DNA from: Tepidisphaeraceae bacterium
Lineage (GTDB): Bacteria > Planctomycetota > Phycisphaerae > Tepidisphaerales > Tepidisphaeraceae
Assembly (NCBI GenBank): GCA_035998445.1
Contig: DASYHQ010000017.1
Span: 124,001 to 188,000, forward strand
Reading direction: 5' to 3'
Length of the DNA stretch: 64,000 bases
Shown here: one piece after another, positions 1 to 64,000 of the stretch
Layout: each line of letters opens with the position of its first letter
Position numbering within the stretch: position 1 is the first letter of the stretch
The notes under the pieces: generated by a model
Database searches by the model: none
What the model was told of the DNA's origin: nothing
The model's input: only the letters and a program-made list of their open reading frames with translations
Program-made: the position numbers and the translations under genes

Positions 1-377
1 ATCGCGATGCTCGGCAACCCGAGGAACGCCGCCTCGATCGCCGCTGCGACCGTGCCGCTGTACAGCACGTTGATGCCGACGTTGGCCCCGCTGTTCATCC
101 CACTGACCACCAGGTCCGGCCGGCGTGGCAGGATCTGCGACACCGCCACCTTCACGCAGTCCGCCGGCCGACCCCCGACCGCGGTGCCGGTGAAGGCGTT
201 TTCGACCGTCACCTTCTGCGTCAGCAGCGGCGTATCGAGCGTAATGCCGTGCCCGGTGGCCGACTGCACGGTCTCGGGCGCCACGACGTGCACCTCGCCG
301 AGCTTGGTCAGTTCGCGATACATCGCGACGATGCCGGGAGCGCGAATGCCGTCGTCATTGGTGAGTAGGATGAGCAC
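1..377 (-). CDS. surE: 5'/3'-nucleotidase SurE, N-terminal part (runs off window)
   Basis: The reverse strand reads VLILLTNDDGIRAPG at the N-terminus, the metal-binding NDD signature of SurE, a survival-protein nucleotidase that dephosphorylates nucleoside monophosphates. The family blocks VVAPETVQSATGH, GTAVGGRPADCV and the SGMNSGANVG phosphate loop follow in order. The gene is cut by the window edge, so only about 125 residues are visible. The start is a GTG at 377 placing the first beta strand right at the N-terminus; no in-frame ATG lies just upstream and no clear ribosome binding site is seen. The forward ORF over the same bases is its shadow. Confidence 0.93.
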   Translation of the reverse strand, partial: MLILLTNDDGIRAPGIVAMYRELTKLGEVHVVAPETVQSATGHGITLDTPLLTQKVTVENAFTGTAVGGRPADCVKVAVSQILPRRPDLVVSGMNSGANVGINVLYSGTVAAAIEAAFLGLPSIA

Positions 378-488
378 GCGGGGAGTATAGAGGGGGGAAA
401 TCTGAATTCTCAAGCCCCAATGACCAACAAATGACCAACCACCAAACCCCAAGCCGGACAACGTCCTCCGCCAAACCGGTGTAAGGTT

Positions 489-590
489 GTCATCCCGAGG
501 GGAGCGGTAGCGACCCGAGGGATCTCCGACTGGCGTTAATCGGTCGTCATTCGAGATCCCTCAGGTCGCCAAGGCTCCCATTGGGATGAC
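489..590. repeat. Palindromic repeat family A, copy 1
   Basis: An inverted pair of arms beginning GTCATCCCGAGGGGAGCGGT and ending in its approximate reverse complement CCATTGGGATGAC, about 102 bp in all. Near-identical arms and length recur at 15166-15266 and 60816-60919. The short ORFs crossing it are translations of the repeat. The rest of the 378-748 gap holds only the terminator at 629-664. Confidence 0.85.
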
Positions 591-628
591 AATTGGAGGC
601 GGAACGCGATCCACTTCAACGTGGGGAC

Positions 629-664
629 AAATAAAAAGAGCCGCCCATTTGCATGGGCAGCTCT
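629..664 (-). terminator. Rho-independent terminator of the PilZ gene
   Basis: On the minus strand a stem GAGCTGCCCA / TGGGCGGCTC (one wobble pair) with a short loop is followed by TTTTTATTT. It lies about 85 bp beyond the stop of the PilZ gene at 749. Confidence 0.8.
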
Positions 665-748
665 CGGCGGGGGCGGAACATTGCTTGTTGGCCGCGCGGC
701 GTGGTGTGGAACACCGCGGGCCGGGTGATTCGTTGTCCCTGTCGCGAC

Positions 749-1123
749 TTAGGCGGCGTCCAGGTGCGCGGCGATGTTCGAGATGAACTCGACGCCGGCC
801 TCCATCGTGCGGTCGCCGGCGCTGCGGTCGATCCAGACCACGCGGGCGGGCATCATGCTGCGGCGGTTGGCCAGGGCCATCCCTGATTCGTTCGGGCCGA
901 CGTGTACCGTCACCGTCTCGCCCAACCGAACGGTCGCAAAGGCGGGCAGTTCGATGCGCAGGCCCGTCGCGCTGATGTCGCACGTCTGGCCACCGAAATA
1001 TCGGCTGGAGGCGGCGGCGAAGATCTTCAGTGGCCGGGTCTGGCGAATCCGCAGACCGCGGCGGCGTTCGGAACCGTCGGTCGCTTCCACATCATCTACG
1101 AATGGCTCGGTAAGCGTCATCAT
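749..1123 (-). CDS. PilZ domain protein
   Basis: A 124-residue, single-domain PilZ protein. The cyclic-di-GMP binding signatures are present: RRGLR (RxxxR) near residue 21, with DISATG (D/NxSxxG) about 30 residues later. PilZ domains read c-di-GMP and modulate motility, surface attachment or polysaccharide export through partner proteins. There is no membrane segment or effector domain, so it should act as a cytoplasmic adaptor. It is transcribed alone, divergent from leuS, and closed by the terminator at 629-664. Its target cannot be told from context. A second PilZ protein is at 31930-32331. Confidence 0.85.
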   Translation of the reverse strand: MMTLTEPFVDDVEATDGSERRRGLRIRQTRPLKIFAAASSRYFGGQTCDISATGLRIELPAFATVRLGETVTVHVGPNESGMALANRRSMMPARVVWIDRSAGDRTMEAGVEFISNIAAHLDAA

Positions 1124-1317
1124 CTGGCATCTCCGACAAACATTGCCCGTATCCCCACGACATAAGTGTTATCGGAGCGACTTCATGGGAACTTGGGAAA
1201 TTCCATCCAGAAAATCGAGAAATCTGCGGCACAGAGCGTAGTGCTCGATAAAATCCGCCTCTGCCCCGCTGCCCCGCCCTATGCCCCGCAGAGCGTTCTC
1301 GATTATCTTTTGTCGAC

Positions 1318-4218
<2,901 letters not shown>

Positions 4219-4229
4219 GGCGCGATCTT

Positions 4230-4498
4230 TACCACAGAGGGCACAGAGAACACAGAGAGCACGGAGAAGTTGAAGAGAGGCTGCATCGGCCGTGGCATGG
4301 GCGTCTCGCCCATGCTTGTGGTGAGGCCAGAAGATGAGATTCAGTTCAACGGCTCTGTCGGCGCGGCACCTAACAAATCGAATCTCTCGTTCCACTCCAC
4401 ACGCATGGGCGAGACGCCCATGCCACGGGAAGACCGGTCAAGTTGCGGAGTTCTTGAATCGCTCTGTGCCCTCCGTGCTCTCTGTGTCCTCTGTGGTT
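4230..4498. repeat. Inverted pair of 'cacagag' repeats enclosing a REPIN-like element
   Basis: The left arm at 4230-4266 begins ACCACAGAGGGCACAGAGAA. The right arm at about 4464-4498 is close to its reverse complement, ending CCTCTGTGGT. The family D element at 4290-4428 sits between them. The small ORFs here (LCALRALCVLCG-type peptides) are translations of the repeat, so no gene is called in the 4219-4588 gap. Confidence 0.8.
4290..4428 (-). repeat. REPIN-like element, family D copy 1 (139 bp)
   Basis: GTGG at 4292-4295 is followed at once by the hairpin catgggcg-tct-cgcccatg. The far end carries the same unit inverted (hairpin 4404-4422, then CCAC). The core is in reverse orientation relative to the copies at 18034-18173 and 49931-50069, and all three are 139-140 bp long. 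Confidence 0.85.
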
Positions 4499-4588
4499 CA
4501 TCCCCTCCCCTTCCCCTCAACGCCGCGCTCGCCTATAAAGTCAGGCCGAAGCTGACCGCATCGAGACCCCCGCAGCCGAAGGATCGTT

Positions 4589-5155
4589 ATGCCCGTTGAG
4601 ATCGAAGCGAAGATGAAGGTGGACCGTCACGACGCCGTGCGCGATCGGCTGAAGGCGCTCGGCGCGACCGACGCGGGGCAGGTGTTGGAGACCAACGTCT
4701 TCTTCGACACGGAGGACCGCTCACTGCTGGCCGGCGACCGCGGGCTGCGCCTGCGCACCGCCAAGAGCCTGCCAGACGGGCCGACGGTCAACACGATCAC
4801 CTACAAGGGCCCGCGCATGGCCGGCCCGCTGAAGAGCCGCAGCGAGATGGAGCTGAACGTCGCCGACCCGGACGACGCGATCGCGCTCTTCGAGGCGTTG
4901 GGTTACATGCGCGTCCTGTCGTTCCAGAAGCGCCGCGAAACGTGGGAACTGGACGGCTGCAAGGTCGAGCTGGACGAGCTGCCCCACCTCGGCGTCTACG
5001 TCGAAGTGGAAGGCGCCAGCGAGGCCGACGTGATGAAGGTCCGCGACCGCCTGGAACTCGGCAGCCGTCCGCTGGTGAAGGCCAGCTACATCGCGCTGAT
5101 GGTGACGTACCTGCAGGACCACCACCTGAAGGACCGGGTGGTGAAGTTCGCATGA
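4589..5155 (+). CDS. CYTH-domain triphosphate tunnel enzyme (class IV adenylate cyclase-like)
   Basis: The N-terminal EIEAKMKV is the ExExK metal-binding motif of the CYTH superfamily. It is followed by NVFFDTEDRSLL, LRLRT and TYKGPR, strands of the triphosphate tunnel with alternating charged side chains. At 188 residues it fits the CyaB/thiamine-triphosphatase size class. Members hydrolyse or cyclise triphosphates (ATP to cAMP, thiamine triphosphate, or tripolyphosphate); which reaction applies cannot be told from sequence. There is no partner domain. The gene stands alone between two repeat-filled gaps. Confidence 0.85.
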   Translation: MPVEIEAKMKVDRHDAVRDRLKALGATDAGQVLETNVFFDTEDRSLLAGDRGLRLRTAKSLPDGPTVNTITYKGPRMAGPLKSRSEMELNVADPDDAIALFEALGYMRVLSFQKRRETWELDGCKVELDELPHLGVYVEVEGASEADVMKVRDRLELGSRPLVKASYIALMVTYLQDHHLKDRVVKFA

Positions 5156-5395
5156 GGACCTGCGAAGCGTCCCGCCGCTTCTCTTCTGTAGGACAGGCAT
5201 TCCTGCCTGTCTCTCCCCCGTCTTATCTCCCCCCGTATTCCCTCTTCTGTGGCACAGGCATTCTTGCCTGTGTCTCTTCTCTCTTATCTCTCTTTGCGCA
5301 TCCATCGACGGAGAAGAGACGCGAAGGCACGAAGGCGCGAAGGAATCCCGAAGGAGGTTCCACAACCCGATGCCGCCGCGGCGGTCTGGGTAAGG

Positions 5396-5558
5396 CAAAA
5401 CGCGAATCCGTGCACCATTATGCACCATTGTGCAACATTGGTTGGTCACGACGGGGGCAAGGATGTCCCCGCGATCGGCTATTCAGTTGTCAAAGAACAC
5501 GCTATCCATTTCTACGCTAGCGCTGCGCAATTCAGGTTGATCTGGCGCAACACCGTTC
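5396..5558 (+). repeat. Dispersed repeat E, copy 1
   Basis: About 165 bp sharing GTGCACCATT-TGCACCATT, TATTCAGTTGTCAAAGA and CTGGCGCAAC-type blocks, in the same order and spacing, with the reverse complement of 19085-19252. Confidence 0.75.
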
Positions 5559-5679
5559 GTTTTTCCTTGTGTCTTCCTTCGTGTCTTCGCGCCTTCGTGG
5601 CTCCCTATCCCGATTGCGGCAAGCGAAGAGAGACAGACAAGAAGGCGCGCATGGACTGAACGCAACCCTGAGCGAACTC

Positions 5680-5759
5680 GTCAACCTGAGGTACTCCGAA
5701 GGATCTCCTCCGTCCCACGCCGGAAAACCAAGAGATCCTTCGGAGTACCTCAGGATGAC
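5680..5759. repeat. Palindromic repeat family B, copy 1
   Basis: Left arm CCTGAGGTACTCCGAAGGAT and right arm its reverse complement, with a short loop, about 80 bp. Other copies are at 18203-18281, 63784-63860 and, degenerate, 10842-10905. Confidence 0.85.
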
Positions 5760-5990
5760 GAGCCTTGCGTAAAAGTACGTACGCGCCGACCAGTATGTCG
5801 GTCCTCCAGATGTGAATGCGAAGACAGAAGAGACACAGGCAAGAATGCCTGTGCCACAGAAGAGAAGCAGAAAGAAATACGGGGGGAGATGCGAACGGGG
5901 GGAGAGACAGGCAGGAATGCCTGTCCTACAGGAGAACATCCCGCGCATCGAGGGCGGAGGAAAAATCCGCTGACCACTGACGCCCGGCCG

Positions 5991-7352
5991 TTACGCGGTG
6001 CCGGTGACTTGGGCTTCGATGTGATTCACCTGCTTGGCGATCTCCGGGTCGTCCTTCACGTCGGCCGTCACCGTGCGCACCGCATGCAGCACCGTGGTGT
6101 GATCGCGGCCACCGAAGTAGCCGCCGATCTCTTCCAGGCTGTAGCGTGTGTGCCGGCGGGCAAGGTACATGCAGACCTGCCGTGGAAACGCGATGCTCTT
6201 GTGGCGCTTCTTGCTCTGCAAATCGCTCAGCCGCACGTTGTAGTACTTCGTGACGGCGTCGAAGATCATCTGGATCGTCACGCGCGTCTGTTCCGGCGCG
6301 GCCGACTCCCCCAGTGCCTGCTTGGCCAGATCAAGATCGATCCGGCCGTCCTGCAACAGGCCCATGCCCTGGATCTTCGTGATCGCCCCTTCCAGTTCGC
6401 GCGTGTTGTTCTCCACCTTCGCAGCGATGTAGCAGATCACGTCTTCGGGCAGTGCCAGGCCGCGCATCTTGCTCTTCTTCTTCAGAATCGCGACGCGCGT
6501 TTCGTAGCACGGCTTTTCGATGCGCGCCACGAGGCCCCAGTTGAAGCGCGACACGAGGCGCTCTTCCAACTCCGGAATTTCGCTCGGCGGGCAGTCGGCG
6601 CTCAGGATGATCTGCTTGTGGCCCTGGTAGAGCGTGTTGAACGTGTGGAAGAACTCCTCCTGCGTGCGATCGCGACCGGCGAGGAAGTGAATGTCGTCGA
6701 TCACCAGCACGTCCACGTGGCGGTAACGATGGCGGAACGTGTTCATGTCGCCCGTCTCAACGGCGCTGATGAACTGGTTGATGAAGCTGTCGCACGACAG
6801 ATAGAGGATGCGCGCGTCCGCGTTCGATTCCAATACCTTCTGGCAGACGGCCTGAAGCAAGTGCGACTTGCCCAAGCCCACGCCCCCGTGAATGAACAGC
6901 GGATTGTACGCCTTGCCCGGCTCACTCGACACCGCGACGCTGGCGGCGTGCGGCAGGCGGTTGCACGGGCCGGTGACGAAGTTCTCGAAAACGTAATCGG
7001 GATTCAGCGGCAACGGTTGGTCGCCGTCGTTGAACACGCCACCCTTGGGCAAGTTCTCACAGTGAAAGCTAACGGCCACCAACCGCCCCGTCGCGGCTTG
7101 CGCGGCGGCGGTGAAGGGTTGCTGGCACTGGCTCTGGCAAAAGTTCAATTGCGCCGGCGTCGGCACGACGGCTTGGATGACGCCGTTGGTGAGTTGGCGC
7201 GGTTGAAGTTGATCGAACCACACGCGGTTCAGCGTCGGGTGCTGAACGCGGACGATCTGCAGGATCCGTTGCCACAGGGTCGGATCGAAGGCGACGGTTT
7301 CCTGCGCACGTCGGGCAATGCCCTCGCGCGGTGGCGTGTGAGTCGTCATCAT
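5991..7352 (-). CDS. dnaA: Chromosomal replication initiator protein DnaA
   Basis: A full-length, 453-residue DnaA. Domain I is N-terminal. The AAA+ core has the Walker A variant GGVGLGKSH, Walker B VLVIDDIHFL and sensor motif SADCPPSEIPELEERL. Domain IV carries the DnaA-box recognition signature GGRDHTTVLHA. It binds DnaA boxes and opens the origin. dnaN, recF and gyrB are not next to it; the neighbours are a uracil-DNA glycosylase and repeats. The start is the ATG at 7352; TTTAGGT-like sequence upstream is not a convincing ribosome binding site. The 513-residue forward ORF over it is an antisense shadow. Confidence 0.97.
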   Translation of the reverse strand: MMTTHTPPREGIARRAQETVAFDPTLWQRILQIVRVQHPTLNRVWFDQLQPRQLTNGVIQAVVPTPAQLNFCQSQCQQPFTAAAQAATGRLVAVSFHCENLPKGGVFNDGDQPLPLNPDYVFENFVTGPCNRLPHAASVAVSSEPGKAYNPLFIHGGVGLGKSHLLQAVCQKVLESNADARILYLSCDSFINQFISAVETGDMNTFRHRYRHVDVLVIDDIHFLAGRDRTQEEFFHTFNTLYQGHKQIILSADCPPSEIPELEERLVSRFNWGLVARIEKPCYETRVAILKKKSKMRGLALPEDVICYIAAKVENNTRELEGAITKIQGMGLLQDGRIDLDLAKQALGESAAPEQTRVTIQMIFDAVTKYYNVRLSDLQSKKRHKSIAFPRQVCMYLARRHTRYSLEEIGGYFGGRDHTTVLHAVRTVTADVKDDPEIAKQVNHIEAQVTGTA

Positions 7353-7645
7353 TTAGGTTCAATCGGACTGCAGGTCTTACCAACCGACGGTGACAAAGTC
7401 CCAACCCACCGCCGGGCGAAATATGCTTAGTGCGAAAACGCGAACCTTACCGCGCCAGCCCCTCGCAGACAAAATGTTTTCTCGTTCGATGACACGCATT
7501 TGTCGGCGAACGTTTTTCCATCACACAGCGAGCGATCAGGACGGTGCATCGCATTCATACGTTCGTCTTTCCATCGTCACAAGTTCGTGTCGTCGATCGT
7601 TAAAAATCGACTGCTAAATTTGCGCACGCGCCGCGACCGATTGTG
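7353..7645. other. Gap upstream of dnaA, no gene; likely dnaA promoter region
   Basis: About 290 bp, less GC-rich than the flanks, with short A/T runs near 7470-7520 and 7600-7620. No cluster of TTATNCACA boxes was found on either strand, so it is not called an origin. It should hold the dnaA promoter, but no clear -35/-10 pair was identified. Confidence 0.4.
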
Positions 7646-8560
7646 TCATTTCTCATCGGTGCCCTTGCCCTTCTTCGGTGCCGCCTTGCCGAGCGCGGCC
7701 AACACCTGTTGAAGGTCGGACCATACCGCCGCTCGTACCTCTTCGGTGTAGCTACGCAACACGTATGATGGGTGGAACGTCGGCATAAGTTGAATGCCGC
7801 GCCACGAGTGCCAATTACCGCGCAATCGCCCCATCGTCTGCTTCGTCTCCAGCATGTAGCGTGCCGCGGGATGACCGAGCGTCACGATGACTTTCGGTCT
7901 CACCGTTTCCAGCTGCTTCAACAGGTACGGCGTGCACGCCGCGGTCTCGTCTGGCGCGGGCGCGCGATTTCCGGGTGGCCGGCACTTCACGATGTTGGCG
8001 ATGTAAACCTGTTCGCGGCGCAGGCCCATCGCGACGATCATCTTGTCGAGCAGTTGCCCCGCCTTGCCGACGAACGGGCGACCGGTCAGATCTTCGTTCT
8101 CACCGGGACCTTCACCAATGAAGAAGATCTCCGCGTCGACGTCCCCTTCACCGAACACGGTCTGCGTGCGCGTCTCGCACAGGCGGCACTTCGTGCAGCC
8201 ACGCACCTGCATCTCGTTCATCGACGCCAGCGTCGCGATCTTTTCATCGGTCGAAAGAATCGGCGCGGTGAACGGCGACTGATCGGGCGTCGGCATCAGT
8301 CGCGCCTGCGGATCGACCAGGTTAGCGGGCGGTGGTGTACTGACGGTCGGCTTACGCGTCGCGGGTCGGCCAGACGTGACGGCGACGGACTCGGCCACCG
8401 GCGCGCTCGGTCGCGCTGGTTGCGCCCGTTCGATTACCGGCGCGGCCGGGGCCGTGGCGGCTTGGGGCGCAGCGATTCGGTCGGTGCGCACCGCGTCTAA
8501 CCCGAACGCCCGTTCGGCACGAAGGTGCAAGCTTGCTCGATGTCGGGAAGGGCCGGCCAC
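7646..8560 (-). CDS. Uracil-DNA glycosylase, family 4 (Fe-S type)
   Basis: Removes uracil from DNA as the first step of base excision repair. Residues from about 120 on match the family-4 enzymes: CTKCRLCETR (cluster cysteines), FIGEGPGENEDLTGRPFVG (catalytic loop), IVKCRPPGNRAP, a fourth cysteine in ETAACTPYL, VTLGHPAARYML and PTFHPSYVLR. The first 100 or so residues are an Ala/Pro-rich linker after LHLRAERAFGLDAV, a segment also typical of these proteins. A GTG at 8560 is the only plausible start, because an in-frame stop lies just upstream. The out-of-frame ATG at 8571 leads to an early stop. Confidence 0.92.
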   Translation of the reverse strand: MAGPSRHRASLHLRAERAFGLDAVRTDRIAAPQAATAPAAPVIERAQPARPSAPVAESVAVTSGRPATRKPTVSTPPPANLVDPQARLMPTPDQSPFTAPILSTDEKIATLASMNEMQVRGCTKCRLCETRTQTVFGEGDVDAEIFFIGEGPGENEDLTGRPFVGKAGQLLDKMIVAMGLRREQVYIANIVKCRPPGNRAPAPDETAACTPYLLKQLETVRPKVIVTLGHPAARYMLETKQTMGRLRGNWHSWRGIQLMPTFHPSYVLRSYTEEVRAAVWSDLQQVLAALGKAAPKKGKGTDEK

Positions 8561-8700
8561 TCGGGCGCCATCCTAGTGATCGATCGGACTCACACAATGG
8601 CCGCTAATGCGCGGGGAAATCCGACGGGAAAGCCCTGTGAACTTAAAGCCCGGCCAAGCCTCATTTAGCCACCGACTTGCCGGTGGTCCCTGCTCAACGA

Positions 8701-8734
8701 AAGAAATAGCCACCGGCACGCCGGTGGCTATTTG
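8701..8734 (-). terminator. Hairpin terminator downstream of the response regulator
   Basis: Perfect 14-bp stem AAATAGCCACCGGC / GCCGGTGGCTATTT. Read on the minus strand it is followed by CTTTCGTT. A related, less perfect hairpin lies at about 8667-8685. Both are downstream of the gene ending at 8770. Confidence 0.65.
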
Positions 8735-8769
8735 ATACAGAAGTATTTGAGTTCAATCGCCCGTCCGCC

Positions 8770-9177
8770 TCAATGCAGCGTTTTGGCTTCGCTCATCAGG
8801 GTCAGAAGGTGGTCGAAGTTCAACGGCTTGCGCAGGAACGGAATGCCGCGCGACTCCAGCACGGTAAAGATCTTCTCGTTCTCGGCGGCCGAGATGACGA
8901 TCGGGACGATGCGCTTGTCGAGCACGTTCAACCGGCTGATGAGTTCGGCACCACCCATTCCGGGCAAGTCGAGGTCGATCAGCGCGATCTCTGGCGACTG
9001 ATGACCCGCGTCGACCATTTCCAGCGCCTCTTCCGCCGACGCCACTGCGGTGGGGCGGTACCCGAGCCGCGCGAGCAGGGTAGCGAGCGCGCGGCGCGAG
9101 ACGTTTTCGTCCTCGACGATCAACACTGAGGCATTTAGCACGTCCACCTCATGAAAACCCTGCTTCAAACCGATCAT
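8770..9177 (-). CDS. Stand-alone response regulator receiver protein
   Basis: A single REC domain of 135 residues, CheY-like in layout. Acidic pocket VEDE, phospho-acceptor Asp in LIDLDLPGMGG, switch Ser in VISAAE and conserved Lys in FLRKPLN are all in place, so it should be phosphorylated by a histidine kinase. There is no output domain and no kinase nearby; the cognate kinase must be encoded elsewhere. The start gives MIGLKQGFHEVDVLNASVLI, about 16 residues before the first strand. Transcribed divergently from rnd and followed by strong hairpins. Confidence 0.93.
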   Translation of the reverse strand: MIGLKQGFHEVDVLNASVLIVEDENVSRRALATLLARLGYRPTAVASAEEALEMVDAGHQSPEIALIDLDLPGMGGAELISRLNVLDKRIVPIVISAAENEKIFTVLESRGIPFLRKPLNFDHLLTLMSEAKTLH

Positions 9178-9488
9178 AGTGCAGGGGTCCTTGCAAAATC
9201 GATACCTGCAATCGTCCTGTGACCTTCTTCACTTGTCACATCGGCACGACTCAATAGAAACCTTGCCACACCGTGGTTTATCTTCTGAAAATGGCGTTAT
9301 TGGACGCGCTGCGGTAGCGGCCGGTGACGGTGAGGGGTCCGGCGCAATGACACGGTTGCCGTGGCACGTCGCACCGACAAGAAGCGCGCCCTGCTTGTTC
9401 GGGACGTTCACGATTCCACGCGTCGCCATATGTGCGCAACGCCCGGTGTCGTCTAAGATGCGCGGGCTAAATCTGGAGTACCGCCCGC
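9178..9488. other. Divergent intergenic region, nothing recognised
   Basis: About 310 bp between the response regulator (minus) and rnd (plus). It must hold both promoters, but no convincing -35/-10 pair, operator or repeat was seen. Confidence 0.4.
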
Positions 9489-10790
9489 ATGTCGAATGAC
9501 CCGCAACGCCGTCGAACGTTTGGTCGTGGGGCCCACCGGGCCCGCAATCACGAGTCTGCCCATGCCGCCGAACCCACCATTGCCGGGGCCGCGGCGTCGC
9601 ACCCGTTGGTGCCGTCGGGCGAGCCAATCCTTATAGATAATCACGCAGATCTTGCGCGTTTGTTACAGACGCTGCGGAACGCGAAGGTCTTCGCTTATGA
9701 CAGCGAGTTCATCGGTGAACTCACCTATATACCCAAGCTCTGCCTCGTGCAGGTCTGCTGGGCGGACGGCGTGGCCTTAATAGACCCTTTGGCCGGTGAC
9801 GTCGACGTAACGCCCTTCTGGGAACTGCTGACCGATCCATCAGTTACGAAGATCGTGCACGCGGGCCAGCAGGACGTGGAACCAGTCGCGAGGCTACTGA
9901 AGCGCCCCGCTGCGGGCATTTTCGATACCCAGATTGCCGCCGGGCTCGCGGGGCTGCCGTATCCGGTGTCGCTGGCGAAGCTGGTGGGTGAGTTGACCGG
10001 CGCCAAGCTCGGCAAGAGCCTGACCTTCAGCCACTGGGACCAGCGCCCCCTGTCCCCCATGCAACTCCGCTACGCCGCCGACGACGTGCGGTACCTGCTG
10101 GCCGTCCATGACGATCTACAGAAGCGATTGAACGCGCTGGGCCACTTTGATTGGGCGATGGCCGAGAGCGACGCGATGTGCCAGGTGAACGAGTTCGGAT
10201 TCGACCCCTCGACCGCGTTTCTGCGCGTGCGGGGCGGCACGAACTTGCCGCCACGTAACTTGAACGTATTACGCGAGTTGACGATCTGGCGCGACGCCTG
10301 CGCCCGCCATCACGACCTGCCGCCCCGGGCGTTCCTTAAGGACGAGATCCTGATCGACATGGCACGCCAGCCGGTGAAGTCGACCGACAAGCTCGACCGC
10401 GTACGTGGCCTGCCGCGTCCGGTGGAGCACGAGTACGGCGAGCAGATCGTCGCGGTCACGCTGGCGGCGCTAGACGCGCCCGAGACGCAGCTGCCGCGCA
10501 TCGCCGACTACGAACCGCTACCGTCGGCGCGGTTTCGAGCCGAATCGTTCTGGGCCGCCGCCCAGAGCTTGGCGACTGGTCGGCAGATCGACCCCGCGCT
10601 GCTCACGAGCCGTCAGGAGATCGGCGACCTCCACCGCCGGCTTGAGGCGGGCGAGGACGCCAGCGAAATGCGCGTTATGACCGGCTGGCGGCGTGAAGCC
10701 TTGGGTGGTCCCCTGCTCGACCTTTACCAAGGACGGCGTACGTTCAGCGCTCGTTGGGTTGACGGTTCCCTGAAGATCGAGGCGATATAG
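9489..10790 (+). CDS. rnd: Ribonuclease D family 3'-5' exoribonuclease
   Basis: The DEDDy exonuclease motifs are in order: AYDSEFIGE (Exo I) near residue 75, HAGQQDVEPVAR (Exo II) near 130, and YAADDVRYL (Exo III, with the catalytic Tyr) near 197. A C-terminal half of about 200 residues matches the HRDC nucleic-acid binding region (ELTIWRDACARHHDLPP and following). RNase D trims 3' ends of tRNA precursors and other structured RNAs. At 433 residues it is somewhat longer than E. coli Rnd, because of an N-terminal extension of about 50 Arg/Ala-rich residues. Single gene. Confidence 0.92.
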   Translation: MSNDPQRRRTFGRGAHRARNHESAHAAEPTIAGAAASHPLVPSGEPILIDNHADLARLLQTLRNAKVFAYDSEFIGELTYIPKLCLVQVCWADGVALIDPLAGDVDVTPFWELLTDPSVTKIVHAGQQDVEPVARLLKRPAAGIFDTQIAAGLAGLPYPVSLAKLVGELTGAKLGKSLTFSHWDQRPLSPMQLRYAADDVRYLLAVHDDLQKRLNALGHFDWAMAESDAMCQVNEFGFDPSTAFLRVRGGTNLPPRNLNVLRELTIWRDACARHHDLPPRAFLKDEILIDMARQPVKSTDKLDRVRGLPRPVEHEYGEQIVAVTLAALDAPETQLPRIADYEPLPSARFRAESFWAAAQSLATGRQIDPALLTSRQEIGDLHRRLEAGEDASEMRVMTGWRREALGGPLLDLYQGRRTFSARWVDGSLKIEAI

Positions 10791-10841
10791 AATGGTTCGG
10801 ACGGTACGATTGACCAAGGCGTTGCCCACTCGTGCCGGTTC

Positions 10842-10905
10842 GTCATCCTGGGGTACTCCGAAGGATCTCCCCCCGTATTCGTTCAGGGACTAAAGAGATC
10901 CGCCC
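10842..10905. repeat. Palindromic repeat family B, degenerate copy
   Basis: The left arm GTCATCCTGGGGTACTCCGA is nearly intact. The right arm is reduced to AGAGATCC. Same family as 5680-5759. Confidence 0.6.
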
Positions 10906-10954
10906 CCTCAACCGTAACAAGCTTATTTTCTAAATTGCTACCACGAGGCTCCTC

Positions 10955-11191
10955 ATGCCCATCTACGAATACACCTGCGACGCCTGCAAGAAAACCTTCG
11001 ACCACCTGGCCCGCACGATGACTGCCAGCGCCCCGGTGAAGTGCCCCGAATGCGGCTCTAATCAGACGCAGCGCGCCCTCAGCGTGTTCGCGGTGGGCGC
11101 CGAGAGCGCATCGACCTCGCGCACGCCCCTGCCAATGCAAGGAGGGTGTGGTCGGTGTGGCGGCCCCGGCCCCTGCGCGAGCGGCTTTTAG
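10955..11191 (+). CDS. FmdB-family zinc ribbon protein
   Basis: A 78-residue protein starting MPIYEYTCDACKKTFDHL with the second knuckle CPECGSN, the standard FmdB regulatory-protein zinc ribbon. It may bind nucleic acid, but no function is established for most members. The C-terminus is a Gly/Cys-rich tail with GGCGRCGGPGPC. Sequence GAGG lies a few bases before the ATG. Monocistronic, followed by the hairpin repeat at 11202-11259. Confidence 0.88.
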   Translation: MPIYEYTCDACKKTFDHLARTMTASAPVKCPECGSNQTQRALSVFAVGAESASTSRTPLPMQGGCGRCGGPGPCASGF

Positions 11192-11201
11192 CGCGCATTG
11201 T

Positions 11202-11259
11202 GTAGCCGCAAGCTTGCTCGCGATTATGTTTACATCAACCGCGAGCAAGCTCGCGGCTG
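11202..11259. repeat. REP-like inverted pair, possible bidirectional terminator
   Basis: GTAG at 11202-11205 directly precedes an imperfect hairpin around CTTG. The inverted partner has the perfect stem CCGCGAG/CTCGCGG. It sits between the convergent genes ending at 11191 and 11275, so it may also end both transcripts. Confidence 0.6.
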
Positions 11260-11274
11260 AACGGATGGGGCCAC

Positions 11275-12297
11275 TTACGCGCGTCCCAGCATGTCCATCA
11301 ACGGTGAATCGCTGATCGTGAGCGGCAGGTCGACGCGCCCGCGCGTGCGGCTCGATTCGTACGTCGCGAAGATCAGTTCGGTCGCCTGAATCGCATGGGC
11401 GGCCGCCAGTTCGGGGGTGCGGCTGGTGCGCAGGGCGTCCACGAGGTCCACGACGCCCAGCCCGACGGCGTTCATGTCGTTCACCGGTTCATCCCCGGTC
11501 AGCGGCTGCCAGTCGCTCATGCCCTTGGCCCAGATGCGGGCCTCTTTGCCGTCGAACTCGATCTGCCCCTCGGTGCCGATCAGGCGCTGCTGGGCCCCAA
11601 TGTTCGCCTGGTGCCCGGTGACCATCGTGCCGCGCACCTCGTTCTTGAACTTGATGTGCGACAGGCCCTGCCCCTCGCACGGCGCGCCGAAGACGTCCTT
11701 GGTGCCGCGCGTGTCGATCTGCCCGATCACCCATTCTGCGGGCGTTTCGGCGTTGTAGTAAAACATCATGTCAAACCAGTGCGTGCCCCAGTCGTACAGG
11801 TTGCCGCACGACAGCTCCATGCGCTTCAGCTCTCCGATGCGCCCGTCGCGCACCGCCTGGCGCATCCAGATGAACGGCGTGCCGAAGCGGCGCTGGTGGT
11901 TGAACGTCAGCTGCACCTTCAACTCGTCGCAGACCTGCACCATCTCGCGCGACTCGCCGAACGTCATCGCCATCGGTTTTTCGCAGTGGATCGCCTTCAC
12001 CCCCGCGCGGGCGGCGGCCAGCACCATCTCGGTGTGCAGCTTCGGCCAGGTGCTGATGCTGACGATGTCGAGCTTGGCCTCCGCCAACATCTGGTGGTAA
12101 TCGGTATAGATCGCGTCACCGCCGAGGTCCTTCTGGAACGCCTCGGCGTTCTCGCGGTTCAGGTCGGCCAGCGCCGCGATGTGACATCCGGCCTTCAGGT
12201 ACCCCTTCGCGTGCTCGCGCGACATGCCGAAACCCGTCGCCCCCTCGCTCTTCCACGGCCGACCACAACCAATGATGCCCACGCGAAGCTGATCCAT
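11275..12297 (-). CDS. Gfo/Idh/MocA family oxidoreductase
   Basis: An NAD(P)-dependent sugar or cyclitol dehydrogenase-type protein of 340 residues. The N-terminal Rossmann fold starts VGIIGCGRPW, followed by the conserved HCEKPMAM block (the EKP catalytic Lys region) near residue 105 and a C-terminal alpha/beta dimerisation domain with DWGTHWFDMMFYY. The substrate cannot be assigned. No signal peptide is present, unlike many planctomycete members, so it should be cytoplasmic. It is followed by a hairpin and preceded by the small membrane protein gene on the same strand; the terminator at 12373-12412 separates the two. Confidence 0.9.
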   Translation of the reverse strand: MDQLRVGIIGCGRPWKSEGATGFGMSREHAKGYLKAGCHIAALADLNRENAEAFQKDLGGDAIYTDYHQMLAEAKLDIVSISTWPKLHTEMVLAAARAGVKAIHCEKPMAMTFGESREMVQVCDELKVQLTFNHQRRFGTPFIWMRQAVRDGRIGELKRMELSCGNLYDWGTHWFDMMFYYNAETPAEWVIGQIDTRGTKDVFGAPCEGQGLSHIKFKNEVRGTMVTGHQANIGAQQRLIGTEGQIEFDGKEARIWAKGMSDWQPLTGDEPVNDMNAVGLGVVDLVDALRTSRTPELAAAHAIQATELIFATYESSRTRGRVDLPLTISDSPLMDMLGRA

Positions 12298-12372
12298 GAG
12301 TTGATTCCTCTAAGAAGTGTTTCCGCCAATCCGATTGGGACAAAAGCCTACCCTCGAACGCGTTCCAATGGA

Positions 12373-12412
12373 AAGAGGTCGGCGCAACGGGATGGCGTTG
12401 CGCCGACCTCTT
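12373..12412 (-). terminator. Strong hairpin terminator of the small membrane gene
   Basis: Perfect 17-bp stem AAGAGGTCGGCGCAACG with a 6-nt loop, followed on the minus strand by TCCATT. It lies about 70 bp beyond the stop at 12485 and ahead of the oxidoreductase start. Confidence 0.75.
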
Positions 12413-12484
12413 CACGTTGTGCGTGAAATTGGAGGAACGCCCGTCATCATCGACCGGCGACCCAATTCCGACACGGGCGGGTCG

Positions 12485-12724
12485 TTAGTCCGATCCGGCG
12501 ACCTTCACGAGCTTGTTGTACAGGCCCAAGATCAGGAACGTCGGGGCCCATTGGCCGACGAACAGTGCCTGGTGATCCTTGCCCATGATCTTCAGCGTCA
12601 AGCTGGTGGCGATGCTGGCGCCGGCCAGCCACAGGAACGTGTCGGACGGCAGCTTGGCGGTCTGTTCCTCGATCGTTCGGGCGACGACGCCTTCGCGATG
12701 TTCCGGCGGGGTAAACGTGCGCAT
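12485..12724 (-). CDS. Small conserved membrane protein of unknown function
   Basis: A 79-residue protein with an N-terminal soluble segment (PPEHREGVVARTIEEQTAKL) and two hydrophobic stretches, DTFLWLAGASIATSLTL and ALFVGQWAPTFLILGLYNKL. It has its own ribosome binding site (AGGAGTG upstream of the ATG) and a strong terminator, which supports a real, singly transcribed gene. Similar small proteins are, from memory, found in acidobacteria and other soil bacteria, but no function is known to me. Confidence 0.75.
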   Translation of the reverse strand: MRTFTPPEHREGVVARTIEEQTAKLPSDTFLWLAGASIATSLTLKIMGKDHQALFVGQWAPTFLILGLYNKLVKVAGSD

Positions 12725-12931
12725 GACTCACTCCTTCGTGAAAGTGTTTCGACAACGCCCAAGCGGGCAATGCCCTACACGTTGCAATCGTGATGCCGAA
12801 GCAATCGCATAGTGCGAAAAGCCGTTTACCGCTGCTGAAGATGACGAGTTGTCACGGTAAAAGGCTGCATCATGACGTAACGGTCGTCATCGGGAATCTG
12901 TCGGGCTCCTTCGTTACAATTGGCCGTACCC

Positions 12932-13831
12932 ATGGCCGGTGAGTTCGACTTCATCCAGTGGATCAGCACCCAACAGCGGCCGGACCGGCGCGTGCCCGTG
13001 CCGATCGGTGACGACCTGGCCGCCGTGGTCTGGGATGGGAGCGACCTGCTGCTGGTGGGGGTCGACCAAGTGCTGGACGGGCGGCACTTCGACGCGAAAC
13101 GGCATTTGCCGGCGCAGATCGGTCGTAAGGCGATGAACCGCAACCTGTCCGACTGCGCCGCGATGGCGGCGCTGCCGGCGTACGCCGTGACGACCCTCGC
13201 CCTGCCGGCCGACGCGTCGATCGACTACGCCCGCGCGCTGTACACGGGCATGCGCGACGCCGCCGCCGAGTTCGGGTGCGAGATCGTTGGTGGCGACACC
13301 GGCTCCTGGAACGGGCCGCTGGCGATCACGGTGACGATCCTCGGCCGATCCGCGGGCGTTGCGCCGGTCACGCGGGGTGGCGCATCGCCGGGCGACTTTC
13401 TCTACGTCACCGGACCGCTTGGCGGCAGCATCGGTGGGCGGCATCTGACCTTCTCGCCGCGCGTTGCGCTGGCGCGCGAGCTGGCGACGCGGTTCCGCAT
13501 CACGTCGATGATCGACATCAGTGACGGCCTGTCACGCGATTTGGGCCACCTGTGCGCTCAATCACGCTGCGGCGCGGTCGTAGACGCCGCTGCCGTGCCG
13601 GTGCATGACGACGTGCGATCGCTGACGTTTTCCGATCGATCGCCATTGGAACACGCGCTGCACGACGGTGAGGATCACGAACTGCTCTTCACCAGCCCCG
13701 ATTCCGTTCCGCCCGAACTGGCGATCCGCATCGGTCAGGTGACCGAAGGGCGTGAGCGCGTGTTACAGGATGGGGACTTGCTGCGCCCCCTTGAGACGCG
13801 CGGGTGGGAGCACCGGTTGGGGAGCTCCTAA
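12932..13831 (+). CDS. thiL: Thiamine-monophosphate kinase
   Basis: Phosphorylates thiamine monophosphate to the active cofactor thiamine diphosphate. Family blocks are PIGDDLAAV (metal/ATP loop), VGVDQVLDGRHFD, RNLSDCAAMAALP, IVGGDTGSW, IDISDGLSRDLGHL and GEDHELLFT, in order over about 300 residues, the normal length. The frame extends upstream to a TTG at 12920, but the ATG at 12932 (MAGEFDFIQW) matches family N-termini better. Other thiamine genes are not in the window. Confidence 0.95.
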   Translation: MAGEFDFIQWISTQQRPDRRVPVPIGDDLAAVVWDGSDLLLVGVDQVLDGRHFDAKRHLPAQIGRKAMNRNLSDCAAMAALPAYAVTTLALPADASIDYARALYTGMRDAAAEFGCEIVGGDTGSWNGPLAITVTILGRSAGVAPVTRGGASPGDFLYVTGPLGGSIGGRHLTFSPRVALARELATRFRITSMIDISDGLSRDLGHLCAQSRCGAVVDAAAVPVHDDVRSLTFSDRSPLEHALHDGEDHELLFTSPDSVPPELAIRIGQVTEGRERVLQDGDLLRPLETRGWEHRLGSS

Positions 13832-13935
13832 CGACAACCGCTACTTGGCGCTGAAGCGGCAAGTCCGGTGGCACGTGAGGTCGTGACACGGTGTGGGCCC
13901 ACGTTACACTAGGGGCTTACGGAACCCCCAAACCT

Positions 13936-15063
13936 ATGGAATCGCTCTCGCCTGCCCCATCGCCACGCCAGTCGCTGAAAGCCGTTCGCACCGTTGTGGT
14001 GAAGCTGGGAACGCAGCTGCTGAACGACGCGTCGTCGCGCCTGGATGCGGCGTTTCTGGCCACCATCGCCGCCCAAATTGCCACGCTGGCCAGGAATGGC
14101 GTGCATGTCTCTATCGTCAGTTCGGGCGCCGTCAGCGCCGGGCTGCGCGAGCTGGGCCTCGACAAGCGCCCCGTCGACCTCGCCAAACTGCAGGCGGTGG
14201 CCGCGGTGGGCCAGCGGCGGTTGATGGACGCCTGGGCGGCGGCGTTCGCGCCGCACGACCTGCACGTGGGGCAGGTGTTGCTGACCCGCGAGGACGTCGA
14301 CGACCGCACCCGCTTCCTGAACCTCCGCAACACGATTCACGCGATTCACGAGCTGGGCGCCGTCCCGGTCATCAACGAGAACGACACCGTCAGCACCGAT
14401 GAAATCGTCAAGATCACCTTCGGCGACAACGATATCCTGGCCGCGCTGGTCGCCAACGCGCTGCGGGCCGACCTGCTAGTTCTGCTAAGCGTGGTTGACG
14501 GCATCCTGGACGCCGACAGTCAGCCCGTGCGGCTGGTGCAGAGCATCGACGCCGCCCGCGCGCTCGTGCGCACCGAGAAGTCGGCGCTCGGCAAAGGTGG
14601 CATGAATTCGAAGGTAGAGGCCGCTCGGGCCGTTACGGGTTCGGGTGAAGCGATGGTGCTCGCCAACGGGCGCATGCCCGACGTGCTGCCGCGCATCCTG
14701 GCGGGCGACGAGGTCGGCACGCTCTTCGTACCCGCGCCCCGCAAGCGATCGAGCCGCAGCCGCTGGATCGACAGCGTCCGCCCTGCGGGCATTGTGGTGG
14801 TGGACGAGGGATGCGCCGTCGCCCTATCGAAAAACAAGAGCTTGCTGGCAGCGGGCATCGTGAAAGTGGATGGCGACTTCAAGCCGGGGGACGTGGTCGC
14901 GATTCAGACTTCGGACGGAAAGATTTTGGGACGCGGCTTGTCCAACTACACCGCGCCCGACGTCGAACGAATCCGCGGCAAGAAGTCATCTGAGGTGCGT
15001 GCCCTGCTGGCAGAGTCCGCTTATGACGAGGTCATCCATCGGGACAACCTTGTGATGATGTAA
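13936..15063 (+). CDS. proB: Glutamate 5-kinase
   Basis: First enzyme of proline synthesis. The amino-acid kinase domain has VVVKLGTQLL, VSSGAVSAGLRELGL, EDVDDRTRFLNLRNT, PVINENDTVS, FGDNDILAALVA and GKGGMNSKVEAA. The C-terminal 100 residues are a PUA domain (AGIVVVDEGCAVAL onward, ending LGRGLSNY). Length is normal for the two-domain form. The frame is open from a GTG at 13891, but the ATG at 13936 places the start about 20 residues before the first strand and is preferred. proA is not adjacent. Confidence 0.95.
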   Translation: MESLSPAPSPRQSLKAVRTVVVKLGTQLLNDASSRLDAAFLATIAAQIATLARNGVHVSIVSSGAVSAGLRELGLDKRPVDLAKLQAVAAVGQRRLMDAWAAAFAPHDLHVGQVLLTREDVDDRTRFLNLRNTIHAIHELGAVPVINENDTVSTDEIVKITFGDNDILAALVANALRADLLVLLSVVDGILDADSQPVRLVQSIDAARALVRTEKSALGKGGMNSKVEAARAVTGSGEAMVLANGRMPDVLPRILAGDEVGTLFVPAPRKRSSRSRWIDSVRPAGIVVVDEGCAVALSKNKSLLAAGIVKVDGDFKPGDVVAIQTSDGKILGRGLSNYTAPDVERIRGKKSSEVRALLAESAYDEVIHRDNLVMM

Positions 15064-15479
15064 TGGATCGGCCCGCCTTTCCGGAGCACGTCTAGTAGGC
15101 CCCAAGAAGTCCAGCGTCTCCCCTTTCTAAAAGCTAGCGGATAAAAACGCTGTCGGCTTGCGCTTGTCATCCCGATGGGAGGCTTGCCGACCTGAGGGAT
15201 CTCGACTGACTCACGGTGCGGGCCGTGGGAGACCCCTCAGGTCGCTACCGCTCCCCTAGGGATGACGGGTTGGGCCTTTTCGCAGGGTCTCATCCTCCAG
15301 CCTTAAGTCACTGGGATAAAGAAGATCTAACAGGCGTCTTCCCAAGAAGCTGCCCTCCCCATCAAAAACTTCCGCCGTCCAACCTTTGCTCCGCTCGCGT
15401 GTCTATCATCTGACTGGGTGATGGCCTGATGTCTGGTCGTCGCCGCGCATCCGGACCGCGACACAAAGGAGCGTGCGAC
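15064..15479. other. Gap after proB holding repeat A; otherwise nothing recognised
   Basis: About 415 bp. Apart from the family A repeat at 15166-15266 and the ribosome binding site of the next gene (AAAGGAG at about 15464-15470), nothing was identified. Confidence 0.5.
15166..15266. repeat. Palindromic repeat family A, copy 2
   Basis: Begins GTCATCCCGATGGGAGGCTT and ends TACCGCTCCCCTAGGGATGAC-like (last bases GGGATGAC). 101 bp, the same length as the copies at 489 and 60816. Confidence 0.85.
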
Positions 15480-15923
15480 ATGCGATACGTAGTATTGGGT
15501 TTGCTCGCGCTGATGCTGGTGCCCGCAGCGGTGCAAGCGGGCGACCGCCACCGTAGCAGCAGTGGGTTTTCGGTGAACGTGGGCCACTCCGATCGCTGGG
15601 GTGGCCACTCATCGCGCAGCGGCTTCGAGGCCTCGATCCGTTTTGGCAGCGACCGATACGAGCGGAGCAGCCATCGTCGGTACGATTACGGCCGCCGCTA
15701 CGATCACGGCCGATACGACCGCGGTCACTATGGGTACGACCGTCACTACGGCAGCCGCTACGACTACTGCCCCCCACCGGTGATCGTGGCCCCGCCACCA
15801 CCGGTGTACCGCCCGCCGGTCGTCATCTATCGCCCGGCCCCGGTCTATTGCCCGCCGCCAACGTACTACGCCCCATCGCCGCGGTACTACTACCCGCAGC
15901 GTGAGTATGGTTACCGTCGATAA
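15480..15923 (+). CDS. Secreted Tyr/Arg/Pro-rich low-complexity protein
   Basis: A 147-residue protein starting MRYVVLGLLALMLVPAAVQA, a clear Sec signal peptide with an AxA site. The rest is low complexity: Ser/Arg-rich, then YDYGRRYDHGRYDRGHYGYD-type repeats, then Pro/Tyr-rich with PPPVYRPPVVIYRPAPVY. There are only two cysteines, each in a CPPP context. The ribosome binding site AAAGGAG 10 bases before the ATG decides the start; the frame itself opens at 15429. The function is unknown. It may be a cell-surface or matrix protein, as inferred from composition only. Confidence 0.75.
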   Translation: MRYVVLGLLALMLVPAAVQAGDRHRSSSGFSVNVGHSDRWGGHSSRSGFEASIRFGSDRYERSSHRRYDYGRRYDHGRYDRGHYGYDRHYGSRYDYCPPPVIVAPPPPVYRPPVVIYRPAPVYCPPPTYYAPSPRYYYPQREYGYRR

Positions 15924-16054
15924 GCGGATCAGTCCGACCGCGACGATTGATAGAAGAGGATCGCTCGATTTATCGGGTGATCCTCTTTCCGTTTTGGTAC
16001 CGCAAGATGCTCGGCGCGATGTTCATCGACGTATGCCGGGGCTATGATGCCGTG

Positions 16055-16603
16055 ATGCAGTTGCCCGTGTTGCCCCCATCCACCGACAAGCCGAAGAAGG
16101 ACCCTTGGTACGCCGACGGCCTGCAATTCACCTGCACGCAGTGCGGCAACTGCTGCACGGGCGGTCCGGGCTTCGTCTGGCTGACGACCGACGAAATCGT
16201 GAAGTTGGCGGCCTACCTGAAGATGACGCCGGAGGAGACGGTCGAGCAGTACTGCCGAAAGATCGACGGAAAGTTCAGCCTGACCGAGGTCCGCAATGCC
16301 GCCGGCAATTACGACTGCGTCTTCCTGAAGGACGTGCCCGCGGCGCGATCTGGCAAGGGCGGCGATAACGCCGAAGGCGTTCAACTGACCAAGCGTGGTT
16401 GCAGCGTGTATCCCGTGCGCCCGTTGCAGTGCCGCACGTGGCCGTTCTGGCCGGAGAATTTGTCGAACAAGCGCACGTGGACGGCCGCGTCGCGCAAGTG
16501 CCACGGCATGAACGTCGGCCGATCGTTCTCGATCAACGAGATCCACGCCGTGCGCGATGCTAATGATTGGCCGAAGAACCCACCGACCAGCGCCAAGCGA
16601 TAG
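16055..16603 (+). CDS. YkgJ-type cysteine-cluster protein
   Basis: A cytoplasmic protein with the CxxCGxCC motif (CTQCGNCC) near residue 27 and later cysteines in DCVFL, RGCSVYPVRPLQCRTWPFWP and KCHG. This is the pattern of the YkgJ/UPF0153 family, proposed to bind an Fe-S or zinc cluster. The biochemical role of the family is not settled. The frame is open from 15947. The ATG at 16055 (MQLPVLPPSTDKP) is preferred because the segment ahead of it has no family similarity, but 15947 or 16007 cannot be excluded. Confidence 0.8.
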   Translation: MQLPVLPPSTDKPKKDPWYADGLQFTCTQCGNCCTGGPGFVWLTTDEIVKLAAYLKMTPEETVEQYCRKIDGKFSLTEVRNAAGNYDCVFLKDVPAARSGKGGDNAEGVQLTKRGCSVYPVRPLQCRTWPFWPENLSNKRTWTAASRKCHGMNVGRSFSINEIHAVRDANDWPKNPPTSAKR

Positions 16604-17187
16604 TCGCGATAATCCCCTTAGCGAAGATTTCCCACCACAATCATCGTCTGACGTCCTACTCCACATTCCCCCGATTTTCGCGCGCCAAGCTTCCAGACCC
16701 ATCGACGTATTTCTATTCGTTCGGCAGTCGTGCTGCTTTTCTTCGCAACGTTATCCCTCGCGCCCAAATCTGCTCGCCGCATAAGCAAGCCTCAAGCCAT
16801 ATATAAAGTTCAAGTTAGGCTAAAGGGAAAGTCCTTAGGTGCAAAACGAAAGAATGATATGGACACGAACCCAATCGCCTTGTAGTTTTCGCCAGACATT
16901 TGATTTGCAACCAAATCAGATGTCCCACCAACCGCAGAAGCGCTCGGCACCGTCGCTGGAACATGGCGTCGGCTACATCTGAATCAGCGAGTGTTATTGG
17001 GAACTTCGGAACCTAACTTCCGGAGTTTACAGAAACGTAACACGACGCTGATTCGTCCGAATTGAACAACTTGTATAAGTCCCTCCGTCCGCTCGGCCGT
17101 GTGTGCCAAGCGGACGGAGGGTAAGCCCTGTATTGAAGTAACTAGGGTAGAGAACCCGTATGCCCCGAGAGGGGCGGGAGAATTGAG
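16604..17187. other. Long leader/intergenic region, no gene seen
   Basis: About 580 bp, lower in GC than its surroundings. ORFs in it lack codon bias and family features. Near the right end lie TATAAG at 17074-17079 (possible -10; no matching -35), a strong hairpin at 17081-17121, and a GGGAG ribosome binding site before 17188. Confidence 0.5.
17081..17121 (+). promoter_or_regulatory. Stem-loop in the 5' leader of the PEP-CTERM gene
   Basis: Perfect 13-bp stem CCCTCCGTCCGCT / AGCGGACGGAGGG, extended by three more pairs after one mismatch. It begins just after a TATAAG box and ends 66 bases before the start codon. It could be a 5' stabilising or attenuation structure, or a terminator for read-through; no T-run follows it. 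Confidence 0.5.
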
Positions 17188-17877
17188 ATGATCGCAAATC
17201 TGAAGTTTGTTGCCGCGGCCGCCATTGCTAGTATCGCTCTTTCGTCGGCCGCCAACGCGGCAGAATTGCTTGGCTTTAACACGGCCGGCAACGCTGGCAC
17301 GGAGACGACGGAACCAAGCGTCTCGAACGACCCGCTTTTGCTGCCGTCAACTTTGACGCTTGGCAGCGGTATCACTCCGACTGCCAATGCGAATCGATTT
17401 GGCGGCAACAACTTTTTCGATACGGGCGATACGAACCCGACAACGCTCGCTGAATCGATCGCCGGGAACGACTACTTTCAGTTCACGGTCACGCCAGTAG
17501 CGGAAGCTTCGTTCACACCGACCAGCTTTGACTTTATTTTCGACTTCTCAAGCACTGGTCCAAACAGCGTCGCCCTGCGGTCGTCGGTCGATGGGTATGC
17601 TGAAAATCTCGGTCAGTTGACAACAATGACCACCTCGACTGTGACGTTCAAAAGCATTTCCATTTCAGGACTAACCGATTTGACAGCCGCGACGACCTTC
17701 CGCCTGTATGGATTTGGCGCGACCGCAACGACTGGCACGGGTGGGTTAGATGCGGCGAACGGCCGTACCACCCCGAATGTCATCCTTAACGGCACGGTCA
17801 CCGCCGTCCCCGAGCCGGCCAGCCTTGGCCTGCTCGCCCTTGGCGGTCTGGCCGCCCTGCGTCGTCGTCGCGCCTAA
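17188..17877 (+). CDS. PEP-CTERM sorting domain protein
   Basis: A 229-residue exported protein with an N-terminal signal peptide (MIANLKFVAAAAIASIALSS, AxA cleavage). The middle is Thr/Ser/Gly/Asn-rich and predicted beta. The C-terminus is VPEPASLGLLALGGLAALRR plus two Arg and Ala: the PEP motif, one transmembrane segment and a basic tail. Such proteins are recognised by an exosortase and become surface or matrix proteins, often tied to exopolysaccharide. No exosortase or polysaccharide locus is in the window. The long leader with a hairpin suggests controlled expression. Its own terminator follows. Confidence 0.92.
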   Translation: MIANLKFVAAAAIASIALSSAANAAELLGFNTAGNAGTETTEPSVSNDPLLLPSTLTLGSGITPTANANRFGGNNFFDTGDTNPTTLAESIAGNDYFQFTVTPVAEASFTPTSFDFIFDFSSTGPNSVALRSSVDGYAENLGQLTTMTTSTVTFKSISISGLTDLTAATTFRLYGFGATATTGTGGLDAANGRTTPNVILNGTVTAVPEPASLGLLALGGLAALRRRRA

Positions 17878-17912
17878 AGGCGAGTGACTAGGTTAGATAT
17901 TCCGACAAACAA

Positions 17913-17943
17913 AGAACGCCGACCCACTATGGGTTGGCGTTCT
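17913..17943 (+). terminator. Terminator of the PEP-CTERM gene
   Basis: A 13-bp stem (AGAACGCCGACCC / GGGTTGGCGTTCT, one wobble pair) with a 5-nt loop, followed by CTGTTGT, 35 bases after the stop codon. Confidence 0.65.
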
Positions 17944-18033
17944 CTGTTGTCAGGGTGGGTCACTTTAGGGATTCCAGATCTATCTGACACGTCGTCCTGA
18001 GAAGGTGTCACGGATCCGATCGCGGCTGCCTTT

Positions 18034-18173
18034 CCGTGGCATGGGCGCCAGAGCCCATGCGTGTGGACTGGAATGAGCAATTTCATCGGTTGGCTGCTGC
18101 GCCGACCAAGCCGCTGCAACCAACGCTGTCTTGGGGCACCACCACGAGCATGGGCGGGACGCCCATGCCACGG
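18034..18173 (+). repeat. REPIN-like element, family D copy 2 (140 bp)
   Basis: GTGG followed by hairpin catgggcg/cgcccatg variants at both ends in inverted orientation, around a core shared with 49931-50069. It is followed after about 30 bp by repeat B at 18203. The 17878-18326 gap otherwise holds only the terminator at 17913. Confidence 0.85.
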
Positions 18174-18202
18174 TCGGAGCGGACGCGGCGCCGCTCTCTA
18201 AC

Positions 18203-18281
18203 ACCCTCTGAGGTACTCCGAAAAATTCCCTCGTGTTCATTCGTGGGATGGAAGAGAGCCTTCGGAGTACCTCAGGATGAC
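18203..18281. repeat. Palindromic repeat family B, copy 3
   Basis: CACCCTCTGAGGTACTCCGA at the left and CTTCGGAGTACCTCAGGATG at the right. The junction joining the preceding D element to this repeat is nearly the same as that at 63755-63784. Confidence 0.8.
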
Positions 18282-18326
18282 GACGCGCAAGCATCATCCG
18301 GATCATACCACATCCGAGATGTCCCA

Positions 18327-19004
18327 TTACTCAAACATCACTTCCCCGAAATACCGCGGCTGATGAATATTCAGTTCCTCCCCGATCGGTGACCAGCTAG
18401 CCCAGTGGGGATGGCTGCTGGCGTCGGCGCATTTGTAGAAGTTGGCGCGCCAGCGTTGGCCGGAGAGGTTGCCCAGGTCGCCGGCGTAGGCCTCCAGCAC
18501 GGGCAGCGGAATCAGGCAGCCGATCCACCACTTCGTCGGCTCGACCATCTCCGGCCAGACGGTGCGCGGCAGCGATCGGCTGATCGATACCCGCTCGGCC
18601 AGCTCGGGTGATACGGGCGTCTGCTTCGCCAGGCCGCTGCCGTCGGGCAGGCGGGTGGGGTCTTCGATATAGCGGACGAGCAGCGTGCCGCCTGCGTTGA
18701 TCTCGAAGTTGAAGTAGCCCTTGCCCGCCACCGGTTGGACGAAGAATTCCACGCAGCTGTCCTCCCACACGCGCCCGCCGTACTCGGTGGCGCGGCTTAG
18801 GACGTAGCGGTCGTCGACCTTGAACTTCAGGAAGATCGATCGACCATCATGCATCACCCGCACGCGCGTTCGCGGGTGGTGATCGCTGCTGCGGGCGTGG
18901 AACTGGTCGATGTTCGCAACCTCGGCAGCGCCCCAGACGCTCCCGTCCCAGTTGAACTCGTCGAGCAGGCCCGGCGGGACGGATTTGACGGTGTAGGTCT
19001 TCAA
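18327..19004 (-). CDS. CBM9-like carbohydrate-binding domain protein
   Basis: A 225-residue protein whose layout fits the family 9-like carbohydrate-binding (DOMON-related) beta sandwich: NIDQFHARSSDHHPRTRVRV, FLKFKVDDRYV, WEDSCVEFFVQP, YFNFEINAGGTLL and a late WRANFYKCAD block. No signal peptide is seen. The start is inferred as TTG at 19004, with GGAGG eight bases upstream; the open frame runs on to 19400 through repeat E, but that part is repeat translation. Role probably in binding or handling of plant-type saccharides; the substrate is unknown. Confidence 0.75.
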   Translation of the reverse strand: MKTYTVKSVPPGLLDEFNWDGSVWGAAEVANIDQFHARSSDHHPRTRVRVMHDGRSIFLKFKVDDRYVLSRATEYGGRVWEDSCVEFFVQPVAGKGYFNFEINAGGTLLVRYIEDPTRLPDGSGLAKQTPVSPELAERVSISRSLPRTVWPEMVEPTKWWIGCLIPLPVLEAYAGDLGNLSGQRWRANFYKCADASSHPHWASWSPIGEELNIHQPRYFGEVMFE

Positions 19005-19645
19005 GTCTCGAACCTCCGTATTTCGTCGACCATACGCAACCGCAACCGAATCCGAAAGCGATTCAGCGTCGCAGTGCCAGTGGGCGTTGCGCCAAATCGA
19101 CGTCGATCGCGCAGCGCGGGCGTCGTAAAGGATGGTGTGCTCTTTGACAACTGAATAGGTGGCGCCCGGATTGGTGGCCGCAGGTTCCGCATCCACGCGA
19201 TGGTGCAAAATGGTGCAGAATGGTGCACGAAATCGCGTTTTCGCTTGCTCAAACCGCCGCGGGCAGGGGTCTACAGCTTTCCGGCGTTCTTGCGCGTGGG
19301 TAACGCGCGTCTTCACGTTCGCTTCGGCTTGCATGGGGTTGCACTTCCCGCTGCGAGAAAACGCACGTTTTTGAATGAGGTTGTTTCCGGTCGACATCAT
19401 CCCGCATAAACCGAAATCCCACGTCGCCGGCCGCTGGCCGATTCCGCGGCAGGTCCTATAATGTCGACCGGCGTTCTTGGCGAGTTTCGGAGGCTTGGGA
19501 CGCGCGCAGCCGGTTCAATCGCTACAGCCGGACCTTCACCCGATCCGCCGCTTGCGAGTCGCCCGAGCCCGTATGGCGGTCGGTGTATAGTTCGGACATC
19601 ACCGCAGGACGCTAGCCCGGTGCTTTGAACCGCAAAGGGATCTGA
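19005..19645. other. Gap with repeat E; nothing else recognised
   Basis: About 640 bp between the divergent CBM9-like and 3D-domain genes. It contains repeat E (19085-19252). The remaining 390 bp should hold the promoter of the 3D gene, but no motif is convincing. Confidence 0.4.
19085..19252 (-). repeat. Dispersed repeat E, copy 2
   Basis: Reverse orientation relative to 5396-5558. Shared blocks are the two or three TGCACCATT-type units, TATTCAGTTGTCAAAGA and TTTGGCGCAAC. Confidence 0.75.
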
Positions 19646-20200
19646 ATGACCAAGACGCAAACCAACCTGCTGCAGCGAGTGGCCCGGGGCACGTTTGTCG
19701 GACTTTGCGCCGCCATGGCGATCGGCATGATCGGGGCCGTCAGCGTGCGGGGGCAGGCGGGCACGGGGGTGACCAGCGGCGCCGTCGAGGGCGTCAATCT
19801 TGCGTTCGAAACCGTCGCCCCGGTGGCCGTTGCCACCGAGGTGACCACCCCAGCGGCCGTTGAACTGTCGTCGGCCAAGCCGCAGCCGAAGTCGAAGGTC
19901 GTTCGGATGGAAGTGACCGGCTACTGCCCCTGCAAGAAGTGCTGCGGCCCCAACGCCCAGGGCATCACCGCCAGCGGCAAGAAGGTCAGCTACAACCGCG
20001 GCCGGTTCGTCGCGGCCGACACCAAGGTGCTGCCCTTCGGCACCAAGTTGAGCATCCCCGGCTACCACGACGGCACCGCCGTCGAGGTCATCGATCGCGG
20101 TGGCGCGATCAAGGGCAAAAAGCTCGACCTCTACTTCCCCACCCACCAGGCCGCCCTCAACTGGGGCCGCCAGCACGTGGACGTGACGGTGATGGAGTAA
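19646..20200 (+). CDS. 3D-domain protein, possible secreted lytic transglycosylase-like factor
   Basis: A 184-residue protein with an N-terminal hydrophobic segment (FVGLCAAMAIGMIGAVSV) and an Ala/Val/Pro linker. A C-terminal 3D domain begins MEVTGYCPCKKCCGPNAQGI and ends HVDVTVME. The three conserved aspartates lie in FVAADTKVLPFGT, VEVIDRGG and KLDLYF. The domain shares the double-psi barrel of MltA and resuscitation-promoting factors and is thought to act on peptidoglycan. The CPCKKCC cluster is normal for stand-alone 3D proteins of this group. Monocistronic. Confidence 0.88.
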   Translation: MTKTQTNLLQRVARGTFVGLCAAMAIGMIGAVSVRGQAGTGVTSGAVEGVNLAFETVAPVAVATEVTTPAAVELSSAKPQPKSKVVRMEVTGYCPCKKCCGPNAQGITASGKKVSYNRGRFVAADTKVLPFGTKLSIPGYHDGTAVEVIDRGGAIKGKKLDLYFPTHQAALNWGRQHVDVTVME

Positions 20201-20314
20201 GTGGTAATTGAGCCCGCAGGGGGCGGGGGATAGACTTCGCTCATTCTCACTCGCTGGCTCCATCATCCCCTCCTCTGGCTGCCGGTCACGGCGATCCTGC
20301 TGCTCACGTTCGCC

Positions 20315-22108
20315 ATGGCATCGTACACGGCTGCGTTGACCAAAAGCGCGACGTATGACGAAACACTCGGCATCGTGTCTGGCCATCTCGCATTGCACCA
20401 CCGCGACTACCGACTGCTGCCACAGGATCCTGCGTTGTTCAGCTACCTCGCCGGACTGCGCGCAGGTGACGACCGCGTGCAGATCGATCGCTCATCGCCA
20501 CTGTTCACCAACGCGTTAAACAACACGGAAGCGCAATGGGCGTTGGCGATCGATACGCTCTACAAGAAGCCCGCCGCCCCACCCGACGCGCTGCTTCAAC
20601 GAGCACGGTTGCCATTCGTCGTCGTCGCCGTCATCGGTGGATTGGCGGCCGCAATATTCGCCTACGCTCTGGGTGGCCCCGTGGCGGCCATGGTGACGGC
20701 CGGGCTGTTCGCGTTCGACCCGAACCTGCTGGCGCACGCGCCGCTGGTCAAGAACGACGTTCCTCTGGCGGCCATGTTCGCGATCGTGATCGGACTGACG
20801 TGGTGGGTCGGCCGCAGAGTCAGCGTTGCCTTGGTGGCGCTACTGGCACTGGCGTGCGCGGTGGCGATCAACGTCAAGTTGTCGGGCGTGCTGCTGATCG
20901 TGATGGTCGGCCTGCTGTTGGCCGGCCGCGCCGCGCTGTTACGGGCCGATTGGCACGTGCTAGGCCGAAACGTCCGCTCGCGCAGATGGCGCATCGCTAC
21001 CTGTGCCGGCATCCTGTTCGCAACCGGACTCGTGTGCTGGGCGACCACGTGGGCGGTCTACGGGTTTCGGTATAGCGTGGCCCCCGACGCGCAGGTGACG
21101 GCCGGTTGGGACGCGCTGGAACGGGCGGCCCGTGCTGGCCGGGCACAGGCGGCTCACCCCGACCGCCCCGTCACCGCAGCCGACCTAGAATCGCAGCCCG
21201 TGGGAACGTTCGCCACACTCGTACGATGGGCCGCCGGTGCGCGCCTCTTGCCTGAGGCTTGGTTGTACGGACTGCAGTTCGTCCAGACGTACGCGATCGT
21301 GCGCAGTTCGTTCCTGCTCGGGGAAACGACGCTGACCGGCCACTGGTACTATTTTCCGCTCGCCATGGCATTCAAGACGCCCACGGCGGTACTGGCGGCC
21401 GCCGTGGTCATTCCTACTATCCTGCTGTATCGACGTTTGCGACGAAGTAACTCCCCCCCTACCGTCCGGCAACGTCAGGACCGCACTTGGGCGTTGCTTT
21501 GCCTAAGCGCGCCCGTGGTCGTCTATAGCTTGATATCGATGACGACAAGCCTGAATTTGGGCATTCGTCACATGCTGCCGGTCTACCCACTTTTGTACGT
21601 CGCAATCGCGTGCGGCGTGGCGCAGTTGGTCCAGTGGAACTGGAAAGCGATCAACCTTCTACTGACCGGGCTAGTTGTCGTACTGGTGGCGGAGTCCGCG
21701 CTGGCTTGGCCGAACTACATCCCCTTCTTCAACGCCCCCAGCGGTGGCGCGCGAGGCGGCATGAAGCTGCTGAGCGACTCGAACCTCGACTGGGGCCAAG
21801 ACCTGAAACTGCTGGCCGAATGGCAGCAGCGCAACCCTAACGTGAAGCTGTACCTGTGCTATTTCGGCTCGGCCGACCCGGCGGCGTACGGCATTCGGCG
21901 CGTCGAGCTGCCCGGTGGGTGGCAATGGACCGAATGGACCGGCGACCTGCGCGAGCCGGGCGTGATCGCCGTCAGCGCGACGAATCTGCAAGGCACCTAC
22001 CTGCCACCACAGTTTCACCGCTTCTACAAGTCGCTCGCCGAGCAACAGCAGCCGCTGGAGATTCTGGGGGAATCGATTTACCTCTACGCACATCCCGGGC
22101 GGCCGTAG
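20315..22108 (+). CDS. Multi-pass membrane glycosyltransferase (PMT/ArnT-like, GT-C fold)
   Basis: At least 597 residues, with the GT-C pattern: an early luminal acidic motif (ATYDETLGIVSGH), a second loop near FSYLAG, and eight or more hydrophobic helices between residues 90 and 450. A C-terminal soluble part carries LLSDSNLDWGQDLKLLAEW, found in lipid-linked-sugar dependent glycosyltransferases. It probably moves a sugar from a polyprenyl phosphate donor to a protein or lipid. The frame is open back to 20234. The first helix (LLWLPVTAILLLTFAMASY) begins before the 20315 ATG, so the real start may be ATT at 20243 or CTG at 20279. No partner genes are seen. Confidence 0.8.
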   Translation: MASYTAALTKSATYDETLGIVSGHLALHHRDYRLLPQDPALFSYLAGLRAGDDRVQIDRSSPLFTNALNNTEAQWALAIDTLYKKPAAPPDALLQRARLPFVVVAVIGGLAAAIFAYALGGPVAAMVTAGLFAFDPNLLAHAPLVKNDVPLAAMFAIVIGLTWWVGRRVSVALVALLALACAVAINVKLSGVLLIVMVGLLLAGRAALLRADWHVLGRNVRSRRWRIATCAGILFATGLVCWATTWAVYGFRYSVAPDAQVTAGWDALERAARAGRAQAAHPDRPVTAADLESQPVGTFATLVRWAAGARLLPEAWLYGLQFVQTYAIVRSSFLLGETTLTGHWYYFPLAMAFKTPTAVLAAAVVIPTILLYRRLRRSNSPPTVRQRQDRTWALLCLSAPVVVYSLISMTTSLNLGIRHMLPVYPLLYVAIACGVAQLVQWNWKAINLLLTGLVVVLVAESALAWPNYIPFFNAPSGGARGGMKLLSDSNLDWGQDLKLLAEWQQRNPNVKLYLCYFGSADPAAYGIRRVELPGGWQWTEWTGDLREPGVIAVSATNLQGTYLPPQFHRFYKSLAEQQQPLEILGESIYLYAHPGRP

Positions 22109-22198
22109 GTTAGATGGCGTCAGGCAGCCGGGCCCCTTCTGTCACGTTCATCACGCACGGCGATTTTGCAGATATTGGCCCGCTCGGGACGATAGGAC

Positions 22199-22558
22199 GT
22201 GGTGCGAACGCGTGCGCGGATCCTCTGTACCTTCGTCGTCGCGGCATCTCTGTCGGGATGCACGCTGCCGCCGCGTGGTGCGCGGTATGCGGGTGATCCG
22301 GATCCAAGCATCAAGATTCCGGCCATCCGCCAAGTGGCGGCACAGCGCGATACGGCGCAGGTGCCCGTCGTGGTGAAGGACCTCTCCAGCGACGACCCGG
22401 CCGTCCGGTTCTACGCGATTCGCGCGCTACAGAAGATGACCGACGGCGACGCCAAAGGGTACGTCTACTACGCGCCCGACGACGAACGCGCCGCTGCGGT
22501 CGAGCGGTGGCAGGCGTGGCTGGCCGACGAACAACAGCAGAACGGGGGCGCCCGCTGA
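22199..22558 (+). CDS. Small HEAT-repeat lipoprotein
   Basis: A 119-residue protein with a lipoprotein signal peptide (lipobox LSGC at residues 18-21) and one HEAT-type repeat pair (IPAIRQVAAQRDTAQVPVVV, then DDPAVRFYAIRALQKM). Likely a membrane-anchored scaffold; the partner is unknown. GTG start at 22199 (a second GTG follows). It ends 36 bases before the RsbW-like gene and may be the first gene of the transcript that runs into the STAS and mla genes. Confidence 0.75.
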   Translation: MVRTRARILCTFVVAASLSGCTLPPRGARYAGDPDPSIKIPAIRQVAAQRDTAQVPVVVKDLSSDDPAVRFYAIRALQKMTDGDAKGYVYYAPDDERAAAVERWQAWLADEQQQNGGAR

Positions 22559-22594
22559 CCGTCGCGCGATTCGCGACGGCACCGCTGGCACATT

Positions 22595-23044
22595 ATGCCA
22601 TCCGCCAATCCATCCAACGCGGCGCTCGACCTGTCGATCACCAGTGATCCGGCGCAGCTGGCGCCGGCGCGCAAGTCGATCGAGTCGTTCTGCCTGTCGC
22701 ACGGGCTGGACGAGAAGGCGACCGAGGACATGGGCCTGTGCGTAAACGAGGCGATGGCCAACATCACCCGCCACGCCTACGCCGGCCGCACCGATCGCCC
22801 GATCGCGCTGCGGGCGGCCGATACCGGGCAGGCCGTCGAGGTGTCGATGCGCGACTGGGGCAACGGCGTGAACCCCGCAGAATTAGCCGTGAAACCCAAG
22901 GATCCGCTCGTGCCCGGTGGGCTCGGGTTGGTATGCTTGCGCAGCCTGATGGACGACGTACGATTTGAACCGCAAGCGGACGGCATGCGGCTGACGCTGA
23001 CCAAGCGGAAGACGCCCGCGACAAAGGAGCCCTCGCATGACTGA
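22595..23044 (+). CDS. RsbW-like serine-kinase / anti-sigma factor ATPase
   Basis: A 149-residue GHKL ATPase of the RsbW/SpoIIAB type. The N box is NEAMANITRHAY, the G1 box is DWGNGVNP (DxGxG) and the G2 region is GGLGLVCLRSLMD. Such kinases phosphorylate a STAS antagonist and hold a sigma factor or other target. The stop overlaps the start of the STAS gene (23037), so the two are translationally coupled and very probably a pair. No sigma factor or PP2C phosphatase gene is nearby; mlaE-F-D follow instead. Confidence 0.9.
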   Translation: MPSANPSNAALDLSITSDPAQLAPARKSIESFCLSHGLDEKATEDMGLCVNEAMANITRHAYAGRTDRPIALRAADTGQAVEVSMRDWGNGVNPAELAVKPKDPLVPGGLGLVCLRSLMDDVRFEPQADGMRLTLTKRKTPATKEPSHD

Positions 23045-23399
23045 ACTGAAGACCGGCACCAACCTCGTCCCCACCGCCCGCGTCGTTGACGGCACCGCGG
23101 TCGTGGCGGCGCTGAAGGGCGAGATCGACCTGCACAACAGCCCGGTCATCCGCACCACCCTGCTCGATTTGCTGGCCAAGCATCAGCCGAAGAAGCTGGT
23201 GCTGAACCTGTCGCAGGTGCCTTACATGGACTCGAGCGCCATCGCCGTGCTGGTCGAATCGTTGAAACGCATCCGCAACAACGGCGGGAAGATCTACCTG
23301 ACCAACCTCCAGCCCCGCGTGAAGGGATTGCTGGAGATCGCGCGATTGAACGCCATCTTCGGCATCTGCGCCGACGAGGCCGAAGCGCTGGCGGTGTAA
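23037..23399 (+). CDS. STAS-domain protein (RsbV-like antagonist or MlaB-like subunit)
   Basis: A 120-residue STAS domain with the phospho-site loop VPYMDSSAIAVLVESL and the downstream GGKIYLTNLQPRVKGLLEIARL helix. The start overlaps the RsbW-like gene by 8 bases, and AAAGGAG precedes the ATG. The candidate Ser next to Asp fits a kinase substrate. Because mlaE, mlaF and mlaD follow, an alternative is that it serves as MlaB, the STAS subunit that binds MlaF in proteobacteria. Both roles could hold. Repeat G separates it from mlaE, so co-transcription is likely but unproven. Confidence 0.9.
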   Translation: MTELKTGTNLVPTARVVDGTAVVAALKGEIDLHNSPVIRTTLLDLLAKHQPKKLVLNLSQVPYMDSSAIAVLVESLKRIRNNGGKIYLTNLQPRVKGLLEIARLNAIFGICADEAEALAV

Positions 23400-23414
23400 C
23401 TTGGGAAGATCTTT

Positions 23415-23535
23415 CCGGTCCCCTCTCCCGGTACGCCGGGAGAGGGTTAGGGTGAGGGTGATTTCGAACATCGAGAGTCGTCAGCTGTACGAAATCACCC
23501 TCACCCATCCTCTCCCAAAGCATGCGGGAGAGGAG
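23415..23535. repeat. Palindromic repeat family G, copy 1
   Basis: GGGAGAGGGTTAGGGTGAGG followed about 30 bp later by its near reverse complement, with an inner hairpin CTCTCCCGG/CCGGGAGAG at the left. It lies between the STAS gene and mlaE. The HPHPNPLPAYRERG-type peptides are translations of it. Confidence 0.8.
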
Positions 23536-23574
23536 CCAGATCACGGTTGCTGAACGCGTTACGGCCTATATACC

Positions 23575-24384
23575 ATGGACTTCCTCCGCCCCATCTCCGC
23601 CCTTGGCGCCTTTACGATCGGCGTGCTCGAGTTCATCGGCGGTCTGGGCTATCTGCTGCTGGACACGCTAGGCGTCGCGCGGCAGGGTCTGATCGACAAG
23701 CGCACGCGGTCGGCGGGTTGGGAGAACCTGTGGACGCAGATGGTGCGCGTCGGCGTGATGAGCGTGCCGATCGTCAGCCTCGTGTTGTTCTGCATCGGCG
23801 CCATCCTGGCGCTGCAGATGGCCCCCGTCTTGGCCGACTACGGCGAGGTTCGCCGGGTGGCGGACCTGATCTCGATCGCGACGTTTCGGGAACTCGGCCC
23901 GCTGGTAAGCGCCATCGTGCTGACCGGCTTCGCCGGCGCCAGCATCGCCGCGGAACTAGGGACGATGGTGGTCTCAGAAGAAATTGAAGCGCTTGAGGCG
24001 CTGGCGATCCCCCCCGCTCGATTCCTGGTGCTGCCCCGCGTGCTGGCGACCACCTGCATGATGGTCTGCGTCGCCGTCGTTGGCGATCTGATGGGCGTGA
24101 TCGGCGGCCTCGTTGTGGCGACCTCGCTGCTGGGGTTGGATGGTGGCCAATATGTACAGCGCACGTTCGACGCGGTTCGCCTGATGGATTTTCTAACCGG
24201 CCTCGTGAAGGCTGGCGTGTTCGGTGTGCTGATCAGCGCCCTCGCCTGCTATCTCGGCCTGAGCGTTCGCGGTGGCGCCCAGGGCGTAGGCGTGGCGACC
24301 ACCCGCACCGTCGTCTACACGATCGTCGCGCTCATCATCGTCGACCTGATGTTCACCAGCGTCTTTTACGCCATGGGATGGTAA
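23575..24384 (+). CDS. mlaE: MlaE-type ABC transporter permease
   Basis: A 269-residue integral membrane protein of the MlaE/YrbE family. The signatures are MSVPIVSLVLFCIGAILALQ, FRELGPLVSAIVLTGFAGAS, IAAELGTMVVSEEIEALEAL (the EQ-loop that meets the ATPase), and a C-terminal pair of helices. It forms the inner-membrane channel of the Mla phospholipid transport complex with MlaF and MlaD. The next gene is mlaF, 73 bases on. About 25 residues of extra N-terminus precede the first family block. Confidence 0.95.
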   Translation: MDFLRPISALGAFTIGVLEFIGGLGYLLLDTLGVARQGLIDKRTRSAGWENLWTQMVRVGVMSVPIVSLVLFCIGAILALQMAPVLADYGEVRRVADLISIATFRELGPLVSAIVLTGFAGASIAAELGTMVVSEEIEALEALAIPPARFLVLPRVLATTCMMVCVAVVGDLMGVIGGLVVATSLLGLDGGQYVQRTFDAVRLMDFLTGLVKAGVFGVLISALACYLGLSVRGGAQGVGVATTRTVVYTIVALIIVDLMFTSVFYAMGW

Positions 24385-24457
24385 AGGAATTGCCGATTTT
24401 TGATTTGCGATTGAAGGGCAAGACGATCAATGGCAAATCGGCAATCGAAAATCGCAA

Positions 24458-25258
24458 ATGGCAGAAGCCCTCATCCAAGTTCAGGACGTCACCAAGCGGT
24501 TCGGCGAGCGCACGATCCTCGATGGAATCCGGCTCGACGTGTTGCGCGGCGAGACGCTGGTCATCATGGGTGGGTCGGGGTCGGGCAAGTCGACGCTGCT
24601 GCGCACGATGATCGGCAACGAGCGCACCGATGGCGGCGCGATCATCGGGTTTGGGAAGAACATCTGCGGGATGGACGCCGAGCAATTGTCGGGGTATCGC
24701 AAGTCGATCGGCGTGCTGTTTCAAAGCGGCGCGCTTTTCAACAGCATGACGGTCGCCGAGAACGTTGCCCTGCCGCTGCGCGAGCACACGGACCTGCCGC
24801 CGGAGACGATCGACATTATCGTGAAGATCAAGCTGGAACAGGTGGGCCTGCGCGAACATGCCCGCAAGATGCCCTCGGAACTGTCGGGCGGCATGAAGAA
24901 GCGTGCCGGCCTGGCACGGGCAATCGCGCTCGACCCTCAGATTTTGTTTTACGACGAGCCCAGCGCAGGGCTGGACCCGGTTACCAGCAGCGAGATCGAC
25001 GTGTTGATCAACGACCTGAAGAACAAGCTGGGCGTCACCAGCGTCGTGGTGACGCACGAGATGGACAGCGCCTTCCGCATCGCCGACCGCATGGTGCTGC
25101 TGGACCGCGGGAAATTCATCGTCAGCGGCACGCCCCAGGAAATGCGCGCCAGCACCGACCCGCTCGTACGGCAGTTCATCGACGGCCTGACCGAAGGCCC
25201 CCTCACCGATCGGCGTCGCGGGGGTGAGTATGAGCTGGATTTGCTTGGGGCAGAGTGA
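24458..25258 (+). CDS. mlaF: MlaF-type ABC transporter ATPase
   Basis: The ATP-hydrolysing subunit of the Mla lipid transporter, 266 residues. Walker A is GGSGSGKSTL, the signature LSGGMKKRAGLARA, Walker B ILFYDEPSAGLDP and the H-loop VVVTHEMDSA. The C-terminal 25 residues (DRRRGGEYELDLLG) are a short tail like the one that contacts the partner subunit in E. coli. Before the gene, 24390-24457 holds an inverted pair of GATTTGCGAT-type repeats. It follows mlaE and precedes mlaD. Confidence 0.95.
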   Translation: MAEALIQVQDVTKRFGERTILDGIRLDVLRGETLVIMGGSGSGKSTLLRTMIGNERTDGGAIIGFGKNICGMDAEQLSGYRKSIGVLFQSGALFNSMTVAENVALPLREHTDLPPETIDIIVKIKLEQVGLREHARKMPSELSGGMKKRAGLARAIALDPQILFYDEPSAGLDPVTSSEIDVLINDLKNKLGVTSVVVTHEMDSAFRIADRMVLLDRGKFIVSGTPQEMRASTDPLVRQFIDGLTEGPLTDRRRGGEYELDLLGAE

Positions 25259-25474
25259 AGTAGCAAAGCAGGAGTTGGAACCGCCAAGGACGCCATGAAC
25301 GTCAAGCGAAGAGGAAGCGGAGATAGAGGATGGGAAAACGAATAGGAGTCAACGGGAGCGCCGGTCGGTCGACCGCGACTCTCCTCCATTTTCGATTCTC
25401 GTTTTTCTCCTCCTTCCCTTGGGGCTCTTGGCGACCTTGGCGTTTCGTAATTCTGCGGATCAGTGGATGTACCT

Positions 25475-26671
25475 ATGGATAAGCAACGCAACAACCTCCG
25501 GGCCGGTTTGTTCATCGTGGTCAGCGTGCTGCTGATCCTCGGGGTGATCGTGGGTATCAAGGGCGTCGGCACGCTCTTCACGCCGGCGAACCTGCACACG
25601 GTCAGCTTCAACCTGAGCGACGACGTCAGCGGCCTGGCGGTCGGTGACGCGGTGCGGCTGGGCGGCGTATCGGTCGGCGTGGTGCGCAGCATCGAGTTCG
25701 ACGGCGCAACGGAACCAAAGGTTGTGGTCTCCTTCACCGCGCCGCAGCGGTTCGCGCTGAAGCGCGACGCGCGCATCGGCATCCAGAGCACGCTCACCGG
25801 CAACACGTGGCTGAACATCGACAGTCTCGGCGCGGGAGAAGCGCTCGCCAGTGGTGAATCGCTGGTCGGTCGACCGAGTGCATTCAGTCAGCTGTTCGCT
25901 GCGGTGGGCGAGATCGGGCCGGAGTTGAAGGGCGCGTTGACCGACGTGCGCACGCAGACGCTGCCGAAGGTGAACACCGCCGTCGATGGCTTTGCCGACA
26001 CCGGCCCGGCGGCGACGGCGCTGCTGAAGCACGTAGATGCGAAAATCGACCCCGCCGTCGAGAAGTACGATGCCTTGGCCGACACCGGCACCGACGCGCT
26101 GGCCAACATTCGCGACATCGCCGGCGACACGAAGGGCGACTTCCGGTCGACCATGTCGAACCTGTCGAGCGTGACCGGCAGCGCCAAGGACAAGGTGCCC
26201 GCGATCCTGGACAAGGTTGACGCGTTCGCCGCCACCGCGAACGGGACGATCGACCGCGCGCAGTCGGCCGTTACCGACCTGCAGGCGGCGCTGGCGAACA
26301 CGAAGGACCTCACCGGTTCGGCGCGCGGCCTGCTCGTGCGCAACCGCGGGAAGATCGACGACTTGGCCGCGTCATTGAAGACCACCGGCGACAACCTGAA
26401 GGCCGCCACCGCCGAGATCCGCCGCAGCCCGTGGCGGCTGTTGTACAAGCCGGGCCCGGGTGAGATGGCCAATCTGAACCTTTACGACGCCGCCCGCCAG
26501 TTCGCGGACGGCGCCGGTGACCTCAGCGACGCCGCCGTGTCGCTGCGCGATCTGTTGGACGATCCTGATGCCAAGCCCGAACAGGTCGAGAAGCTCATCG
26601 AACGGCTCGATCAGACGTTCACGGAATTTCAGACGGTCGAGCAGAAGCTGTGGAGCAGCGTGAAGCAGTGA
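25475..26671 (+). CDS. mlaD: MlaD-type MCE-domain lipid transport protein
   Basis: One N-terminal transmembrane helix (LRAGLFIVVSVLLILGVIVG) is followed by an MCE domain (HTVSFNLSDDVSGLAVGDAV, VRLGGVSVGVVRSIEF, STLTGNTWLNID). A long helical region of about 250 residues, rich in Ala/Asp/Thr, comes after it. The MCE domain forms the hexameric periplasmic ring that passes lipid. The helical tail is much longer than in E. coli MlaD and may make a needle or tunnel toward the outer membrane, as in PqiB/LetB-type proteins. Frame open from GTG 25463; the ATG at 25475 is preferred. The 216-bp gap before it carries an inverted 'aaggacgcc' type repeat. Confidence 0.92.
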   Translation: MDKQRNNLRAGLFIVVSVLLILGVIVGIKGVGTLFTPANLHTVSFNLSDDVSGLAVGDAVRLGGVSVGVVRSIEFDGATEPKVVVSFTAPQRFALKRDARIGIQSTLTGNTWLNIDSLGAGEALASGESLVGRPSAFSQLFAAVGEIGPELKGALTDVRTQTLPKVNTAVDGFADTGPAATALLKHVDAKIDPAVEKYDALADTGTDALANIRDIAGDTKGDFRSTMSNLSSVTGSAKDKVPAILDKVDAFAATANGTIDRAQSAVTDLQAALANTKDLTGSARGLLVRNRGKIDDLAASLKTTGDNLKAATAEIRRSPWRLLYKPGPGEMANLNLYDAARQFADGAGDLSDAAVSLRDLLDDPDAKPEQVEKLIERLDQTFTEFQTVEQKLWSSVKQ

Positions 26672-26708
26672 GGGGATTGCGGAAGCGAGAAGCCGCGATG
26701 TTGTTTCC

Positions 26709-26742
26709 GGCTCCTCTCCCGGAGTACCGGGAGAGGGGACCG
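26709..26742. repeat. Palindromic repeat family G, copy 2 (short)
   Basis: CTCCTCTCCCGGAGTACCGG and GGGAGAGG, the hairpin half of the element at 23415-23535. It sits right after the mlaD stop and may end that transcript. Confidence 0.6.
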
Positions 26743-26821
26743 GAGGCCCGCTGCGCTTTGCTTCAATTCCGCCTTCCCCCTCCCCTCGCCCTGCCGCGCC
26801 GCTGCCCCTACACTCTGAACC

Positions 26822-28762
26822 ATGTCGCTTTACTCGATCGAAACGAATGGCAACCTACAGCCGCATCTGACGCAGGAGTGGTTGTTGACCAATGGGCTGG
26901 GCACGTACGCCGCGGGCACCGTTGTGGCGTGCAACACGCGTAAGTACCACGGCCTGTTGTGCGCGGCCACGCTGCCACCGGTCGGCCGCGTCATGCTGCT
27001 GAACCGGGTCGCCGAGATCGTCACGATCAGTGGCGAAATGCACGATCTGTCCATCAATCAGTTCGGGGCCGACTATCACCCGCGCGGCGAGCGCAACCTG
27101 CGGCGATTCTCGCTCGGCCACACCGCCAAATGGGAATATGAGGTCCCCGGCGCCAAGATCACCAAGGAACTGATGCTGCTGTGGCGCCAGAATGTCGCCG
27201 CGGTCCGGTACACGGTGAACCTGCAGCGCTTGCGGTCGGTCGAGATGCAGGTGCTGCCGTTCGTCAGCATGCGCGACTTCCACGGCCAGCGCCGCGCATG
27301 GGCGGCGTTCACCACTGAGCGCTCGGGGCACGGCGTGAGCGTGCGCGACGACGCGTCGAACCAGACCGTCGCCGTCCACGCCAGCACTGGTGAATTCATT
27401 GCCAAGCCCGACTGGTGGTACGCCCACGCCTATCAGCACGAAGCCGCGCGCGGCCTCGACAGCGTCGAGGACCTATTCACGCCCGGCCGGTTTCAGTTTC
27501 ACTTCATTGGCGACAATACGTCGGTGACACTCGTGTCGTCGATCGACGGCAAGCCCACGATCGACTGGGACGCCGAGCTGCAGACGCGCGTGGATGCGTA
27601 CGCAAAGGCCGTGCAGAAGCCGGCCGCCTCTGAGCCATCGAAGACGATCGTGCAGCTCACGCACGCCGCCGCCGACTTCATCGTTGCGCGCACGCCACCC
27701 AAGGGCGGCGAGGGCACGACGATCATCGCCGGCTACCCGTGGTTCGCCGACTGGGGGCGCGACACGATGATCTCGCTGCCGGGCCTGCTGCTGTCCACCG
27801 GCCGCTTCGAACAGGCGCGGCAGGTGCTGGGCGTGTTCGCGAGCTACGTCAGTGAAGGGATGATCCCCAATCGGTTCGACGACTACACGAACGCGCCGGA
27901 GTACAACACGGTCGACGCCAGCCTCTGGTTCGTCCACGCCTGCTTCGAGTACCTGCGCCTATCGGGCGACAAGAAGGCGTTCACGAAGACGCTCCGAGGG
28001 GCGTGCGAGCAGATCATCGACGGCTACTCGCGCGGCACGCGGTTCGGCATCCGCATGGACGAATCTGACGCGCTGATCACGCAAGGCGACGCAAGCACGC
28101 AGCTGACGTGGATGGACGCCAAATGCGGCGACACGGCGTTCACGCCGCGCCAGGGCAAGCCGGTGGAGATCAACGCCCTCTGGTACCACGCGCTGCGCCT
28201 CATGGGCCGCGACGACGTCGCCGACCGCGTGCGCGACAGCTTCGTCAGAGCGTTCTGGCTCGGCGCCGATAAGGGCCTGGCCGACGTGGTGGACGGCGAG
28301 CGGCGCGACGAGTCGATCCGGCCGAACCAGATCTTCGCCGTCAGCCTGGCCAATAGCCCCCTATCTCCCGAACAGCAGGCGGCCGTGGTGGCGGTGGTGC
28401 AGCGAGAACTGTTGACGCCGTTCGGGTTGCGCACGTTGTCGGTGGAAGATCCCCAGTTCAAGTCTCGGTACACCGGCCCGCAGAACCAGCGCGACGCCGC
28501 GTACCACAACGGCACGATCTGGCCCTGGCCACTGGGGGCGTTTCTGGAGGCGTACCTGCGCGTGAACGACCGGTCGCCAGAGGCGATCGATCAGGCCCGG
28601 CAGTGGTTGTCGCCGTTGATTGATGGGATGGGCAACACCGCGTGCATCGGGCAGATCAGCGAGATCTACGAGGCCCAAGAGCCGCACCGCCCGGACGGTT
28701 GCTTCGCGCAGGCGTGGAGCGTCGCCGAAGTGCTGCGCGTTGCGGTTGAGTTGGGGATGTAG
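26822..28762 (+). CDS. Glycogen debranching enzyme (amylo-alpha-1,6-glucosidase, GDE N+C)
   Basis: A 646-residue cytoplasmic protein. The N-terminal GDE_N domain begins EWLLTNGLGTYAAGTVVACN, with TRKYHGLLCA, typical of bacterial and archaeal debranching enzymes. The C-terminal (alpha/alpha)6 domain carries AGYPWFADWGRDTMISLPGL, FVHACFEYLRL, the LTWMDAKCGD block and HNGTIWPWPLGAFLEAYL. It hydrolyses alpha-1,6 branch points of glycogen-like glucans. It stands alone; other glycogen genes are not here. ATG start with no strong ribosome binding site. Confidence 0.95.
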   Translation: MSLYSIETNGNLQPHLTQEWLLTNGLGTYAAGTVVACNTRKYHGLLCAATLPPVGRVMLLNRVAEIVTISGEMHDLSINQFGADYHPRGERNLRRFSLGHTAKWEYEVPGAKITKELMLLWRQNVAAVRYTVNLQRLRSVEMQVLPFVSMRDFHGQRRAWAAFTTERSGHGVSVRDDASNQTVAVHASTGEFIAKPDWWYAHAYQHEAARGLDSVEDLFTPGRFQFHFIGDNTSVTLVSSIDGKPTIDWDAELQTRVDAYAKAVQKPAASEPSKTIVQLTHAAADFIVARTPPKGGEGTTIIAGYPWFADWGRDTMISLPGLLLSTGRFEQARQVLGVFASYVSEGMIPNRFDDYTNAPEYNTVDASLWFVHACFEYLRLSGDKKAFTKTLRGACEQIIDGYSRGTRFGIRMDESDALITQGDASTQLTWMDAKCGDTAFTPRQGKPVEINALWYHALRLMGRDDVADRVRDSFVRAFWLGADKGLADVVDGERRDESIRPNQIFAVSLANSPLSPEQQAAVVAVVQRELLTPFGLRTLSVEDPQFKSRYTGPQNQRDAAYHNGTIWPWPLGAFLEAYLRVNDRSPEAIDQARQWLSPLIDGMGNTACIGQISEIYEAQEPHRPDGCFAQAWSVAEVLRVAVELGM

Positions 28763-28833
28763 GGGCGGTGGAACTTGCTTGCCACTGACGTGGCAAGCCC
28801 TTGGTGGGCCTTCGTTTCCACCCGGTGCCGGGC

Positions 28834-31527
28834 CTACTTTTTGGTGATCGGGCGCACGTTGCGGATGATGCCCACGAAGTCCTGTTGGTCCACCGAGTCC
28901 ACGATCGCTTCGATCGCGAAGACGTAGGCATTGGGGATGGTTTTGCCGTCGGCCTGTTTCAGTCGGTAGAAGCGGAAGCCGCGGCGCTGGCTCGGGTCGG
29001 CCTGGAACGTGTTGCGGACGTCCTGGCTGTAGACGACGCGATTCCCCAGCGCCGGCCAGCCCGTGGCCAGACCGAATGCACCGTCACCTGGATCGAACGC
29101 CGACTCGCCGTTCAGGCTTGGTTCGACGCTCTTATTCGACGTCGCCTCAACCGTGAAGAGCGGCACACGATCCCCACCTCGCTGATCGAGCCGCTGCGGA
29201 TCGTACCACGACATGGACAGCACCGGCGACGCGGTCGGGCCGAAGCAAGCCAGTGGCTCGATCGTCACCGGGTCGGGCAGAACCTTCTCGAACAGCTGCG
29301 CGTTCACCTCGTCCTCGGACGCCAGCACCACCGGCAGATCGGCCACCTCGGGGGCAGGATCTCCGACGTCCACCGACAACTCGTGCAATTCGAGGATACG
29401 ATGCAGCGACGGCTCATCGTCGGCCGTTGATCCGGTCGTCACCAGCCCGCGCAGCTCGATCGACAGCACCGGGGTGGTCGGGTCGTTCGACTCGATCGTC
29501 AGCACCGCTGACTTCACGCCCTCTGCGCTGTCGCGGCTCACGTCGAACCCGATCAACAGGTCGTACGGGCGGAACTGCCCCACGCTGACGTCGGCACCGG
29601 GCGCGTTGAGGATCTTGAACATCGCGGCGTCAGGCCCGGTGATCTTGAAGCCCGCCGGGCGCATTACCAGTGGTTCAGTACCGGCGTTGCGCAAAGACAG
29701 GCGCCGCGGCGGCGTCGGACTGCCGGCGGTCAGCGCGTGGAACAGCAGTTGCCGCTCGCTCGGCACCACGTGTGAGCCCTTGGGCAGCGGGCGCAGCAGC
29801 GAGATCCGCTGGTTGCCGAATTCGGAGACGTACAGGTTGCCGGTGGGCAGGTCCTCCACCAAACCCAGCGGGCTGTTCAATTGCGTAAAGCCCACGATGC
29901 CCTTCACATCCTCGGCGATCGAACCGTCGGGGCGTGGTGTTAAGACGACGATGTCCTTGCCGCCGCTGTAGCGTGTGAGCAGCAGCTTGCCCTTCAGCGC
30001 GCCACCGAACGTGTCGCTCTTGTACTCGATGATGCCGTTCGGCGAGGCGTTCTTGTCGAAGTCGTACGCGAAGCCGCGGAAGTTCCGGTCCGGCTGCACG
30101 CCGACCGGATATTCGTGCACCTCGGCCACATCGCTGTCCCGCGTCGGATTGCCACCGTTTAACACGAACTCGTTGCGGTGCGGGTTCGGGTGCCCGTAGT
30201 ACCCACCGCGAACGATGCGGTACAGGAAGTCGTTCTGCGTCTGCAGCACACCTTCCAGCGGGGGGATGACGCCGGGGTTGTACGGGCCCATTTGCGCGTC
30301 GATCCGCAGACCGCTGATCGTGCCGCCATCGTAACCGGGCGTGCTGCCACCTGCGGCCGATCCGTTGGACGGCGCGTATAGCGAGCCGTTCGAATGCGTG
30401 AACAAGGTCAGCGCATTACGGATGCCGGTGGCGTAGATCGTCAGCGGCGCACTGGGCGCAAAGGGGTCGTAGGTGCCGCCCTCGTCGGTCTTGGCGTCCA
30501 GCGGCAATTTCGTGATCTTCGAGACGTCCAACCGCAGGATGGCAGCCGTCATCAGGTGTTCGCTGCGCTTGCCCCACGCTTGGTCGGGGGCACCCATAGC
30601 GGTATTGCTGGGCTGGCAGAAAAAGATCGCGCCATCGGGACCGACGATCGGTGCAGCGGTGATGTGGTCGCGCCTGCTGCGCGGCAGGTTGATCACGTAG
30701 TCCTGATAATGCTCGAGGTTCGCGCCGGACAACCGCGAGAGCTTACCCGTCCAATCGGCGCCCTTGTCGAAACTGAACTCGCTATGCGTGACCCAGGCGA
30801 TGAGGTTGTCGGGCGTGCTGGCAGGGTCAAAAGCGATGCCCGGCACCATGCGCGGGCCCCAATTGGCGCGCTGGATCGACGAGATGACCGTCGGCGTGCC
30901 GAGCGTGCCGCCAGGCCCGATGTCATAGCGCACGATTCGCCCGTCAACGGTGGTGCCGTACAATCGCTTGTCCGGGCCGATCACGAGGTTGATTACCGGC
31001 ATGCCGACCGTCGTCGGTTGGGGTATCTTCTCAAATCCGCCGGGGAAGTTGACCATCGCCCGGTCCTGACCGGTAACGAAGGTGGTCTTGTACGGTCGGA
31101 ACGAGACGCCGCTCGTATCGCGCACGTTCGGCGTCACCTCGAAGGTATATTCGGTCTGGGGGTCCAGCGCCTCGATCGGCTGGAGCACGATCGCATCACC
31201 ACCACCGGTCGTGTTGCGCAATGCCTGCACCGGTTGGCGGTCCACGGTGCGATATAACAGAACCGTGGCGTCAGAGAGAGTGCGGTCGTCGACGCCGTGC
31301 CCGGTGTTGGGCAGACCAACGTCCGCAGCGATGAACGTGGCGGGGTCGACGTTGTCCTGCAGCATTGCCGGGCGCGTCGAACGGACCCAAGGGTGCAGCG
31401 TGAAGAGGTGGCCCAGGTAGCGATGCCGGAGCCCCCGCCCCTTCAACGATTGCCAGCTGACAATCCCCACTACCGCGACGACGACGATGATGACCGCCAC
31501 GCGACGATAAGACGTTTTCTTCAACAC
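28834..31527 (-). CDS. Membrane-anchored beta-propeller protein with Ig-like and choice-of-anchor domains
   Basis: An 897-residue exported protein with one N-terminal hydrophobic anchor (VAVIIVVVAVVGIVSW). Residues about 50-150 resemble an SbsA-type Ig-like domain (YTFEVTPNVRDTSGV, KTTFVTG). Residues about 160-590 form a sorbosone-dehydrogenase/NHL-like six-bladed propeller (GPDKRLYGTTVDGRIVRYDI, PLGLVEDLPTGNLYVSEFGN). Residues about 600-700 match a choice-of-anchor D or Ig-like fold (LSLRNAGTEPLVM, ILTIESNDPTTPVLSIELRG), and about 200 further residues are unassigned. Propellers of this kind bind or oxidise sugars or act as scaffolds. No heme site is seen. Convergent with the debranching enzyme gene. 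Confidence 0.75.
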   Translation of the reverse strand: MLKKTSYRRVAVIIVVVAVVGIVSWQSLKGRGLRHRYLGHLFTLHPWVRSTRPAMLQDNVDPATFIAADVGLPNTGHGVDDRTLSDATVLLYRTVDRQPVQALRNTTGGGDAIVLQPIEALDPQTEYTFEVTPNVRDTSGVSFRPYKTTFVTGQDRAMVNFPGGFEKIPQPTTVGMPVINLVIGPDKRLYGTTVDGRIVRYDIGPGGTLGTPTVISSIQRANWGPRMVPGIAFDPASTPDNLIAWVTHSEFSFDKGADWTGKLSRLSGANLEHYQDYVINLPRSRRDHITAAPIVGPDGAIFFCQPSNTAMGAPDQAWGKRSEHLMTAAILRLDVSKITKLPLDAKTDEGGTYDPFAPSAPLTIYATGIRNALTLFTHSNGSLYAPSNGSAAGGSTPGYDGGTISGLRIDAQMGPYNPGVIPPLEGVLQTQNDFLYRIVRGGYYGHPNPHRNEFVLNGGNPTRDSDVAEVHEYPVGVQPDRNFRGFAYDFDKNASPNGIIEYKSDTFGGALKGKLLLTRYSGGKDIVVLTPRPDGSIAEDVKGIVGFTQLNSPLGLVEDLPTGNLYVSEFGNQRISLLRPLPKGSHVVPSERQLLFHALTAGSPTPPRRLSLRNAGTEPLVMRPAGFKITGPDAAMFKILNAPGADVSVGQFRPYDLLIGFDVSRDSAEGVKSAVLTIESNDPTTPVLSIELRGLVTTGSTADDEPSLHRILELHELSVDVGDPAPEVADLPVVLASEDEVNAQLFEKVLPDPVTIEPLACFGPTASPVLSMSWYDPQRLDQRGGDRVPLFTVEATSNKSVEPSLNGESAFDPGDGAFGLATGWPALGNRVVYSQDVRNTFQADPSQRRGFRFYRLKQADGKTIPNAYVFAIEAIVDSVDQQDFVGIIRNVRPITKK

Positions 31528-31929
31528 TGACAGACTCTCTCCCAGGGAGCACGCAGGTCCCCCTGTGATACGTTATCGGCTTCGATGAGCGTTGAATTTA
31601 CTACACCTGCGCAGATGGTTCCTGCCGTTCACCCACGAGCGGCACGTGCGGATTATACGGGTTGTATCGCGATTGGCGAACGAAGAATCGCACAGCCCAT
31701 AAATCCATGCGCAACCGAGGCCAGCTATCAGAATTGCTCCTTATCAAAGGGCTTATGTGAGATTCACTGGCGGTGTTGAACTAGCGCTCAAAAATAGCAA
31801 TCACCGTTTGCGAGCTCATCCATGATACGCAGCCGCCGCAACGATTACCGATTATCGGTTTAGCGTACCCCCCTTGTTCACCCGCTGATGCTCCGGACCC
31901 GCCGCGGCGCAGTGGCGGGTCGGATTCAA
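31528..31929. other. Gap with no gene recognised
   Basis: About 400 bp of lower GC between the propeller and PilZ genes, both on the minus strand. A 64-residue forward ORF at 31585 has no family features and is not called. Promoter of the propeller gene is expected near 31530-31600. Confidence 0.45.
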
Positions 31930-32331
31930 CTATATCCCGGCGAAGACCGGCCCTTTTGGCTGCGTAGCATGGGCCGCATTGATGCGCTTGGTCGAGAAGA
32001 CGGACGTCGGTTCCTCGAACTCGACGTAACCCTCGACCCACCCCTCACCGATCTCGCGCGTCCGGCGCACATGGCAGCGGACGTGCCGCACGCCACCGTC
32101 GGGCGCGGGAATGCGGATCGTGGCCGCCTCGATGTCCTGTAGATCGGTCGGTGAGACGAAGCCCGAGCCGCCGGCGTTCACGTCGCGCGTGTAGAGCGTG
32201 AACTCCTGCCCATCCACGCCCGTCCCCACAAGCGTGGCCGCCACCTCGTACTTCGCCCGCGGCATCCGCCGACGTTCGTCACCGACCGCGTCGACCTCGT
32301 ACATGCCGCTCTTGTTCGTGTTGTCACTCAT
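31930..32331 (-). CDS. PilZ domain protein with a non-canonical second motif
   Basis: A 133-residue PilZ protein with RRMPR (RxxxR) near residue 21. The second motif reads DVNAGGSGF, with Asn where the usual Ser stands in D/NxSxxG, so c-di-GMP binding is less certain than for the protein at 749-1123. It starts MSDNTNKSGMYEV with AGAAGGAG upstream of the ATG. A short tail (FSTKRINAAHATQPKGPVF) follows the barrel. It lies downstream of uvrC on the same strand, but 110 bases separate them and no functional link is evident. Confidence 0.78.
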   Translation of the reverse strand: MSDNTNKSGMYEVDAVGDERRRMPRAKYEVAATLVGTGVDGQEFTLYTRDVNAGGSGFVSPTDLQDIEAATIRIPAPDGGVRHVRCHVRRTREIGEGWVEGYVEFEEPTSVFSTKRINAAHATQPKGPVFAGI

Positions 32332-32442
32332 CTCGCATTTGCTCCTTCTGGCGCACGGTGCTCGTGCAAGAAGGATCTACGATTGAATGAGCCGAAAAAA
32401 AATCGCGACAATGTGACCTGCGTTATCGGACGCGCAAAGCGT

Positions 32443-34083
32443 CTACTCCTCCGGCGACCGCTCGGGGCGGCCCTCGGCAGCCAGTGGTGACTCATCGACC
32501 GTCTGAATCTCCGGATCACCATGCAGCGGATCGCCACTGGCAGCGGCGTCCTCCGGATCCAGCAGTTCGTGCTCGTCGACCGCCGCGTCATCCGGCGTGG
32601 GTGGGTGCAGGATCGGCAGGCTGGCGATCGTGGTGTGCGGGTTCTCCCCCGCCGCCGGCGCCTTCAGGATACTGTTATCGTACTCGACCTTACGCTCGCG
32701 CGGCGTCTTTGGCTTGCCCGTGGTGCCGCTGCGCCGTGCGGGGGGCCGCCGGCCACCCTTCACGTCCTCTTCCAATTGCGCTTTGCGCCGCAGGATGTGG
32801 TGGTAGTGCTGCGCGAACCGATGCGCCTCGTCGCGAATGTACTGCAGCAGCTTCAGCCCCAAATGGTTCCGAGGCAGCTTCAGCGGCTCGCCCTTGGCCT
32901 GCACGTAGACTAGCTCTTCCTTCTTGGCCAGCGAGATCACCATCGGCGGCTTCACGTCCATGCTTTTGAACACGTCCAGCGCCGCGTGCAGCTGACCCAG
33001 GCCGCCGTCGATTAAGATGACGTCCGGGTACAGTTCCTGGTTGTTCCCCGCCTCGCGATATCGCCGGCTGACGACTTCCTGGATGCTGAGGTAGTCGTTG
33101 TTCCCCTGCCCGTGCGAGATCTTGTATCGCCGATACCCGTCTTTAAACGGCGAGCCATCGATAAAGCAGACCTTGCTGCCGACCATCTCGCCCCCCTGCA
33201 AATGCGCGATGTCGATCGCCTCCAAAATGCGTGGCGGTTCCGGCAGCTGCAGCGCTTCCTGCAGCGCCGCGAGCCCTTCGCGCGGGTTGGACGCAAAACT
33301 CTCCGGCTGCCAGAACTCCTGCTCGCCCTTCTTCGCCCGTGCGCCCAGCGCATGCAACGCTTTAATCTCGTCGCGCAGCTTGGCGGCCCGCTCGAACTTC
33401 ATGTCCTTGCTGGCCTCGATCATGTCGCGCTCGAGCGCCGCGATGACCGACTTCTTATCACCGTCCAAAAAGCGGATAAGCCGTTGGATGTCCTCGCGAT
33501 ACGCCTCTTTGCTGATCTTGGCCGCGCACGGGGCCGTGCATTGTTTGATGGGATACAGCAGGCACGGCCGAAAGAACCGCCGCTTGTCGTCACCGTCGTT
33601 GATCTCGAGATGACACGTGCGGAACTTGAACGCCTTCTGCAACAGCGTGACCGCTTCCTTCAGCGCGTAAACGCTGGTGAACGGCCCGTACAGCTTCACG
33701 CCCCTGCTCATCGGCTGCCGCGTGATGAAGACGCCGGGAAAGTCGTCGCCCGTGGTGATCATCAGATAAGGAAACGACTTATCATCCCGCAGCGACGCGT
33801 TGTACTTCGGCTGGATGTCCTTGATCAGCCGATTCTCCGCCAGCAGCGCCTCGACCTCCGAATCGGTCTGGATGATCTCAAACTCGACCACCTCGGTCAG
33901 CAACCCCGCCTTGCGCTGTTCGATCTTGGTCGACGGCTGAAAATAACTCCCCACCCGATCGCGCAACGACGACGACTTGCCCACATAAATGACGCGCCCC
34001 TTCGCGTCCTTCATCAGGTACACGCCGGGCGCCTTCGGCAATTCCTTAGCCTTGGCGGAAAGTCGTTCGATGCGGTCGTCCAT
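32443..34083 (-). CDS. uvrC: Excinuclease ABC subunit C lacking the C-terminal HhH domain
   Basis: The dual-incision nuclease of nucleotide excision repair. The GIY-YIG domain (PGVYLMKDAKGRVIYVGKSS), cysteine cluster (CLLYPIKQCTAPC), UVR motif (RDMIEASKDMKFERAAKLRD) and RNase H-like domain (AIDIAHLQGGE, VILIDGGLGQLHAAL, DEAHRFAQHYHH) are complete. After HHILRRKAQLEEDVKGGRRP the usual tandem helix-hairpin-helix with IPGIG is absent; instead there is an acidic, Pro/Glu-rich tail of about 110 residues ending in PERSPEE. The frame opens at TTG 34110, but the ATG at 34083 (MDDRIERLSAKAKELP) is preferred. Confidence 0.95.
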   Translation of the reverse strand: MDDRIERLSAKAKELPKAPGVYLMKDAKGRVIYVGKSSSLRDRVGSYFQPSTKIEQRKAGLLTEVVEFEIIQTDSEVEALLAENRLIKDIQPKYNASLRDDKSFPYLMITTGDDFPGVFITRQPMSRGVKLYGPFTSVYALKEAVTLLQKAFKFRTCHLEINDGDDKRRFFRPCLLYPIKQCTAPCAAKISKEAYREDIQRLIRFLDGDKKSVIAALERDMIEASKDMKFERAAKLRDEIKALHALGARAKKGEQEFWQPESFASNPREGLAALQEALQLPEPPRILEAIDIAHLQGGEMVGSKVCFIDGSPFKDGYRRYKISHGQGNNDYLSIQEVVSRRYREAGNNQELYPDVILIDGGLGQLHAALDVFKSMDVKPPMVISLAKKEELVYVQAKGEPLKLPRNHLGLKLLQYIRDEAHRFAQHYHHILRRKAQLEEDVKGGRRPPARRSGTTGKPKTPRERKVEYDNSILKAPAAGENPHTTIASLPILHPPTPDDAAVDEHELLDPEDAAASGDPLHGDPEIQTVDESPLAAEGRPERSPEE

Positions 34084-34261
34084 GACGTCTGGGGGAATTA
34101 TAGGCAACAAAGCGGGGCCAACACATTGGTCAAGCCCCGCGGCCAGTATGGCCGAGACCGTTTTCCCTTCCCGTCTAGGACGAATCTGTTAATGTTCGTG
34201 CCGTACGCAGAGTCGAGAGGCCCATTTGCGGCCGAACCCGCAGTTGTATTAAGGGGAAGAT

Positions 34262-37200
34262 TTGTCGTTCAAAAAGAGAACCAAGGTCTGGATCGAGTCG
34301 CTGGAGAAACGCCAACTACTGTCCGGCACGTTCTTGCGTGCCGAAATCGACTTTGCCGTCTACGATCCCGTCGCAAACGTCGCCTACTACGGGTCCGGTT
34401 CAGCAATCACCGGCTTGTCACTCGACGATTTGACCACCGTGGTCAGCGAGCACCACCTCAGCACGAACATCTCGAGCATCGATGTCTCTGAGAATGGCCA
34501 AACGCTGTACGCGCTAACGGTCGACGACGTGCTATGGGCGTTGGAAACGGAGAGTGGTGGTCAACGAATCCTTGCCCGGCCCCCGGCTGGTGCCGATGCC
34601 AGCGCCGTCGTCGCCACGGATGTTGGACCGCTCGTCTATGGCCGGTCCGCGAACAGAGCATACGCGTTATGGGCCCCGTCGGCTGACGGGGCAGAATACG
34701 AACAGATCTTCACCCCAACTTTATATGGCGCTGAAGCCATCGTCCGCTCCCACGACCATAGCACCCTGCTGCTCGGCCAAAGGGACATATACGACGTCGC
34801 AACCGGCACTGCTGAGCCGCTGGTTTCCGAAGGATATGCTTGGATCCATTGGCTCAATGGCAACGGGAGCGCAGTGAGCATCGGCTCCAATGGCTTATAC
34901 GACCGCTCGACCGGGACGACAAAACCCGTGGGCTTTAATGGGGTAGCCGGAGGCTTTAGCGCTGATGGGTCGTCGATCTTCTACAAAGTGGACGACCGGT
35001 TCCTCGTTCAGAACACGTCGGACGACACGCTGCGCTACGTGATCGAACCCAGCGGCCTGCTCGCAAGCAGCGGGTTGCTATCGGTAGGTGATGTCCCCAA
35101 CGCGTCAATCTTGCTGACGTCGAACGGCACTCACCTTCTATCGGTGTGGCGGACCGGATTGCACTTGGCGCCAATCGTCGCGCGACCGGCCTTCGCACCG
35201 ATCTCACAGGCGGCGGCTTACGGACCGAACTCCGTCACCGTGCGCGCGGTCGACCCCAAAGGTGTGCTCGACCCCACCTTTCGCGGCACGGCTTCCGTTA
35301 CAGTAGAACGAGACCGCATCGCGCAACCCCCGATCACCCACACCTTCTCCGCGGACGATGCTGGCGTGTGGACGTTCGACGTTGACTTCGCAGCACCGGG
35401 CTCGTACACGCTGACCGTCACGTGTAGCGAATTGCTAACCAGCGAATCGATCGAGGTACCGGTTGTCGACACGCTGCGCCGGCCCGTCATAACGGACGTC
35501 TCCTCGTTGGCAAGGTCGTCGCCGGGTCGCGGGGTGCAACGCATTAAACTTGCCGCGAGTGATGACACGGACCTTGCCCAAGGGTGGCTGGATACCAGTC
35601 ACATATCCGTCACCGCACCCGATGGAACGGCACTTGTCCATCGGTACGAGGACCTCACCTTCGACCATCGGAATGCCAAAGCCACCATCATCATTGATGC
35701 ACCAGGGGGATTCTGGGATCCCAGTGACAACGGGCGATATACAGTAAAGGTCGGCAAGGGGGCAGTTCGAGACGCCGCTGGACAGGAAGCGGCTAACGAG
35801 TTCACGTCGACGTTTCTCATCGACATCCTGCCATCGGACTCCTACCTTCTGCCGCAGGTCAGCGGTTACGTCTACAACGCAGTCGCCGGTCCCTACGGGT
35901 CCGAACAAATGTTGGTGCCGAACGTGCGGGTCTACGACGACTGGAACGACAACGGTCAGTACGATCCGTTCGAGCCCGCAGCGTTCACGGACGAACTCTC
36001 CAAGTTTAGTTTTCGCACCGGCCATCACTCGCGCATCATTCGGGTCGAGCATCGCCCTGGGTGGTCGACGCCGCCGGGCAAAGTTCATAACGGGTTAGGC
36101 CTCAATAGCGATCAGTACGAGTTATATTCGTCACCGGCCAATCCCGTCGTCATCGATTTACTCGTCGCCGCTGACACCATGGCCGCCGGAATCATGAGGA
36201 CCAAATCCGACGATGGCAACGAGCAATGGCTCACGTCCCTTGCTCAGACAATAAATGTCGCATTCCTAGAGAGCCAGACCAACGTCGTGGTTCGAATTGT
36301 TGGTGTGGCGCAGGTCAATCACACGTTCAGTGGTGACCTGAGCAAGGAGATGCGACGGTTGTCCAATCCCCGCGACCGCACGTTCTCGGCCGTCCATGCC
36401 GAACGCGATCGGCTCGGCGCGGATATCGTGCTGTTCCTGACAAGTGGCAAGGTCCGCACACCCGTGCTGGGCCTTGCGTACACTTATCGCGACCGACCGG
36501 AACAAGGTCTCGCAGCGGTCGTTATGGGCGACGAGGTCGAAATCATTGCCGCCCATGAGATCGGTCACCTGCTGGGCGCCGGTCACGAGGCAAAAGCAGA
36601 GCGTTCGCCGACGTCCCCATATGCGCTCGGCTACCGGTTCACCGGCGTGAACGGCGTGTCGTACATGGACCTGATGTCCACGAATCACCTGGCACCGGCC
36701 GAACGCGTGGTGCGATTCTCTAACCCAGACCTCACCCACGCAGGTGTACCTCTCGGCGACTCCTTCGCCGACAACGCCCGTATGATTCGCCGCACCGCGC
36801 CAGTCGTCGCCAGCTATCGCGGCGCGGCGTGGCCCACGCCGCCGGCGGAGCACGACCTGGTCGCGACGAAGTTCGCGGCGAAGTTGCCTGACCTCTTCAT
36901 GGGAGGCGAACGTGCGAGCGCATCGCTGTCGTACGTGAACAACGGCGACCAACTGCACCGCGGCCCCGTCAACGTCACCTTCTACCTGTCGACTAACGGC
37001 ACGGTGGACGCAGGTGACACCGTCGTGGCAACGGTGGCGCGCAACGTGTCGCTGAAGCCCGGTAAGGGCGGAAAGCTGACGGCGCGCTTCGTGCTGCCGA
37101 GCGGGTTGGTCGAAGGCAACTACACGCTGCTGGCCAAGATCGACGGTGGCGACGCGTTCGCAGATCGCAACGAGGCAAACAACGTTCAATCGGGACCAAT

Positions 37201-37567
37201 CGCGACCTATGCACAACCTGTGCTGGATCTATCCGTTACCCCCGGCACCACCACGATGCGCCGGGGTGGGCGGTTTGCGTTTGGCTTAACCAATTTGGGC
37301 AACGTGCCCGCCAAGTTCCATGGAACGGTGGACCTGACGGTATGGGAGGTCGGGCCGTTCGATGAAGTTGGCGTGGCGGGTCCGATCGGAACGACGGCGG
37401 TGTCGCTCAAACCATCGGCAACGCGGACGTATGGCGTGTCCACGGCATTCGCTAAAGCGCTGGCGCCGGGCACGTACAAGTTCGTCCTCCGCGTGACGCC
37501 GCCGGACGGCGTGACCGATGTGGATCTCACCAACAACATCGCCACCGTAATGGTGACGCTGGTGTAA
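34262..37567 (+). CDS. Exported metzincin-type metalloprotease with LExRxLL motif and CARDB repeats
   Basis: A 1101-residue protein. The N-terminus KKRTKVWIESLEKRQLLSG is the planctomycete LEPRxLL-like export/attachment motif. Residues about 30-310 look like propeller blades. Two Ig-like/Big-type segments follow, then an SdrD-B-like region (VSGYVYNAVAGPYGSEQM, VYDDWNDNGQYD). A zinc-protease domain has HEIGHLLGAGH near residue 763 with a downstream Met-turn candidate (SYMDLMST), and the C-terminus carries two CARDB domains (LSVTPGTTTMRRGGRFAF and the preceding one). All three zinc His and the catalytic Glu are present. TTG start with AAGGGGAAG upstream. The substrate is unknown. Confidence 0.85.
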   Translation: MSFKKRTKVWIESLEKRQLLSGTFLRAEIDFAVYDPVANVAYYGSGSAITGLSLDDLTTVVSEHHLSTNISSIDVSENGQTLYALTVDDVLWALETESGGQRILARPPAGADASAVVATDVGPLVYGRSANRAYALWAPSADGAEYEQIFTPTLYGAEAIVRSHDHSTLLLGQRDIYDVATGTAEPLVSEGYAWIHWLNGNGSAVSIGSNGLYDRSTGTTKPVGFNGVAGGFSADGSSIFYKVDDRFLVQNTSDDTLRYVIEPSGLLASSGLLSVGDVPNASILLTSNGTHLLSVWRTGLHLAPIVARPAFAPISQAAAYGPNSVTVRAVDPKGVLDPTFRGTASVTVERDRIAQPPITHTFSADDAGVWTFDVDFAAPGSYTLTVTCSELLTSESIEVPVVDTLRRPVITDVSSLARSSPGRGVQRIKLAASDDTDLAQGWLDTSHISVTAPDGTALVHRYEDLTFDHRNAKATIIIDAPGGFWDPSDNGRYTVKVGKGAVRDAAGQEAANEFTSTFLIDILPSDSYLLPQVSGYVYNAVAGPYGSEQMLVPNVRVYDDWNDNGQYDPFEPAAFTDELSKFSFRTGHHSRIIRVEHRPGWSTPPGKVHNGLGLNSDQYELYSSPANPVVIDLLVAADTMAAGIMRTKSDDGNEQWLTSLAQTINVAFLESQTNVVVRIVGVAQVNHTFSGDLSKEMRRLSNPRDRTFSAVHAERDRLGADIVLFLTSGKVRTPVLGLAYTYRDRPEQGLAAVVMGDEVEIIAAHEIGHLLGAGHEAKAERSPTSPYALGYRFTGVNGVSYMDLMSTNHLAPAERVVRFSNPDLTHAGVPLGDSFADNARMIRRTAPVVASYRGAAWPTPPAEHDLVATKFAAKLPDLFMGGERASASLSYVNNGDQLHRGPVNVTFYLSTNGTVDAGDTVVATVARNVSLKPGKGGKLTARFVLPSGLVEGNYTLLAKIDGGDAFADRNEANNVQSGPIATYAQPVLDLSVTPGTTTMRRGGRFAFGLTNLGNVPAKFHGTVDLTVWEVGPFDEVGVAGPIGTTAVSLKPSATRTYGVSTAFAKALAPGTYKFVLRVTPPDGVTDVDLTNNIATVMVTLV

Positions 37568-37622
37568 GCGCGGGTCCGGATGGCGAATGGCCGGAACGTC
37601 GCGAAGCGACCCAACGCGCCAC

Positions 37623-37660
37623 ACGCCCGGCCTCGCCACTTCAGCGGCAAGGCCGGGCGT
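37623..37660. terminator. Hairpin between convergent genes
   Basis: An 11-bp stem ACGCCCGGCCT / AGGCCGGGCGT around a 16-nt loop. It lies between the protease gene and the small lipoprotein gene, so it could end both transcripts. Confidence 0.6.
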
Positions 37661-37687
37661 GCGGGTTAGTGTGTACGGGGCGTGCCG

Positions 37688-37864
37688 TTACATCGGATTG
37701 CTGAGTTCGGTGATGGTGCCCTGGCGTTGTTCGGGCATCATGGGTTTGGTCTTTTCCTCGGTGGTGCGTTCGCTACCGCTGCCGCTGGTTTCACAACCGA
37801 CGGTGGACAGGCCGAGCGTGACCACGAAGGCCATCGCGAAACAGGTATGGAGGGCGCGCTTCAT
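37688..37864 (-). CDS. Small lipoprotein
   Basis: A 58-residue product beginning MKRALHTCFAMAFVVTLGLS, with the lipobox STVGC at residues 20-24. The mature part is short and polar, with Ser/Gly/Glu/Lys and PEQRQGTITELSN. AAGGAG lies seven bases before the ATG at 37864, which decides the start over the longer frame to 37912. Function unknown. Confidence 0.7.
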   Translation of the reverse strand: MKRALHTCFAMAFVVTLGLSTVGCETSGSGSERTTEEKTKPMMPEQRQGTITELSNPM

Positions 37865-38000
37865 CTGGATCTCCTTGCCGGCGTAACGCCAAGGTTGGCG
37901 GTGTTCCTGCAAGCAAGATATTCCAACGAACGCGAGGGTGGAGCGGGGAAAATGGCAGACGATTTATGAGCAGATCTTGAGGCACGGGAGGGCGATATTC

Positions 38001-38124
38001 CCGTAGCATGGGCGTCCCGCCCATCCATTGAAACAGGACGCGCGACCGCCCCACTTCAGCAACGCGTCCCTTGGCATTGGCAACCTCTTCCGCTTCGGCC
38101 ACGGACGAGACGCCCATGCTACGG
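38001..38124. repeat. REPIN-like element, family D divergent copy (124 bp)
   Basis: GTAG followed by hairpin catgggcg-tcc-cgccca at the left and its inverse ending TGCTACGG at the right. The core differs from the 139-bp copies. Confidence 0.7.
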
Positions 38125-38161
38125 GAAGAGGCGTTGCCGATTTACACGTTGCCGCGACCCG

Positions 38162-38875
38162 CTATTCCTGCGCCCGCCGGTTTAGCAGGCGGAAGAGCTT
38201 GAGGTGGTCTTCCTCGTCGCTCAGGCGTTCGGGGTGCCACTGGACGCCCATGAACAGCGGATACGACGGGTCTTCCACGCCCTCGATCACGCCGTCCAGC
38301 GACGTCGCGATCACGCGCAGCCCGCGGCCGAGCGTCTTCACCGCCTGCTTATGACTGCTGTTGGCCAGCACGTCGGTCTTGCCCAGTTCGCGGGCCAGCA
38401 GCGTGTCGGCGATCAGCTTCACGTCGTGCCGTGGATAGCGGCCCTCTTCGAGCTTGCCATGCTCCAGAGCGTTCTCACGTTCGATGTCGGGCAGATGCTG
38501 GTGCAGGCTGCCGCCGCGGTAGACGTTCATCATTTGGCTGCCGAGGCAGATGCCCAGCACGGGCTTGCGGCGGCGCTCGACCTCGGCCAGCAGCGCCATC
38601 TCAAACCGCTGGCGCAGCGGGTCGATCGGGGCCGCCTTGGGGTGGTACGGGGCGTCGCCGTAGATCGCTGGGTCGATGTCGTTTCCGCCAGACAGGATGA
38701 TGCCGTCGCACAGGTCGACGTAATCGCTCACGAGCGACACGTCGACCTTGTACGGCAGCAGCACCGGCAGCCCGCCGGCGCGTTCGACGCTTATCGAGTA
38801 GCCGCATGGCGACTCGTACTGGTTGGGCTTGTCGTGCGTGTCGACCGTAATGCCGATCAGGGGACGCTTGGCCAT
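38162..38875 (-). CDS. Gamma-glutamyl-gamma-aminobutyrate hydrolase family (peptidase C26, PuuD-like)
   Basis: A class I glutamine amidotransferase-like hydrolase of 237 residues. The blocks are IGITVDTH, DGIILSGGNDIDPAIYG, the nucleophile elbow GICLGSQMMNVYRGGSLHQH (Cys), and the His/Glu pair in MGVQWHPERLSDE. Members cleave the gamma-glutamyl bond in putrescine breakdown or related compounds; the actual substrate is not given by context. The start is the ATG at 38875 (MAKRPLIGITVD); the frame runs on to 38962 without family similarity. Confidence 0.92.
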   Translation of the reverse strand: MAKRPLIGITVDTHDKPNQYESPCGYSISVERAGGLPVLLPYKVDVSLVSDYVDLCDGIILSGGNDIDPAIYGDAPYHPKAAPIDPLRQRFEMALLAEVERRRKPVLGICLGSQMMNVYRGGSLHQHLPDIERENALEHGKLEEGRYPRHDVKLIADTLLARELGKTDVLANSSHKQAVKTLGRGLRVIATSLDGVIEGVEDPSYPLFMGVQWHPERLSDEEDHLKLFRLLNRRAQE

Positions 38876-38984
38876 GGGGTTAACTTCCGCTAGCGCGCCG
38901 TCACCAGTGCGAATGCCGTCCCTACGCGGAACCGGCATCCGTACCTCGTTGACGGCGAACAATTCGCCGCTGAGGATACACGGG

Positions 38985-40250
38985 ATGAATCCGTCGACAA
39001 CGTTCCCGCGTTACACGTCGTTCGACCCGGCCGTGCCCGTCTGGTGTGCAACGCCCCACCAAGGCGGCGCGATACACCGCTTCTTCGACACCAACCCGCT
39101 CAGCCCGTCGGGCAGATACCTGGCCGTCCTGCGGCTGCCGTTCGAAGATCGGTTGCCGGAGCCCGGCGAGACCGCGCGCGTCTGCGTGATCGACCTGCAG
39201 ACCGGCGCCGACCGCACCGTCGCCGAAACGTGCGGCTGGGAGCCACAGCTCGGCTCCAACATCAACTGGGGCGCCAGCGACGACGAACTGCTGTTCAACG
39301 ATGTCGACGTACAAACGTGGACCCCGTTCGCCTGGCGGCTGAACCCGCACACGGGCGATAAGGTGCGTCTGGATGGAACGGTGTATCAAGCCTCGCCGGA
39401 CGGCCAGTGGATCGCATCGTCCGACATGCGATCGATGCGCCGCACGCAATCCGGGTACGGCGTGATGGTGCCCGACGAACACGTGCCGCGCAACGTCGGC
39501 GTGCGCGACGACGCGGGCCTGTGGATCACCAGCACCCGCACCGGCCAGCGCAAGCTCGTGGCGACCCTGAAGCAGTTCGTCGACGCCGGTGGCGACGCGA
39601 TGGAGATCCCCGACCCGCAAAAGGTTGAGTTGTACGGCTTCCACACGAAGTGGAACCTGCAAGGCGACCGCCTGATCTACACGTTGCGCTGGTTCCCCAA
39701 CAGCGGCGCATCGCAGTACGTCCACATGAAGGGCGTGCGGTTCGCCGTCTTCACGCTGCGCCCCGACGGCACCGATATCCGCTTGGCCGTCCCGCCCCGC
39801 CAGTGGGACAAGGGCGGCCACCACATCAACTTCTTTCCCGACGGCCAGCACCTGTCGATGAACCTTGGCCTTGGCCCCAACAACAGCCTGCGCCTCGTGC
39901 GCTGCGGCCTCGATGGATCCGACCTGCGCCCCATGCTGCCCGACCTGCTCGGCTCCGGCCACCCCACCGTGCACCCCGACGGGCGTCACATCCTGACCGA
40001 CACCTACACCAACGAGCCCATGGTCTTCGGCGACGGTACCGTGCCGCTGCGATGGATCGACCTGGAGACCGCCACTGAACGCTGCCTCGTTCGCTTCAGC
40101 ACCGCCCAGCCCTCTCCCAACTTCACCCTACGCGTTGACCCGCACCCGGCGTGGGACAAATCGTGGCGCTACGTCACCTTCAACGGCTACGTCGACGGCG
40201 CGCGGCGGGTGTTCATCGCGGATATGAAGGACGTCAGCCAGGTGCCTTAG
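38985..40250 (+). CDS. TolB-like beta-propeller protein
   Basis: A 421-residue protein made of WD40-like/TolB blades: SPSGRYLAVLRLPFED, GASDDELLFNDVD, SPDGQWIASSDMR, WNLQGDRLIYTLRWFPN, NFFPDGQHLSMNLGLG, HPDGRHILTDTYTNE. No signal peptide is visible from the ATG at 38985 (MNPSTTFPRYTSFDPA). The layout resembles cytoplasmic oligogalacturonate lyase-like propellers, which would suit the pectate lyase found later, but the catalytic metal ligands could not be confirmed. The frame opens at 38823, overlapping the divergent PuuD gene; that part is not coding. Confidence 0.75.
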   Translation: MNPSTTFPRYTSFDPAVPVWCATPHQGGAIHRFFDTNPLSPSGRYLAVLRLPFEDRLPEPGETARVCVIDLQTGADRTVAETCGWEPQLGSNINWGASDDELLFNDVDVQTWTPFAWRLNPHTGDKVRLDGTVYQASPDGQWIASSDMRSMRRTQSGYGVMVPDEHVPRNVGVRDDAGLWITSTRTGQRKLVATLKQFVDAGGDAMEIPDPQKVELYGFHTKWNLQGDRLIYTLRWFPNSGASQYVHMKGVRFAVFTLRPDGTDIRLAVPPRQWDKGGHHINFFPDGQHLSMNLGLGPNNSLRLVRCGLDGSDLRPMLPDLLGSGHPTVHPDGRHILTDTYTNEPMVFGDGTVPLRWIDLETATERCLVRFSTAQPSPNFTLRVDPHPAWDKSWRYVTFNGYVDGARRVFIADMKDVSQVP

Positions 40251-40284
40251 ACTGCCACGAACGACCGGATGCCCGCGGCGAACG

Positions 40285-40497
40285 TCAGGCATATCTGCTC
40301 TCGCCGCATTCCGGGCAGCGGCCACCGCTGGCGCGCAGGTCGTAACCGCATCGCCGGCACTGCCCGTCGCGGGCACGCTGTTGCTCGATCTCTTCCGGTC
40401 GTCGCAATCGCCAGCGTGAGGTGAGAACTCGAAGCGTCAGGAACAGCAACGGCAGAGCGAGGACGACGCTCGCGAGGCTAAGGCACAGCCATAACAT
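40285..40497 (-). CDS. Small membrane protein with planctomycete-type zinc ribbon
   Basis: A 70-residue protein: one transmembrane segment (LASVVLALPLLFLTLRVL), a basic stretch and a C-terminal zinc ribbon CRRCGYDLRASGGRCPECG. The same ribbon pattern appears in the proteins at 50831 and 60985. No function is known. Convergent with the propeller gene. Confidence 0.65.
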   Translation of the reverse strand: MLWLCLSLASVVLALPLLFLTLRVLTSRWRLRRPEEIEQQRARDGQCRRCGYDLRASGGRCPECGESRYA

Positions 40498-40545
40498 TGG
40501 GCACTCGCCAGAGCCTCAGAGCGTCCGAAACATCGTGATCCCCAT

Positions 40546-42033
40546 CTAGGGAAGCCTTAGCAGCAACTCTTCCGGCAGCGGTGGCTTCTCGACTTCGTCG
40601 AAGATGTTCTCGGCTGCGTCGCGCGCGGCACGGGCGGCCACTCGTTCCTTCTCGGCGGCATGCAGACGGCTCCGGGCGATGCGGCGTTCCCGGTCAGAGC
40701 TCAGCTGGAAGCCGCTGTGCACCGAGTTCATCCTGTGCTGCTCGTCGGCGACACTTAAGCCTGCCCGCGAAAACCGACGTGAGGTCTCGCGCAGTGCCAG
40801 ACGCGCGCTCTTCACCGCGTTCCACTTCCGCTCGGCCGTGGACTTATCGATCCACTCGGCACCCCAACGGGCCTGCGTCCTGCCTCTTGCAAGCCGCTCG
40901 TCGTAGGCAAAATAGAAGTCCAGCGACTCCAGGTAGTACGGGGACCACGTGTCTTCGCTGTTGACGTGGGCCAGGCAGACGCCCAAGGTGTTCTGCATCG
41001 CTTCGGACAGCGGGGCCTTCGGGTCGCTCAGGTAATCGCGCACGATCTTCACCGATCGCATCGGGATCTTCTTCAGGTATATCGTGGCGGCGTTGTTCAC
41101 GATGGTGGGATTGTCCGGATCCTCACGGAGCGCCTTCTCGATGTACGGGTGAGCCTTTTCCTTCTCCCGATCATTGGCGCCACCGAGGAACAAGCTGACG
41201 GCCACGCCGTGATGGTCGCCGCTCTTCAGGAACAGCACGCGCGCTTCCTCGAACCGGTTGGCCGACACGAGGCGCCAGGGGTGGCTGCCCAAGCCGGGCG
41301 CATCCGGCGCCAGATCCACGACCGGCGGAGCGTCGGCCGGCGCTAACTTGGCCAACTCGGCAGCCATTCCGTCAAACGGCGAATCCAGTGGCTCGTCGGG
41401 CCCGACGGGCGAAGCCGATGTTTCGGACGGGCTCGCCACAGCGACAGGGGCCGGCGTCGGCTCGCTGACCGCGTCCTCGCTATTACCGCTGCCTGTCGAT
41501 TGGTCGAACATATCGACCGGTCCGCCCGTTGGTTTAGGGGCAGTCGCCACTCGCTTGTCGATCTGCGCGATGGCCAGTTCGAGCGACGCGACCTTCGCCT
41601 TCATCGGCGCGGTCGCATCGGACCGGCGACCCATCGCAATCGCCTTTTCAAAGCAAAGCTTCGCCGGGGAGTACTTCGACGTCGTGGCGAGACGGTTACC
41701 CTGCGCCACCAGTTCCGCAAACTGCAGTTCAAGGTCATTCTTGACAGTCGTCGGATCGGCCTCGGCCACCACGGGGGCGGGCGCGGGCGTCTGCCTCTCG
41801 GGCCAGAGCAGATACGTGCCACCCGCTATCAGCAGCGCGGCAAACCCGACGGCGATGAGGGGACCGTAGTCCTTCTGCTTCTTCACCACCGCACGCGGCG
41901 TCGTAGTGGCTGCCGCGGCGGTCGCCGACAGCTCGAGTAGCAAGTGGCACTCGGAACAAACGACGTGCTCACCAACGGTGTGACACTTCTCAAGATTACC
42001 GATATCCCGTTCGCAATTGCCGCACTGAAGCAT
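40546..42033 (-). CDS. Zinc-ribbon, single-TM, TPR-like protein
   Basis: A 495-residue protein. N-terminal zinc ribbon (LQCGNCERDIGNLEKC and VVCSECH), then a transmembrane helix (LIAVGFAALLIAGGTYLLW) near residue 60 and a TPR-like region (YSPAKLCFEKAIAMGRRSDA). A Pro/Ser/Glu linker follows, then a second helical repeat region (ANDREKEKAHPYIEKALRED, PTIVNNAATIYLKK) and a long charged coiled-coil-like C-terminus (SRLHAAEKERVAARAARDAA). It is likely an inner-membrane scaffold. Partner unknown; it stands upstream of the 40285 gene on the same strand. Confidence 0.75.
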   Translation of the reverse strand: MLQCGNCERDIGNLEKCHTVGEHVVCSECHLLLELSATAAAATTTPRAVVKKQKDYGPLIAVGFAALLIAGGTYLLWPERQTPAPAPVVAEADPTTVKNDLELQFAELVAQGNRLATTSKYSPAKLCFEKAIAMGRRSDATAPMKAKVASLELAIAQIDKRVATAPKPTGGPVDMFDQSTGSGNSEDAVSEPTPAPVAVASPSETSASPVGPDEPLDSPFDGMAAELAKLAPADAPPVVDLAPDAPGLGSHPWRLVSANRFEEARVLFLKSGDHHGVAVSLFLGGANDREKEKAHPYIEKALREDPDNPTIVNNAATIYLKKIPMRSVKIVRDYLSDPKAPLSEAMQNTLGVCLAHVNSEDTWSPYYLESLDFYFAYDERLARGRTQARWGAEWIDKSTAERKWNAVKSARLALRETSRRFSRAGLSVADEQHRMNSVHSGFQLSSDRERRIARSRLHAAEKERVAARAARDAAENIFDEVEKPPLPEELLLRLP

Positions 42034-42142
42034 GATTTCCCCTGTTCGACGTGCCCCGTCAGTCTATCGACTCCGGAATGATGCGTAAATGTTGCGAAGG
42101 GCCGGAAATGATTGCGGACCAAGAAGGCAATCGCCGATCGCG

Positions 42143-42178
42143 CAAAAAAAGGCCTCCAGCACCTGGCTGGCGGCCTTT
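42143..42178 (-). terminator. Rho-independent terminator of typA
   Basis: On the minus strand, AAAGGCCGCCAGCC, loop, GCTGGAGGCCTTT, then a T-run (TTTTTTTGCG). It lies about 30 bp beyond the typA stop at 42208. Confidence 0.85.
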
Positions 42179-42207
42179 CGTTTGTCTTACCGAAGCAGAC
42201 GCAAGGC

Positions 42208-44067
42208 TTACGCGTCCACCGTCATCTCGACCTTCTTCTTGCCGGCCTTCTTGCGTTCGTTCTCGGTCAGCTTTTCCTTACGCAGCCGGATGCTGGTGGG
42301 CGTGGCTTCCACGAGTTCGTCGTCCTCAATGTATTCCAGCGCCTGTTCCAGCGTCATCACGCGGGCGGGTTTCAGGATGATGTTTTCATCGCTGCTCGTC
42401 GTGCGCATGTTCGTCAGCTTCTTGGCGGTGGTCGGGTTGACGGCCATGTCGTTGTCGCGGGCGTTTTCGGCGACGATCTGGCCCTCGTAGACCGGATCGG
42501 TCGGGTTCACGAACATCACGCCGCGCTCCTGAAGGTTGTTGAGCGCGAACGCGTTGACGGCGCCGCCGGTCATGCTGACCATCACACCGTTGGCCCGGCC
42601 GGGCACGTCGCCGCGGGGCGGGGCGTACTCGTGGAAGTTGTGGTGCATGATCGCCTGGCCCTGCGTCGCCGTCAGCATGCGGGTACGCAGGCCGATCAGC
42701 CCGCGGGCGGGAATCGTGAACTCCAGGTGAACCTGGCCCAGGCGGTTGTCCATGCGGACCAGTTCGCCCTTGCGGTTGCCCACCAGTTCCATCACGCTGC
42801 CCATGCTCTTTTCCGGCACGTCGACGACGAGGTACTCGTACGGCTCGGTGATCTCGCCGGTCTCCTTGTCCTTGTGCATGATGACCTGCGGCTTGCTGAT
42901 GGATAGCTCGTACCCCTCGCGCCGCATGTTCTCGATCAGGATGCCCAAATGCAGCAACCCGCGGCCACTGACGCGGAACGAGTCCTTGTTCTCGGTCTCT
43001 TCCACCTTCAGCGCGACGTTGCTCTCCAGTTCCTTCATCAACCGCTCGCGGATGTTGCGGCTGGTGACGAACTTGCCTTCCTTGCCGGCGAACGGGCTGT
43101 CGTTCACGCGGAAGACCATCGTCAGCGTCGGCGGCTCGATGTCCGTCGCTTCCAGGGGTTGCGGGTTGGCGACGTCGCAGATGCTGTCGCCGATGTCGAT
43201 CGCTTCGACGCCGATCATTCCGACAATGTCGCCCGCGGCCGCTTCGTCGACGTTCTTACGGCCGAAGCCGTCGAACACCTGCAGCTGCGTGATCTTCGTC
43301 TTCGTGGTCGACCCATCGCGCTTCACCAGCGCGATCTGCTGACCGCTCTTCACCTTGCCGTTGTAGATGCGGCCGACGCCGATACGGCCGACGTACTCGT
43401 TGAACTGAATGCTGCTGACGCGCACCTGCAGGCTCTTGTCCGGGTCGCCGTGCGGCGCCGGGATGTGCTTCACGATCGCCTCGAAGATCGGCAGGATGTT
43501 CGTGCCCTTCTCATCCGCCTTCCAACTGGCGATGCCCGCCCGGCCGCTGGCGTAGATGACCGGGAAGTCGAGCGTCTCGTCGTCGGCGCCCATCTCCACG
43601 AACAAATCGAACACCTCGTTCAGCACGCCGTCGAGGCGCGCGTCCTGGCGGTCGATCTTGTTGATGACCACGATCGGCCGCAGCTCGTGCTGAAACGCCT
43701 TCTTCAGCACGAAGCGCGTCTGCGGCATCGGGCCTTCCGCCGCATCCACCAGCAGGAACACGCCATCGGCCATGCTCAGTACGCGCTCGACCTCACCACC
43801 GAAGTCCGCGTGGCCGGGCGTGTCGATCAGGTTGATCTTGATGTGTTCCTTCGTCACCGGATCGATATGGTCGATCGCGACGTTCTTGGCCAGGATCGTG
43901 ATGCCGCGCTCGCGTTCCAGCGGGTTGCTGTCGAGCATGGTGTCCTGCACCTGGCTCTCGCGGAAGTTGCCGCTTTGGCGCAGCAGGGCGTCCACGAGCG
44001 TGGTCTTGCCATGGTCGACGTGGGCAATGATGGCGACGTTGCGGATATCGTTTCGCACAGAATTCAT
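42208..44067 (-). CDS. typA: Ribosome-associated GTPase TypA/BipA
   Basis: A translational GTPase related to EF-G, 619 residues. G1 [10 protein letters not shown] near residue 13, RGITILAKN (switch I), G3 [13 protein letters not shown]4 NKIDRQDA and G5 ASGRAG are complete. They are followed by the beta-barrel ([18 protein letters not shown]) and the C-terminal BipA domain ([20 protein letters not shown]). It binds ribosomes and supports growth under cold or stress. The start is the ATG at 44067 ([14 protein letters not shown]); the open frame to 44172 is noncoding. Terminator at 42143-42178. Confidence 0.97.
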
Positions 44068-44413
44068 GGGTCTAAGGTCCGTAGTGGGTTGTCCGTTGTC
44101 AGCTGCTAAGACCGGCTCCCAACTGCCCTTACCATGGACAACGGACGACGGATCACTGACGAAAAGGCGCAATAGCGTATCCCGCTACCGCTTAATATAC
44201 AACGACGGCGGCGGGCAAAGGTTTGGTGTGGATGAAGATCACGTGGAAAATCATTCATTCAAGCAGCGGATAGCCCTTCCAGAACCCGTTTGTACCTCGA
44301 TAAGCAAGACGCTACGATAACGACTTGCTCGCGAGCATCGCTCGCGACCTCAGTTCGCAGACCGTTCCGTTCCGGTTTTGCGATCACCCGTCTTCTGCAA
44401 GGGCTTTTACCAC
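44068..44413. other. Divergent gap between typA and a secreted protein
   Basis: About 345 bp. The typA-proximal part has an inverted pair (TGTCCGTTGTC at about 44090 and GGACAACGGACGA at about 44134). A TTGCTCGCGAGCA palindrome lies at about 44323. Promoters for both genes are expected here but not pinned down. Confidence 0.45.
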
Positions 44414-46531
44414 ATGATGTTACGCCATGCTCTCTCGTCGCGCGGGTACATGCTCGTCATCGCGATCGCCACTTTGCTGACCAGCGCCGTCGCTCACGCC
44501 GCCGAACCACTGCGGTACACCTTCGCCACGTCGAAGGAGCCGGTGTACGAGCTAAGCGTGCGGGCCGAGGTGCCCGGCGGTGGCGTGGAGGACCTGCAGG
44601 GGCGCATCGCGTACACGATCGTCAACACCGACCCCCCCAGCGGGCGCACCACGCTCACGTACACCACCACCTTCCGCAAGCTGGACGGCAACGGCAACGT
44701 CATTCCCCCCGCCGGCACCGGTCGCCCGCGCATGGGGCCGCCATCGTGGGCGGAGATGTTCGGGGGCCAGCAGAAGCCGGCCGCGGCGCAGGTGGTGATC
44801 GATGCCACCGGCAAGGTCGTGCAGACCAACCGCCTGAACGACGGCGACTTCCTCCCCTACCTGGTCGGCCCCGCCTGGCAGTTGCCCTTCGAGGAACTGG
44901 CCGCCGACGACCGCGCCAACTGGTCGACCGAGCGCGACATGAACCTGTACGACAAGATCGAGCCCAAGCAGGACAACCGCCCCCCGCACTTCCCGCGCGG
45001 CCCGTTCGACCAGCCGCCGCCGGTCGAGCGGATCTACCAAACCGCCCGTGAGAAGGTCGACTACACCCGCGGCGCCCCCACGGCCGACGGCCTGGTGCCC
45101 GTGCAGCGGGCGCTCACCCTGACCTCGACCGATCAGGTCGACGGCAAGCCCAAGCTGCAGATGGTCGGCGATGGCGCCTTTCAGTTCGACCCCGCCGCTG
45201 GCCTGCTGCGTTCGCTGAACTACAAGCTCACGATCACCTTTACCGAGAAGAACGTCACCGCCAGCATCCCCGTCACCGTCACCGCCAAGCTGCTGAGCGC
45301 CGACGAGGTGGCGAAGATCAAGGCCGACGAGGCTGCCGCCATCGCCAAGGCAAAGGCCGACAACGAGCAGCGCAATGCCGAGCGGATGGAGAAATTGCAG
45401 ACCTCCACCGACGGCCTACCGGTAGACGCCACCAAGACCCCCATGGTCGGCACGGTCGGCGGCAGCCCCTTCACCACCGTTGACGACGATGTCCGCCCCG
45501 TCATCGGCTTCCGATATGAACCCTCAACGTTCGGCGGGCGCAACTGCCTGAAGATCCTGAAACCCATCTACGAACGCCCCGACGCCACCGGTGAGGACGA
45601 CGGCAGCGCCGACGAAGGGGGCAGCGTGCTCCTCGCCAAGCCCGGGTACGTCGTTACCGGCCTGACCGCCACCAGCGTGCAGTACCTGAACGCCGTCCGC
45701 GTCACGTTCATGCGCGTGAACGACAACGGCTCGGCCGTCCCCACCGACACCTACCAGAGCAAGTGGCTCGGCAAGAGCGACGCCGGCGCCAAGACCACCG
45801 AACTGGCCGGCAAGGGCGCGATCGTCATCGGCCTGTACGGCATGCAGGGCCTGAACCTCGACGGCATGGGGTTGGTCATGCTGCCCGCCGGCACCAAACT
45901 GCCGCCCGAGGCCATGGCGAGCCTCACCGCGTCCGACACCGAAACCACCCCCACCGGCGTCAACACGACCGCCGCGAAGCCCGCGCCCGCCATCAACGAC
46001 GACGGCTCCGACGCCGACACTGACGCCGACCCCACGCCCACGGCCGCTGCCCCCGCGTGGCAACCGCGCAACGGCAAGACCTTCGAGGTGCTGAGCAAGA
46101 TGACCGGCCTGCCCGCGCGCGACGGCGACGACGCCAACCGCGCCGTGCGCCTCGACCGCCGCGGCACGCTGGAGACCAAGGGCAAGTACCGCACGCCCAG
46201 CGCGTTCCGCATCGTGCTGCGCAGCGACGGCCACGAGGTGCGCCTCGGCTACGCCGCCGACGAGGTCATCTTCAACTGGGGCATGCGCCCCACCGAACTC
46301 CGCATCGACGGCGGCCCCGCCAGCGGCAAGCACAAGCCCGACGCCGGCGCCCTGCCCCAGGGCCGCTGGACCCACATCGAGTGGACCGTCGACGCCGACC
46401 AGATGGCCATCTACGTCGACGGCAAACTCCGCACGCGGGTCCGCGCCGACTTCAGCGACGTCAGCAAGCCCTTCCGCCTCACCGCCACCGGCGGGCCGAT
46501 CGCGGTGAAGTCGATCGAGGTGGTGCGCTAA
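44414..46531 (+). CDS. Large secreted protein with LamG-like C-terminal domain
   Basis: A 705-residue protein with a signal peptide (MLVIAIATLLTSAVAHAAEP). Residues about 30-300 form a beta-rich domain (RIAYTIVNTDPPSGRTTLTY, TDQVDGKPKLQMVGDG) with a helical spacer rich in Ala/Lys/Glu. Residues about 350-510 are a jelly-roll-like domain (VIGFRYEPSTFGGRNCLKIL, YVVTGLTATSVQYLNAVRV). After an Asp/Thr-rich linker, the C-terminal 180 residues look like a LamG/concanavalin-type fold (FRIVLRSDGHEVRLGYAADE, WTHIEWTVDADQMAIYVDGK), as in planctomycete DUF1080-type proteins. No enzyme motif. Two adjacent ATGs at 44414/44417; the start is taken at 44414. Confidence 0.7.
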   Translation: MMLRHALSSRGYMLVIAIATLLTSAVAHAAEPLRYTFATSKEPVYELSVRAEVPGGGVEDLQGRIAYTIVNTDPPSGRTTLTYTTTFRKLDGNGNVIPPAGTGRPRMGPPSWAEMFGGQQKPAAAQVVIDATGKVVQTNRLNDGDFLPYLVGPAWQLPFEELAADDRANWSTERDMNLYDKIEPKQDNRPPHFPRGPFDQPPPVERIYQTAREKVDYTRGAPTADGLVPVQRALTLTSTDQVDGKPKLQMVGDGAFQFDPAAGLLRSLNYKLTITFTEKNVTASIPVTVTAKLLSADEVAKIKADEAAAIAKAKADNEQRNAERMEKLQTSTDGLPVDATKTPMVGTVGGSPFTTVDDDVRPVIGFRYEPSTFGGRNCLKILKPIYERPDATGEDDGSADEGGSVLLAKPGYVVTGLTATSVQYLNAVRVTFMRVNDNGSAVPTDTYQSKWLGKSDAGAKTTELAGKGAIVIGLYGMQGLNLDGMGLVMLPAGTKLPPEAMASLTASDTETTPTGVNTTAAKPAPAINDDGSDADTDADPTPTAAAPAWQPRNGKTFEVLSKMTGLPARDGDDANRAVRLDRRGTLETKGKYRTPSAFRIVLRSDGHEVRLGYAADEVIFNWGMRPTELRIDGGPASGKHKPDAGALPQGRWTHIEWTVDADQMAIYVDGKLRTRVRADFSDVSKPFRLTATGGPIAVKSIEVVR

Positions 46532-46594
46532 CCAACCCGTAGATCGACGGGTTGACGTTCCAATCGATCGACCGCTTCATGAAAGGCGCACCTG

Positions 46595-47101
46595 ATGCCA
46601 CCGAAGAGTCCACCGATTCCGCTTTGTCGCGTGCTGCTGCTCACGGTCGCGTTGGCGATCTGCGCGATCGGCACCACCTCGGCCGCGGAACCGGCGACCC
46701 AGCCGGCCGCCACGTCGCAGCCGTCCCTGTCGTCGGCCTATACTCAACTGGGCGACGCCCTGCGGACCAACGACGTCGCGGCGCTCGACGAGTTGATCGC
46801 GGCCGACTTTCTGCTGATCGACCACGAGGGAAAGGCGAGCACCAAGGACTCGCTGTTGCAGGCCTTCCGCGACGGCATCATCACGATGCGCACGTTGCAG
46901 GTCTCCATGTCATCGCTGAAAGACTTCGGCACCGCCGGCGTCGTCCAGGGCCCGATCACGCTCCAGATGACCTACGGCAAGCAACTTCCCCTGGAGATCA
47001 ACGCCCGGTTCGCCGTCACCTGCGTCTTCGTCCTTCAGGACGGCCACTGGCGCCTCACCGCCGCCCAAATGTCCAAGCGAAACGCGCCGAAGCCGCAGTA
47101 G
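46595..47101 (+). CDS. Secreted NTF2-like (DUF4440-type) protein
   Basis: A 168-residue protein with a signal peptide (LLLTVALAICAIGTTSAAEP), then a single SnoaL/NTF2-like alpha+beta domain: TQLGDALRTNDVAALDELIA, ADFLLIDHEGKASTKDSLLQ, ending VFVLQDGHWRLTAAQMS. Domains of this type make a cavity for small ligands; no catalytic residue is assignable. It follows the large secreted protein by 63 bases and may be co-transcribed. Confidence 0.8.
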   Translation: MPPKSPPIPLCRVLLLTVALAICAIGTTSAAEPATQPAATSQPSLSSAYTQLGDALRTNDVAALDELIAADFLLIDHEGKASTKDSLLQAFRDGIITMRTLQVSMSSLKDFGTAGVVQGPITLQMTYGKQLPLEINARFAVTCVFVLQDGHWRLTAAQMSKRNAPKPQ

Positions 47102-47166
47102 CCGATGCAGACCATCCGCGTCCTTACCTGTGCCACCCGTTGTACTCCCCCTAACCCGAAGGTCGC

Positions 47167-47526
47167 ATGCCCCACCCTCGCCTGAACCTCGTCGTCCTTC
47201 GCGTGTCCGACATTGACCGCTCCGCAGCGTTCTACGGGCTGCTGGGCCTGACGTTCACCAAGCACGCCCACGGTTCCGGCCCGCAGCACTACGCCAGCGA
47301 GTCGGACGGCTTCGTCTTCGAACTTTACCCCGCCACGGCCGAACAACCCGTCTCGGCGTCGGCGCGGATCGGCTTCACCGTTGCGGACGTCGACGACGCG
47401 ACCTCCAAACTCGCCGCCACCCCTGGCGCCCGCGTCGTGACCGCCCCGAAAGATTCAGAGTGGGGCCGCCGGGCCGTGGTTGCTGATTTGGATGGGCACC
47501 GCGTGGAATTGGTGACGACGCGATAG
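47167..47526 (+). CDS. VOC (glyoxalase/bleomycin resistance) family protein
   Basis: A 119-residue vicinal-oxygen-chelate fold: PHPRLNLVVLRVSDIDRSAA, FYGLLGLTF, FVFELYP, RIGFTVADVDDA and VVADLDGHRVELV. Two beta-alpha-beta-beta-beta modules are recognisable, and metal ligand candidates are the N-terminal Asn/His region and the late Glu in VEL. The substrate is unknown. A second VOC protein is at 52433. Confidence 0.88.
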   Translation: MPHPRLNLVVLRVSDIDRSAAFYGLLGLTFTKHAHGSGPQHYASESDGFVFELYPATAEQPVSASARIGFTVADVDDATSKLAATPGARVVTAPKDSEWGRRAVVADLDGHRVELVTTR

Positions 47527-47551
47527 CACCTAAGAGTTAGAGTGGCATCCC

Positions 47552-47782
47552 ATGCCTGACCCCCGCTACATCCGCGTGCCGTGGTACTCGCAGCGGTGGC
47601 ACTTGCGCTACATCCTGCCGACGGCGCTCTTCGCCTACTTCGGGGCGGTGGCGCTGGACGGCTTTCACACCGCGCCGGTCACGGCCATCGTCGTCGCGTC
47701 CTTATTCGGCGCCATCGCCATGCTGTTCCTCCGCATCAGCTGGCAGTCGCGCTTTCCATTGCGTGGGAAAAGGCGACACTAA
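47552..47782 (+). CDS. Small two-TM membrane protein
   Basis: A 76-residue protein with two hydrophobic segments (YILPTALFAYFGAVALDGF and VTAIVVASLFGAIAMLFL) and a basic C-terminus (RKGKRRH-like). It follows the VOC gene by 25 bases and precedes another membrane protein; probably one transcript. Function unknown. Confidence 0.6.
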   Translation: MPDPRYIRVPWYSQRWHLRYILPTALFAYFGAVALDGFHTAPVTAIVVASLFGAIAMLFLRISWQSRFPLRGKRRH

Positions 47783-47828
47783 GACGCGGTCGGTGCCGTC
47801 CCACCCTTCGGGCGCTTCGCGGCGAGCA

Positions 47829-48410
47829 ATGACTAAATCGATCAAACAGCCCGTCACCTATGCCTCAGTTCCCGCCATCGCTGCCCGGCGGCCCGTGCCA
47901 CGCTGGGTGATGATCGCCGTGTCGGCACTCGGCGGGACGTGCCTCGTTCTGCTCCTCGTCGCTGCTGCGACCGACCCGGAGCCGGCCCGGGCGGCGCGAA
48001 GCCTCGCGCGCGAGCATGGTTATGCAGCCTTGCTCGCAGGCGCTGCTATCGCAGCCCACTCCGCGCTGCGTCTGCGCAACCGGTCACAGGCTCGGCCGAC
48101 GAGCGTTCTCGCCGTCCTCTCGGTGCTGCTCGCGATCCTCAATCCGGTTGCCGTCGACCTGCTCTGCGGGTTGATCGGGATCGCGCGACTCAACGCCGGC
48201 GGCGGAAGCAGCGAGATGTACTCGTTCGCGGCGGGCCTCGCGGCGTTGGCCGTCGGCATTGTTGCGGCCGCCCGAGTCCACTATAGCCGTGGCCGAATCT
48301 CGGGCATGCGATGGGCCATCGTCGGCATCATGCTGGGGTTGCTATGGGTGGTCGGATGGATCCTGCTGGCCCTGATGTTCGCCATGGCAATGGGGAACGG
48401 CCGGTGGTGA
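47829..48410 (+). CDS. Multi-pass membrane protein of unknown function
   Basis: About 193 residues with five predicted helices: RWVMIAVSALGGTCLVLLLV, ALLAGAAIAAHSAL, VLAVLSVLLAILNPVAVDLL, FAAGLAALAVGIVAAA and WAIVGIMLGLLWVVGWILL. The last two thirds resemble DUF4190-type small membrane proteins. The start is the ATG at 47829; the frame opens at 47763 but that overlaps the previous gene. Confidence 0.65.
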   Translation: MTKSIKQPVTYASVPAIAARRPVPRWVMIAVSALGGTCLVLLLVAAATDPEPARAARSLAREHGYAALLAGAAIAAHSALRLRNRSQARPTSVLAVLSVLLAILNPVAVDLLCGLIGIARLNAGGGSSEMYSFAAGLAALAVGIVAAARVHYSRGRISGMRWAIVGIMLGLLWVVGWILLALMFAMAMGNGRW

Positions 48411-48524
48411 CGGAGCGACGAAGACACGGGCGGGCAAGCCGCCGGTGGCACCCGGCTGGACGAGGATCGACCGGCCGTCGCGGCGTCGCACCGTGTCACC
48501 CCCTCACCCTGTCACTTTCACCCC

Positions 48525-49202
48525 TCACGCCGCCCACTGCGACACGGCTCGGGTCGGGATGATCGTCTTCGGCATCGGGCCATCGGTGCCGAAGTGGACG
48601 TTGAACTGCGCCCACGACCCGACCGCCCGCGAGCGCACCGCCCGCACTCGGTACATCATGCTCGGCGTGCCCGCAGGCACGGTGGTGTCGACGAACTTGC
48701 GCTTGCCGGCGGTGCCGATGAACTGCGATGGCGCGCCGTCGCCCAAACTGCGATAGACCTGGTACATCGTCCCCGCCGCCCCGCGCGGCTGCTTGCATTG
48801 CCACGACAACTCGACCCACCCCAGGACCGTCAGCGTGACCGTAAACCGCTCCGGCGTGCCGGGCGGCGCGATGGGTGAGGCCTGCGCCGGCGCGGGCAGG
48901 TGCGCCATGCCGTACACGTGGTCGCCGCCGAGGCGCGCCGCGCCGCGGATCTTCGACACCGCCGCCGCCCCCATCCGTGCCATCGCCTCGTCGGCGGTCG
49001 CCAGCCGCTGCGTCGCCATCTGTGCCGCGGTCCGCGCCGCTTGCGCCGCCTGGTACGCCACCTTGGTCGCCTCGACCGCCACCGTCAGGTCCGCCAGTTC
49101 ACCATCGCTCAGCCCAAGCGCCTCGGCGTGTTCCTGCCACACCGCCAACCGAAGCCTGTAGAACTCGATCCGCTCCGCCTGCTTCTCCGGCACCACCCGC
49201 AT
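48525..49202 (-). CDS. Fibronectin type III domain protein
   Basis: A 225-residue cytoplasmic-type protein. The N-terminal half is helical (PEKQAERIEFYRLRLAVWQE, ALGLSDGELADLTVAVEATK, then Ala/Gln-rich AAQAARTAAQMATQRL). The C-terminal half is one FN3-like domain (VTLTVLGWVELSWQCKQPRG, GTMYQVYRSLGDGAPSQFIG, MMYRVRAVRSRAVGSWAQ). The start is the ATG at 49202, six bases after AGGAG. Similar proteins occur, from memory, in verrucomicrobia and planctomycetes, with no known role. Confidence 0.72.
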   Translation of the reverse strand: MRVVPEKQAERIEFYRLRLAVWQEHAEALGLSDGELADLTVAVEATKVAYQAAQAARTAAQMATQRLATADEAMARMGAAAVSKIRGAARLGGDHVYGMAHLPAPAQASPIAPPGTPERFTVTLTVLGWVELSWQCKQPRGAAGTMYQVYRSLGDGAPSQFIGTAGKRKFVDTTVPAGTPSMMYRVRAVRSRAVGSWAQFNVHFGTDGPMPKTIIPTRAVSQWAA

Positions 49203-49287
49203 AATTCCACTCCTCTCGTCCCACGAACCCCGACACATGCCCCGCCACGTCCGCGGCCCGCAGAGCACTGCCGACAGGCCGATTCGC

Positions 49288-49350
49288 GGTAGCACGGGTT
49301 TTCAACCCGTGTTGAACTAAGAAGACACGGGTTGCAAACCCGTGCCACGG
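49288..49350. repeat. REP-like inverted pair, family I
   Basis: GTAG directly followed by the hairpin cacgggtt-ttc-aacccgtg, then a 13-bp spacer and the inverted unit ending CACGG. The outer ends match those of family D. Spurious ORFs cross it. Confidence 0.8.
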
Positions 49351-49537
49351 CCGACCTGAAACCGACCTCACGCCCACCCCGCCCCCACTCGGGCCGCAAC
49401 GACTCGTCATGCGGTGAAAGACCCTTCCGTAGAACGGCTGCGCGTCGATTTAAGATCGACTTGTTGCCCTCGACCGCTTAACACATTCCTCCAAAAGCCA
49501 CGAAAACCCCCACCCGCCCCTGAAAACGCCACGAGCA

Positions 49538-49810
49538 TCCGTGCGACCGCAGCATTCCTCCGTGCGAACCGGATACTTGCTCGTGCGAACGAGACGTTCC
49601 CCCGTGCGAACGGGACACTTGCTCGTGCGAATGCCGCATTCGCACGAGCAAATGTCGTATCCGCACGAGCGAACGGCGCATCCACTCGGGAACACGGCGC
49701 ATCCGCCCGCGCGCCCGCGCCGTTCCCTCGTGCGGCGGGGGCATCCACGCGCATGGATGCCCCCGCCGCACGCCCAATCACCATCCCCGCACGAACGACC
49801 TGCCCATCCG
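49538..49810. repeat. 21-bp minisatellite, 13 units
   Basis: GTGCGA recurs at 49541, 49562, 49583, 49604 and 49625, exactly 21 bp apart. From 49636 on, the units carry the reverse complement GCACGAG in the same 21-bp register. The turn is a 13-bp-arm palindrome at 49622-49648. Several frames are open on both strands with 7-residue repeats (FARANAA, LARANET and the like). No ribosome binding site or domain supports a gene. Confidence 0.85.
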
Positions 49811-49930
49811 TCGGGTTGACACGGCCGTCGCGCACACCTGGTCCCCCACCCGCCCGATCCGGCAAGCAGAACGCGTGGTAGGTCCCGACACACGTCCGAA
49901 CTAATACAGGAGCCCGACGTTCGCCTCTTC

Positions 49931-50069
49931 CCGTGGCATGGGCGTCTCGCCCATGCGTGTCGATTGGAACGGGAAACCCGATTTGGTTGTTACCGCGCCG
50001 ACCCGGCCGCTGAATGGAATAGCCTCTTCCGGCCCCACTACACGCATGGGCGAGACGCCCATGCCACGG
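49931..50069 (+). repeat. REPIN-like element, family D copy 3 (139 bp)
   Basis: Same ends and core as 18034-18173 and, reversed, 4290-4428. GTGG then catgggcg-tct-cgcccatg at the left, inverse at the right. The 49203-50272 gap contains this, family I, the minisatellite and the inverted repeat at 50157 but no supported gene. Confidence 0.85.
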
Positions 50070-50156
50070 TCCGAACCCCCGCGGCCTCGCGCCGCCGCCG
50101 CCGAGCGACAGCGATTGACAATTCCATCAACCGCCGCGCCGGTCTATCACCATCAG

Positions 50157-50244
50157 CCGGGTGCCACGATCCGGTACTCCGGGTCGTGTGCGAATCGCGC
50201 GGCCGGGCCAGGCACGACCCGGAGTACCGGATCGTGGCACCCGG
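50157..50244. repeat. Perfect inverted repeat, 32-bp arms
   Basis: The left arm begins CCGGGTGCCACGATCCGGTA and the right arm (50213-50244) is its exact reverse complement over all 32 bases, around a 24-base GC-rich loop. It ends 28 bases before the GTG of the next gene. Confidence 0.9.
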
Positions 50245-50272
50245 CGTCGGCCGTTCTGATACACTGCCCCTC

Positions 50273-50764
50273 GTGCCGCCCATCAATCTCGATTACGCGC
50301 CGGGCCCGGAGTTTGACACGGGCCGATTCGTTGCGCGTTACCTTCAGGTGCTGGCGTGGCTGATGATCGGATCGATGGTTCTCGAGCCGATCATCTCCGA
50401 TTCGCTGCACATCGACCTATCGCCGATCTTGTTGTTCTGGGCGGCATCGGCGTTGAAGCGGCGGAGCCGGACGGCGCGGAAGTGGGTGCTGGTGCTGGGC
50501 GGCCTTACGCTGTGCGGCCTCGCGATCCTGCTCGTGCAGGGGACCGTTAGCGGGACGATGGGGATGACGGTGAAGATCGGGACGCATCCCATCGCCAACC
50601 CCCCGTTGTGGCTGTTCGCTTCGGTGACGGTACTGAGCGCCGGCGTGGTCGCGGTGCCGTTTGCCGTCCTGCTGTCAGACCGTGCGAGCAAGCAGTTTGG
50701 TGTCGTCGCGCGAACGGATGCGGAAACGGAGGCGTTAGCCGATCGTTTGTCGCAGGTACGGTGA
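50273..50764 (+). CDS. Four-helix membrane protein, unknown function
   Basis: A 163-residue protein starting at GTG 50273 (PPINLDYAPGPEFDTGRF). Four hydrophobic segments: YLQVLAWLMIGSMVLEPII, LSPILLFWAASAL, WVLVLGGLTLCGLAILLV and LWLFASVTVLSAGVVAVPF, then a polar tail (ARTDAETEALADRL). No ribosome binding site is obvious; the perfect inverted repeat just upstream may affect expression. No family is recognised. Confidence 0.6.
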   Translation: MPPINLDYAPGPEFDTGRFVARYLQVLAWLMIGSMVLEPIISDSLHIDLSPILLFWAASALKRRSRTARKWVLVLGGLTLCGLAILLVQGTVSGTMGMTVKIGTHPIANPPLWLFASVTVLSAGVVAVPFAVLLSDRASKQFGVVARTDAETEALADRLSQVR

Positions 50765-50830
50765 ACGCGCTGGTCGACGACGAATGGGGAATGGCGCCGC
50801 CGCACCCGCAGACCGAGCAAGACCTGTTCT

Positions 50831-51316
50831 ATGTTGACACCGGAACACGCGCAAGATTCGAAGGCGGCGAGCGGCGCGGCGCAGATGCTCCTGGCGTTCC
50901 TGCGCGAGCATGACGCGGCGTGCCCGGTGTGTGGGTACAACCTGCGGGCGCTAACGCGGCCGGTCTGTCCGGAGTGCGGGCATGAGCTCGTGCTGACGGT
51001 CGGGGCGGCGCGGGTGCGGTTGGGGTGGTTGATGGCGGCGGTGGCGCCGGGGTTCTTCTCGGGCATCGCGGCGGTCTTCCTGCTCGTCCCGGTCGTTGGG
51101 CGGTTGATCTGGGGCGATGGGCGGATGTCGCCGGCGCTGAACGCGCTGGTGGTGTTCGGGCTGGGCAGCGGTGGGTTTGCGATCTATCTCGCGAGAACGC
51201 GCAGCCGGTTCCTCGCCCAGCCGCGGGCGCGGCAGCGATGGTGGACGCTGGGCATCTGGCTGGTTCACGTGGCGGCGCTGGGGCTGCTGATCGTGCTGGG
51301 GCCGCGGTACCTTTGA
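50831..51316 (+). CDS. Membrane protein with planctomycete-type zinc ribbon
   Basis: A 161-residue protein. Its N-terminal zinc ribbon CPVCGYNLRALTRPVCPECG is followed by three helices (FFSGIAAVFLLVPVVGRLIW, ALVVFGLGSGGFAIYL, LGIWLVHVAALGLLIVLG). The same ribbon type occurs at 40285 and 60985. Likely a small membrane-bound factor; role unknown. It starts 66 bases after the previous gene and may share its transcript. Confidence 0.68.
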   Translation: MLTPEHAQDSKAASGAAQMLLAFLREHDAACPVCGYNLRALTRPVCPECGHELVLTVGAARVRLGWLMAAVAPGFFSGIAAVFLLVPVVGRLIWGDGRMSPALNALVVFGLGSGGFAIYLARTRSRFLAQPRARQRWWTLGIWLVHVAALGLLIVLGPRYL

Positions 51317-51364
51317 GGGCAATCGCAGGTGCAGTTGAAGTCAGTCGACGAAGGAGAATGAACC

Positions 51365-52423
51365 ATGTCTCGCAACTGGGCCATCGTGCTCGTATTGGCG
51401 TGGGTGACCGGGTGCAGGACGATCGCGATGGCGGCGGAGGGGCCCGTGCGGATTGGGGTGTTGGCGGCGCAGCCGGATGCGTGGTTCGGTACGCCGGCGC
51501 AGCAGGAGGCGATCGACCGGGTGCTCAGTTGGCAGACGCCGCTCGGCGGGTGGGCCAAGGAGTACGACGCCGGCCGGGCGCGCGTGGGCGACGAGCCGTA
51601 CGGCGCCTACGACGGGCTGGCCACCATCGACAACGGCGCGACGTACACCGAACTGCGGTTGCTTGCACGCGCGCACCGGCTGACGCCGCGGGCCGACGCG
51701 CTGGCGGCGTTCAACCGCGGGCTCGACTTCCTGCTGGACTGGCAGTACCCCTCGGGCGGGTGGTCGCAGCGGATGCCGCGGACGAAGAAGTACCCGCGCA
51801 TGATCACGTTCAACGACGACGCGATGATCAACGTCCTGAAGCTGCTGCAGGACGTCGTGCATCACCCCGACTTCCGCTTCGTGGACGACGCCCGCCGTAC
51901 GCGTGCCGAGCGGGCGGTGCGGCTGGGCGTGGAGTGCATCTTGAAGTGCCAGATCGTCCGCGACGGCGTGCTGACCGGCTGGGGCGCGCAGCACGACCCG
52001 GACACGTTCGAGCCGACCGGCGCGCGCCCGTTCGAGCTGCCGTCGCTGAGCGGGCAGGAAGGGGCGAACGTCGCGCTGTTCCTGATGTCGCTCGATAAGC
52101 CCGACGCCCGCGTCCGCCGGGCCGTTCACGCGGCGGCGGCGTGGTTCGAATCGGTCAGGATCCCCGGTTATCGCCTGATCGATGAGCGCGACGAAAATGG
52201 CAAGCTGATCCTGCGGCTGGCGAAGGACCCCGACGGCGTGACGTGGGCCCGGTTCTACGCGCTGGACGACCAGCGCCCGCTGTTCGCCGACTGGGAGGCC
52301 CGCGTCTACGCACGCTACGAGGACCTGCCCGACGAGCGTCGCAACGGGTATCGCTGGTACGGCGACTGGGGCCTGCGCGTCGCCAGTGAGTACACCCAGT
52401 GGCGCGCCCGCCACGGCGAGTAA
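51365..52423 (+). CDS. Pectate lyase, family PL10
   Basis: A 352-residue exported protein. The signal ends in a lipobox-like WVTGC at residues 13-17, so it may be a lipoprotein. The enzyme has the PL10 blocks PLGGWAKEYD, ATIDNGATYTELRLLARA, DFLLDWQYPSGGWSQ, ITFNDDAMINVLKLLQDV and GWGAQHDPDTFEPTGARP. It cleaves pectic polygalacturonate by beta-elimination with calcium. AAGGAG lies before the ATG. It heads a small plant-polysaccharide set (VOC protein, DUF1961, GH92). Confidence 0.93.
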   Translation: MSRNWAIVLVLAWVTGCRTIAMAAEGPVRIGVLAAQPDAWFGTPAQQEAIDRVLSWQTPLGGWAKEYDAGRARVGDEPYGAYDGLATIDNGATYTELRLLARAHRLTPRADALAAFNRGLDFLLDWQYPSGGWSQRMPRTKKYPRMITFNDDAMINVLKLLQDVVHHPDFRFVDDARRTRAERAVRLGVECILKCQIVRDGVLTGWGAQHDPDTFEPTGARPFELPSLSGQEGANVALFLMSLDKPDARVRRAVHAAAAWFESVRIPGYRLIDERDENGKLILRLAKDPDGVTWARFYALDDQRPLFADWEARVYARYEDLPDERRNGYRWYGDWGLRVASEYTQWRARHGE

Positions 52424-52432
52424 AGGAGCATG

Positions 52433-52810
52433 ATGGAACTGCCGGCAACACTGGACCTGCGTGCCTTCCTGCCCGCGAAGGACTTCGGCGTGTCGAAGAA
52501 GTTTTACGCGGCGATGGGATTCACCAAGACATGGGAAGGCGACCGGATGGCCGAGTTTCGCATCGGGCACAGCGGCTTCTTCCTGCAGGACTATTACCAG
52601 GAGGCGTGGGCTCAAAACTGCATGATGAACCTGGTCGTGCCCGACGTGGCCGCGTGGCACGCGCACGTGCGCAGCGCGAAGTTGGTCGAGGCGTTTCCCG
52701 GCGTGAAGGTCAGCGAGCCGACGGTGCAGCCAGTCGGCATCATCCTCTACGTCCACGACCCCGCCGGCGTCCTCTGGCACATCCAACAGCGACCGACGAC
52801 GGTCGATTAG
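52433..52810 (+). CDS. VOC-fold (glyoxalase-like) protein
   Basis: A 125-residue vicinal-oxygen-chelate protein: LDLRAFLPAKDFGVSKKFYA, MGFTKTWEG, FRIGHSGFFLQD, MNLVVPDVAAW and ILYVHDPAGVLWHI. Two adjacent ATGs (52430 and 52433) follow AAAGGAG; the second has the better spacing. It starts within 10 bases of the pectate lyase stop, so the two are one transcription unit. Substrate unknown. Confidence 0.82.
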   Translation: MELPATLDLRAFLPAKDFGVSKKFYAAMGFTKTWEGDRMAEFRIGHSGFFLQDYYQEAWAQNCMMNLVVPDVAAWHAHVRSAKLVEAFPGVKVSEPTVQPVGIILYVHDPAGVLWHIQQRPTTVD

Positions 52811-52846
52811 CGGACCAGTTCAGCGAACGGATCAGACGAGCACCGC

Positions 52847-53548
52847 CTACGGCTGCACGCGCACCTCGTGGACCAGCAGGTTGGCGTACTCGGCGATCAT
52901 GGGGGTCATCTGGCGGAAGCCGATCTTGCCACCGGTGAGGGTGGGGCCGAACGCACGGCCATCGTCGATCCAATGGAACAACACCAGTGGCGGGTTGTCG
53001 CCCTGGCCGATCGAGAAGCGCACGTGCGGGCCGGCCTTGATCAGTTCCACCTGGTATGGGCCGACGGCATCGGGCACGCCTGGCAGCGGGTCGGCACCTT
53101 GGGCGACGAGGTGAAAGCCGTGGCTCTTGCGCAAATTGCAGGTGGTGAAGGCGCGTTCGCTAACGTGCTTGCGGCGGAAGTAGCTGACGTGCAGCGCGTC
53201 GATGTCGCCGTGGTGGTACTGCTCGTACGGCCCGCTGCGCGGGGCAAGAGCGGGGTCGAACAGATCCTGCCCGGCCCGCCCGCGGGCGGCGAAGAAGAGA
53301 ATGCAGAGCCCGGGCTCGCGGATGGGGTAAAAGTCCCAGGTGATGGCGACGTTGTCGGGCAGCTCGCGGTCGCACCAATGGACGATGTTGGCCCGCTGCC
53401 CATCGGCGGGATCGCGCGTGCCCTCGAGGCGCATCCGCTTCATCGGAAAGCTGACCGCCGCCTCCCCTTCCATGCGAAACCCCGCCACGTCCGCCGGCGA
53501 CGCGAGCGGATTGGAATAGACGAGTTCGCCGATCTCGAAGCGGGGCAT
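52847..53548 (-). CDS. DUF1961 (YesU-like) carbohydrate-associated protein
   Basis: A 233-residue jelly-roll protein: FRMEGEAAVSFPMKRMRLEG, VAITWDFYPIREPGLCILFF, YHHGDIDALHVSYFRR, TTCNLRKSHGFHLVAQGADP, HVRFSIGQGDNPPLVLFHW and GKIGFRQMTPMIAEYANLLV. This is DUF1961, whose Bacillus member YesU lies in the rhamnogalacturonan gene cluster. It probably binds or modifies plant polysaccharide fragments, and the pectate lyase 1.1 kb away supports this. Convergent with the VOC gene. Confidence 0.85.
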   Translation of the reverse strand: MPRFEIGELVYSNPLASPADVAGFRMEGEAAVSFPMKRMRLEGTRDPADGQRANIVHWCDRELPDNVAITWDFYPIREPGLCILFFAARGRAGQDLFDPALAPRSGPYEQYHHGDIDALHVSYFRRKHVSERAFTTCNLRKSHGFHLVAQGADPLPGVPDAVGPYQVELIKAGPHVRFSIGQGDNPPLVLFHWIDDGRAFGPTLTGGKIGFRQMTPMIAEYANLLVHEVRVQP

Positions 53549-53750
53549 GGGGTCAACTCTTCCGTCAATAAAGCTATCGAGGTTGGCTTAAATTGTCGCC
53601 GTGCGAGGGCGCGAACGGTTACAATCTAGCAGGCATCGCCGGGGCCGCAATGGCGGCGAGCTTCCGGTTCCGCTCGCGTTGGACTGATGCGCGTCCAAAC
53701 GTGTCGTCGTCCTGAGAGCATGTGCAGGTCGCGATCGGAGCGGGTCTTCA

Positions 53751-53946
53751 CCGTAGCATGGGCGTCCGGCCCATGGTGTCGGTACGCCGACACGTCGGAT
53801 GGTACGCCCTCCGAATCAGCAATCGCGCCAGCGAAGGAATCGCTGAAAGCCCGAGGAGCAGATCGCTTACGCTCGTTAGCTCGGGCCGAGTACGGCCCGA
53901 CACCGCGGGGTACCGCGGCTCCACGGGCGGGCCGCCCGTGCTACGC
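53751..53946. repeat. REPIN-like element, family D' copy 1 (196 bp)
   Basis: GTAG plus hairpin catgggcg-tccgg-cccatg at the left, and the inverse GGGCGG..CCGCCCGTGCTACG at the right. The long core shares blocks with 63558-63754 (GGTACGCCGAC, GTCGGATGGTACGCC, GTACGGCCCGACACCGCGGG). The rest of the 53549-53979 gap shows nothing. Confidence 0.85.
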
Positions 53947-53979
53947 GCGGGGAACGCGTTCTGGGTCAGGCTGTGTTGC

Positions 53980-55110
53980 TCACGCCGCCGGTTGGCCGTC
54001 GCTGCCTTTGTCGATGGCGGTGATCAGGTCGCGCAGGGCGTGGTCGTCGGTGTGGCGCATGCGGTCGTGCAGGATGCGGCGGAGCTCGGGGTGCCAGCGT
54101 TCGCTTTCGGTGGCGCGGATCGCCTCGGCGAGCAGGCGCGTCGAGGCCTCGCGGCGCTCAGCTTCGGCGCGGGCGCGGCGGCTGCGCGTCAGCACGATGG
54201 CCAGCCAGATGATCAGGCCGAGCACGATCAGCCCGAGCACGATCGCGGTCAACATGATCAAGGACAGGCCTTGACCGAGGAGGCCGCTGCGGCCGATGAG
54301 CAGCGAGCCGGGTTGGTTGTCGGGACCGAGGACGTTCATCTCGACCAGCGCGTCGCGCAGTCCTAAAAACGTCTCGCGCGACATAGCCCGGCTGGTGCCG
54401 CTGAGCGCCTGCGTCAGCTGGGCCTGCTCGGTGCCCTCCATCAGCGCGGCGGTCTCAGCTTCGACCGTCTTGCGAATGGTGGGGCCAAGCTGTTCGTCCA
54501 CCGTGCGTGCCAGCGCCGGGCCGATCTGCCGTTCCAAGCCTTGGCCGATCGCGCTGCTGACGGGCTCGGCGATCGCGGGGGCGATTTCCTGCACGTAGCC
54601 GGCGACGACGGCGCGGCTGGCGTCGTCCTCCATCGTGGCGGCCAGTTCGGACGCGAGCTGGCTGACCGCCGTGCGCGTGCCGCGCGCGATCGCGGGGGCA
54701 AGCTCGCGCTCGATGGCGCCGCCGGCGACCGTCATGTTCTGCTCGATCGCGCGGGAGATGGCGGGGCTGAGGTGCTGGTCGAGCCCACGGGCGACGGCCT
54801 GCATCACGCTGTCGACGATTTGCCCCGAGAGGCCCGGCGCGCGGTCGACAAGCTGTCGTGCCTCGGCGGGCAGATCGGCGTCATTCGGCACCTCGCCCAT
54901 CAGCCCCTGCACGAGCCCCTTTGCGACAGCGGCCGAGAGGCGGGTGGCGACCTCATCGAGCGCGGCCTTGTTCTCCGGTGACGAGAGTTCCTGCAATGTC
55001 GATTTGGCCCCGGCGGGCGCGGCCTTCTCCGCGACGCGCTTCGCCTGTTGTGCGCAGCCAACAGTTCCGATGAAGAGCAGTGCGATGGTGAGAAGGCGTA
55101 GTGTGCGCAT
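53980..55110 (-). CDS. Lipoprotein with long helical region and one TM helix
   Basis: A 376-residue protein with a lipoprotein signal (MRTLRLLTIALLFIGTVGC). Residues 30-240 are Ala-rich amphipathic segments (AARQLVDRAPGLSG, QAVARGLDQHLSPAISRAIE, GQGLERQIGPALARTVDEQL) resembling repeated helical hairpins. A transmembrane helix follows (LIMLTAIVLGLIVLGLIIWL), then a charged C-terminal region (RRARAEAERREASTRLLAEA) that should lie in the cytoplasm. It may link the periplasm and cytoplasm mechanically. No family recognised. Confidence 0.7.
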   Translation of the reverse strand: MRTLRLLTIALLFIGTVGCAQQAKRVAEKAAPAGAKSTLQELSSPENKAALDEVATRLSAAVAKGLVQGLMGEVPNDADLPAEARQLVDRAPGLSGQIVDSVMQAVARGLDQHLSPAISRAIEQNMTVAGGAIERELAPAIARGTRTAVSQLASELAATMEDDASRAVVAGYVQEIAPAIAEPVSSAIGQGLERQIGPALARTVDEQLGPTIRKTVEAETAALMEGTEQAQLTQALSGTSRAMSRETFLGLRDALVEMNVLGPDNQPGSLLIGRSGLLGQGLSLIMLTAIVLGLIVLGLIIWLAIVLTRSRRARAEAERREASTRLLAEAIRATESERWHPELRRILHDRMRHTDDHALRDLITAIDKGSDGQPAA

Positions 55111-55254
55111 CGTTGCGAGCCCGCCGCACGCGATGTGCCGTGGCGGTCGTTTACCGAATCTCCTGAGAACGAGCGCGCCGGAGGATGATCGGCGACCTCG
55201 TCAGGACAGGGCCATCCGTGGCATGCAGGTTTGGCCGTCATTACACTGCGCGGC

Positions 55255-57435
55255 ATGACTGACTTTGCCTCGCTCGTCGAACCCCGCCTTGGCACCGACG
55301 TCGGTCGGTGGATCGCGTTCTCGTCTGCCTGCCGGCCGTTCGGCATGGTGAGCCTGGCGCCGGACAGCGTCACCGACAAAGACTGGGGCGGCGGGTATCG
55401 CTACTCGGCGGGCGTCGTGCAGGGCTTCAGCCACATCCACTCGTGGCAGATCAGCGGCATCCTCGTGATGCCGGTGACGGGCGACATCAGCCCGCTGGCG
55501 GGCCCGGCGGCGTGGGAGTCGACCTTCTCGCACGACAGCGAACGCTGCAAGCCGGGATTCCATGCTCTGACGCTGGACCGCTACGGCATCGCCGTCGAAT
55601 TGACGGCGACGCTGCGCGTGGGCGTCCATCGCTATCGCTTTCCGACCGGCGCGCAGCAGCCGGCCATCCTGCTCGACCTCGCTTCGACGCTGGGCCCGTG
55701 CGAGATGGGCGGCGCTGCGCTGAAGCAGACGGGACCGCGCACGCTACAGGGACACGTGATCAACCAGCCCACCGTTCGCAAGCCGCGGCCGTTGACGATT
55801 TACTTTGCGATCGAGGTGGATCAGGACGTGACGATCGACCCGTTCGACGCCGCCGACGTGCGCACGTGCCTGCGGCCGAGCGATGTAGACCAGCCGGTGA
55901 CGATGAAGGTGGCAATCAGCTACACGTCGGTTGATGCGGCCATCGAGAATTTGCACGCCGAGACGACCGGCAAGTCATTCGATGTGATTCGCGACGAGGC
56001 GCAGGCCGAGTGGAACGCGTGGCTATCGCGCATCACTGTCGAAGGCGGCACGGATGAGCAGCGGGCGCGTTTCTACACCGACCTGTACTTCAGCCTGTGC
56101 GGTCGGCGCACGATGAGCGACGCGGCCGGCACGTACATCGACAACACCGGGCCGCAGCCGCGCGTGCGGCAGATCCCGATCGACCCCGCGACGGGCCAGC
56201 CGCGCTATCGCCATCATAATTCCGACGCGTTCTGGGGCACGCAGTGGTCGCTCGTGCCGCTGTGGTCGATCGCCTACCCGCACCTCGTGCACGACTTCTG
56301 CCACTGCTTTTACGACATGTACGCCAACGGCGGGCTGATCCCGCGCGGCCCGGCGGCGGGGAACTACACGTTCGTGATGACCAGCGCCCAAAGCACCCCG
56401 CTGTACGCCGCGGCCCTGCACAGCGGCATCTACAAGCCCGCCGATGCCGATGCGTTGTACGCTGCGCTGCGCAAGAACCACTTCCCCGGCGGGCTGATGA
56501 GCAAGGCGGGCTACGAACATCACACCTGCATCGGCGGCGGCATCGAGGACTACATCGCGCTCGGCTACATCCCAGAAGACCTGCCCAAGTCCGGCTTCCA
56601 CAACAACGGCGCCAGCCAGACCATCGAGCACGCGTTCAACGACAATGCGATGGCCGCGATCGCCCGCACCCTGGGAAAGGCGGACGATGTTGCGCTGTTC
56701 ATCCAGCGGTCGCGCAACTGGCGGAACCTGTTCGACAAATCGGTCGGCTTCGTGCGCCCGCGCAACCGCGACGGCACGTGGCTGGAGCCGTACGACCCGA
56801 TGTCGCGCAGGGGCTGGACCGAGTGCAACGCCTGGACCATGACGTTCTACGCCACCTACGACCTCGACGGCCTCATCGAATGCTTCGATTCGCGTGACGC
56901 GCTGCTGTCGCAACTGGAGCGGGGATTTCAGCTTTGCCGCGACAGGGGCTATTACGTGCCGCACGAGAAGCACGAGGACGTGCCGTTCGACTTCGGCAAC
57001 GAGCCGGCGCTGGCCTGCTGTCACCTGTTCCAACGGGCCGGCGACCATCGGCGCACGCAGTTCTGGCTGCGGCAGGTGCTGGACACGATCAAGAGCGGCA
57101 ACGACCCCACCGACAACTTCGCCGGCGACGAGGACGAGGGCATCATGGGCGCCTGGAACGTGCTGGCGGGCATCGGCCTGTTCTGCATCGATGGCGCCGC
57201 CAGCAACCCGATCCGCTACATGATCACCGCGCCGTTGTTTGACAAGATCACGATCGCACTGGACGACCGCTTCTTCCCCGGCCGTTCGCTCACGATCGCC
57301 ACGCGCGGCAACGCGCCGGGCGCCGTGAAGTACATCGGTGCCGCGGCGTGGAACGGTCAACCGATCGATGATCTCTCGCTCACGCACGACCAGATCGTCA
57401 GCGGTGGCGAACTGGTGCTGGATCTCATTGACTAG
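55255..57435 (+). CDS. GH92 family alpha-mannosidase
   Basis: A 726-residue glycoside hydrolase. N-terminal blocks (PFGMVSLAPDSVTDKDWGGG, VVQGFSHIHSWQISGILVM) precede the (alpha/alpha)6 catalytic part: FYTDLYFSLCGRR, HHNSDAFWGTQWSLVPLWSI, YDMYANGGLIPRGPAAGN and GWTECNAWTMTFY. The C-terminus has DNFAGDEDEGIMGAWNVLAG (the acid/base and calcium region). GH92 exo-alpha-mannosidases release mannose, usually alpha-1,2. No signal peptide is seen in MTDFASLVEPRLGTDVGRW, unlike most GH92, so it may be cytoplasmic. ATG at 55255 preferred over the GTG-type start at 55231. Confidence 0.93.
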   Translation: MTDFASLVEPRLGTDVGRWIAFSSACRPFGMVSLAPDSVTDKDWGGGYRYSAGVVQGFSHIHSWQISGILVMPVTGDISPLAGPAAWESTFSHDSERCKPGFHALTLDRYGIAVELTATLRVGVHRYRFPTGAQQPAILLDLASTLGPCEMGGAALKQTGPRTLQGHVINQPTVRKPRPLTIYFAIEVDQDVTIDPFDAADVRTCLRPSDVDQPVTMKVAISYTSVDAAIENLHAETTGKSFDVIRDEAQAEWNAWLSRITVEGGTDEQRARFYTDLYFSLCGRRTMSDAAGTYIDNTGPQPRVRQIPIDPATGQPRYRHHNSDAFWGTQWSLVPLWSIAYPHLVHDFCHCFYDMYANGGLIPRGPAAGNYTFVMTSAQSTPLYAAALHSGIYKPADADALYAALRKNHFPGGLMSKAGYEHHTCIGGGIEDYIALGYIPEDLPKSGFHNNGASQTIEHAFNDNAMAAIARTLGKADDVALFIQRSRNWRNLFDKSVGFVRPRNRDGTWLEPYDPMSRRGWTECNAWTMTFYATYDLDGLIECFDSRDALLSQLERGFQLCRDRGYYVPHEKHEDVPFDFGNEPALACCHLFQRAGDHRRTQFWLRQVLDTIKSGNDPTDNFAGDEDEGIMGAWNVLAGIGLFCIDGAASNPIRYMITAPLFDKITIALDDRFFPGRSLTIATRGNAPGAVKYIGAAAWNGQPIDDLSLTHDQIVSGGELVLDLID

Positions 57436-57475
57436 CTATGATCCGCTACGAGTCGCTTCGTTGAGGAAGATCGGG

Positions 57476-58081
57476 ATGTGGAAGATCGTTGGGCTTTATT
57501 CGTTCTCGGTCGCGTACGCCATCGTGCGATACGTGGCGTTCACGCCCGCGAACTGGGCCAACCTGCCGGTCTTCATCCTGAACAAGGGCGTGTCGATGGC
57601 GGCGGCGCTCTGCTTTGCGATGGCGTTCTGGCAGCAGTGGCGCCGGCTGCGCGGCGCGACGGGCGGGAACGACCCGGCGACCTGGTTCCGGGCCGGCCTG
57701 TTCGGCGCGCTGGCGCACGTGCCGATGTCGCTCGTGCTGCTGCGCCCGGCGTACTTCAAGGAGTTCTTCGCTGGCGACCGGCTGTCGTTCAACGGCGAAG
57801 CGGTCATCCTGTTCGGAGCGCTCACGCTGGGCTGCCTGTACCTGCTGGCCCGCACCACCTGGAGCGCGGAACACCGCTGGTGGCTGTCGCTGGTGACGAT
57901 GGTCGTCCTCTTCAGCCACACGCTCAGCATGGGCGTCGCACGCGGCGTGAACTTGAACCGCGCGCACGCCTACCTGCCCCCCATGTGGATGCTCAGCCTG
58001 ATCGGCGTCGTTGCGGGCATCGGTTTCCTGCTGCTCAGCAGGCCACCGCGCGACGCCAGCGCTAGCGCCGCCACGTCATAA
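57476..58081 (+). CDS. Six-helix membrane protein, unknown function
   Basis: A 201-residue protein with six hydrophobic stretches: IVGLYSFSVAYAIVRYVAF, LPVFILNKGVSMAAALCF, LFGALAHVPMSLVLLRP, AVILFGALTLGCLYLL, WWLSLVTMVVLFSHTLSM and WMLSLIGVVAGIGFLLL. The start is the ATG at 57476, with GAGGAAG upstream. Several His and Met lie at the helix ends (LAHVPMS, FSHTLSM), which would suit a heme or metal membrane protein, but this is only a suggestion. It starts 40 bases after the GH92 stop. Confidence 0.65.
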   Translation: MWKIVGLYSFSVAYAIVRYVAFTPANWANLPVFILNKGVSMAAALCFAMAFWQQWRRLRGATGGNDPATWFRAGLFGALAHVPMSLVLLRPAYFKEFFAGDRLSFNGEAVILFGALTLGCLYLLARTTWSAEHRWWLSLVTMVVLFSHTLSMGVARGVNLNRAHAYLPPMWMLSLIGVVAGIGFLLLSRPPRDASASAATS

Positions 58082-58187
58082 ACGGTAGAGGCTTCCCGTT
58101 CCCACGTTCCGTGAATCTCCGGGTCCACGGACGGGAGCGAAACGCTTCGCCTCTCCATTACTTTCGAGTTAAGTTTGCGCTAGCCGC

Positions 58188-59003
58188 ATGATCGCCTGCG
58201 AACGGCGATCGGGGGAAGCTGCGAAGCGGTTGTTCCCTTTGATCGATTCAGGCGCGCGTCACGTTGAAAAGGATGGATCGGTGTCTAAGGCTCAAAGTGT
58301 ATCGCCTGCGTCCCTGCGTGACGTCCGCAAGCTAGGTCCTAAGGCTTGGGGGCGTCGCCTGACGGCCGAACTGACGCCGTTGCTGTCACCAGGCCGGCCG
58401 CCGTTGATCTGGGTGGTCCTCAGCGCGACTCTATGCGTTGGCGTGTTCAGCGTGCTGGCGATGTTGCTTTGGGCGGGTTATCGGGACGAGGCTTGGCCGG
58501 CGCATTATCTGCAGGACGGGTATGCGGGGACATGGCTGTCGGCCGGCTGTCTGGCGCTAGCCGCATTGGCCGGCGCTGCGCCAGCGTGGCGCGTGGGGCC
58601 CGGGACCGGCCGGCGCTTCTGGTCACTGGCCGCGGCGACGCTGCTACTGGCGGCGTGCGATGACCTGTGGCGGTTCCACGAGAACGTCGACCTGGCGATC
58701 CACGCTTACCTCGGCATCGACTCGCACCACGTCATCACCAACCACATCGATAACGTCCTCGTCCTGGGCTACGGCATCACCGCGGGCTGGTACGCGGTTC
58801 GGCGGCGCGGGGAATTGCTCTGCCTGCCCTGGGCCACCTACTGCTTCGCAGCCGCGTCGGTGTTCTTCCTCGGCATGACCACGCTCGACTTCGTCGACCG
58901 CGCCATGACCCTCGAAGAGACGTTCAAGACCATCTCCGTGCTGCTCATCCTCTGCGGCTGCCTTGCCGCCTGCCTGGAAGCTAAGCCGCGAACGCAGCGG
59001 TAA
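58188..59003 (+). CDS. Membrane protein with HEN-type polar motif, unknown function
   Basis: About 271 residues; a polar N-terminus of 70 residues, then six hydrophobic segments (LIWVVLSATLCVGVFSVLAM, WLSAGCLALAALAGA, FWSLAAATLLLAACDDLW, VLVLGYGITAGWYAV, YCFAAASVFFLGMTTLDF, ISVLLILCGCLAACL). A conserved-looking polar stretch is CDDLWRFHENVDLAIHAYLG. A GTG at 58281 with AAGGA upstream is an equally good start. No family recognised. Confidence 0.62.
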   Translation: MIACERRSGEAAKRLFPLIDSGARHVEKDGSVSKAQSVSPASLRDVRKLGPKAWGRRLTAELTPLLSPGRPPLIWVVLSATLCVGVFSVLAMLLWAGYRDEAWPAHYLQDGYAGTWLSAGCLALAALAGAAPAWRVGPGTGRRFWSLAAATLLLAACDDLWRFHENVDLAIHAYLGIDSHHVITNHIDNVLVLGYGITAGWYAVRRRGELLCLPWATYCFAAASVFFLGMTTLDFVDRAMTLEETFKTISVLLILCGCLAACLEAKPRTQR

Positions 59004-59205
59004 AGATAACGAGCGGCGACGCGAGCGCGTTCCGCGCGTCGACGCTTGGGGAAGGAGAAGACAAGCTTCCTTCCTCCTTCTGTCTCGGCGCTTTCCGTGT
59101 CTCTGCGGTTCAGCCCTCTTCGTAGCGCCCCCGCCACCTCGCGCCAGATTTGCATTTCCGTTCGTGACGTTCACAATCACTCCACTTCCAAGGAGACGCC
59201 CCCAC

Positions 59206-60732
59206 ATGCCTCACCTGCTCGGCATCGACATCGGCACCAGTGGCACCAAGACCCTGATCTGCGACGAGGACGGCACCGTGCTCGCCACCGCGATGGCGGA
59301 ACATGCGATCTACACGCCCAAGCCCGGCTGGAGCGAGCAAATCCCCGAAGACTGGTGGACGGCCGTCTGTGCCGCGACCAAGGCGGTGCTGAAAAAGGCA
59401 AAGGTGAAGCCGGCCGACATTGGGGGCATCGGCCTCTCCGGGCAAATGCACGGCAGCGTTTTCCTCGGAGATGGTGAGAAGGCCCTGCGCCCCGCCCTGC
59501 TCTGGAACGACCAGCGCACGGCCAAACAGTGCGCCGAGATCGAAGCCAAGGCCGGCGGGCGCGAGAAGCTGATCGAGCTCGTCGCCAACCCCGCCCTCAC
59601 CGGTTTCACCGCCCCCAAGATCCTGTGGCTGCGCGAGAACGAGCCGAAGACGTTCGCCAAGACCAAGCACATCCTGCTGCCGAAGGATTACATCCGCTTC
59701 CGCATGACTGGCGAGTACGCCACGGAAGTCTCGGACGCATCCGGCATGCTGCTGCTGGACGTGGTGAAACGGCAATGGTCGGACAAGCTGCTGTCGGTGC
59801 TGCAGATCGATAAGTCGCTTTTGGGTCGCCTGCATGAATCGCAGGAGGTAACTGGGACGCTAAATCGTGGTGCAGCGAGGGAAATGGGGCTAATTGAGGG
59901 TATTCCGGTCGTTGGCGGCGCGGGCGACCAGGCCGCGGGCGCGGTGGGCAACGGCGTGGTGATGCCGGGCATCGTCAGCGCCGCCATGGGCACCAGTGGC
60001 GTGATCTTCGCGCACGCCGACCGGCCGACGCTCGACCCGAAGGGGCGCGTCCACACGATGTGCCACGCGGTGCCGGGCAAGTGGTGCGTCTTCGGTTGCA
60101 TGCTGTCGGCCGGTGGCAGCTTCCAATGGTTCCGCAACCGTTTGGCCGAAGGGGAAGTGGCGACGGCCAAGAAGCACAAGATCGACCCGTACGAACTGCT
60201 GGTTGCCGAGGCCGAGGCCGCGCCTGCGGGCAGTGAGGGGCTCTTCTTCCTGCCCTACCTCACCGGCGAGCGCTGCCCGCACCCCGACCCGCTAGCGCGC
60301 GGCGGCTGGATCGGCCTGACCGCCCGCACCACCCGTCCCATGATGATCCGCGCCCTGCTGGAGGGCGTGACCTACGGCATGCGCGACGCCATGGAGATCA
60401 TGCGCGGCATGAACATCGACATCACCCAGGCCCGCGCCAGTGGGGGTGGCGCCCGCAGCGCGTTCTGGCGACAACTGCAGGCCGACGTCTACAAGACCCC
60501 CATCGTCCTCACCAACGCCACCGAAGGCCCCGCCTACGGTGTCGCGCTGCTCGCCGGCGTGGGCACGGGCGTGTGGAACAGCGTTGAGGAAGCCTGCAAG
60601 GCCACCATCAAGCAGACGGCCAAGATCTCGCCGAAGAAGAAGGCCAGCGATCTCTACGACCGCCATTACAAGGTGTACGACAAGCTGTACTTCGATTTGA
60701 AGGAACGCTTCGCGGAGATGGCGGCGCTGTAA
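59206..60732 (+). CDS. xylB: Xylulokinase
   Basis: A FGGY-family sugar kinase of 508 residues. LLGIDIGTSGTKTLICDEDG, the xylulokinase LSGQMHGSVFLG block, LLWNDQRTAKQC, LLPKDYIRFRMTGEYATEVS, VVGGAGDQAAGAVGNG and the C-terminal RASGGGARSAFWRQLQADVY with VLTNATEGPAYGVALLAGVG are all present. It phosphorylates D-xylulose for the pentose phosphate pathway. The start ATG has AAGGAG upstream; the frame opens at 58963, overlapping the previous gene. xylA is not here. The preceding 200 bp holds one 'cttctgtctc...tctctgcggttc' repeat arm. Confidence 0.95.
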   Translation: MPHLLGIDIGTSGTKTLICDEDGTVLATAMAEHAIYTPKPGWSEQIPEDWWTAVCAATKAVLKKAKVKPADIGGIGLSGQMHGSVFLGDGEKALRPALLWNDQRTAKQCAEIEAKAGGREKLIELVANPALTGFTAPKILWLRENEPKTFAKTKHILLPKDYIRFRMTGEYATEVSDASGMLLLDVVKRQWSDKLLSVLQIDKSLLGRLHESQEVTGTLNRGAAREMGLIEGIPVVGGAGDQAAGAVGNGVVMPGIVSAAMGTSGVIFAHADRPTLDPKGRVHTMCHAVPGKWCVFGCMLSAGGSFQWFRNRLAEGEVATAKKHKIDPYELLVAEAEAAPAGSEGLFFLPYLTGERCPHPDPLARGGWIGLTARTTRPMMIRALLEGVTYGMRDAMEIMRGMNIDITQARASGGGARSAFWRQLQADVYKTPIVLTNATEGPAYGVALLAGVGTGVWNSVEEACKATIKQTAKISPKKKASDLYDRHYKVYDKLYFDLKERFAEMAAL

Positions 60733-60815
60733 GGCTGGGAGCATCATCGTATGCCTAATTCCTCCTCCCTCGCGGACGGGGGAATCGCCTTGGCGGAGGC
60801 ACAAAAACAAAGTCT

Positions 60816-60919
60816 GTCATCCCGAGGGGAGCGGTAGCGACCCGAGGGATCTCGATTGTTCGGTAACTGATTGGCCGTGCGAGATCCTTCAGGTTCCTAC
60901 CGCTCCCGTTCGGGATGAC
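60816..60919. repeat. Palindromic repeat family A, copy 3
   Basis: GTCATCCCGAGGGGAGCGGT at the left and CCTACCGCTCCCGTTCGGGA, then TGAC, at the right; 104 bp. It lies between the convergent genes ending at 60732 and 60985. Confidence 0.85.
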
Positions 60920-60984
60920 AGTGGCCGGGCGCGCGTTGCATGTTGGATCACGCCTTGAATGAGCGGGATCCGGCCTTTCCCCGT

Positions 60985-61857
60985 TCACCGGAACAGCTCG
61001 ATCTTCCGCATCGCATGACCCAGGCGGTACAACCCAACGACTGTCAGCACCGTCAGCGTCGGCTGAAGGAGCCACACGTAGAACCGCCAAATAAGCAGGT
61101 ACTCGCCGCGAAAGCTCACCGCAATCGTCCCGACCGTTGCTGCGAAGCCGGCCACGGGTGGCGGTTGGCGCACGAGGAAATCGGCCGAGTAGGTGGGGCG
61201 GTTCATGGGCACCATGAACGTCAGTAGTGGTAACACCACCACGCACAGGACGGCCCCGAACCGGAAGACCCGGTCGAGATCAGGTCGCCGGGCCTTGCGG
61301 GCGACGCGGGCAAGCGCGACAAAGACCAGGACACTGGCGATCGTCGATAGGACGGACGGCAGCATCATCAACGGCCACCAGCGCCAGAAGCGCCCAAGGT
61401 CGAGCGGGACGAGGCTGAAGAACAACGCTGGCATTGCGCAGGCCGCGATGCCGAAGCCGATCGCGGCCCGGCGGAGATTTTCGCTGCCCTGCAACACAGG
61501 TAGGCGCAATGCGATCAGGCCCGCCAGACCCCAAGCCAACAGCCCAAGCGCCAGGGCCAGCGGTGGCGCAACGGTATTCCACTGATTGGACACCGCGCCG
61601 GCGCCCAGCATTGCGACGATCGCCGCCACGCCCATCCAGGTGGCGCGGTACGTCTGCTGGGCCTGGTGCCGCGTCAGTCCCCCTGCCCGGTGCGCCACCA
61701 CCGATGCTCGCACGTCGTGCCCGCACTCGGGACAACGGTTATCGGTCGGCAGGCCGCGCACGTTGTAGCCGCAGGCGATGCAAGGGACGTCGGCCTCCAC
61801 GATCGTCATCGGAGGGCCGGATGGGGTAGGTTCGTTGGTCGAAGGAAGTTCAGCCAC
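60985..61857 (-). CDS. Multi-pass membrane protein with planctomycete-type zinc ribbon
   Basis: A 290-residue protein. The N-terminal ribbon CIACGYNVRGLPTDNRCPEC is followed by six or more helices (GVAAIVAMLGAGAV, LALALGLLAWGLAGLIAL, AAIGFGIAACAMPALFFSLV, STIASVLVFVALARVA, FGAVLCVVVLPLLTFMV, WRFYVWLLQPTLTVLTVVGL). The start is taken as GTG 61857; an ATG at 61809 is possible. Role unknown. Confidence 0.7.
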   Translation of the reverse strand: MAELPSTNEPTPSGPPMTIVEADVPCIACGYNVRGLPTDNRCPECGHDVRASVVAHRAGGLTRHQAQQTYRATWMGVAAIVAMLGAGAVSNQWNTVAPPLALALGLLAWGLAGLIALRLPVLQGSENLRRAAIGFGIAACAMPALFFSLVPLDLGRFWRWWPLMMLPSVLSTIASVLVFVALARVARKARRPDLDRVFRFGAVLCVVVLPLLTFMVPMNRPTYSADFLVRQPPPVAGFAATVGTIAVSFRGEYLLIWRFYVWLLQPTLTVLTVVGLYRLGHAMRKIELFR

Positions 61858-61907
61858 AGGCTGAAAGGTTACCGGAGCCGTACCGGCGCGGCTAACATTG
61901 GTGAATT

Positions 61908-62384
61908 ATGACGATCCGTCCCGCAACCCCCACCGACGTGCCGGCCGTGCTGCCGATGGTCGAGCAGATCGTCGCGCTGCACGCGGCGTGGGACCCGGAC
62001 AAGTACGCTCCGCTGCCCGACGTGCCGGGGCTATACCGCGGCTGGCTGATGGCCCGGGCACGCGACACCGACCGCAGCGTGTTCCTGGTGGCCGAGCGGG
62101 AGGGGCAGATCGTCGGTTTTCTCGTTTCAACTATCGAGCGCGAAATACCGATCTATAGGACGAGCGAGTACGCGTTCATCCACGACCTCTGGGTCGAACC
62201 GGCGTACCGCAACGAGGGCATCGGCCGCCAGATGGCGATGCTCGCGATCGAGCGGTTCACCGAGCTCGGCGTCGAACAGGTGCGCCTGGAGACGGCCGCC
62301 GCCAACGATGTCGCGCGGGCGCTGTTCGCCAAGTGCGGGTTTCGCGTCAGCACGATCGACATGCTGCTGACGTTGTCCCGTTGA
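61908..62384 (+). CDS. GNAT family N-acetyltransferase
   Basis: A 158-residue acetyltransferase: IRPATPTDVPAVLPMVEQIV, FLVAEREGQIVGFLVS, FIHDLWVEPAYRNEGIGRQM (the acetyl-CoA loop Q/RxxGxG/A as RNEGIG) and RLETAAANDVARALFAKCGF. It transfers an acetyl group from acetyl-CoA to an amine; the substrate is unknown. Divergent from the zinc-ribbon gene, with 50 bases between them. Confidence 0.92.
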   Translation: MTIRPATPTDVPAVLPMVEQIVALHAAWDPDKYAPLPDVPGLYRGWLMARARDTDRSVFLVAEREGQIVGFLVSTIEREIPIYRTSEYAFIHDLWVEPAYRNEGIGRQMAMLAIERFTELGVEQVRLETAAANDVARALFAKCGFRVSTIDMLLTLSR

Positions 62385-62438
62385 ACCGGACCCTCGTCCC
62401 TCGTTTTCTGCCGCGCACACGTTAACCTATCGGTCACC

Positions 62439-63368
62439 ATGATCCTCTGCCTCGGCACCACCCCCGCACTGTCGCGCACGATGATCTTCGACGACGTCGT
62501 CGCCAACGATGTCAACCGCGCCACGCGCGTCTTCGAGTCGGCATCGGGCAAGTCGATTAACGCGGCCAAGGTCGCGCGATTGCTGGGTGAAGAGGTGGTC
62601 GCCACCGGCTTCCTCGGCGGCGATTCCGGCAGGTTCATCCGCACGCAGCTGGACCAGTTCGGCATCAAGCACAAGTTCGTCGACGTGCGTGAGCGCACGC
62701 GCACCTGCGTCACCGTCATCGACGAGCAGAACGGCCAATCGACCGAGTTGATCGAGGAACCCGAACCGGTCGACGCCGCCGCGTGGGACCAGTTGCGCCG
62801 CACGTACAAGGAACTGGTCGCAAAGGCGCGCATCGTTATTTTGTCGGGCTCGCTGCCGCCGGATGCGCCGGTCGAGTTCTACGCCGAGTGCGTGAGCGTC
62901 GCCCACGGCGCCAAGGCGCGCACGATCGTTGATGGCACGGGTGAGGCGATGGCGCAGGCGATCTTCGCCAAGCCGTATCTCATCAAGCCCAACGAGGACG
63001 AACTGGCGGAGACAACCGGCATCCCGATCGACTCGGATGTGACGATGCGCGAGGCGTTGCGCGAGGTGCTTCAGGCCGGCGCAACGTGGTGTTTAGTGAC
63101 GCGCGGCAGCGACCCCGCGCTTGTGATTAGCGAAGAGGGCAGCTGTCAGATCACCCCGCCGGAGATTCAGCTCGTCAGCCCGATCGGCTCCGGCGACGCG
63201 CTGGCCGCGGGCGTGGCGGTGGGCCTGCTGCGCAACATGAGCGTCCCCGACGCCGCCCGCCTTGGCGTCGCCTGCGGCGCCGCCAACGCCATGAACCCGC
63301 TCGCGGGCTTCCTGAAGGTCGACGACGTCTACGATCTGCACCCCAAGGTCCAGCTGGCCGCGTGGTAA
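62439..63368 (+). CDS. PfkB family sugar kinase (1-phosphofructokinase-like)
   Basis: A 309-residue ribokinase-fold enzyme: MILCLGTTPALSRTMIFDDV, ASGKSINAAKVARLLGEEV, GFLGGDSGRFIRTQLD, VILSGSLPPDAP, YLIKPNEDELAETTG, VTRGSDPALV and the anion-hole LVSPIGSGDALAAGVAVG. The opening and GSGD motif resemble the hexose-phosphate kinase branch (FruK/tagatose-6-phosphate kinase). The exact substrate is not set by sequence. It starts 54 bases after the GNAT stop and may share its promoter. Confidence 0.88.
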   Translation: MILCLGTTPALSRTMIFDDVVANDVNRATRVFESASGKSINAAKVARLLGEEVVATGFLGGDSGRFIRTQLDQFGIKHKFVDVRERTRTCVTVIDEQNGQSTELIEEPEPVDAAAWDQLRRTYKELVAKARIVILSGSLPPDAPVEFYAECVSVAHGAKARTIVDGTGEAMAQAIFAKPYLIKPNEDELAETTGIPIDSDVTMREALREVLQAGATWCLVTRGSDPALVISEEGSCQITPPEIQLVSPIGSGDALAAGVAVGLLRNMSVPDAARLGVACGAANAMNPLAGFLKVDDVYDLHPKVQLAAW

Positions 63369-63390
63369 GTGCCGAACGCGCCTTGCTTGC

Positions 63391-63480
63391 TCTTCTGTAG
63401 GACAGGCATTCCTGCCTGTCTCTCCCCCGTATTCTCTCCCCCTGTCTCCTTCGTGGCACGGACATTCTTGTCCCGGCCTT
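63391..63480 (+). repeat. C1-C2 REP composite, third copy
   Basis: C1 (GTAG 63397-63400, hairpin GACAGGC/GCCTGTC) is followed 56 bp on by a decayed C2 (GTGG 63453-63456, then CACGGACATTCTTGTCCC). The order and spacing match the left arm of the nested repeat at 5183. The gap 63369-64000 has no gene. Confidence 0.75.
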
Positions 63481-63557
63481 TGCACTTGAGAAAGTAGCCC
63501 GTTGTCGAGCCGTCATCCTAAGAGGCTGTTAAAGAACACGCTCGCGGCCGGTCTTCA

Positions 63558-63754
63558 CCGTAGCATGGACGGCTCGCCCATGGCGTCGGTACGCCGACGC
63601 GTCGGATGGTACGCCATCCGATTCAGCAGTCGCGCCAGCGAAGGATCTGCGAGCACCAATGGAAGAGCAGATCGCTTGCGCTCTTCACTCGGACCGAGTA
63701 CGGCCCGACACCGCGGGGTACCGCGGCTCCATGGGCGGGACGCCCATGCTACGG
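63558..63754. repeat. REPIN-like element, family D' copy 2 (197 bp)
   Basis: GTAG plus a catgg-type hairpin at the left and catgggcg-gga-cgcccatg then CTACGG at the right. The core is shared with 53751-53946. Confidence 0.85.
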
Positions 63755-63783
63755 TCGGAGCGGACACGGCACTGTTCTTTAAC

Positions 63784-63860
63784 ACCCTCTGAGGTACTCC
63801 GAAGGATCTCCCTCTGTATCTTCGTCGGGAAGAGATCCTTCGGGGTACCTCAGGATGACG
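63784..63860. repeat. Palindromic repeat family B, copy 4
   Basis: ACCCTCTGAGGTACTCCGAA at the left and ATCCTTCGGGGTACCTCAGG at the right. It is joined to the D' element upstream by the same kind of junction as at 18173-18203. Confidence 0.85.
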
Positions 63861-64000
63861 ATTGCTTCGTGAAGTACAAAGGTCCGTACTTGTCTGCATC
63901 TCACCCCCGTCCTACTTCCACGAATCTACCTGCCGCTAAAGCGGCAAGTCCGGTGAAAGCTTGGGGTGTGGCGCTGGCAGCGCACGCGTCGTTCGGGCAT

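Follow-up and report, generated by a model that had tools for sequence, protein, structure and literature searches.

A serine kinase–STAS gene pair in an mla lipid transporter operon of Planctomycetota: a possible phospho-controlled MlaB-like subunit

Is the STAS protein encoded beside mlaE, mlaF and mlaD in a Tepidisphaeraceae genome a subunit of the lipid transporter, and could the serine kinase whose gene overlaps its own control it? The question has a counterpart in E. coli, where phosphorylation of the STAS subunit MlaB has been hypothesised (PMC5016091) and the regulator of MlaB was stated to be an open question (PMC7367683). Two E. coli transporter papers proposed Thr52 as the phosphorylated residue without in-cell evidence (PMC7367683, PMC5016091). 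The substitution T52E weakened binding to MlaF in a pull-down (PMC7367683), and T52A abolished ATPase activity while the complex still assembled (PMC5016091). The open-licence literature searched yielded no account of a kinase that acts on MlaB.

Gene content of the operon and affiliation of its products

The window, i.e., the whole stretch of DNA analysed (64,000 nucleotides of contig DASYHQ010000017.1), contains the following features:

22199..22558, + strand: HEAT-repeat lipoprotein gene (PF13646, E 1.2e-7; lipobox LSGC)
22595..23044, + strand: KIN, RsbW/SpoIIAB-type GHKL serine kinase, 149 aa (PF13581 HATPase_c_2, E 2.9e-28)
22748..22762, + strand: kinase N-box, Glu52 to Asn56 (E52, A53 and N56 invariant in 65/65 orthologues)
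22853..22927, + strand: kinase ATP-site boxes G1 (Asp87-x-Gly89) and G2 (Pro107-Gly-Gly-Leu-Gly111) (D87, P107, G108, G109 and G111 invariant in 65/65)
23037..23399, + strand: STAS protein, SpoIIAA-like with a longer C-terminus, proposed MlaB-like subunit, 120 aa (PF01740, E 7.4e-25)
23229..23237, + strand: Asp65-Ser66-Ser67 (DSS) of the STAS protein, with Ser66 as the putative acceptor by homology with SpoIIAA Ser58
23575..24384, + strand: mlaE, permease, 'type B' orthologue group (PF02405, E 2.9e-65)
24458..25258, + strand: mlaF, ATPase (PRK11831 MlaF, E 1.2e-77)
25229..25246, + strand: C-terminal docking residues Tyr258, Leu262 and Leu263 of MlaF, from alignment to E. coli Tyr261, Leu265 and Leu266
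25463..26671, + strand: mlaD, MCE protein, long form with a helical tail, GTG start (PF02470, E 2.9e-8; TIGR00996, E 4.7e-17)

The initial annotation had described an 8-base overlap of the kinase and STAS genes, a DSS site and mlaE–mlaF–mlaD following on the same strand, and all of these coordinates were confirmed. A sixth gene, that of the HEAT-repeat lipoprotein upstream of the kinase, had been missed. The joint presence of a MlaE permease, a MlaF ATPase and an MCE-domain MlaD identified an Mla transporter; the three proteins pass the Pfam cut-offs but fall short of the E. coli-type equivalog cut-offs.

The kinase combines a HATPase_c_2 domain with intact N, G1 and G2 boxes, as expected of the SpoIIAB/RsbW fold, and the GHKL ATP-site residues (E52, N56, D87 and P107-G-G-x-G111) were retained in all aligned orthologues. 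Its profile matches in the PDB included RsbW (6m36, E 4e-23) and SpoIIAB, and the predicted fold resembled SpoIIAB (Z 18.1); its scores lay below the equivalog cut-offs of the RsbW and SpoIIAB models.

The suggestion of the initial annotation that the STAS protein is an MlaB switched by this kinase was borne out in part. Linkage across phyla, decay of the DSS motif and the docking tail of MlaF all spoke for it, but formal MlaB membership did not hold, as the protein scored 19.4 bits with the MlaB model NF033618 (curated cut-off 90) and has a SpoIIAA-type C-terminus. With the SpoIIAA/RsbV model TIGR00377, it reached 92.8 bits (cut-off 53.45) and showed the D-S acceptor. By sequence, it was nearer to SpoIIAA, TM1442 and RsbV than to MlaB, which appeared as a remote profile match (E ~7e-4). 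Its fold matched SpoIIAA (1th8, Z 19.4), and the alignment continued into the C-terminal part of SpoIIAA. The minimal MlaB-type fold lacks the fifth strand and last helix, and both elements were present in the predicted model of the STAS orthologue at locus L065 (strand E292-294, helix H297-302). By context, the gene resembles an mlaB, lying in an mla operon whose MlaF carries the docking C-terminal extension. Nor was a separate MlaB indicated elsewhere in the genome, since the other MlaE encoded there has no STAS gene beside it. The kinase and STAS protein predicted as one chain with AlphaFold2 gave a pTM of 0.79, with pLDDT >90 over most of both domains. The acceptor was assigned to the first serine, Ser66, because the S58A variant of SpoIIAA (entry 1tid) aligns as D-A-S-G.

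Conservation of the gene neighbourhood

The class survey covered 150 Phycisphaerae genomes, 108 of which encode type-B MlaE orthologues (≥ 44% identity). The STAS gene adjoined type-B mlaE in 100 of the 107 assessable genomes, a conservation of gene order far above chance, and six of the other seven genomes encode an orthologous STAS protein elsewhere. The kinase was present in 70 genomes, and the HEAT lipoprotein gene stood beside ~98 of the 108 loci. Separation of the STAS–kinase pair from mla in most relatives, which would have spoken against the initial annotation, was not what we found: the trio was separated from mla in no more than 4 or 5 of the 108 genomes, and in these the genes still co-occurred with mlaEFD. 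Conversely, the kinase was absent from 41 of the 42 Phycisphaerae genomes without type-B MlaE. Orthologous kinases scored 143–195 bits, and the best score anywhere in the 34 kinase-less genomes was 74 bits; one row of the alignment (L103 in A1) was out of frame, and the orthologues still lay >55 bits above the others within the class.

Beyond the class, the module was also found in other Planctomycetota and in Omnitrophota, KSB1, Nitrospirota, Nitrospinota, Calditrichota and Tectimicrobiota. A search of genome_contigs keyed on YMDSS gave 80 closest STAS relatives, every one of them within this gene set, and mlaE or mlaF was in view for 74. The STAS gene lies directly beside mlaF in two families, and many rearrangements retain it with mla. 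The HEAT lipoprotein gene accompanies the operon across Planctomycetota, upstream of the kinase and STAS genes, and none was found in the operons of the other phyla with the module.

The association of the kinase, the STAS protein and mla is thus more than a chance neighbourhood. Retention of an old operon by chance, with no functional link among its products, would fit the few genomes in which the trio is split from mlaEFD; it is very improbable, however, given the conservation in at least seven phyla, the rearrangements that keep STAS with mla, the co-occurrence of the split genes within genomes, and the co-loss and motif-decay results.

Lower-scoring kinases (88–113 bits) in other Planctomycetota were considered as further members and rejected, since they mostly belong to separate STAS pairs, which show SSAG as the motif and have no mla genes next to them. 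Among the 18 such loci fetched, three adjoin mla and show DSS or DSA, and a further two had mla ~3 kb off on the opposite strand.

The DSS motif and the docking tail of MlaF

The DSS motif was invariant in 64/64 kinase-bearing loci and present in 14 of the 34 kinase-less loci. It was lost six independent times, each time on a kinase-less branch; such branches make up at most 26% of the tree length, and the six-loss pattern had p ~3e-4. The acceptor serine itself was lost in two lineages only (p ~0.07), which we do not claim as support. The other four losses altered the second serine, and TM1442 carries DSA. An independent-pairs test of DSS against the kinase was underpowered (median p 0.25), with every differing pair in the same direction. 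Retention of DSS in the 14 kinase-less loci implies a kinase-independent role of the motif, comparable to the effect of MlaB T52A.

These retained motifs bear on a reading in which the STAS protein is a constitutive structural MlaB, the kinase is a chaperone or STAS competitor without phospho-regulation, and DSS is kept for kinase binding only. The E. coli T52A phenotype, seen with no phosphorylation known, and the retention of STAS in kinase-less lineages, some with DSS intact, are compatible with such a role. Mere binding, however, would not need the catalytic residues that are invariant throughout the kinase orthologues, and we regard this reading as quite improbable.

The MlaF of the window aligned over its full length with E. 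coli MlaF, including the C-terminal extension in which Tyr261, Leu265 and Leu266 contact MlaB (PMC7367683). Among type-B MlaF proteins with a neighbouring STAS gene, an aromatic residue occupied the Tyr261 position in 68/68, and all three docking residues were strictly kept in 57/68. The docking aromatic was found in 0/29 rows (24 distinct) of the paralogous type-A MlaF, which has no STAS partner, and the tail was lost in G141, the sole type-B genome without an orthologous STAS protein. The contrast between the two types amounts to one deep split and one later loss; the docking tail recurs in other phyla. In one further genome (G096), MlaF at locus L181 seemed to be of the STAS-less type with a gained docking tail; the MlaF tree placed it inside type B, and therefore it is not independent evidence. 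A single-chain AlphaFold2 prediction of STAS, MlaE and MlaF (locus L065, through natural stops) gave no confident domain placement (pTM 0.43), from a thin alignment (52 rows) and with one MlaF, the E. coli contact using the tail of the neighbouring MlaF.

The tail also bears on a transcriptional alternative, in which the kinase acts as an anti-sigma factor that the STAS protein antagonises, the freed sigma factor controls mla or envelope genes, and adjacency reflects co-regulation only. The two proteins lie nearest to SpoIIAB/SpoIIAA and RsbW/RsbV, and a second STAS–kinase pair is encoded elsewhere in the same genome (C61), as might be expected under this alternative. Nevertheless, it appears unlikely, since no sigma-factor gene was found in the operon, nearly all genomes without the transporter also lack the kinase, and the MlaB-docking tail of MlaF tracks STAS. 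Moreover, at least ten kinase-loss lineages still have STAS next to mlaE, where an anti-anti-sigma factor would lose its partner.

Proposed control of the transporter and its relation to known systems

We consider it probable that the operon encodes an MlaEFD transporter with the STAS protein as an MlaB-like subunit, and that the kinase controls the docking of this subunit on MlaF via Ser66. At the level of sequence, a working kinase–STAS–transporter link is supported by the conserved gene neighbourhood and co-occurrence, by the decay of DSS once the kinase was lost, by the tail that accompanies STAS and by the intact ATP site. The STAS protein would do the job of MlaB in the lipid transporter, under the control of a dedicated serine kinase. 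When unphosphorylated, it would dock on the helical subdomain of MlaF, be clamped by the C-terminal tail (Tyr258, Leu262 and Leu263) of the neighbouring MlaF and keep MlaF in an active complex with MlaE. Ser66 would, by analogy with Thr52 of MlaB, lie mid-interface, and its phosphorylation by the kinase may then release the STAS protein and lower transport. A PP2C (SpoIIE-type) phosphatase encoded elsewhere could reverse the modification; the genome encodes seven SpoIIE-type phosphatases. Phosphorylation, its direction as an off switch and the signal are the parts of this model that we infer.

E. coli MlaFEDB (PMC7367683, PMC5016091) shares with this operon the MlaE, MlaF and MlaD families, a STAS gene, the MlaF C-terminal extension with Tyr/Leu/Leu contacting MlaB, and, at one and the same site of the STAS protein, a residue that can be phosphorylated (Thr52 and Ser66, respectively). 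In contrast to E. coli, a dedicated serine kinase gene here precedes the STAS gene, the STAS protein is SpoIIAA-like and has a further strand and helix at its C-terminus that are absent from MlaB, MlaD is of the long form, and Planctomycetota have an additional HEAT lipoprotein gene. Bacillus SpoIIAB/SpoIIAA and RsbW/RsbV resemble the pair in fold (Z 18–19 to SpoIIAB and SpoIIAA), DSS site, GHKL boxes and gene pairing, whereas here the pair lies in a transporter operon without a sigma-factor gene and is lost with the transporter. In Vibrio fischeri SypE/SypA (PMC8256260), the unphosphorylated STAS protein is likewise taken as the active output, and in family f76 the kinase is fused to GAF and PP2C domains, uniting kinase and phosphatase in a single polypeptide like SypE. 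SypA has no known target, whereas MlaF is the proposed target here. Veillonella parvula MlaEFD (PMC10665443) also has a long MlaD and an operon without MlaA and MlaC, but neither MlaB nor a kinase.

If the model is true, the operon would be a partner switch with a membrane transporter, not a sigma factor, as its output. In several phyla, it supplies a natural candidate kinase and a likely substrate beside the transporter, and the question of MlaB phosphorylation can therefore be tested with a few purified proteins. A phospho-switched STAS protein with its own kinase might even be an old and widespread control of MCE-type lipid ABC transporters, in at least seven phyla, with the kinase-less MlaB of E. 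coli as a reduced form; we put this forward tentatively, as somewhat short of probable. MlaB was called sparsely distributed in a survey using the MlaB model (PMC10665443), a model that the STAS protein of the window fails. The operon thus suggests that surveys, which relied on the E. coli MlaB model, have counted too few STAS subunits.

The operon and its conservation in Phycisphaerae

Family searches of the window gave strong E-values for an HATPase_c_2 kinase, STAS, MlaE, MlaF and MlaD, confirming the five-gene layout of the initial annotation on one strand, with an 8-base overlap between the kinase and STAS genes. A sixth gene, absent from that annotation, lies upstream:

22199-22558, + strand, small gene for a HEAT-repeat lipoprotein
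22595-23044, + strand, gene for an RsbW/SpoIIAB-type kinase
23037-23399, + strand, STAS gene with the motif DSS (Asp65-Ser66-Ser67)
following to 26671, + strand, mlaE, mlaF and mlaD

Named relatives place the window in the class Phycisphaerae. Searching 150 Phycisphaerae genomes with its MlaE separated an orthologue group (type B; at least 44% identity, 108/150 genomes) from a lower-scoring paralogue (type A), and the regions surrounding 107 of the type-B genes were read with profiles made from the window's proteins. Conservation of the five-gene order, proposed as a check on the initial annotation, was borne out: the commonest order was HEAT-kinase-STAS-mlaE-mlaF-mlaD, and STAS, rather than lying apart from mla in most relatives, adjoined type-B mlaE in 100 of the 107 assessable genomes (98 genomes of the motif analysis plus loci L097 and L169). 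Six of the remaining seven carried an orthologous STAS elsewhere, mostly with HEAT and kinase genes; G141 was the only type-B genome among the 107 without any orthologous STAS. Beside 31 type-A mlaE genes, STAS was seen once. mlaF and mlaD had been relocated in about 30 genomes, with kinase-STAS-mlaE kept together. The HEAT lipoprotein gene accompanied STAS and mlaE in Planctomycetota even where the kinase had been lost, and no such gene was seen in operons from other phyla; it may encode an uncharacterised envelope partner.

The window's genome (5.84 Mb, 64 contigs) contained 11 STAS matches, 18 HATPase_c_2 matches and only two MlaE genes. As to a separate MlaB elsewhere, which the initial annotation had considered, the other MlaE gene (contig C13) had no adjoining STAS. 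None of the seven SpoIIE-type phosphatases adjoined the operon. A second STAS-kinase pair (contig C61, L171) lies away from mla, and its kinase matches the profile only remotely (57 bits). A palindromic repeat, CTCTCCCGG-N5-CCGGGAGAGG, occurs at 23423-23445 (STAS-mlaE gap) and 26714-26736 (after mlaD), where none is expected by chance; it resembles interspersed REP-type elements.

Joint evolution of kinase, STAS and MlaF

Kinase residues E52, N56, D87 and PGGxG were invariant in 65/65 sequences. The kinase was absent from 34 genomes with STAS still beside mlaE, where the best whole-genome match to the kinase profile was 74 bits, versus 143-195 bits for orthologues. The STAS motif was DSS in 64/64 genomes with the kinase and in 14/34 without it, the others having GGA, NGA, HGA, SGA, DSA, DSG or SSP. 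According to the MlaE tree, the kinase was lost 13 times and DSS six times, all six on kinase-less branches, which make up at most 26% of tree length (p ~3e-4 if DSS losses fell randomly along the tree). The acceptor proper is the first Ser, because S58A SpoIIAA in the PDB aligns D-A-S-G; of the six DSS-loss lineages, two have lost this Ser, and the narrower test was not significant (p ~0.07). These sequence patterns indicate that kinase and STAS evolve together. Furthermore, 41 of the 42 class genomes without type-B MlaE lacked a kinase orthologue. In the remaining genome, G096, a kinase gene stands by itself; elsewhere (L181), a divergent MlaE stands beside two STAS genes and an MlaF that falls within type B, possibly a rebuilt operon.

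The C-terminal extension of E. coli MlaF places Tyr261, Leu265 and Leu266 in the groove where MlaB meets the adjacent MlaF (PMC7367683). The window's MlaF, aligned to its end, has Tyr258, Leu262 and Leu263 at these positions. Among 68 type-B MlaF with STAS nearby, the first position was Tyr/Phe in all 68 and all three matched strictly in 57, versus none of the 29 type-A rows (24 distinct sequences). The docking motif was lost in G141 and kept in G055, G062 and G121, whose STAS lies elsewhere in the genome. STAS and MlaF thus also appear, from their sequences, to evolve together. The main rival, a sigma-factor switch merely neighbouring mla, is unlikely: it leaves unexplained why STAS stays with mlaE after kinase loss, why loss of the transporter is accompanied by loss of the kinase and why MlaF bears a docking tail.

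Proposed control of the transporter

A transporter subunit under kinase control is the simplest account, and we consider it rather probable. By analogy with MlaB, STAS would bind MlaF; phosphorylation of Ser66 by the kinase would abolish binding and a phosphatase would restore it. In E. coli MlaB, whose Thr52 occupies the position of Ser66, T52E weakens MlaF binding (PMC7367683) and T52A abolishes ATPase activity (PMC5016091); two papers have proposed that MlaB is phosphorylated, neither naming a kinase (PMC7367683, PMC5016091). Kinase-less lineages keeping STAS and the docking tail would be consistent with reversion to a constitutive subunit. The suggestion that STAS is an MlaB held in part: it adjoins mlaE and co-evolves with the docking tail, but fails the curated MlaB model, and is therefore described as MlaB-like in role, not as MlaB. 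The parts of the operon are all of known families; a search of open-licence papers turned up no report of this combination.

The structure predictions used locus L065, whose kinase, STAS, mlaE and mlaF genes are by coincidence in frame with one another, and read through its natural stop codons. As one chain, kinase plus STAS gave pLDDT 87.6 and pTM 0.79, versus about 0.5 by our own estimate for two freely oriented domains, so the predicted packing looks confident; the domains matched SpoIIAB (Z 18.1) and SpoIIAA (Z 19.4). The single-chain STAS-MlaE-MlaF prediction gave pTM 0.43 and placed no domain confidently.

Distribution beyond Phycisphaerae

Among the 20 top-scoring kinases fetched from other Planctomycetota (111-155 bits), 19 adjoined STAS (DSSG) and mlaE or mlaF. 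All 80 STAS genes closest to that of the window (YMDSS pattern, collection of 84,980 species) belonged to this gene set, with mlaE or mlaF in view for 74 and contig ends or split trios accounting for the rest. Among their phyla are Omnitrophota, KSB1, Nitrospirota, Nitrospinota, Calditrichota and Tectimicrobiota, in whose module-bearing operons the docking tail also occurs. In L214, L218 and L219 a single protein (573-601 aa) joins the kinase domain to GAF and SpoIIE-type phosphatase domains; the fusion gene adjoins STAS and mlaF in L214 and L218 (family f76), where MlaF lacks the docking tail and the arrangement is different. From its domains, the f76 fusion is predicted to combine writer, sensor and eraser in a single polypeptide. 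The bins of L260, L261, L296 and L311, which carry the names 'Actinomycetes', 'Actinomycetota' or 'Bacteroidetes', are probably mislabelled or mixed, since their operons are nearly the same as Phycisphaerae or KSB1 loci.
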